Assembly (NCBI GenBank): GCA_946486465.1
Contig: CAMLTY010000010.1
Coordinates: 1 to 33,928, forward strand
Reading direction: 5' to 3'
Origin: an uncultured Mycoplasmatota bacterium
GTDB lineage: Bacteria; Bacillota_I; Bacilli_A; RF39; UBA660
Length of the DNA stretch: 33,928 nucleotides
Both the position numbers and the translations under genes were made by a program. Numbering within the stretch: the stretch's first letter is position 1; each line of letters opens with the position of its first letter. The notes under the pieces were generated by a model that worked only from the letters and a program-made list of their open reading frames with translations, did no database searches and was not told where the DNA came from. Below, piece by piece: positions 1-33,928 of the stretch.

Positions 1-330
1 GACAATTTTCTTAATAAAAATAACACATTAACAAGTATAGAATTACCAAATGCTATAAGCATAGGTAATAGTTTTCTTCATAAAAATACTTCATTAACAA
101 GTATAGGATTACCAAATGCTACAAGTATAGGTAATAGTTTTCTTCTTAATAATACTTCATTAACAAGTATAGAATTACCAAATGCTATAAGCATAGGTAA
201 CGGTTTTCTTAATAATAATACTTCATTAACAAGTATAGAATTACCAAATGCTACAAATATAGGTGTGTTTTTTCTTCATAAAAATACTTCATTAACAAGT
301 ATAGAATTACCAAATGTTATTAAAATAGGG
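1..330 (+). repeat. Five tandem ~66-bp coding repeats (LRR units)
   Basis: Near-identical DNA unit aatacttcattaacaagtatagaattaccaaatgctataagcataggtaatagttttctt repeated in frame. Confidence 0.85.
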
Positions 331-429
331 CCAGAATTCTGTCACGATGCTCATAACATACAAACAGTTAATATTCCTTTACTACCAGAATTAGAGGAAA
401 AGTTAAAAGAACAAGGAAAACATTTATAG
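1..429 (+). CDS. C-terminal part of a BspA-like leucine-rich-repeat protein (5' end outside window)
   Basis: Frame 1 is open from base 1 to TAG at 427-429. Five 22-aa repeats of the form NSFLHKNTSLTSIELPNATSIG. Confidence 0.8.
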   Translation, partial: DNFLNKNNTLTSIELPNAISIGNSFLHKNTSLTSIGLPNATSIGNSFLLNNTSLTSIELPNAISIGNGFLNNNTSLTSIELPNATNIGVFFLHKNTSLTSIELPNVIKIGPEFCHDAHNIQTVNIPLLPELEEKLKEQGKHL

Positions 430-454
430 AATACTAAAAAGGAGATAATTTATT

Positions 455-745
455 ATGATTAAACTAATAATAGAAAATATAGCTGGCTATAATTATACAT
501 TAAAAGATAATGATAACAATTCCTATAATATCAATATAGAGTTTTATGATATTGACGAATTACCTAAAATAGGAGATGCTATTTATATGAATAGTAGATT
601 GTTAAATAAAATTAACAATAATGTCGTAAACTTTGGGAAATTAGATGGTATCTACGGTAGGAAGATAACAGATGAAAATGATGAAGATGTAATAGGTGTA
701 TCAATTCATGACAAAGTAATTTACTTAAAAAGATATTATGGTTAG
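455..745 (+). CDS. Small hypothetical protein (96 aa)
   Basis: ORF with RBS aaaggagat upstream. No family recognised. Confidence 0.6.
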   Translation: MIKLIIENIAGYNYTLKDNDNNSYNINIEFYDIDELPKIGDAIYMNSRLLNKINNNVVNFGKLDGIYGRKITDENDEDVIGVSIHDKVIYLKRYYG

Positions 746-900
746 AATTTTTATAAAATAACACATAAATATCTACCAAAATGGAAAAATGTGAAAAATA
801 AGCTGAAAAGTGCCGGAATTTTGTGAAAATAACATATAAAAACGCAGGAATTTTGTGATAACATATTGAAATTATAAGAAAAATAATACTAGGAGGACAT

Positions 901-1827
901 ATGAAAGATAAAACATTACTAATCATGGCTGCCGGTATGGGTAGTAGATTTGGAGGACTAAAACAAATAGAACCAGTAGGACCTAATGGCGAGTTTATTA
1001 TAGACTATTCTATCTATGATGCCATTAAGGCAGGCTTTAATAAGGTAGTCTTTATTATAAAAGAAGAAAATTATGATATATTTAAAGAGACTATTGGCAA
1101 AAGAGTAGAACCACATATAAAAGTAGAGTATGTTTTTCAGAATGATGATAATATACCTAAAGAGTATCAAGAACTACTAAAGCCAAGAAAGAAACCTCTT
1201 GGTACTGCCCATGCCATACTTTGTGCCAAAGATAAAATTAATGAACCATTCGCTATCATTAATTCAGATGACTTCTATGGAAGAGATGCCTATATGAAAG
1301 CATCAGATTATCTATCTAATATTAAAGATAATCATTATGGCTTAATCGCTTATCGTCTTGGTAATACCTTAACAGAAAATGGTGCCGCTAAACGAGGTGT
1401 CTGTAAAGTAAATGATAATAATGAACTAATTACGATAATAGAAAGTAGTACGGAGTTAGATGGTAATTTAGTAAAAGTATCACCCCTAGATGGTAGTAAT
1501 CCTTTTGAAGTGGAAAAAGATACTATCTGTTCTATGAACATGTTACTCTTTACGCCTAGTCTTTTTAACATCTTAGAAGAAAAACTACCTATCTTTTTAG
1601 AAGATAATAAAGATAATCTAGATAGTTGTGAGTTTTTAATACCAATAGTTTTAAATGAATTATTAAAAGAAAATAGAGTTATAGTAGATGTTATAGAAAC
1701 TCATGCTAACTGGTATGGAGTAACATATAAAGAAGATAAAGAATTAGTAGTAAATGCTATAAATAATATGATTAAAGATGTAATATATAGTAATAATTTA
1801 TATGGAGGTAAAGATGAAAAAAGATAA
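901..1827 (+). CDS. NTP_transferase-type sugar-phosphate nucleotidyltransferase, copy 1
   Basis: N-terminal LIMAAGMGSRFGGLKQ nucleotidyltransferase signature; RBS aggagg. Confidence 0.85.
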   Translation: MKDKTLLIMAAGMGSRFGGLKQIEPVGPNGEFIIDYSIYDAIKAGFNKVVFIIKEENYDIFKETIGKRVEPHIKVEYVFQNDDNIPKEYQELLKPRKKPLGTAHAILCAKDKINEPFAIINSDDFYGRDAYMKASDYLSNIKDNHYGLIAYRLGNTLTENGAAKRGVCKVNDNNELITIIESSTELDGNLVKVSPLDGSNPFEVEKDTICSMNMLLFTPSLFNILEEKLPIFLEDNKDNLDSCEFLIPIVLNELLKENRVIVDVIETHANWYGVTYKEDKELVVNAINNMIKDVIYSNNLYGGKDEKR

Positions 1828-2728
1828 AACATTATTAATTATGGCTGCCGGTATGGGAAGTAGATTCGGAGGTTTAAAACAAATAGAACCAGTTGGACCT
1901 AATGGAGAGTTCATAATAGATTATTCAATCTATGATGCTACTGAAGCTGGCTTTACTAAAGTAGTATTTATTGTTAAAGAAGATTTCTATGAGAGTTTTA
2001 GAGAAACTATTGGTAAAAGAGTAGAACCTTATATTAAAGTAGAATATGCTTTTCAAAATGATGATTATATTCCTACTAGATTTAAACCTTTATTAAAGAA
2101 AAGAACTAAACCTTTAGGTACTGCCTATGCTATCCTTTGTGCCAAAGATAAAATTAAAGAACCATTCGCAGTCATAAATGCTGATGATTACTATGGTAAA
2201 GATGCTTTTCTAAAAGCCAGTGAATACTTAGATGATATCATCTATAATCATTATGGTGTTGTAGGTTATAAAGTAGGTAATACCTTAACTCCTAATGGAG
2301 CCGCTAAAAGAGGGGTTATGGAAGTTGCAGATAATAAATTATTAAGAATAACAGAGTCTAAAGTAGCACCTAAAAGAAATAAAATAATTGCCGCTCCTTT
2401 ACATAGTAGTAATGGTAAAGAAATAGATGAAGATACCCTAGTATGTATGAATCTTTTACTATTTTCTCCTGACTTATTTGACATCTTAAGTGATGAACTA
2501 TATTTATTCTTATCACTTCATCAGAAAAATCTTGATGACTATGAATTTCAGATACCTGATGTCTTAGATACTTGCCTTAAGAAAAATATTAAAACTATAG
2601 ATGTTATAAATACAACTTCTACTTGGTATGGTATGACTTATAAAGAAGATAAAGAAACTGTGGAAAAAGCTTTAAGAGAATTAACTAGTGCTGGACTTTA
2701 TCCACAACACTTGTGGATAAACTTATAG
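1814..2728 (+). CDS. NTP_transferase-type sugar-phosphate nucleotidyltransferase, copy 2
   Basis: Same signature and clearly paralogous to copy 1. ATG at 1814 preferred over 1802 because ggagg at 1804-1808 is the RBS. Overlaps copy 1 by 14 nt. Confidence 0.85.
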   Translation: MKKDKTLLIMAAGMGSRFGGLKQIEPVGPNGEFIIDYSIYDATEAGFTKVVFIVKEDFYESFRETIGKRVEPYIKVEYAFQNDDYIPTRFKPLLKKRTKPLGTAYAILCAKDKIKEPFAVINADDYYGKDAFLKASEYLDDIIYNHYGVVGYKVGNTLTPNGAAKRGVMEVADNKLLRITESKVAPKRNKIIAAPLHSSNGKEIDEDTLVCMNLLLFSPDLFDILSDELYLFLSLHQKNLDDYEFQIPDVLDTCLKKNIKTIDVINTTSTWYGMTYKEDKETVEKALRELTSAGLYPQHLWINL

Positions 2729-4741
<2,013 letters not shown>

Positions 4742-4751
4742 GGGTGAAATT

Positions 4752-5339
4752 ATGCAAACAGAAGAAAAATTAGAAGGAATACCAGTAGAAGAAGAGAAAA
4801 AGATAAAGAAAATATCTACTATTGTTATGATAGTAATAATCGTAATAGGAGTATTAGTAACTACAGATATTTTATTAGTATCTAAAGCTCATATTGGTCC
4901 TTTCCTTGCTATTAGAACTAAAGTCTATAATGATGGAGGAACAAAAGAGTATTATGGACTTGGCTATAAAGTAATAAAATATAATCAAAAAGTAGGTAGA
5001 CGTGATACTGTTACAGGCTCTTGGGGAATAAAGTATAATACTAATCCTGAAACCTTTACTATAAGAGAACTTGCTTACTCCATCATTAATGATAATAATA
5101 ACCATATAGGAGAATTTATTAGATTAACAGGAACTATCTCTAGTAAAAATAATAAGAATAATACAGTTACTTTAAAATTTACTGATGATATCGATGGTAA
5201 ATATGATTTAACTGTAAAAGCAAATCTCTTATCTAAAAACATAAAAAAACTAAATAAAAATGCCCCTATCTCTCTTATAGGTGTAATTAAAAGTTATGAT
5301 AATAAGACTCTAACTATAGAAAATGTCTTTGCAGAATAA
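4752..5339 (+). CDS. Membrane-anchored hypothetical protein with possible OB-fold-like C-terminus
   Basis: One N-terminal TM helix; C-terminal GEFIRLTGTISS...ISLIGVIKSYDNKTLTI resembles an OB-like pattern. Confidence 0.5.
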   Translation: MQTEEKLEGIPVEEEKKIKKISTIVMIVIIVIGVLVTTDILLVSKAHIGPFLAIRTKVYNDGGTKEYYGLGYKVIKYNQKVGRRDTVTGSWGIKYNTNPETFTIRELAYSIINDNNNHIGEFIRLTGTISSKNNKNNTVTLKFTDDIDGKYDLTVKANLLSKNIKKLNKNAPISLIGVIKSYDNKTLTIENVFAE

Positions 5340-5375
5340 AGTTTTGTGATAAATATTGCAAAACTTTTAATATTT
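5340..5375 (+). terminator. Probable intrinsic terminator
   Basis: AGTTTTG (5340-5346) / CAAAACT (5359-5365) stem followed by a T-rich tract. Confidence 0.55.
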
Positions 5376-5426
5376 CTTGCATTTTAGTCTAAACAATAGT
5401 AGTATAGTTAATTAACCGGAGGGCCT

Positions 5427-5726
5427 ATGAAAATAAATGATAAAAAAATACTACAAAGATTAGGCTTTAATAGAAAAGAAATAGCATCTCTAGATAATAC
5501 AGATATAGAAGAACTAATAGTTATTCTAGAATCTCTTCATATTAAAGATATAAAAAAATATCTTCTTAATAATAAAATTTTATTTACTAAGAATATTTTT
5601 TCTCTTGCTAAAAATATGTCATTAGTCTTTAATAAATATAGAGATTATAATACTACAGAAAAAGTCTTAAGAAAAAATAACTATGCTATAATTAATGAAG
5701 AGGGTGATAATTGTGATATATTTTGA
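5427..5726 (+). CDS. Small hypothetical protein (99 aa) upstream of the cysteine desulfurase
   Basis: RBS ggaggg; ends TGA at 5724-5726, immediately followed by TAA in the same frame; overlaps the next gene. Confidence 0.65.
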   Translation: MKINDKKILQRLGFNRKEIASLDNTDIEELIVILESLHIKDIKKYLLNNKILFTKNIFSLAKNMSLVFNKYRDYNTTEKVLRKNNYAIINEEGDNCDIF

Positions 5727-6813
5727 TAATGCGGCCACGACAAAAGTGAGAGATGAAGTCCTTGATACATTTGTTAAGGTATCTAAAGAATATATTGGTA
5801 ATGCTAATTCTATTCATAAATTAGGTTTTGAAAGTAAAAAACTAATGAATGCTAGTGTTAAACAAGTAGCAAGTCTTTTAAAAGTAAAAGAAGATGAAGT
5901 AATATTTACTAGTAGTAGTAGTGAATCTAATAATTTAGCGATTAAAGGAGTATTAGATGCTTATCCTAATAGAAAAAGAATTATATTAACTACTATTTTA
6001 GAGCATCCTTCTATTACTAATACTCTAAATAATCTAAAATATGTAGAAGTTATTAATTTAAAATTAGATGACACCTATCATATAGATATTAATGATTTAA
6101 AAGAAAAGTTAAAACTAGACCCCGTACTTGTTTCTATTCATCATGTTAATAGTGAACTAGGTATAATTCAAGATATAGACACTATAGGTAAAATAATTAA
6201 AGAAAATAGTAAGGCCGTATTCCATGTCGATGGTACTCAAAGTCTTACTAAAATAGATGTAGATTTAACTAATGTAGATTTATTTTCAGCATCAGCTCAT
6301 AAATTTAATGGACTTAAAGGAATAGCATTATTAATAAAAAAAGAGAAGATTAACTTATCTCCAATAATTAATGGAGGAGAAAGTCAAACAATATATAGAG
6401 CAGGAACACCTGCTTTACCTCTAATCGCCTCTTTTGCTAAAGCTCTACGTTTAGCCTTAGAAGACCAACCTAAAGCTTATCTAAAAGTAAAAGAGATTAA
6501 TAACTATCTAAGATATGAGTTAAGTAAGCTAGATAAAGTTACTATAAACTCTAAACTAGACTCTTCTCCTTATATTTTAAACTTTAGTATTAAAGGTATT
6601 AAACCAGAGACAATGATACATAAATTAGAATCTTATGATGTCTATTTATCTACTAAAACAGCTTGTTCTTCTAAAGAAGATTACTCTAAAAGTATCTATG
6701 AATTAACAAAAGATAAAGAGATATCTAAAACATCATTAAGACTTTCTTTATCTAAAGATAATACTTTAGAGGAAGCCAAAGAGTTTATAAAGATATTAAA
6801 AGATAATCTGTAA
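5713..6813 (+). CDS. Cysteine desulfurase (NifS/IscS family, class V aminotransferase)
   Basis: IYFDNAATTKV N-terminus, SAHKFNGLKG PLP-lysine motif, TACSS cysteine loop. GTG at 5713 (RBS gaagaggg) preferred over ATG 5695. Confidence 0.92.
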   Translation: MIYFDNAATTKVRDEVLDTFVKVSKEYIGNANSIHKLGFESKKLMNASVKQVASLLKVKEDEVIFTSSSSESNNLAIKGVLDAYPNRKRIILTTILEHPSITNTLNNLKYVEVINLKLDDTYHIDINDLKEKLKLDPVLVSIHHVNSELGIIQDIDTIGKIIKENSKAVFHVDGTQSLTKIDVDLTNVDLFSASAHKFNGLKGIALLIKKEKINLSPIINGGESQTIYRAGTPALPLIASFAKALRLALEDQPKAYLKVKEINNYLRYELSKLDKVTINSKLDSSPYILNFSIKGIKPETMIHKLESYDVYLSTKTACSSKEDYSKSIYELTKDKEISKTSLRLSLSKDNTLEEAKEFIKILKDNL

Positions 6814-6822
6814 AGGAGGCTT

Positions 6823-7845
6823 ATGACTACAGAATTAATAGAAGAAACTGAAATTAATAATATTTATGCTAATATTAAATAACTTGTAATTAATGCAAGA
6901 AATAAAGTATATACTACTGTTAATGTAGAGATGCTTAATTTATATTGGAATATTGGTAAAATTATTATGGATATCCAAAAAGGGGATAAAAGAGCATCCT
7001 ATGGAGATGCCATTTTAGATAAACTATCTAAAAAATTAACTGATGAATTTGGTAAAGTATTTTCATCAAGAAATTTAAGAACTATGAGAAAATTCTATTT
7101 AACATATCCAATTTGGAAGACAGTGTCTGCCAAATTGAGTTGGTCACATTATTTAGAATTAATTAAAATTGATGAAGAGTCAAAGCGAAGCTTTTATCTA
7201 AATGAATGTATTAATTCAAGATGGAGTGTTAGAGAACTACAAAGACAAATAAATTCTCTATTGTATGAAAGATTACTTTTATCATCTAATAAAAGTAAGA
7301 AAAAAGAATTAATAGAAAAAGGTCAAGTACTAAAAGAAAGTAAAGATTTAATAAAAGACCCTTTTGTTTTAGAGTTCCTTGATATCAAAGAAAATACTGA
7401 TTATTTAGAATCTGATTTAGAGAAGAATATCTTAGAACATTTAAAAGAATTCCTATTAGAATTAGGAAAAGGTTTCATGTTTGTAGGCAGCCAAGTTAGG
7501 ATAACTCTAGGAGAAGAACACTTTTACCCTGATTTAGTATTTTATAATAGACTTTTAAAATGCTTTGTTATAATAGATTTAAAAATAGGTAAAGTAACTC
7601 ATCAAGATATAGGACAAATGCAAATGTATGGAAATTATTATGATAGAGATGTTAAAAGTAAAAATCAAAATAAAACAATAGGAATTCTTTTAAGTACTGA
7701 TAAGAATAAAACTATTGTTAACTATACACTTCCTGAAGACAATGAAACAATATTTTCTACAGAATATAAATTGCATATGCCTACTGAACAAGAATTAATA
7801 AATGCTGTAGAAGAAGAAAAGAAAAATATAGAATTATTAAAATAA
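6823..7845 (+). pseudogene. DUF1016/YhcG-like PDDEXK nuclease with an in-frame TAA at 6880-6882; intact ORF from 6931
   Basis: ATG 6823 has RBS aaaggagg. The same frame reads MTTELIEETEINNIYANIK*LVINARNKVYTTVNVEMLNLYWNIGK and then runs open to 7845. C-terminal HFYPDLVFYNRLLKCFVIIDLKIGK nuclease core. Confidence 0.75.
7109..7137. repeat. Intragenic inverted repeat CAATTTGG-A-AGACA-G-TGTCT-G-CCAAATTG
   Basis: 13 of 14 bp paired with a 1-nt centre, read directly. Confidence 0.9.
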
Positions 7846-7860
7846 ATATTAAATCAATTT

Positions 7861-7900
7861 CATTACGAAAAATGTGCAAAATGTATAAAAATTCGTAATG
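7861..7900. repeat. Inverted repeat CATTACGAA ... TTCGTAATG in the promoter region
   Basis: 9-bp perfect arms at 7861-7869 and 7892-7900. Confidence 0.75.
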
Positions 7901-7922
7901 ACTTTTGCTATTCCCAAAAAGT

Positions 7923-7934
7923 GTGAAAAGTCAC
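7923..7934. promoter_or_regulatory. Operator-like palindrome GTGAAAAGTCAC, copy 1
   Basis: GTGA-AAAG-TCAC; identical second copy at 7999-8010. Confidence 0.5.
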
Positions 7935-7998
7935 AAAAATTGGTAAAATAATATAGATTTTTTTAATAATTAATGATATACTTAAATTACTAAAAAAT

Positions 7999-8010
7999 GT
8001 GAAAAGTCAC
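7999..8010. promoter_or_regulatory. Operator-like palindrome GTGAAAAGTCAC, copy 2
   Basis: Identical 12-mer 76 nt downstream of copy 1, just upstream of the ATPase RBS. Confidence 0.5.
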
Positions 8011-8025
8011 AAAAAAAGGAAATGA

Positions 8026-9291
8026 GTGATTCAAATGAAAGAGATTAAAAGAGATATCTATCTAAATAAATTAATAGATAGAAAAGAAAATGATATGATA
8101 AAAGTAATCACAGGTATAAGAAGATGTGGTAAATCCTACTTAATGGATCCTATTTATAAAAATTATTTATTAAGTACTGGAGTGAAAGAAGATCATATTA
8201 TTAAATTAGAATTAGATTCTGTTGAAAATGAAGAATATTTAGATAGACATAAATTATATAAGTATATAATGGGTCAAATAAAAGATGATAAAATGTATTA
8301 TATTTTACTTGATGAAATACAGAAAGTAGATGGTTTTGAAAGTGTTTTAAATAGCTTTTTAAGAAAGAAGAATTTAGATGTTTATGTAACTGGTAGTAAT
8401 TCAAAATTCTTATCAAGTGATATAATTACAGAGTTTAGAGGTAGAGGTGATGAAGTTAGAGTCTATCCTCTAACATTTAGAGAATATCTAACTGCTAGTT
8501 CTAAAAATGTTGATGAAGCTTTAAAAGAATATATTACTTATGGTGGAATGCCTTACATTTTATCAAGAAAAACATATGAAGAAAAGAGTAAATACTTAAA
8601 TAATTTATTTAATAATACCTATATAAATGATATAGTTGAAAGAAATAATATTCAAAAAGATGAAGTATTAGAATCTCTTATAAACGTATTAGCATCATCT
8701 GTTGGTTCCCTAACTAATCCCTTAAAATTGGAAAATACTTTTAAAAGTAAAGGTTTTAAAAATGTATCTGCTAAAACTATTAATACATATATAGATTATT
8801 TAATAGATGCTTTTATGATTACTAAAGCTTTAAGATATGATATTAAAGGTAAGAAGTACATCAATACTCCAAGTAAATATTATTTTACAGATATTGGTTT
8901 AAGAAATGTAAGACTTAACTTTAGACAACAAGAAGATAATCACTTAATGGAAAATATAATTTATAATGAACTATTAGTTCGTGGATTTAATGTCGATGTT
9001 GGTGTAGTAGAATATACTATGAAAGATAAAAATAATAAAAAAATGCATAAACAATTAGAAGTAGATTTTGTTTGTAATAAAGAAAGTAATAGATATTATA
9101 TACAATCAGCTTATGCTATTCCTACTAAAGAAAAAATGGAACAAGAAGAAAAATCATTAATTAAAATAGATGATTTCTTTAAAAGAATAATTATTGTTGA
9201 AAATGATATTAAACTATGGAGAAATGAAAAAGGAATTGTCATAATGAGCTTAAAACAATTCTTATTAGATGAAAATAGTCTAGATTTATAA
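8026..9291 (+). CDS. AAA_14 / DUF4143-type ATPase
   Basis: Walker A GIRRCGKS, Walker B-like YYILLDEIQ, VTGSNSKFL, FRGRGDEVRVYPLTFREY. Start may be GTG 8026 or ATG 8035. Confidence 0.88.
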   Translation: MIQMKEIKRDIYLNKLIDRKENDMIKVITGIRRCGKSYLMDPIYKNYLLSTGVKEDHIIKLELDSVENEEYLDRHKLYKYIMGQIKDDKMYYILLDEIQKVDGFESVLNSFLRKKNLDVYVTGSNSKFLSSDIITEFRGRGDEVRVYPLTFREYLTASSKNVDEALKEYITYGGMPYILSRKTYEEKSKYLNNLFNNTYINDIVERNNIQKDEVLESLINVLASSVGSLTNPLKLENTFKSKGFKNVSAKTINTYIDYLIDAFMITKALRYDIKGKKYINTPSKYYFTDIGLRNVRLNFRQQEDNHLMENIIYNELLVRGFNVDVGVVEYTMKDKNNKKMHKQLEVDFVCNKESNRYYIQSAYAIPTKEKMEQEEKSLIKIDDFFKRIIIVENDIKLWRNEKGIVIMSLKQFLLDENSLDL

Positions 9292-9304
9292 AAGGAGAAA
9301 CTCT

Positions 9305-10480
9305 ATGGAAAAAGTAATATTAATTAAATATGGAGAATTAACTACTAAAAAAGGTAATCGTAATTATTTTGTTAAAACTTTAACAAAAAATATTGAAAAT
9401 AAATTAAAAGACTTCAATGTTTTAATAGAAAAAGATTTGTCTAGAATGTATATACATTATAATGTAGAAGATGAAGAAGCTATTATTAATAAAATATATG
9501 AGATTTTTGGTATACATTCTTATCATATTGCCTATGTTACTAATAGTAACATGGATTCTATTAAAAATGAATTAATTAAAACAGTTAAATTACAAAACTT
9601 TAAAACGTTTAAAGTTGAAACTAAAAGAAGTGATAAATCTTTTCCTAAAACTAGTATGGAATTATCTAAAATATTTGGTGGTATAGTTTTAAAAAATAAG
9701 GATAATATTAAAGTAGATGTTAATAATCCAGAAGTTATTATTCATGTAGAAATAAGAGAAAAAAATACTTATATCTATTATAATGAATTTAATGGATTAG
9801 GTGGATATCCTAGTGGCATTCAAGGAAAAGGATTATTAATGTTAAGCGGAGGAATAGACTCTCCTGTAGCAGGATTCCTTGCTATGAAGCGAGGAATAAA
9901 AGTTGATGCTGTCTACTTTGAAGCGATACCTCATACTAGTTTAGAAGCTAGAGAAAAAGTAATAACTTTAGTAAATAAGCTAAAAGTTTATACAAATGAT
10001 ATGAATTTATATATCGTACCATTTACTAAAATACAAGAAGAAATCTATAAAAGCGTATCACCTAATTATGTTATTACTATTATGAGAAGAATGATGTATA
10101 GAATAATGTCCGCTTTATGTGAAAAATATAATGCTAAAGTTATAATTAATGGTGAATCTATTGGACAAGTTGCATCACAAACTTTAAATAGTATGTATGT
10201 AATAAATAATGTTACTAATTTACCTGTAATAAGACCAGTAGCATGCCTAGATAAATTAGAAATAATTGAAATCGCTAAAAAAATAGATACATATAATACA
10301 AGTATCTTGCCTTATGAAGATTGTTGTACAGTCTTTGTACCAAAACATCCTATAATTAATCCAAGTTTAGATGAGACTCTAAAAGAAGAAGAAAAAGTAA
10401 ACTATGAAGAGATTTTAAAAGAAACAATAGATAATACTTTTATCTATAAGAATGAAAAAAATTATGAAAATATTTTATAG
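9305..10480 (+). CDS. thiI: tRNA 4-thiouridine synthetase ThiI
   Basis: N-terminal ferredoxin-like/THUMP region, LLMLSGGIDSPVAGFLAMKRG PP-loop, C-terminal YEDCCTVFVPKHP. Confidence 0.95.
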   Translation: MEKVILIKYGELTTKKGNRNYFVKTLTKNIENKLKDFNVLIEKDLSRMYIHYNVEDEEAIINKIYEIFGIHSYHIAYVTNSNMDSIKNELIKTVKLQNFKTFKVETKRSDKSFPKTSMELSKIFGGIVLKNKDNIKVDVNNPEVIIHVEIREKNTYIYYNEFNGLGGYPSGIQGKGLLMLSGGIDSPVAGFLAMKRGIKVDAVYFEAIPHTSLEAREKVITLVNKLKVYTNDMNLYIVPFTKIQEEIYKSVSPNYVITIMRRMMYRIMSALCEKYNAKVIINGESIGQVASQTLNSMYVINNVTNLPVIRPVACLDKLEIIEIAKKIDTYNTSILPYEDCCTVFVPKHPIINPSLDETLKEEEKVNYEEILKETIDNTFIYKNEKNYENIL

Positions 10481-10503
10481 GTAAAAATTACCAGTAAAAA
10501 AAA

Positions 10504-10533
10504 TGTATGAAATTAAAAAAACTTCACATTCTA
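10504..10533 (+). promoter_or_regulatory. Candidate forespore (sigma-G-like) promoter for the SASP gene
   Basis: TGTATG (10504-10509), 17-nt spacer, CATTCTA (10527-10533), compared with the known sigma-G type TGMATA/CATACTA. Confidence 0.4.
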
Positions 10534-10550
10534 CTAGTGTAGGAGGTGAA
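10523..10550 (+). promoter_or_regulatory. Hairpin sequestering the SASP Shine-Dalgarno
   Basis: TTCAC-A-TTCTAC-TAGT-GTAGGA-G-GTGAA: 11 pairs including one G-U, one A/G mismatch. The SD aggaggtg (10541-10548) is in the 3' arm. Confidence 0.55.
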
Positions 10551-10554
10551 ACAA

Positions 10555-10770
10555 ATGAACAACAATATGAACACTGGTTCAATGAAAATGAGAGTTCCTG
10601 GTGCTAAACAAGCTATCGATAAAATGAAATATGAAATAGCTAATGAATTTGGTGTTAATTTAGGACCAGATGCTACTAGCCGTGCTAACGGTTCAGTTGG
10701 TGGTGAAATCACTAGACGTTTAGTACAAAATGGATTAAATCAAGTTAGCGGAAGTTATACTAATAAATAA
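10555..10770 (+). CDS. Alpha/beta-type small acid-soluble spore protein
   Basis: [33 protein letters not shown] is diagnostic. ATG 10555 preferred; the GTG at 10546 lies in the SD. Confidence 0.95.
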
Positions 10771-10786
10771 GTAATATAACTTAAGC

Positions 10787-10817
10787 GATAGGCCTATAAA
10801 GCCTATCTTTTATTTTA
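10787..10817 (+). terminator. Intrinsic terminator of the SASP gene
   Basis: GATAGGC / GCCTATC stem followed by ttttattttat. Confidence 0.8.
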
Positions 10818-10886
10818 TATAAAAAAATACTAGATTACTTTTATATTATTTGTTATACTATACATAAAGATAAGGTGTTGATTATA

Positions 10887-11549
10887 ATGAAAAGGTTTAA
10901 CAATAGAAAAAAGATTACTAAAGAAAAATTAGAAGAATATAATTTCAAAGAAGTAGCACTAACTAAAATGGCTAAAAGACAACTGTTAGTAACATTATTT
11001 TCAATATTAGGAGTAACTATAATTTCATTAGGAAGTGCTTATGCCGTCTTTACGTCAATATCAAGATCTGCTGATTATAATGTTATAAAAGTAGGAACTT
11101 TAAATATAGATTTTGGTGAATCAACTAACACAATAAAGTTAAATGGAGAATATCCAATGAGCGATGAAGAAGGAGTAAAATTAACACCATATACATTTAC
11201 AATAACAAATACAGGAACACTAGCAGCAGATTATGAAATATTTATACAAGATGACACTGATATGATAAATAAAGAAGGCTGTGGCAATAATCAATTAAAT
11301 AAAGATTATATAAGATATAAACTAGATACAGGAGAACCTACAAATCTTTCTAGTATAGAAGAGTCTGATTATAAAATTGCTACAGGTTCGCTTGAAGCCG
11401 GAAAAAGTGCAACTTATACTCTATATGTATGGATAAGAGAAGGAGTAGGAAACGATGTATTAAATAAACACTATCACGGCAAGATTGTGGTTAATGGAGT
11501 AAATAGCCAAGAAGAGACAACAAATAGTGAAGAAACAATTAATAATTAA
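10887..11549 (+). CDS. TasA/CalY-like secreted protein with SipW-type signal peptide
   Basis: LLVTLFSILGVTIISLGSAYAVFTSISRSADYNVIKVGTLNIDF, then a beta-sandwich FTITNTGTLAADYEIFI. ATG 10887 preferred over 10875. Confidence 0.65.
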   Translation: MKRFNNRKKITKEKLEEYNFKEVALTKMAKRQLLVTLFSILGVTIISLGSAYAVFTSISRSADYNVIKVGTLNIDFGESTNTIKLNGEYPMSDEEGVKLTPYTFTITNTGTLAADYEIFIQDDTDMINKEGCGNNQLNKDYIRYKLDTGEPTNLSSIEESDYKIATGSLEAGKSATYTLYVWIREGVGNDVLNKHYHGKIVVNGVNSQEETTNSEETINN

Positions 11550-11619
11550 CAATCACCTTATAAAAAACAATTGTCCTTTTTCAGATATTATTATATAATA
11601 AGCAAAAGGAGAGATAATT

Positions 11620-12804
11620 ATGATATTATTAGCTGTTAATTCTGGTAGTAGCACTCTTAAATTTAGGCTTTATGATATGCCAAGTGAAAAAGTAATTACA
11701 AAAGGAAGTTTTGAAAGAATTGGTTTATCTGATAGTGACTATACTATTAGAGTTAATGATGAAAAAATCTATAAGAAAGAGAAAATTGAAAGTCATGAGA
11801 AAGCTGTTAATATTTTATTAACAGAACTTGTGGAAAAAGGTATTGTTAAGAAACTAGATGAAATTAAAGCTGTTGGACATCGTGTTGTTCATGGAGGCGT
11901 TTTATATTCTCACTCTGTTGTTATTACAGAAAGAGTTCTAGAAGAAATAGAAAGAATAAAAGACCTAGCACCTCTTCATAATCCTGCTGCTATAGTTGGT
12001 ATTAAAGCTTTCTCTAAAGCTATACCTAATGCCACTATGGTTGCTTGTTTTGATACAGCTTTTCATCAAACTATTGAGGAAAAAGAATTTTTATATTCAG
12101 TACCTTATGAATGGTATGTTAAATATGATGTTAGAAAGTATGGTTTTCATGGCTTGTCTCACCAATATATAACAACTAGAATGAAAGATATATTAGGTAA
12201 AGATGGTAATTTAATTATCTGTCATATTGGAAATGGTGCTAGTATATCTGCTGTTAAAGAAGGTAAATGTATCGCTACATCTATGGGATTTACTCCTAAT
12301 GCTGGTATTATGATGGGAACACGTAGTGGTGATATAGACTATAGTATTATAGGCTACATTATGAAAAAAACTGGAATGTCTTATGATGAAGTAGATAACT
12401 TATTAAATAAAAAGAGTGGCCTTGAAGGTATTGCTGGTATGAGTGACTTAAGAGATATAGATAGAGCCTTTATTGCTAAAGATAGTAAAGTAGTTCTTGC
12501 TATAGATATGTATACTGAACGTATTGCCGAATATATCGCTAAATACTTCTTAAAACTAGGTAAAGTAGATGCTATTATCTTTACAGCAGGTGGTGGAGAG
12601 AATGATCCTATTATAAGAAAAGAAGTACTTAATAAATTAAAACCACTTGGTGTAGAAGTAGATGAGAAACTAAATGAAGAAACAATTGTTAGAAAAGATA
12701 AAGAAGGATTAATTACTACTAAAAAATCTTCTATTGCTAGTTATGTGTTAGCGACAGATGAAGAACTTGTAATTGCTAAAGATACATATAATTTATCTAA
12801 ATAA
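11620..12804 (+). CDS. ackA: Acetate kinase, paralog 1
   Basis: AVNSGSSTLKFRLYD, GHRVVHGG, CFDTAFHQT, GFHGLSHQY, GTRSGDID motifs. Confidence 0.95.
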   Translation: MILLAVNSGSSTLKFRLYDMPSEKVITKGSFERIGLSDSDYTIRVNDEKIYKKEKIESHEKAVNILLTELVEKGIVKKLDEIKAVGHRVVHGGVLYSHSVVITERVLEEIERIKDLAPLHNPAAIVGIKAFSKAIPNATMVACFDTAFHQTIEEKEFLYSVPYEWYVKYDVRKYGFHGLSHQYITTRMKDILGKDGNLIICHIGNGASISAVKEGKCIATSMGFTPNAGIMMGTRSGDIDYSIIGYIMKKTGMSYDEVDNLLNKKSGLEGIAGMSDLRDIDRAFIAKDSKVVLAIDMYTERIAEYIAKYFLKLGKVDAIIFTAGGGENDPIIRKEVLNKLKPLGVEVDEKLNEETIVRKDKEGLITTKKSSIASYVLATDEELVIAKDTYNLSK

Positions 12805-12810
12805 TAAAGT

Positions 12811-12840
12811 AACTTGCTTATATAGCAAGTTCTTTTTATT
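12811..12840 (+). terminator. Intrinsic terminator of ackA paralog 1
   Basis: AACTTGCT-tatat-AGCAAGTT followed by ctttttatt. Confidence 0.8.
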
Positions 12841-12843
12841 ATA

Positions 12844-12904
12844 ACGAATTTTCGTAATCTGTTTTATAAAATAAAAGTCTCATTTGATTTACGAAAACTC
12901 GTAA
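12844..12904. promoter_or_regulatory. Two ACGAA/TTCGT-type palindromes upstream of the ORF6N gene
   Basis: ACGAA-TT-TTCGT (12844-12855) and TTACGA-AAAC-TCGTAA (12889-12904). Confidence 0.5.
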
Positions 12905-13002
12905 CATATTTTTAACATTATTTGCTTGACTTTCGAACATAAACACTATAGAGTAATAACCAATAACTAGTTATTTAAAATATGCTTTTGGAGGATTAGT
13001 AA

Positions 13003-13896
13003 ATGAATGAAGTTGTTACAAAAGAAGATATTAAAATAGAGAATATGATTTATGAAATAAGAGGTAAGCAAGTAATGCTAGATAGTGACTTGGCAAGATT
13101 ATATGAATGTGCTAATGGGACAAAAACAATTAATCAAGCAGTAAAAAGAAATATTAATAGATTCCCTAATGATTTTTATTTTCAGTTAGAAGCAGAAGAA
13201 TTTTTAAACTTGAAGTCCCAATTTGGGACTTCAAGTTGGAATAACTATGGAGGAATTCGTAAACTGCCTTATGTTTTTACAGAACAAGGTGTAGCAATGT
13301 TAGCTACCGTTCTCAGAACTGATGTTGCTTCAGAGATGAGTGTTGCTATTATGAGAGCCTTTGTAACTATGAGAAAATATATCTCTACTAGTTTACTTGA
13401 ACAAAACTACGTTAATAATATGCTATTAGAACATGAATATAAAATTAAATTATTACAAGACTCATTTCCAAAAATAGAAGAAAAGAAGAAAATTAATGAA
13501 ATATATTTTAATGGTCAGATTTATGATGCTTATTCTAAAATACAAGAGATATTTAATAGTGCAAATAATAATCTTGTAATAATAGATGCATATGCAGATA
13601 ATACAATACTAGATATTATAAAAAGATTGAAGATAAAAGTAACAATTATAACTAAATCTAATAATCTTCTTACAGAACAAGATATTGCAAAATATAATAA
13701 ACAGTACAATAATTTACAAGTTTACTATAATAATACCTTTCATGATAGGTACTTTATCTTAGATGATGAGATTATCTATCACTGTGGAGCCAGCATAAAT
13801 AGAATAGGTTATAAAACATTTTCAATTACCTTAATAGGCGATGAAGATGTAAAAAATACTTTAATAAATAAAATAAAGAAAATAGAGGAGGATTAA
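13003..13896 (+). CDS. ORF6N-domain DNA-binding protein with a possible PLD-like C-terminal domain
   Basis: IYEIRGKQVMLDSDLARLYE...NRFPNDFYFQL...LPYVFTEQGVAMLATVL. C-term HDRYFILDDEIIYHCGASINRIG resembles a degenerate HKD/PLD motif. Confidence 0.85.
   Translation: MNEVVTKEDIKIENMIYEIRGKQVMLDSDLARLYECANGTKTINQAVKRNINRFPNDFYFQLEAEEFLNLKSQFGTSSWNNYGGIRKLPYVFTEQGVAMLATVLRTDVASEMSVAIMRAFVTMRKYISTSLLEQNYVNNMLLEHEYKIKLLQDSFPKIEEKKKINEIYFNGQIYDAYSKIQEIFNSANNNLVIIDAYADNTILDIIKRLKIKVTIITKSNNLLTEQDIAKYNKQYNNLQVYYNNTFHDRYFILDDEIIYHCGASINRIGYKTFSITLIGDEDVKNTLINKIKKIEED
13207..13237. repeat. Intragenic perfect inverted repeat AACTTGAAGTCCCAA-T-TTGGGACTTCAAGTT
   Basis: 15-bp perfect arms with 1-nt centre, inside the ORF6N coding sequence. 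Confidence 0.97.
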
Positions 13897-13899
13897 GAA

Positions 13900-14829
13900 A
13901 TGAAGAATGAAATTGTTATCTTTGATAATCAAAATGTAAAATTAGAAGTAAATATGAAAGATGAGACTGTTTGGTTAAATCAAATGCAAATGGCAGAACT
14001 ATTTGATAAAGATAGAACTGTTATAACAAGACATATAAATAATATTTTTAAAGAAGGAGAACTAGACAAGAAGACAAATGTGCAAAAATTGCACATTCCT
14101 AATTCAGATAAACCTGTTACTTTCTATAATCTTGATGTAATTATTTCTGTTGGCTATCGTGTTAAGTCAAAAAATGGTGTTGCCTTTAGAAAATGGGCTA
14201 ATAAAATATTAAAAGATTATCTAATTAAAGGTTATGCCATTAATGAGAAAAGACTTAAAGCTCTAGAAAAAACTATTGAACTAATAGATATTGCAAATAG
14301 ATTAGATGATAGACTAGAAGATAAGGATGCTAAAGGCATATTAAAAGTAATAACATCATATACTAAGGCTTTAGATTTATTAGATGACTATGACCATAAA
14401 ACTCTAAAAGTAAAAGGAACTAATAAGAGCTTAAAAAAGATAGATTATGAAGAATGCATGAATGTAATAAATACCCTTAAATTTAATGAAAGCAGTGATA
14501 TCTTTGCTTTAGAACGAGATTATGGTTTTAAAGCTATTATAGATACTATTTATCAAACCTTTGATGGAGAAGAACTATATAAAACTACTGAAGAAAAAGC
14601 TGCTAACTTCTTATATCTGACAGTTAAAAATCATGCTTTTATAGATGGAAATAAGCGTATAGCCGCAACTATGTTTATCTATTTTCTTAACTATTATAAT
14701 ATGCTATATAAAGATAATGCTCTTGTAATTGATAATAACACTTTAACTGCCTTAACTCTTTTAATAGCAGAATCAAATCCTAAAGAAAAGGATTTAATAA
14801 CTGCACTTATTATGAACTTTCTTGCCTAA
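13900..14829 (+). CDS. RhuM-family virulence-associated protein with Fic/Doc-like C-terminal motif
   Basis: VWLNQMQMAELFDKDRTVITRHINNIFKEGEL...FYNLDVIISVGYRVKSKNGVAFRKWA; C-term NHAFIDGNKRIAATMFIYFL. Confidence 0.88.
   Translation: MKNEIVIFDNQNVKLEVNMKDETVWLNQMQMAELFDKDRTVITRHINNIFKEGELDKKTNVQKLHIPNSDKPVTFYNLDVIISVGYRVKSKNGVAFRKWANKILKDYLIKGYAINEKRLKALEKTIELIDIANRLDDRLEDKDAKGILKVITSYTKALDLLDDYDHKTLKVKGTNKSLKKIDYEECMNVINTLKFNESSDIFALERDYGFKAIIDTIYQTFDGEELYKTTEEKAANFLYLTVKNHAFIDGNKRIAATMFIYFLNYYNMLYKDNALVIDNNTLTALTLLIAESNPKEKDLITALIMNFLA
14077..14097. repeat. Intragenic perfect inverted repeat AATGTGCAA-AAA-TTGCACATT
   Basis: 9-bp perfect arms, 3-nt loop, inside rhuM; encodes NVQKLHI. Confidence 0.9.
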
Positions 14830-14882
14830 TACTTTGAAAAATTTATAATCTATAGTATAATACTAGTAGATTTAAAGAAAGA
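14795..14882 (+). repeat. 88-bp direct repeat, copy 1 (rhuM 3' end plus promoter)
   Basis: taataactgcacttattatgaactttcttgcctaatactttgaaaaa...ctatagtataatactagtagatttaaagaaaga; 3 mismatches to the copy at 16546-16633. Confidence 0.95.
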
Positions 14883-14927
14883 CTTAATAGAGAATTAGAT
14901 ATTCTTAACAAAGTAACAGGAGATAAA

Positions 14928-16079
14928 ATGGAAACAAATAATTTGCTAAAAGAAATTAATAATAAAGTTTCATATCTTGAATGTTTAGATTTTTATAAAG
15001 ATATCAGTAAAGTAACAGATATAAATTATTTTTCTCAAATTATGGAACAAAAGAAAGAAGAAAAGTCAAAAATCGAAGAAGGACTAATTTATTTATCTTC
15101 TAAAAAACAGTTAGAGGATTTTGAAATTACTTTTTTAAATAAATATCATACATATTTAAAATCTGTTTTAGAAAAAGATGTCAGAGAATATTTTAATAAT
15201 AAGTATTGTATTTACTTATATTCTAGTTTGTGGAAAAAACTGCCCCAAACAAAAAATGAGGATGAAATAAATTTTTTTAATGGAAAATCACTAGTTCAGA
15301 TTTATAATGCCGTAATTGGTAAATATAATTATCTTATTAAAAAAATTAATACTGAAGAAAAATTAGAAGATAATGATAGATTATTTTTAGAAGAAGAATT
15401 TTTATTTGAAGCATATAACAGGGCTATCTATAAAGAATATAAAGGTCAAAAATATTTAATGTATGACATAGTAGATTATTTTTCTAAATACCCAATTAAA
15501 GACTTATCTAGTCCTAGAAATAAACAATTATATATTTTAGAAATGCTTTCAAAAAAAATGATTGAAATTAAAGGTAATTCTGCTATTATGTTTAGCTCTA
15601 ATAACAGTGATGTTAAAAGTGGGTATGTATCATTAGGAAGTTTTTTCAAGATACATAATGGACAAATTCCCTGTATTGAATTAAATAATTTAGAATATGG
15701 ATTAAATACAGAAAAAGATTTACTAAACAAAATATTTGACTTATTTCATGAGATAGGACATTTTAAGCAAGAAGTAGAATTTGATGACTTCACAGATGAA
15801 GCTAAGAAACTAATTTTAATGGAAAAAGATATTATTAATAAAAATTATAGTTTTTATATAACCTACCATGATAGTTTTTTACTAGAAAAAGATGCAGATA
15901 ATTATGCAACAATTGAGTTTATGAAAGAATTTGGAAGTAAATATCCTTCTATTGTTTATGAAATAGTATCTAAAAGGCAAAAAAAAAATAGAATTGATGA
16001 ATCTACCTTTTATCTTATGGAACGTAAAGAATATGAGAAGAATTTATCAAATGACCAAAATAAAAAAACTCATTTATAG
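14928..16079 (+). CDS. Putative zinc metalloprotease (HEXXH zincin)
   Basis: FDLFHEIGHFKQE with downstream EKDADNYA as a plausible third-ligand segment; RBS caggagat. Confidence 0.65.
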   Translation: METNNLLKEINNKVSYLECLDFYKDISKVTDINYFSQIMEQKKEEKSKIEEGLIYLSSKKQLEDFEITFLNKYHTYLKSVLEKDVREYFNNKYCIYLYSSLWKKLPQTKNEDEINFFNGKSLVQIYNAVIGKYNYLIKKINTEEKLEDNDRLFLEEEFLFEAYNRAIYKEYKGQKYLMYDIVDYFSKYPIKDLSSPRNKQLYILEMLSKKMIEIKGNSAIMFSSNNSDVKSGYVSLGSFFKIHNGQIPCIELNNLEYGLNTEKDLLNKIFDLFHEIGHFKQEVEFDDFTDEAKKLILMEKDIINKNYSFYITYHDSFLLEKDADNYATIEFMKEFGSKYPSIVYEIVSKRQKKNRIDESTFYLMERKEYEKNLSNDQNKKTHL

Positions 16080-16439
16080 TTTGAATTCATTCTCAATATA
16101 TAAATAAGTTTCTTCTGTTCTAACCGATAGAATTAACAAAAAAGAATTAGGAATATAGTGATTAATCCTTAAGTCAAAACTGCAATTTAAATTAAATGAC
16201 CCATTTTCTCCAACAACAATATCATTGGTATCAATAAATTTTTGTAAATTCATTTCTTTTCCAAGTTCAAATTCTAAAAAATCTTTTTTAGTTATTGTAC
16301 TAGTAAATTCTAATGAATAATCTTGTTTAGAATTAGAACTGATAAAAAAATCTAAACAACCATTTTCTAACTCACTTACTTCTATTTTACTATCTAAATT
16401 TTGTAGTTTGCCAACTTTAAAAACATTATTACTTTCCAT
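16074..16439 (-). CDS. Hypothetical beta-rich protein (121 aa), convergent with the zincin gene
   Basis: ORF with RBS aaggagtg; 6-nt tail-to-tail overlap with the metalloprotease ORF. Confidence 0.6.
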   Translation of the reverse strand: MESNNVFKVGKLQNLDSKIEVSELENGCLDFFISSNSKQDYSLEFTSTITKKDFLEFELGKEMNLQKFIDTNDIVVGENGSFNLNCSFDLRINHYIPNSFLLILSVRTEETYLYIENEFKL

Positions 16440-16545
16440 CTAAAATCACTCCTTATAAAGGAATTATAGCATTTTTTCATTGTAAGGGAAAGGTGTTTAA
16501 AATATATAGATATTATTATTTACAAGATTATTATTGATAAAGCCA

Positions 16546-16633
16546 TAATAACTGCACTTATTATGAACTTTCTTGCCTAATACTTTGAAAAAATCCTAAT
16601 CTATAGTATAATACTAGTAGATTTAAAGAAAGA
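16546..16633 (+). repeat. 88-bp direct repeat, copy 2 (rhuM 3' remnant plus ackA paralog 2 promoter)
   Basis: Includes the remnant actgcacttattatgaactttcttgcctaa and the promoter TTGAAA-N16-TATAAT. Confidence 0.95.
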
Positions 16634-16643
16634 AGGAATATAT

Positions 16644-17834
16644 ATGAAAATAATATCTATTAATGCAGGAAGTAGTTCTTTGAAGTTTAGTCTTTTTGAT
16701 ATGGACGATAAAAAAGTAATCGCTTCAGGACTATTTGAACGTATTGGTATAGATGGAAGTAGTTATACTATTAAATATAATGGTGAGAAAATAAAAACAG
16801 AAGCAGAACTTGCAACTCATACAGAGGCTGTTAAGATTTTATTAGATAAACTAGTTAGTCTTAATATTATTAAATCATTAGATGAAATAGATGGAGTAGG
16901 ACATCGTTTAGTTCATGGTAAAGATAAGTATAAAGAGTCATGCTTAATAACAGATGAAGTAGTTAATGACCTAATCGCTTTTAAAGACTTTGCACCTCTT
17001 CATAATCCTGCTAATGTCTTAGGGATACAAGCTTTTAAGGAAGTATTACCAGATGTTCCTATGGTAGGAGTATTTGATACAGCTTTTCATCAAACTATGG
17101 ATGAAGAGTCATATCTATATCCAGTACCATACTCTTGGTATAAAGAACATGGTGTTAGAAAATATGGTTTTCATGGAACTAGTCATAGATACATTGCTAA
17201 AACTATTAGCGAAAAACTCGGTCGAGATGACCTAAGAATAATCAGTTGTCATGTTGGTAATGGTGGATCTATTACTGCTATTAAAGATGGTAAGTGTGTT
17301 GATACTTCTATGGGATTCACACCTTTAGCAGGTATAATGATGGGAACAAGAAGTGGTGATGTTGACCCTTCTATTATTACCTATGTTATGGAACAAGAAG
17401 GATTAAATGCTAAAGAAGTAATAGATGATTTAAATAAAAAATCAGGACTACTTGGACTTAGTGAAATAAGTAGTGATATGAGAGATATAGTAAGTGCAAT
17501 GGATAGTGATGATGAAGAAGAAAGAAATAAAGCAAGACGTGCTTTCCTTAAATACACAAGAACTGTTACTAACTATATCGCAGAGTATTATGTCCTACTA
17601 GGAGGAGCTGATGTTATCTGCTTTACTGCAGGACTTGGTGAAAATAGTGAACCATTTAGAAAGAAAGTTTGTGAAAACTTAGCATGCCTTGGTGTAAAAC
17701 TAGATAGTGAAGCTAATAAAGTAATGGGAGAATTTAAAAAGATTAGTAGTGATGACTCTACTATTCCTGTTTATGTAGTTCCAACAGATGAGGAGCTTAT
17801 GATCGCTCTAGATACCCTTAAATTAATTAGTTAG
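16644..17834 (+). CDS. ackA: Acetate kinase, paralog 2
   Basis: SINAGSSSLKFSLFD, GHRLVHG, VFDTAFHQT, GFHGTSHRY, GTRSGDVD motifs. Confidence 0.96.
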   Translation: MKIISINAGSSSLKFSLFDMDDKKVIASGLFERIGIDGSSYTIKYNGEKIKTEAELATHTEAVKILLDKLVSLNIIKSLDEIDGVGHRLVHGKDKYKESCLITDEVVNDLIAFKDFAPLHNPANVLGIQAFKEVLPDVPMVGVFDTAFHQTMDEESYLYPVPYSWYKEHGVRKYGFHGTSHRYIAKTISEKLGRDDLRIISCHVGNGGSITAIKDGKCVDTSMGFTPLAGIMMGTRSGDVDPSIITYVMEQEGLNAKEVIDDLNKKSGLLGLSEISSDMRDIVSAMDSDDEEERNKARRAFLKYTRTVTNYIAEYYVLLGGADVICFTAGLGENSEPFRKKVCENLACLGVKLDSEANKVMGEFKKISSDDSTIPVYVVPTDEELMIALDTLKLIS

Positions 17835-17847
17835 ATTGGATGAAGTT

Positions 17848-18813
17848 ATGTTTAAAAAAATATATAAAGAGATAAAAAAATATAATACAATTGTAATTGC
17901 AAGACATATAGGAGTAGATCCTGATGCCCTAGCTAGCCAGCTTGCCTTAAAAGAATCTATTAAATTAACATTTCCTAATAAGAATGTTTATGCTGTAGGT
18001 AATGGTTCTTCAAAGTTTTCCTATATGGGAAAATTAGATAAGTTAGAAGACTTTGATAACTTTCTTCTAATAGTTTTAGATACCCCAGATAAAAAAAGAA
18101 TAGATTATAAAGATTATAGTAAAGCAAGTATGACTATTAAAATAGACCATCATCCTTTTATAGAAGATTTTGGTGGAATAGAATACATAGATGATAGTGC
18201 TAGCAGTACATCTGAAATCTTGATGGAACTATTACTTAAGACTAAGTTAAAATGTAATAGTGAGATAGCAAAACTTTTATATTATGGACTAGTATCAGAT
18301 TCTAATAGATTCCTATTTGATAGTTCCACATCTAAAACCTTTAGTCTTGTAAGTACTTATTTATCTAAATATCCTTTAAAACTATCTAGTATCTATACAA
18401 ATCTATATTTAAGACCCCTAAAAGAAGTTAGACTAGAAGGATATATCTCTTTAAATATGAAAGTAACAGAAAATGGTGTTGCCTATATTATCTTAACTAA
18501 TGACATTATTACTAAGTTTAAAGCTGATAGTGCCTCAGCAGGTAATATGATTAATAACTTTAACTTTATAGATGAAGTCTTAGTTTGGATTATTGTAACC
18601 GAAGATGTTAAAAATAATAATGTTCGTGTTAATATCAGAAGTAGAGGACCAGAGATTAATAAAATAGCCGAAAAATATAATGGAGGAGGACATGCTATGG
18701 CAAGTGGAGCCAGGCTATCATCCATTGATGAAGCCGAAGCCTTAATCTCTGATATTGATTATGCAACAGAAAACTATATAAAGAAAGAGATGAGTAAACA
18801 TGAAAATAACTAG
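17848..18813 (+). CDS. DHH/DHHA1 phosphoesterase (NrnA-like)
   Basis: IARHIGVDPDALASQLAL, IKIDHHPF, C-term NGGGHAMASGARLS. Start ATG 17848 or TTG 17836. Confidence 0.85.
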   Translation: MFKKIYKEIKKYNTIVIARHIGVDPDALASQLALKESIKLTFPNKNVYAVGNGSSKFSYMGKLDKLEDFDNFLLIVLDTPDKKRIDYKDYSKASMTIKIDHHPFIEDFGGIEYIDDSASSTSEILMELLLKTKLKCNSEIAKLLYYGLVSDSNRFLFDSSTSKTFSLVSTYLSKYPLKLSSIYTNLYLRPLKEVRLEGYISLNMKVTENGVAYIILTNDIITKFKADSASAGNMINNFNFIDEVLVWIIVTEDVKNNNVRVNIRSRGPEINKIAEKYNGGGHAMASGARLSSIDEAEALISDIDYATENYIKKEMSKHENN

Positions 18814-19393
18814 TGCCGAACTTAAGATTATGGCTACCCGTCGTAGTCAATATCCTGAAGATATGAAAAGTGAGTTTCTTTTAGTAGGACGTAGTAATGT
18901 TGGTAAAAGTAGTTTTATCAATACACTTTTAGGAAGAAAAAACCTTGCTAGAACTTCATCTCATCCTGGAAAAACCCAAACCCTTAACTTCTATGAAGTA
19001 AATAAAGAGTTCTATCTAATAGATGTACCAGGTTATGGTTATGCCGAAGTAAGTAAAAAAAGAAGAGAAAAGTTTGGTAAAATGATAGAAGAATATTTAG
19101 AGACTAGAAAACAGTTAAAAAGAGTCTTTATGATAGTAGATTTTCGTCATAAACCAACAGAAGATGATGTCTTGATGTATAACTTCTTAAAATACTATAA
19201 TCTTCCTGTAACTATAGTAGCGACTAAAGCCGATAAAATAGGAGCAAGTAAAAAAGATAAATGTAAAAAACAGATTACTGATACCCTTGATTTAGTAGTA
19301 GGAGATGACTTAGTAATTTTCTCAAGTGTTACTAAAGAAGGAAAAGATAAAGTAATGAAAACAATAGAAGACTTAAGCGTCGACACGATTTAA
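18800..19393 (+). CDS. engB: Ribosome biogenesis GTP-binding protein YsxC/EngB
   Basis: FLLVGRSNVGKSSFINTLLGRKNLARTSSHPGKTQTLNFYEV, DVPGYGYA; ~200 aa. Confidence 0.95.
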   Translation: MKITSAELKIMATRRSQYPEDMKSEFLLVGRSNVGKSSFINTLLGRKNLARTSSHPGKTQTLNFYEVNKEFYLIDVPGYGYAEVSKKRREKFGKMIEEYLETRKQLKRVFMIVDFRHKPTEDDVLMYNFLKYYNLPVTIVATKADKIGASKKDKCKKQITDTLDLVVGDDLVIFSSVTKEGKDKVMKTIEDLSVDTI

Positions 19394-19402
19394 GTCTTTT
19401 TT
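19368..19402 (+). terminator. Intrinsic terminator overlapping the engB 3' end
   Basis: AAGACTTAA / TTAAGTCTT followed by tttt. Confidence 0.75.
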
Positions 19403-19427
19403 CATACTCTATAATAGGTGAAGTTTC

Positions 19428-19835
19428 ATGAAGTTAATAATAAAATCAGATACTTTATATTATTTAATATTACCAGTTAATTTAAAGAGTCTAACAGAAG
19501 AAGAAATAATATCTAAAATTAAACATATCTTTTTAAATTATAATCATAAATATCATCTATTAGAACCAGGATTTTATGAAGTAGATGTTTATCATCATAA
19601 TATTGTAGGAACTATTTTGAAAGTAGAGAAAATAGATACCTTTGATTTCTCAGAAGAAGTAGATTTAAGAGTAGTTATTAAAGATAAGATAAAAATATAT
19701 CTAAAACTAATAGATGAAACAGACTTTCCAGAATTTAAAAGTAAAATAGATGTGGATACTCTAAGTCTAAAAGAATATCTAAAGTTAATAGAACATTCTA
19801 ATATAGATATAGATACAAAAAAAGTTCTCAGTTAG
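19428..19835 (+). CDS. Hypothetical protein (135 aa)
   Basis: ORF with RBS taggtga; convergent with spoIVA. Confidence 0.55.
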   Translation: MKLIIKSDTLYYLILPVNLKSLTEEEIISKIKHIFLNYNHKYHLLEPGFYEVDVYHHNIVGTILKVEKIDTFDFSEEVDLRVVIKDKIKIYLKLIDETDFPEFKSKIDVDTLSLKEYLKLIEHSNIDIDTKKVLS

Positions 19836-19841
19836 AGAACT
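19823..19841 (-). terminator. spoIVA intrinsic terminator embedded in overlapping convergent gene ends
   Basis: On the minus strand AGTTCTC-TAACT-GAGAACT followed by TTTTTTT. Confidence 0.7.
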
Positions 19842-21313
19842 ATAGCAATCATGTTGTTAGAGCCTTTATTAACAACCTTAGTTAAGGTTTGTTGTAATTT
19901 ATATCTAATATTATCTGGCATAGAATTAATCTTCGCTTGTATTCCTTCCTGTACAATATTATCTAAACTTCTACCAAATATTTCACTCTTCCATATCTCA
20001 CTAGGATTATTTTCATAATCTCTCATTAAGTAATCAATTAACTCTTTACTTTGAACTTCACTACCAATAATAGGTTCAAAAGTAGAATTAACATCGACCC
20101 TTATCATATGTATCGAACTTGCCACGGCCTTAAGCTTAATTCCATATCTAGGACCTTGTTTAATAATCTCAGGAGTATCTAATTTCATATCAGAAAGCGT
20201 TGGAGTAGCAACACCATAACCAGTTTGTTTAACCATCTTTAAAGCATATTTTATCTGATCATATTCGCGTCTAGCTTCTTCATAATCTTGGAATAATGAT
20301 AAAAGTCCTGCTTTACTGGTAACATCTATCTTAATAATATCTCTTAGGACATCACTATATAAAGAACTAGGAGCCTCTAAATTAATAGTAACAATACCAG
20401 TAGAAGGATCTACATCAGATAAATAAGCTTTCTCTATTACTTCATTACTTCTAAAGTGGTCAGTAATCTTTTCAATATCTCTTAACTTATCAACTTCCAT
20501 AACACTTTCACGAATAACATCAATATATTTACGTTTAATATCATTATTAGCATTTAAAATAGCAATCCACTCAGGCATATTAACTTTAACTTCTAAGACA
20601 GGAAACTCATATAAAGCTTCTCTTAATATAGAAATCATTTCTCTTTCATTCATTTGATCTACATTAATAGGTAAAACAGGAACATTATGTGCTTCTTTAA
20701 TAGATTCAGCAAGTCTTTCCGTTTCAGGTAGAGTAGGATGAGTTGTATTAAGCACTACAATAAAAGGTTTACCAATCGCTTTTAATTCTTCAATAACTCT
20801 CTCCTCAGCTTCTAAATAATCACTTCTATTAAACTCACCAATAGAACCATCAGTAGTAACAACAATACCAATAGTAGAGTGATCCTTAATAACCTTTTCA
20901 GTACCAACTTCAGCAGCCTCTACAAAAGGAATCTCTTCATCATACCAAGGAGTCTTAACCATCCTTGGACCATTATCATCACTTGCCCCCTTAGCATTAG
21001 GAATAACATAACCAACACAATCAACTAATCTAATATTACAACTAAAATCATCAATATTAACTTTAGCAGCTTGATTAGGAATAAACTTAGGCTCTGTTGT
21101 CATAATAGTCTTACCCTGAGCACTTTGAGGAATCTCATCTAGTGTTCTTTTCTTTTCATATTCATCTTCAATATAAGGAACTACTAAAGTTTCCACCATT
21201 CTCTTAATAAAAGTACTCTTACCAGTTCTAACTGCTCCAACAACACCTAAGTAAATATCACCACCACTTCTTAAAGCAATATTTTTAATAATTTCTGTTT
21301 TTTCCATAAACAT
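19832..21313 (-). CDS. spoIVA: Stage IV sporulation protein A
   Basis: GDIYLGVVGAVRTGKSTFIKRMVE...PNIxEDEY-like region, EIPQSAQGKTIMTTEPKFIPN; 494-aa ORF. ATG 21313 preferred over GTG 21316. Confidence 0.96.
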   Translation of the reverse strand: MFMEKTEIIKNIALRSGGDIYLGVVGAVRTGKSTFIKRMVETLVVPYIEDEYEKKRTLDEIPQSAQGKTIMTTEPKFIPNQAAKVNIDDFSCNIRLVDCVGYVIPNAKGASDDNGPRMVKTPWYDEEIPFVEAAEVGTEKVIKDHSTIGIVVTTDGSIGEFNRSDYLEAEERVIEELKAIGKPFIVVLNTTHPTLPETERLAESIKEAHNVPVLPINVDQMNEREMISILREALYEFPVLEVKVNMPEWIAILNANNDIKRKYIDVIRESVMEVDKLRDIEKITDHFRSNEVIEKAYLSDVDPSTGIVTINLEAPSSLYSDVLRDIIKIDVTSKAGLLSLFQDYEEARREYDQIKYALKMVKQTGYGVATPTLSDMKLDTPEIIKQGPRYGIKLKAVASSIHMIRVDVNSTFEPIIGSEVQSKELIDYLMRDYENNPSEIWKSEIFGRSLDNIVQEGIQAKINSMPDNIRYKLQQTLTKVVNKGSNNMIAIVL

Positions 21314-21388
21314 CACAGCCTTCTTTCTTCTCTTATTCTAATAAATATTTATTCATAAAATTTGTTTTTATGAAAGAAAGGAGTAATT

Positions 21389-22435
21389 TTGGCTAATTTT
21401 TTAAACTATTTAGAAAAAAATCAAAAGTCTTTTATTGAAGATTCATTAAATATTGTAGATAGTCTCATCTTAGCATATTTATCTTACTTACATTTTCCAA
21501 ATACTAAAACCAAGTTAAAAGATTTAAGTGTTTTTAAGTCTGCTAAAACTAAAAAGAATAAAGAATTTATTAAAAGAGTTATAGCAAGTAAGCGTTATAA
21601 AGATATAGAACTATGCTTCTATGTAGAAGATACTAATGATTTAATAGAAAAACAGTTCTCTGCTATAACTTTCTTACTTCCTGATAATACTATGTATATT
21701 TCTTTTAGAGGAACAGATTCTACTCTTACGGGTTGGAAAGAAGATTTTAATATGGCTTTTATGTTACCAGTACCAGCTCAAAAAGAAGCCCTAAACTATG
21801 TAGAGAAGATAACTAAACTAATCCCAAGAAAGTTCTATATAGGAGGGCACTCTAAAGGAGGTAACTTAGCAGTTTATGCAGGATGTAATTTAAATAAAGA
21901 ACTATCTAAAAGAGTAATTAAGATATATTCTCATGATGGACCTGGATTCTTAAAAGAATTTTTAACTACTTCTAATTATCAAAGTATTAAAGAAAAAATT
22001 GAGAAAGTAGTACCATCATCATCTATTATAGGCATGCTTCTTTATACTAACGAACATTATAAGATAATAAAGAGTAGTGAAAAAGGTATATTAGAACATG
22101 ACCCTTTCTCTTGGTTAGTTAAAGATAACAACTTCATAATCTTAAAGGATTTATCAGATGGTACTGTCTACACTAATAAAGTTATAAATGACTTCATTAG
22201 TAGTCTTTCCAAAAAAGAAAGAGAAATCTTTATAGACTCTCTTTTTACAGTACTAAAATCAACTAACTTAACAACTCTAGATGAAATATCTAAAAACTTT
22301 ATAATTAAGCTTCCTAATATTTTAATTGCTATTTATAAACTAGATGATGTTAATAAAAAGTATATCCTAAAGACAATAAAAGCCTTAATCAAAAGTTGTC
22401 TTACTAACTTAAGTCTTTTAATACCTGAGGGCTAA
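21389..22435 (+). CDS. DUF2974/Mbeg1-like lipase-fold protein
   Basis: TTG start with RBS aaaggag; YISFRGTDSTLTGWKEDFNMAF and GGHSKGGNLAVYAG (GxSxG-type nucleophile elbow). Confidence 0.8.
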   Translation: MANFLNYLEKNQKSFIEDSLNIVDSLILAYLSYLHFPNTKTKLKDLSVFKSAKTKKNKEFIKRVIASKRYKDIELCFYVEDTNDLIEKQFSAITFLLPDNTMYISFRGTDSTLTGWKEDFNMAFMLPVPAQKEALNYVEKITKLIPRKFYIGGHSKGGNLAVYAGCNLNKELSKRVIKIYSHDGPGFLKEFLTTSNYQSIKEKIEKVVPSSSIIGMLLYTNEHYKIIKSSEKGILEHDPFSWLVKDNNFIILKDLSDGTVYTNKVINDFISSLSKKEREIFIDSLFTVLKSTNLTTLDEISKNFIIKLPNILIAIYKLDDVNKKYILKTIKALIKSCLTNLSLLIPEG

Positions 22436-22625
22436 TACCAGTAATTTCTACTATCTCCTCATTTTTCATATTAGCTTTCTTAAGTCGTTTAGCAATTTCT
22501 ATTTGCATCTCATACTGCCCATCACTATTGCCATCATAATATCCATTATTATAACTAGTTTTTTCAATTTCTCTAATATCTATACCTCTTTCTTCTTTTA
22601 ATTTCTTATCAAATATTCCTCTCAT
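22404..22625 (-). CDS. Orphan C-terminal fragment of Rpn/PDDEXK_2-family nuclease (73 aa)
   Basis: YNNGYYDGNSDGQYEMQIEIAKRLKKANMKNEEIVEITGISPQVLKDL resembles Rpn tails; ATGA overlap with the upstream ORF. Confidence 0.55.
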   Translation of the reverse strand: MRGIFDKKLKEERGIDIREIEKTSYNNGYYDGNSDGQYEMQIEIAKRLKKANMKNEEIVEITGISPQVLKDLS

Positions 22626-23119
22626 ATAATATCACTCTCTATTGCTTTTATTTTACTAAGTGGTAAACCAGTAATATCTGATATGAAGCTATGATCAAAT
22701 TTCTTTTTAAGTAATTTTGTACTAACTAGTATTCTCTCATCATTACTACCATCATCATAACCTTCATCATAGCCTATTTTATAGGCTTGTTCTGTCATTT
22801 CCTCTTTATATTTTTTGATAAATTTTTCATCATGAAGCATATCTTCAAGATGATGAACAACTTCCATCATGCTCTCTTCACCATTGGCAATTTCCCTCAT
22901 CTCTTCTAAACTATCAGCACCTAGTAAAGCTAACATAGCATTATCTTTATTGGTACCATCATAACGAACTCCCTTTAAAGGGCTAAGAAAGACATCACAG
23001 ACTAAAGCCTCTTCTTTTTCTCCTTTATCATTGATATACTCTTTCTCATATTTTTTAACTATAGTATTTTCATCATCACGACATGAAAACTTATTAATAT
23101 TAATTATTACTTTTTTCAT
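22622..23119 (-). CDS. N-terminally truncated Rpn/PDDEXK_2-family protein (C-terminal region)
   Basis: Begins MKKVIININKFSCRDDEN and ends GYDEGYDDGSNDERILVSTKLLKKKFDHSFISDITGLPLSKIKAI. RBS AGGAGGAG upstream of the internal ATG, so 23140 is probably not the start. Confidence 0.6.
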   Translation of the reverse strand: MKKVIININKFSCRDDENTIVKKYEKEYINDKGEKEEALVCDVFLSPLKGVRYDGTNKDNAMLALLGADSLEEMREIANGEESMMEVVHHLEDMLHDEKFIKKYKEEMTEQAYKIGYDEGYDDGSNDERILVSTKLLKKKFDHSFISDITGLPLSKIKAIESDII

Positions 23120-23231
23120 ATATAGTAATCTCCTCCTCATAAATTAATTAAATACTTTTCGAAAAGTGAATTTACCATAACATAAAGTAATATTTAGTGC
23201 AAAAAGAGAAAATTGTAAATTCAATAAAAAA

Positions 23232-23258
23232 TAGGCTTCAATTTATTAAATTCGCCTA
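23232..23258 (-). terminator. Intrinsic terminator, minus strand
   Basis: TAGGC...GCCTA with inner AATTT-AAT-AAATT, followed by TTTTTT on the minus strand. Confidence 0.6.
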
Positions 23259-23268
23259 GAGAAAATTA

Positions 23269-23299
23269 AAAATTGACCTCCAAAAATAGGGTCAATTTT
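23269..23299. terminator. Second hairpin/terminator AAAATTGACC / GGTCAATTTT
   Basis: 10-bp perfect stem, 11-nt loop. Confidence 0.6.
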
Positions 23300-23324
23300 A
23301 AAAATTCATACTTTTTTAAAAAAT

Positions 23325-23564
23325 TTAAAACATCTTATCTACATTATCAGGAACTTCATCTTGCATAATCGTTTTTATTATCTTATCTTTCTTCTCATTA
23401 CTAACACTTTTACCAGTCATATTAGCAATCTCATCAACTACTTCTGAAAGTACTTTCTCATCCTTCATATTACCTTTCTGTAATTTGTCTGCTAACGATA
23501 AAATAGTATCTTTATTAACATTAGTCTTTTGTTCAACTTTCTTAAAAAAACTATCTCCAAACAT
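23325..23564 (-). CDS. Probable SpoVIF (stage VI sporulation protein F)-like protein
   Basis: FFKKVEQKTNVNKDTILSLADKLQ...EVVDEIANMTGKSVSNEKKDKIIKTI. Confidence 0.65.
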   Translation of the reverse strand: MFGDSFFKKVEQKTNVNKDTILSLADKLQKGNMKDEKVLSEVVDEIANMTGKSVSNEKKDKIIKTIMQDEVPDNVDKMF

Positions 23565-23600
23565 AGAAAACCTCCTACTTCTATAGTATGAGGTTTATTT

Positions 23601-23780
23601 CTATTTGTTACTTTTTTCTAACTTTTTCAAACACTTAGCTTTCCTTTTCCCAAACTCAAGTGACTTCTTATTAAATTCTTCTAAACTAATTAGTTTCTTT
23701 TGAAATCTATCGTTTAAAATCTCTACCGCTCTATCAATTCCTTCTAACTCAGTTTTAGGATCAACTCTTCTAAATAGCAT
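23601..23780 (-). CDS. Small hypothetical protein (59 aa) downstream of der; absent from the supplied ORF track
   Basis: MLFRRVDPKTELEGIDRAVEILNDRFQKKLISLEEFNKKSLEFGKRKAKCLKKLEKSNK*; starts 2 nt after the der stop codon. Confidence 0.55.
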   Translation of the reverse strand: MLFRRVDPKTELEGIDRAVEILNDRFQKKLISLEEFNKKSLEFGKRKAKCLKKLEKSNK

Positions 23781-23782
23781 AA

Positions 23783-25090
23783 TTACTCTCCATTTCTATT
23801 TTTAAACTGAAGGACAATAGGAGTACCTTCTAGTTCAAAATTCTCTCTTAATTTATTTTCTAAATATCTTTCATATGAAAAATGTACTAAACCTTTACTA
23901 TTAACTCTAAAAGTAAACTTAGGAGGCTTAATTCCTGTTTGACTAACAAAATAAATCTTAAGTCTTTTCCCTTTATAACTAGGAGCAGGATTTAAACTAT
24001 AAGCATCTTCAATAACTTCATTTAAAACACTAGTCTTAATCTCTCGCTTAATATTTTCTTTTACCTTTAATACTTCGGGCATTAAAGTGTGAATTCTCTT
24101 TTTAGTCAAAGCTGATAGGAACACAACAGGAGCATAGCTTGCAAATTGAAATTCACTTCTAACAAGTTTTTTAAACTCTGATATGTTAGCATTCTCCACT
24201 GCATCCCATTTATTAACAACGATAATTAAACCCTTACCACGTTCTATTGCATAACCTGCAATATGTTTATCATGTTCTTTAATACCATCTTCTGCATCAA
24301 TAACTAAAAGACATATATCACTTTTATCAATAGAATTCATTGACCTAAATAAACTATACTTCTCAACACTTTCATAAACTTTACCTTTTTTTCTCATTCC
24401 TGCTGTATCAATTAAAACAAACTCTTCATCGTGATATTTAAAAACCGTATTAATAGAATCCCTTGTTGTCCCTGCTACATCACTGACAACGACTCTATTT
24501 TCATTTAAAATAGCATTAGTTAAAGAACTCTTACCCACATTAGGTCTACCAATGATAGCAATTTTTAAACGTGTATCTTCGTCAGTTTCTTCTTTAGTTT
24601 TAAAATTCATAGTTACTTCATCCATAAGTTCAATATAACCTGTATTATGAATAGCACTTATAGGAATATAATTATCAAAACCAAGCTCATAAAAGTCATA
24701 TATATTATCATAACTATCTTTATTATCCATTTTATTAATCGCTACCACTATTTTTTTATTACTACGTCTTAAAATATCCCTAACAACTAAATCATTACTA
24801 GTAATGCCTTCTTTTGCATCCACAACAAAGATAACAACATCCGCTTCATTAATAGCAATCTCTGCTTGCATCTTTATCTCATCATTAAATTTTTCATTAG
24901 CAAGGTCAATTCCGCCCGTATCAACTAAGTAAAAAGGTTTATTTAAATAACTTACTTCCTCATAAAGTCTATCTCTTGTAACTCCTGGAGTATCTTCTAT
25001 AATAGCAATACGACTACCAGCAATTTTATTAAATAAAGTACTTTTACCTACATTAGGTCTTCCCACAATCGCTACAATTGGTAATTTCAT
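23783..25090 (-). CDS. der: Ribosome-associated GTPase Der (EngA)
   Basis: Two G domains (GRPNVGKSTLFNKI, GRPNVGKSSLTNAI) and KH-like C-terminus. Confidence 0.97.
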   Translation of the reverse strand: MKLPIVAIVGRPNVGKSTLFNKIAGSRIAIIEDTPGVTRDRLYEEVSYLNKPFYLVDTGGIDLANEKFNDEIKMQAEIAINEADVVIFVVDAKEGITSNDLVVRDILRRSNKKIVVAINKMDNKDSYDNIYDFYELGFDNYIPISAIHNTGYIELMDEVTMNFKTKEETDEDTRLKIAIIGRPNVGKSSLTNAILNENRVVVSDVAGTTRDSINTVFKYHDEEFVLIDTAGMRKKGKVYESVEKYSLFRSMNSIDKSDICLLVIDAEDGIKEHDKHIAGYAIERGKGLIIVVNKWDAVENANISEFKKLVRSEFQFASYAPVVFLSALTKKRIHTLMPEVLKVKENIKREIKTSVLNEVIEDAYSLNPAPSYKGKRLKIYFVSQTGIKPPKFTFRVNSKGLVHFSYERYLENKLRENFELEGTPIVLQFKNRNGE

Positions 25091-25179
25091 AGACTAACAC
25101 CTCTTTTCATATTTCATATTGTATCATATCTTTACACAAAATAAAATATCCTCTATAATTATATAAGAGGAGTAGGTGT

Positions 25180-25989
25180 ATGTTAAAAAGAATTAAAAAC
25201 TTTCAAAAAAGATTAGTAGAATACTATAAAGAGGAAGAAAATAAGAAAGTAGCAATTTTTTATACAATTTTAAGACTACTAGTTATTCTCTGTTTAATAA
25301 GAGAAATATTTATGGGAAACTATCATAACGTCTTCTTATGTATTTTAACTTTAATATTATTTGTAATTCCTTTCTTTGTTGAAGATAAGTTCAAAGTAAG
25401 TATTCCTAATGTTTTAGAAATAATCATCCTTCTATTTATATTTTCTGCAGAAATATTAGGAGAGATTCAAAATTTCTATAATATTATTCCTAACTGGGAT
25501 ATGATTCTTCACACTCTTAATGGTTTCCTAGCAGCAGCGATAGGCTTTTCCTTAATTGATATTTTAAATAGTACTGATAAATTTCATATTAAAATGAGTC
25601 CTATCTTTGTAGCATTAGTATCATTTTGTTTTTCTATGACTGTAGGAGTAGCATGGGAATTCTTTGAATATACCGCTGATAGTATATTAAGTACAGATAT
25701 GCAAAAAGATACAGTTGTAAATAAAATATCATCAGTTAATTTAACAAATGCCAATGCTTTTGATCCTAAAATAATTACAGGTATAGATGATACTTCAATT
25801 CATTATGGCAATGACACCATAACAATACCTGATGGTTATCTAGATATAGGATTAATTGATACTATGGAAGATTTAATAGTTAATTTTATAGGAGCGGTAA
25901 CTTTCTCTATCCTAGGATACTTCTATATTAAAAAACGTGATAAATATAAAGGAATAGAACACTTTATTCCTAAAAAGAAAAAAGCTTAA
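25180..25989 (+). CDS. Multi-pass membrane protein
   Basis: Several hydrophobic helices; ILHTLNGFLAAAIGFSLIDIL, VGVAWEFFEY. Confidence 0.65.
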   Translation: MLKRIKNFQKRLVEYYKEEENKKVAIFYTILRLLVILCLIREIFMGNYHNVFLCILTLILFVIPFFVEDKFKVSIPNVLEIIILLFIFSAEILGEIQNFYNIIPNWDMILHTLNGFLAAAIGFSLIDILNSTDKFHIKMSPIFVALVSFCFSMTVGVAWEFFEYTADSILSTDMQKDTVVNKISSVNLTNANAFDPKIITGIDDTSIHYGNDTITIPDGYLDIGLIDTMEDLIVNFIGAVTFSILGYFYIKKRDKYKGIEHFIPKKKKA

Positions 25990-26011
25990 GAGAAAATCTT
26001 AAACTTTTTTT
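25986..26011 (+). terminator. Intrinsic terminator
   Basis: TTAAGA-gaaaa-TCTTAA followed by actttttt. Confidence 0.65.
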
Positions 26012-26261
26012 ACTTAAAAACATCTTTTTTAAGTTCGATAATATCAGAGATATCACATTCTAAATAACTACAAAGTCTTTCCAAGATATTAATATCTAAT
26101 CTTGTTAAATCACCATTAATATATCTAGTAATAACTTTATAATCAGTTTCTGTGTCTTGGCTAAGTTTATTTTTACTTATCTTCCTCTTAGCAAGTATAT
26201 TGCCGAGTTTGAAGTAAAAAACACTGTCGCCAATTCTAACCTCAATACCATCTTTATTCAT
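26010..26261 (-). CDS. XRE/HTH_26-like transcriptional regulator
   Basis: LGNILAKRKISKNKLSQDTETDYKVITRYINGDLTRLDINILERLCSYLECDISDII. Confidence 0.85.
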   Translation of the reverse strand: MNKDGIEVRIGDSVFYFKLGNILAKRKISKNKLSQDTETDYKVITRYINGDLTRLDINILERLCSYLECDISDIIELKKDVFK

Positions 26262-26414
26262 TTTATCGCCCTCAAATTAATTTTAACAACTGCATGGCTA
26301 TACGACTACTGGTTATATGACTAATAATATTATTCCTTTGTTTCTAATAATTATACATAATGGTTGCTAAGAAATAAAAAAAATATATAATAAATAGCCA
26401 ACGGAGGTAATTTT

Positions 26415-27326
26415 ATGAATGATAGTAATATTAATTTAAACTTATACAAAACTTTTTATGATGTTGCAAAATATGGTAGTTTTTCAAAAGCAGCTAAAAA
26501 CTGCTATACTTCTCAGCCTGCAATAAGCAAAGCAATAAAAAAATTAGAGGAACAATTAAATACACAATTATTTTATAGAAATTTAAGTGGAGTTGAATTA
26601 ACTGAGAAAGGTAAGGAGTTATTTTATTTTGTAGAAAAATCTTATAATAATTTATTAATAGCAGAAAGAAATATGCTAGAAACTGAAACCCTAGAAAGAG
26701 GCAAACTATCAATTGGTATGCCATCTAACATAGGTTCATTTTATCTTTTTGATAAGATAATAGATTTTCATAACAAATATCCTAAAATTGAAATTACTAT
26801 AATAACAGGCTCAACATCTAAATTAATTAGTTTATTAGATACTCATAAAGTTGACTTTGTAATAGATACATCACCAATAGATGTAAGATTAAATGAAGAA
26901 ATCAAAGTAAAGAAATTAAAAGAAGTTAATTATTGTTTTATTGTAAAAAGTAATACAAACTTATTAGAACCAAGTAAAATAAAACGTTTAAAAGATTTAG
27001 AAATGCATCCTTTAATCTTACCTATACCAAGTACTGCTAATCGTAATGATTTAGACGAATTATTAAATTATAAAAAAGTAAATATAGAAAACGTAATAAA
27101 TATTCATACAAGCGAGATGATAATCTCTGCTGTGAAAAAAGACCTAGGTATAGGATATGTTATTTATAATCTAGTTGAAAATGAAATAAAAAATAAAGAA
27201 ATACAGGTATTAAATATTAAAGAAGACCTACCAACTGTCGAAATCAATATAATATATGATGATTATTTTTTAACAACCGCACCAAAGAGATTCATTGAAG
27301 AATATATAAAATATAACATAGAGTAA
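26415..27326 (+). CDS. LysR-family transcriptional regulator
   Basis: LYKTFYDVAKYGSFSKAAKNCYTSQPAISKAIKKLEEQLNTQLFYRN N-terminal HTH. Confidence 0.93.
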   Translation: MNDSNINLNLYKTFYDVAKYGSFSKAAKNCYTSQPAISKAIKKLEEQLNTQLFYRNLSGVELTEKGKELFYFVEKSYNNLLIAERNMLETETLERGKLSIGMPSNIGSFYLFDKIIDFHNKYPKIEITIITGSTSKLISLLDTHKVDFVIDTSPIDVRLNEEIKVKKLKEVNYCFIVKSNTNLLEPSKIKRLKDLEMHPLILPIPSTANRNDLDELLNYKKVNIENVINIHTSEMIISAVKKDLGIGYVIYNLVENEIKNKEIQVLNIKEDLPTVEINIIYDDYFLTTAPKRFIEEYIKYNIE

Positions 27327-27430
27327 TAAGCAGTATAATTTTTAGATATACATATAACTTATAATTATAAAAAAAATAAAAAAACGATATTTGTCAAAAA
27401 AAATATATATTTTTATAATGTATTTGAGGA

Positions 27431-28429
27431 GTGAGAAATATGATTAATAATTTAGGTGTGTTTAAAGACTTCTCTGATAATTCATTAAAAACAGTCTTTG
27501 AAGTTGATGAACACAAAATAATTGAAATGACTTTACTATCTAATAAAGAAGATATGGATGTTGTATGTGTACCAACGCATCATTTCTGTAATCTTGGTTG
27601 TAAGATGTGTCATTTAACGAATAAGGGGTTAAATAAAAGTATGATTGCTATCAATAGCGATGACTTTATATATTGTCTAAAAAAGGCAGTAACTAAAAAT
27701 GATGAAAGAATAACTGATAAGAAAAAGTTACTAATTTCATTTATGGGAGTCGGAGAACCCTTATTAAATCTTAATTTAATTAAGGAAGTTTACCAAAAAG
27801 CAGATATGCTCAAAAAAGAACTTAACTATGATACAATAGGATATGCTCTTGCTACTATGATGCCAAATAATAATATTTTAAAATTGACTGAAATGGTTGA
27901 TAGTTTAAATATTCCTTTGAAAGTCCATTTTTCTATGCATACACCAATAGATGCTGAAAGATTTGATCTTATACCTAGCACAAGAGTATCTATTGAAGAA
28001 GCATTGGCATATTTAATCAGATATAGAGATAAAATTCAAAAAAATCCTAAAATAATGAGTGAATATGTAAAACTGCATAGAACTAATGATCCGATAGAAA
28101 TACATTATACTTTAATAAAAGGTGTAAACGATAGTGAGCAAGAACTTGAAGGGGTATGTAATTTATTATCAAAATACAACATTCCAATTAAATTTATTAG
28201 ATTTAATCCAATCAATGAATTAGAAAGAAGTACAATGGAAGAAATATGGGTTAAAGAAATTAAAGAAAAAGTTCCGGCTTTAAGAGTAAAAACATATAGT
28301 CCACCAGGAAGAGAAATAGGAAGTTCATGTGGAGAATTTACAAAACACTATTATCATTATGAAATAGAAACAGAAGAAGAAAAAGAGGAGTTTGAAAAGT
28401 GGAGAGAAAAACACCTAGTGCGTAGGTAA
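27431..28429 (+). CDS. Radical SAM protein, divergent RlmN/Cfr-like
   Basis: CNLGCKMC (CX3CX2C), GVGEPLLN, HYTLIKGVND, VKTYSPPGREIGSSCGEF resembling the RlmN/Cfr C-terminal cysteine region. Confidence 0.75.
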   Translation: MRNMINNLGVFKDFSDNSLKTVFEVDEHKIIEMTLLSNKEDMDVVCVPTHHFCNLGCKMCHLTNKGLNKSMIAINSDDFIYCLKKAVTKNDERITDKKKLLISFMGVGEPLLNLNLIKEVYQKADMLKKELNYDTIGYALATMMPNNNILKLTEMVDSLNIPLKVHFSMHTPIDAERFDLIPSTRVSIEEALAYLIRYRDKIQKNPKIMSEYVKLHRTNDPIEIHYTLIKGVNDSEQELEGVCNLLSKYNIPIKFIRFNPINELERSTMEEIWVKEIKEKVPALRVKTYSPPGREIGSSCGEFTKHYYHYEIETEEEKEEFEKWREKHLVRR

Positions 28430-28487
28430 ATAATAATATAAGTTTCTTGCTAATTAAACCATAAATTTATATAATTAAATTAAGGAA

Positions 28488-29141
28488 GTGACAAATATGT
28501 TTATAGGTTTAATATTTATTTTAATAGGAGCTTTATTTTTAATATCAATAATCGCTCCAGAATTTAATATTGATTTTTCTTACTTAATACCTCTAGTTTT
28601 AATAGCATCATCTCTATACTATATTATAAAAGGTAAGAAATTTACTCTTGCAAACACAACTGTTTTATATTTAGGAACTTGGTTTTTATTAGAAGAACTA
28701 AACATTATTAAAGACCCGCTAGATGACGCATTTTTTCCTATTCTTTTAATAATCATAGGAATATTCATTGTAATAGAGAGTCTAAAAGTAAAAAAAGTAT
28801 TTAAAAGAAAAGATAATAATCTAAAAAACTATTATGGTATCTTTAGTGGCCTAGAAGAAAGAATAACAGATACTAATTTTAAAGGTGCTAATATTTATAG
28901 TATCTTTGGTGGAGTAGATTTAGATTTAAGAGGATTAGAGTTAAAAGAAGATATAACTATTAATGCTTATTCTATTTTTGGAGGTACTAGTATTTTTGTA
29001 AAAGATAACTTTAAAGTAGAATTTAATTCTTTCTCTTTATTTGGAGACAATGAAAACAAAGCAAATTCTACTGATAAGAAGAAAAACTATACTATAACAA
29101 TTAATAGTATATCTATCTTTGGAGGAACAGAAGTTAAGTAA
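28488..29141 (+). CDS. LiaF-like membrane protein with repeated SIFGG motifs
   Basis: N-terminal TM helices; YSIFGGVDL, YSIFGGTSI, FSLFGD, ISIFGGTEV. Confidence 0.65.
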   Translation: MTNMFIGLIFILIGALFLISIIAPEFNIDFSYLIPLVLIASSLYYIIKGKKFTLANTTVLYLGTWFLLEELNIIKDPLDDAFFPILLIIIGIFIVIESLKVKKVFKRKDNNLKNYYGIFSGLEERITDTNFKGANIYSIFGGVDLDLRGLELKEDITINAYSIFGGTSIFVKDNFKVEFNSFSLFGDNENKANSTDKKKNYTITINSISIFGGTEVK

Positions 29142-29163
29142 ATATAAAAGAGGAGGAGATAAA

Positions 29164-29562
29164 ATGTTCAATGTGAATCATGTTACCATCAGTGTAAGAG
29201 ATAATATTAGAAGTATAGAGTTTTATAAAAAATTTGGATTTAAAATAATTAAATCTTGGCAAGCAGATGATAATAGTATAAAAATAGATATGCTTAAACT
29301 AAATAATATGATATTAGAAATATTTTGTTATAAAGAATTTACTGAACTACCTAAAACTGCTAAAAACGTATCAACAGATTTACCAGTGATTGGTACAAAA
29401 CATTTTGCCTTAGGAGTTAAAAATATAGAAGATGGCAAAGAATTTGTTCTAAAAAATGATATATGTAAAGAAGTAAATATCAAAGTTGGTCGTCTAGGAA
29501 AACTTTATTTCTTTATCACAGACCCAGATGGTATTCAAGTAGAAATAATAGAAGAGGACTAA
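29164..29562 (+). CDS. VOC/glyoxalase-family protein
   Basis: VNHVTISVRDNIRSIEFYKKFGFKII...ITDPDGIQVEIIEED. ATG 29164 follows gaggaggag. Confidence 0.85.
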   Translation: MFNVNHVTISVRDNIRSIEFYKKFGFKIIKSWQADDNSIKIDMLKLNNMILEIFCYKEFTELPKTAKNVSTDLPVIGTKHFALGVKNIEDGKEFVLKNDICKEVNIKVGRLGKLYFFITDPDGIQVEIIEED

Positions 29563-29592
29563 TAATCTTACAAATTAGTAAGATTATTTTTC
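29561..29592 (+). terminator. Intrinsic terminator
   Basis: AATAATCTTAC-aaatta-GTAAGATTATT (11-bp stem) followed by tttt. Confidence 0.8.
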
Positions 29593-29639
29593 TTGTCAAA
29601 AAGTTAAGTTATTAGTATCATTAATATGAAGGTGATAAT

Positions 29640-30602
29640 ATGCAAGTAACAATTTTAGGAACAGGAGCATTTGGACTTGCTCTTGGTAATTTATTACATG
29701 AAAGAAGTAATGCCGATATTATTTTCTGGACTGCTTTTGAAGAAGAATATCTAGAAATAACTAATAATAATACTTATGATAGAGTTTTAACAGGAATAGA
29801 ACTTGCAAGTGATTTAGATGTAACAATGGATTTAGAAAAAGCCTTAAATAACTCTGATTTAATCATAGTGGCTATTCCATGTAATCATGTAAGAGAAGTA
29901 TTAACTAGAATAAAAGATTATTTAACAGATAATAGTAGAGTAATATTAGTATCTAAAGGTCTTGAAAAAAATACTGACTTCTTAATGACAGAAATCTATG
30001 ATGAATTAAATTTAAAGGGCCATGTTTCTTATCTAGCAGGACCTACTTTTGCTAAAGAACTTATCGTTAATAGTAAAGCCGGCTTAACACTTGGCACAAA
30101 AGATGAAAAAACTAAAGAGTTAATGTTAGAGTTATTTAAAGATACCAATGTCGAAATAGAAGTAATAGATGATTATATTGGACTAGAGTTATATGGTGTC
30201 ATTAAAAATGTTTTAGCAATACTTATGGGAAGTATCAGTAGTAAATATAGGGGAGACTCTACTAATGCTTATTATTTAACTAAAGTTTATAATTTTGCTA
30301 AAGACTTAGTAACAAAACTAGGAGGAGATAGTAAAACAGCAACGTGTTATGGAGCTTTAGGGGATATTTTATTAACTTGTAACAGTAAAACTAGTCGTAA
30401 TTATAGTTATGGAGTCCTTTTATATACTAATAAAGAAGAAGCAGATGTTTATAAAAAGCATTATACTGTTGAAGGAAGTATTGCTATTAACTCTTTAACA
30501 AAACTATTAGAAAAGAATAATCAAACATCAGAGTTTTTAGAAAAACTAACAGACTACTTTAACGGTAAAGTTTCTCTTGATGAAGTATTAAAACTATTCT
30601 AG
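29640..30602 (+). CDS. gpsA: NAD(P)H-dependent glycerol-3-phosphate dehydrogenase
   Basis: TILGTGAFGLALGNLL, VSKGLEKNT, YLAGPTFAKEL, ALGDILLTCNSKTSRNYSYG. Confidence 0.95.
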   Translation: MQVTILGTGAFGLALGNLLHERSNADIIFWTAFEEEYLEITNNNTYDRVLTGIELASDLDVTMDLEKALNNSDLIIVAIPCNHVREVLTRIKDYLTDNSRVILVSKGLEKNTDFLMTEIYDELNLKGHVSYLAGPTFAKELIVNSKAGLTLGTKDEKTKELMLELFKDTNVEIEVIDDYIGLELYGVIKNVLAILMGSISSKYRGDSTNAYYLTKVYNFAKDLVTKLGGDSKTATCYGALGDILLTCNSKTSRNYSYGVLLYTNKEEADVYKKHYTVEGSIAINSLTKLLEKNNQTSEFLEKLTDYFNGKVSLDEVLKLF

Positions 30603-30610
30603 GAGTATTT

Positions 30611-31774
30611 ATGGAAGTATATTTAGAATCAATAAAAACTGCTTTTCTTATCTTTCCCTTACTAGCTTTCTTAATAACATTACCTTATCTTTTAATAGAG
30701 TATCATAAATATGGTTCAGTACCTTTAATAAGAAGTAGTATTGTCTATACCTTTATCCTTTACTTATTAACAGCATATTTTTTAGTAATATTGCCCTTAC
30801 CTAGTAAAGAACAAGTCTTAGCCATGCCTACAAAAGCACCCCAGCTTATTCCTTTTGCTTTCCTAGGAGACTTTATAGATGCTTTTAAATCTGCTAGTGG
30901 TATTCTTGCTTTTCTTAAATCACCAATTGTCTATACAACCCTCTTTAATATTGCTATTACCATACCATTTGGTATTTACTTAAGATATTATTTTAAGAAA
31001 AAGTGGTATACTACTATAATTTACACATTTCTTTTAAGCCTCTTTTTCGAACTAACCCAATTAACGGGATTATATGGTCTCTATCCTAAAGCATACCGTC
31101 TTTTTGATGTTGATGATTTAATGGTTAACACCTTAGGAGGCTTTATAGGCTACTTAATTACCCCAATTATTACAATATTTTTACCTAATAGAGATGAAAT
31201 AGATAAAATATCTTATAAAAGAGGTAAAGTTGTCTCTATCTATAGACGCTCTCTTGCTTTTCTGATAGACCTCTTTGTTTTTGCTACCTTAATGTTTATA
31301 GTCCTAGTTATTACTAATTTTCACGACTTTATAATACCTTTAGATATCTCCATTGTAATCTACTATATAATATTACCTACCATAACTTGCTATACCTTTG
31401 GTAAATATCTTGTAAAAATAAAATTAGATAGTAAAAATAAATATAAACATTTATCTATCTTTCTAAGACAAATTATTCTTTACTTCTTAATTGTCTTTGG
31501 TCCACCTATAGTAATAAATTATAATAATCATATTAATGGTCTTGTAATGTTATTTTATATTCTCTTTTTAATCTATACTTATTTTGAAATATTCTTAAAA
31601 TTTTTTGGCCGTAAGAAACCTCTAATATATGAAAGACTAACTAAAACAGAAAACATTAGTACAGTTTACTATATGGACGATTTAAAATCTGATGCTAAAA
31701 ACGAACCTAGTCAAGATACTAAAAGTGTGGTACAATATAACAAAGAGGAGGTTAAAGATGAAAGTAGAGATTAA
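30611..31774 (+). CDS. VanZ-like and RDD-domain fusion membrane protein
   Basis: N-terminal VanZ pattern (FFELTQLTGLYGLYPKAYRLFDVDDLMVNTLGGFIGY), then RDD-like YRRSLAFLIDLFVFATL. Confidence 0.82.
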   Translation: MEVYLESIKTAFLIFPLLAFLITLPYLLIEYHKYGSVPLIRSSIVYTFILYLLTAYFLVILPLPSKEQVLAMPTKAPQLIPFAFLGDFIDAFKSASGILAFLKSPIVYTTLFNIAITIPFGIYLRYYFKKKWYTTIIYTFLLSLFFELTQLTGLYGLYPKAYRLFDVDDLMVNTLGGFIGYLITPIITIFLPNRDEIDKISYKRGKVVSIYRRSLAFLIDLFVFATLMFIVLVITNFHDFIIPLDISIVIYYIILPTITCYTFGKYLVKIKLDSKNKYKHLSIFLRQIILYFLIVFGPPIVINYNNHINGLVMLFYILFLIYTYFEIFLKFFGRKKPLIYERLTKTENISTVYYMDDLKSDAKNEPSQDTKSVVQYNKEEVKDESRD

Positions 31775-32393
31775 AAAAGTAATTTGGCCATCATTATTAA
31801 GTTCAATATTTTTGTTACTATTAGGTCTTTTACTATTCTTAAAATCTAGTGAAACCCTAGTAGGAATTTCCTATTTAGTAGGAGGAGTCCTAATCGCTTT
31901 AGGAGTCATTGCTATAATAAACTTTTTAAGAAACAGTTCCAGGGATATTTTTGTACAGTTAAATATAGTATATGGTATAGTAAGCATAGTAGCAGGAATA
32001 TTTTTAGTAACAGTACCTGAGTTTATTGGTAGTATTATTCCAATTGTTGTTGGTATTGCTGTTATTATAAGTAGTTCTTTTAAAGTACAACAAGCTCTTG
32101 TATTGAAAAATTTAGATAACAAATATTTCTTACCATCCTTAATTATGGCTATAGTATGTTTAGTTTGTGGAGTTGTAATATTATTTAATCCATTTACAAG
32201 TGCCGTGGTAGTGACACAAATTATTGGCCTTTTAATGATAATTTATGCAGTCTTAGATATAATTAATAGTTTTATTTTAAGAAAGAGCAGTAATATTAGT
32301 GTTGAAATAAGCACTGATAGAAAAGAGGGCAAGAATAAAAGGACTAAAACTGCCAAAGTAGTAAAAGAAGTAGATAGGGAAGATGATAAATAA
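31758..32393 (+). CDS. DUF308/HdeD-like membrane protein
   Basis: Six predicted TM segments; ATG 31758 follows gaggagg. Confidence 0.65.
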   Translation: MKVEIKKVIWPSLLSSIFLLLLGLLLFLKSSETLVGISYLVGGVLIALGVIAIINFLRNSSRDIFVQLNIVYGIVSIVAGIFLVTVPEFIGSIIPIVVGIAVIISSSFKVQQALVLKNLDNKYFLPSLIMAIVCLVCGVVILFNPFTSAVVVTQIIGLLMIIYAVLDIINSFILRKSSNISVEISTDRKEGKNKRTKTAKVVKEVDREDDK

Positions 32394-32554
32394 TGTTATT
32401 GTTGTTTAATTTAAAAGATTTTCTAAATGACTTGGGAGATAAAATTAACGATTTTTTAAGCAAATATACAAGTGAACCAGCTTTTTGGGTAATAACTGCT
32501 ATTATTATTTTTTTAATTGGATGCTGGGCAATCAGATATTTTGGAAAGGAGTAA
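32393..32554 (+). CDS. Small single-TM protein (53 aa); absent from the supplied ORF track
   Basis: TAATG overlap with the upstream ORF; MLLLFNLKDFLNDLGDKINDFLSKYTSEPAFWVITAIIIFLIGCWAIRYFGKE*. Confidence 0.55.
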   Translation: MLLLFNLKDFLNDLGDKINDFLSKYTSEPAFWVITAIIIFLIGCWAIRYFGKE

Positions 32555-32597
32555 GTAAAATAAAACTTGCTTTCTTTTAGTTAGGAGATGGTAAAAT

Positions 32598-33140
32598 GTG
32601 GAAAAATTAAAAATAGGTCATAAATATCAAATCCACAGCTATAAACATAATGGCCAAATCTATAAAGCCTGGGACGAAGCAACTCTTTTAAACTTTGATT
32701 TTAAAAAAGGCGTTTTAGTATTTGCAAATAATTGCACCACAGTAACAGAAAAAGATGGTCATACATGGAAGACAAAGGAACCTGCTATATTATTTTTCTT
32801 CTTACATAAGTGGTACAATATCATTGGTCAATATAAAGGAAGAGGCATATGTTATTATTGTAATATGGCAAGCCCTATAATAATAGAAGAAAATACAATA
32901 AAATATATTGATTATGATTTAGATGTTAAAGTTTTTGCAAATGGTAGCTTTAAAGTTGTAGATAAAAACGAATATAATTATCATAAAAAGAAATTTAATT
33001 ATCCTAAAGAAATAGATTATATTATAAAAAAACAGCTAAATGATTTAATAAATGAGATAAGAACAAAAAGCAATTATTTTAACAATCAAGACATTGAAAA
33101 CTGGGTTAAATATTACCTATATTTAGAAAATGACAAATAA
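32598..33140 (+). CDS. DUF402 family protein
   Basis: GTG start after aggag; FFLHKWYNIIGQYKGRGICYYCNMASPIIIEENTIKYIDYDLDVKVFANG is characteristic. Confidence 0.85.
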   Translation: MEKLKIGHKYQIHSYKHNGQIYKAWDEATLLNFDFKKGVLVFANNCTTVTEKDGHTWKTKEPAILFFFLHKWYNIIGQYKGRGICYYCNMASPIIIEENTIKYIDYDLDVKVFANGSFKVVDKNEYNYHKKKFNYPKEIDYIIKKQLNDLINEIRTKSNYFNNQDIENWVKYYLYLENDK

Positions 33141-33160
33141 CAAAAAAACTAAAAAAAGTG

Positions 33161-33189
33161 TTGACAGTTAGAAGTGGCTTTGATATATT
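33161..33189 (+). promoter_or_regulatory. rRNA promoter P1
   Basis: TTGACA-N17-TATATT. Confidence 0.9.
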
Positions 33190-33256
33190 AGAAAACGTCA
33201 CTGAAATTCAGAGCTAAATGTTAATAAAAAAACTTGAAAAAAAGTTAAAAAAAGTG

Positions 33257-33285
33257 TTGACAGTTAGAAGTAGCTCTGATATATT
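33257..33285 (+). promoter_or_regulatory. rRNA promoter P2
   Basis: TTGACA-N17-TATATT; part of a ~96-bp-period duplication with P1. Confidence 0.9.
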
Positions 33286-33350
33286 AGAAAATGTCACTGA
33301 AATTCAGAGCTGATTGACAACAAAAAAACTTAAAAAAGTTAAAAAAGTAG

Positions 33351-33379
33351 TTGACAAAAAGGTTTTAAATTGATATAGT
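33351..33379 (+). promoter_or_regulatory. rRNA promoter P3
   Basis: TTGACA-N17-TATAGT. Confidence 0.85.
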
Positions 33380-33388
33380 GGAGGAGCG

Positions 33389-33411
33389 TTGACATTAATT
33401 GTCAGTGTCAA
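33389..33411. promoter_or_regulatory. Palindromic TTGACA-containing element between P3 and P4
   Basis: TTGACATTAATTGTCAGTGTCAA: TGACA-TTAAT-TGTCA and TTGACA...TGTCAA. Confidence 0.5.
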
Positions 33412-33453
33412 ATATACCGAAGAAAAAAGTCGATAAAAAAATTAAAAAAAGTG

Positions 33454-33482
33454 TTGACAAATCAAAAAGAATTTGGTATATT
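33454..33482 (+). promoter_or_regulatory. rRNA promoter P4
   Basis: TTGACA-N17-TATATT. Confidence 0.9.
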
Positions 33483-33584
33483 AAAAATGCAGCTTGAGAA
33501 AAGCAAAAATGTTCTTTGAAAACTAAGCAAAACGTCAATTTTGAGTTGTCGGGATTAAATTATAATAATTAAACTTTTAAATAT

Positions 33585-33928
<344 letters not shown>

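Follow-up and report, generated by a model that had tools for sequence, protein, structure and literature searches.

The window, i.e., the whole stretch of 33,928 nt that was analyzed, contains a gene for an alpha/beta-type small acid-soluble spore protein (SASP) downstream of the housekeeping gene thiI. SASPs are abundant spore proteins. The two genes are separated by only 74 nt, from the thiI stop codon (10478-10480) to the ATG of the SASP gene at 10555, and this interval contains a candidate sigma-G promoter and a hairpin that includes the Shine-Dalgarno (SD) sequence. In order along the DNA the features are:

9305-10480, forward strand: thiI, encoding tRNA uracil 4-sulfurtransferase, the housekeeping gene 5' of the SASP gene (TIGR00342, 384 bits versus a cut-off of 264.5)
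10488-10493, forward strand: conserved element TTACCA, 17 nt upstream of the -35 element, half of the dyad GGTAAAAATTACC (dyad at 10480-10492)
10505-10509, forward strand: sigma-G-like -35 element GTATG (from the sequence; relatives share the geometry)
10523-10534, forward strand: 5' arm of the hairpin, TTCAC-A-TTCTAC (from the fold and the swap tests), expected to be missing from the sigma-G transcript
10527-10533, forward strand: sigma-G-like -10 element CATTCTA, within the 5' arm (from the sequence and relatives)
10539-10541, forward strand: predicted sigma-G start region, 6-8 nt past the -10 element, as judged from sigma-70-family geometry
10539-10550, forward strand: 3' arm of the hairpin, GTAGGA-G-GTGAA, which contains the SD (from the fold and the opening cost)
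10542-10546, forward strand: SD core GGAGG, within AGGAGGTGA (from the sequence)
10555-10770, forward strand: alpha/beta-type SASP, 71 aa (PF00269, E-value 7.8e-19; translation)
10787-10817, forward strand: intrinsic terminator-like site 3' of the SASP gene, a stem with a T-rich tail (from the terminator scan)

The profile match of the SASP to PF00269 exceeds the curated cut-off. A preliminary description of the locus had stated that no convincing terminator lies between thiI and the SASP gene. The terminator scan agrees, it yielded no site in this interval and the next one, at 10787-10807, is located behind the SASP gene. Terminator-like sites between the two genes are also scarce in relatives, with 1 of 202 leaders and, in a second set, 4 of 29. 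The product of the gene after the SASP gene (10887-11549) has a hydrophobic segment at its N-terminus, resembles TasA/camelysin-type proteins by eye, and has no NCBIfam match.

The hairpin spans 10523-10550, has the loop TAGT (10535-10538), and is exactly the structure that is obtained when the RNA of 10490-10570 is folded (-11.8 kcal/mol). The earlier proposal that the SD is locked in this hairpin holds for four of the five GGAGG bases, which are paired, but not for G10545, which is an unpaired internal mismatch. By computation, the SD is thus buried in a helix of the longer transcript, as would characterize a read-through lock of a ribosome binding site (RBS), and opening of GGAGG costs 8.1 kcal/mol in the read-through context versus 0.5 kcal/mol in a short leader that starts 4 nt before GGAGG. 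The hairpin starts 43 nt past the thiI stop codon, and ribosomes that terminate at this codon should therefore stop short of it. Taken alone, the window hairpin is a single sequence moderately above chance (z-score -1.83; 9 of 200 shuffled sequences fold equally well) and proves nothing by itself. It is rather the comparison across leaders, described below, that makes the case. An Rfam search of window positions 9000-12000 with E-values up to 1 gave one sub-threshold match, which lies elsewhere, and no family at gathering score.

A sigma-G promoter was defined by the motifs GNATR and CATNNTA, a spacer of 17-18 nt, and the presence of SigG in the genome. With a spacer of 17 nt (10510-10526), the promoter in front of the SASP gene is near-perfect for sigma-G. 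Two sigma factors of the SigG family are encoded in the genome of the window (about 87% complete), with 378.5 and 375.7 bits both above the cut-off of NCBIfam NF006071 (372 bits) and both below that of the stricter TIGR02850. The two genes (L257 and L258, on G000:C25 and C45) have the same neighbouring genes, which could mean that the gene was duplicated or that the assembly (3.7% contamination) includes a second strain. A genome-wide scan with GNATR-N17-CATNNTA resulted in 49 matches versus 47 in the reversed control, and since there is no excess, the motif by itself carries no evidential weight. The preliminary description had placed a candidate forespore promoter across the 5' arm, and indeed the -10 element (10527-10533) is located inside the arm (10523-10534), likewise in relatives. 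The 5' strand of the hairpin is thus encoded in the promoter region of the gene itself, a further characteristic of a read-through lock. The gap between the -10 element and GGAGG is 5-13 nt in the thiI-linked SASP leaders with this promoter geometry, and with a start 6-8 nt past the -10 element the transcript should lack the 5' arm entirely or for the most part.

The window belongs to a bacterium of the order RF39, for members of which spore formation has been predicted to be possible (PMC10868615). A search of 288 genomes of this order yielded SASP genes in 154. thiI is upstream in 225 of 269 SASP leaders, 202 of which have a recognised promoter, and most share the promoter geometry. In the Bacillales, a SASP gene is downstream of thiI in 29 of the 30 thiI loci examined; one SASP query sequence served only to gather extra Bacillales loci. 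The arms of the hairpin have the form TTTCAC..GTGAAA in the group of the window, TGTACAC..GTGTACA or CCTTTTGTACA..TGTACAGGAGG elsewhere in the order, and CACCTTGACAC..GTGTCAGGAGGTG in Massilimicrobiota (L120). In Bacillales, including Bacillus timonensis (L123), there are either explicit anti-SD arms or a pair of arms, GCCATGTGTTTT..GAAAACACATGGC, that also covers the start codon. The pairing bases and the register vary among lineages, and the SD remains covered. Compensatory changes in the TTTCAC class include GTTCAC/GTGAAC (L186, L196), TTCTCAC/GTGAGAA (L062, L252), and ATTCAC/GTGAAT (L067), and two relatives from the same genus (L012, L019) have retained the outer stem only in part. Conservation upstream of SASP orthologs had been named as a check in the preliminary description, and covarying, SD-masking hairpins are in fact present at thiI-linked genes of the window's order, of Massilimicrobiota type, and of the Bacillales. 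Four genomes of the same genus (L034, L037, L038, L042) contain a second, truncated SASP copy after tandem repeats of CTGCAGTAAAA, which stand in the place of a promoter and an SD; this copy seems to be a duplicate in decay.

Upstream of the -35 element a further motif is conserved. TTWCCA (TTACCA or TTTCCA) is present at most 45 nt upstream of the -35 element in 175 of the 202 thiI-linked leaders, at a median distance of 17 nt, compared to 4.3% of control windows. In Bacillales, it was found in 25 of 39 thiI-linked leaders versus 3 of 35 other SASP copies. It may possibly be an activator site.

Column counts in a fixed register revealed only weak covariation, since leaders of the TGTACA class hardly vary in the 3' arm and lineages differ in register, and they were replaced by energy-based swaps of the arms. 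In the first swap test, among 62 non-redundant leaders, the exchange was limited to the 14 nt that precede the -10 element. With its own 5' flank a leader reached -10.82 kcal/mol, with a swapped one -7.75 kcal/mol (0 of 5000 permutations); exchange of these 14 nt costs 2-3 kcal/mol. In the second test the cut through the dereplicated leaders was placed 16 nt before GGAGG. The z-scores were -9.9 for thiI-linked leaders of the window's order and other Bacilli (n=40) and -8.8 for those of the Bacillales (n=30), compared to -0.4 for Bacillales SASP copies not behind thiI (n=35), which show no fit of their own arms. The median cost of SD opening in the read-through versus the short leader is 7.7 versus 0.6 kcal/mol (n=82), 6.9 versus 1.5 kcal/mol for the linked Bacillales genes (n=39), and 2.8 versus 1.1 kcal/mol for the other copies (n=35). 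The SD pairs with bases that precede the predicted start in 63 of 82 and 33 of 39 linked leaders versus 11 of 35 other copies, and its masking is absent from the minimum-energy fold in 15-23% of the linked leaders. The p values of these two comparisons, 3.6e-9 for the opening cost and 4e-6 for the pairing (Fisher), should not be leaned on in their exact size, since the permutation tests handle kinship by dereplication alone and SD strength and promoter position are not the same in linked and unlinked genes (just 5 of 35 unlinked copies have a recognised sigma-G promoter adjacent to the SD). The relation between lock strength and intergenic length is weak (Spearman p 0.24; short versus long p 0.045).

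The inverted repeat might instead act in the DNA, as an operator around the -10 element (e.g., TGTACAC-N9-GTGTACA) to which a dimeric regulator binds, thereby repressing or timing the sigma-G promoter. The near-perfect repeat that overlaps the -10 element in part of the order would suit such a site. However, sequence, length, and register of the arms vary by lineage while the SD is still covered, and in Bacillales the arm extends to the start codon. In addition, the sense strand gains more from its own arm than the complement does (p 0.0018 and 0.042), as expected relative to swapped controls if G-U pairs count, and this favours RNA over a DNA operator. We therefore regard an operator as very unlikely.

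A second alternative is that the hairpin belongs to the SASP mRNA itself, which would then begin before the 5' arm, and constantly damps its translation. An RBS hairpin of this kind exists in the leader of sigG of Bacillus subtilis, where the effect is 2-4-fold (PMC5942855). Against this stands the near-perfect match to a sigma-G promoter with its -10 element inside the arm, in the window as well as in relatives. It would also be odd to place a strong mask on the sole mRNA of abundant spore proteins, and we give constant damping very little credence. Highly improbable and already disfavoured is the reading that a strong SD (TAGGAGGTG) is by its nature complementary in part to a sigma-G -10 element (..CTA, CAC), with hairpins forming without selection: the conserved letters of promoter and SD do make up the CTA/TAG and CAC/GTG pairs, and swapped arms still reach about -8 to -13 kcal/mol, but own arms outdo swaps among leaders that share the same -10 and SD elements, compensatory changes occur beyond the fixed letters, and no own-arm fit is seen at SASP copies that do not follow thiI.

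Most SASP copies that are not behind thiI lack the hairpin. The two most strongly locked copies of this control group are L271 and L320. For L271 the available upstream sequence has just 384 nt, too short for thiI to be visible. L320 is located behind a gene that we take to be fumC-like, as are L438, L446, and L445, and all four have SD-masking hairpins; these upstream genes were named by their C-terminal sequence. The lock thus seems to track the risk of read-through, and not thiI as such. A group of non-thiI Bacillales leaders (L268, L439, L440, L442, and similar ones) has a common stretch, GCTGGTGCAA-TTCCAGC-N-ACCCAACCA, just upstream of the SASP gene. Searches of L268, L439, and L346 against Rfam gave no match at gathering score.

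Taken together, a conserved cis-acting translational lock against read-through at the SASP gene, which is opened by a sigma-G start past the 5' arm, is by far the most probable explanation. In growing cells, RNA that presumably reads through from thiI would fold at 10523-10550 and bury the SD of the SASP gene, and the DNA-coating spore protein would not be made. In the forespore, sigma-G would initiate about 6-8 nt past the -10 element, which is part of the 5' arm, and the resulting message, without this arm, would have an open SD and be translated. The exact start probably lies within this short region. The likely benefit is that a DNA-binding protein is kept out of growing cells. All sequence-level predictions of the preliminary description held, and its interpretation seems to be supported. 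If the lock is real, a well-studied class of spore genes has an unrecognised second layer of control. It would also explain how the gene of a DNA-coating protein can be located directly behind a growth-phase gene without a terminator across the Bacilli, and it would mean that a promoter -10 element can double as a strand of an RNA switch outside of phages.

The lock at the SASP gene is well supported. As a general rule it could be supposed that at sigma-G genes behind housekeeping genes selection repeatedly builds an anti-SD or anti-start arm from the promoter itself, but we consider this rather doubtful. In the genome of the window, GTAT-N18/19-CANNNTA-N5-14-GGAGG has only two other matches, L354 (G000:C9:19844-19883) and L356 (G000:C17:15205-15244). 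Both also fold, and their -10 elements (CATAATA and CATATTA) pair with the start codon AUG. The locked SASP genes behind fumC-like genes would likewise fit such a rule. One downstream gene encodes a small protein of 51 aa and the other a coat-like protein. The coat-like gene was rejected as support for the rule, because in its relatives own and swapped arms are equal (-8.14 versus -8.09; 2171 of 5000). The other gene was found in just three of the genomes searched, all in the genus.

The logic of the SASP lock is already documented for phage T4 gene e, and a proposal of the same kind exists for sigG of B. subtilis. Among openly licensed papers, we found no report of a read-through hairpin at SASP genes or at thiI-sspA. 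Long early transcripts of T4 gene e, which encodes lysozyme, and also of soc, gene 49, and I-TevI, form an RBS hairpin. The late promoter of gene e overlaps the stretch from which the 5' strand is transcribed, so late transcripts are open; the measured effect of the hairpin is a 100-fold reduction of lysozyme synthesis (PMC3014915). The SASP gene resembles gene e in having a predicted RBS hairpin in a presumed longer transcript and its own promoter in the DNA of the 5' strand. It differs in that gene e is a phage gene with a phage late sigma factor and with a measured hairpin and effect, while here a bacterial spore gene and sigma-G are involved and the hairpin is a computed one. The leader hairpin of sigG likewise masks the RBS of a forespore gene, but in contrast to the SASP lock it sits in the gene's own mRNA and always damps, by 2-4-fold (PMC5942855). 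There is also a second hairpin at sigG (spoIIIG) of B. subtilis, which is located behind spoIIGA-sigE. As far as the proposal is summarized in PMC5942855, this hairpin was suggested to prevent read-through RNA from being translated and to be unable to form in transcripts from sigG's own promoter (Masuda, 1988, cited in PMC5942855). On that summary, the developmental system and the proposed logic are the same, and the sigG hairpin has 20 or more pairs, concerns a single regulator gene, and follows an operon that is itself a sporulation operon. The SASP lock, in contrast, has short arms, concerns a structural spore protein behind a housekeeping gene, and recurs across orders.
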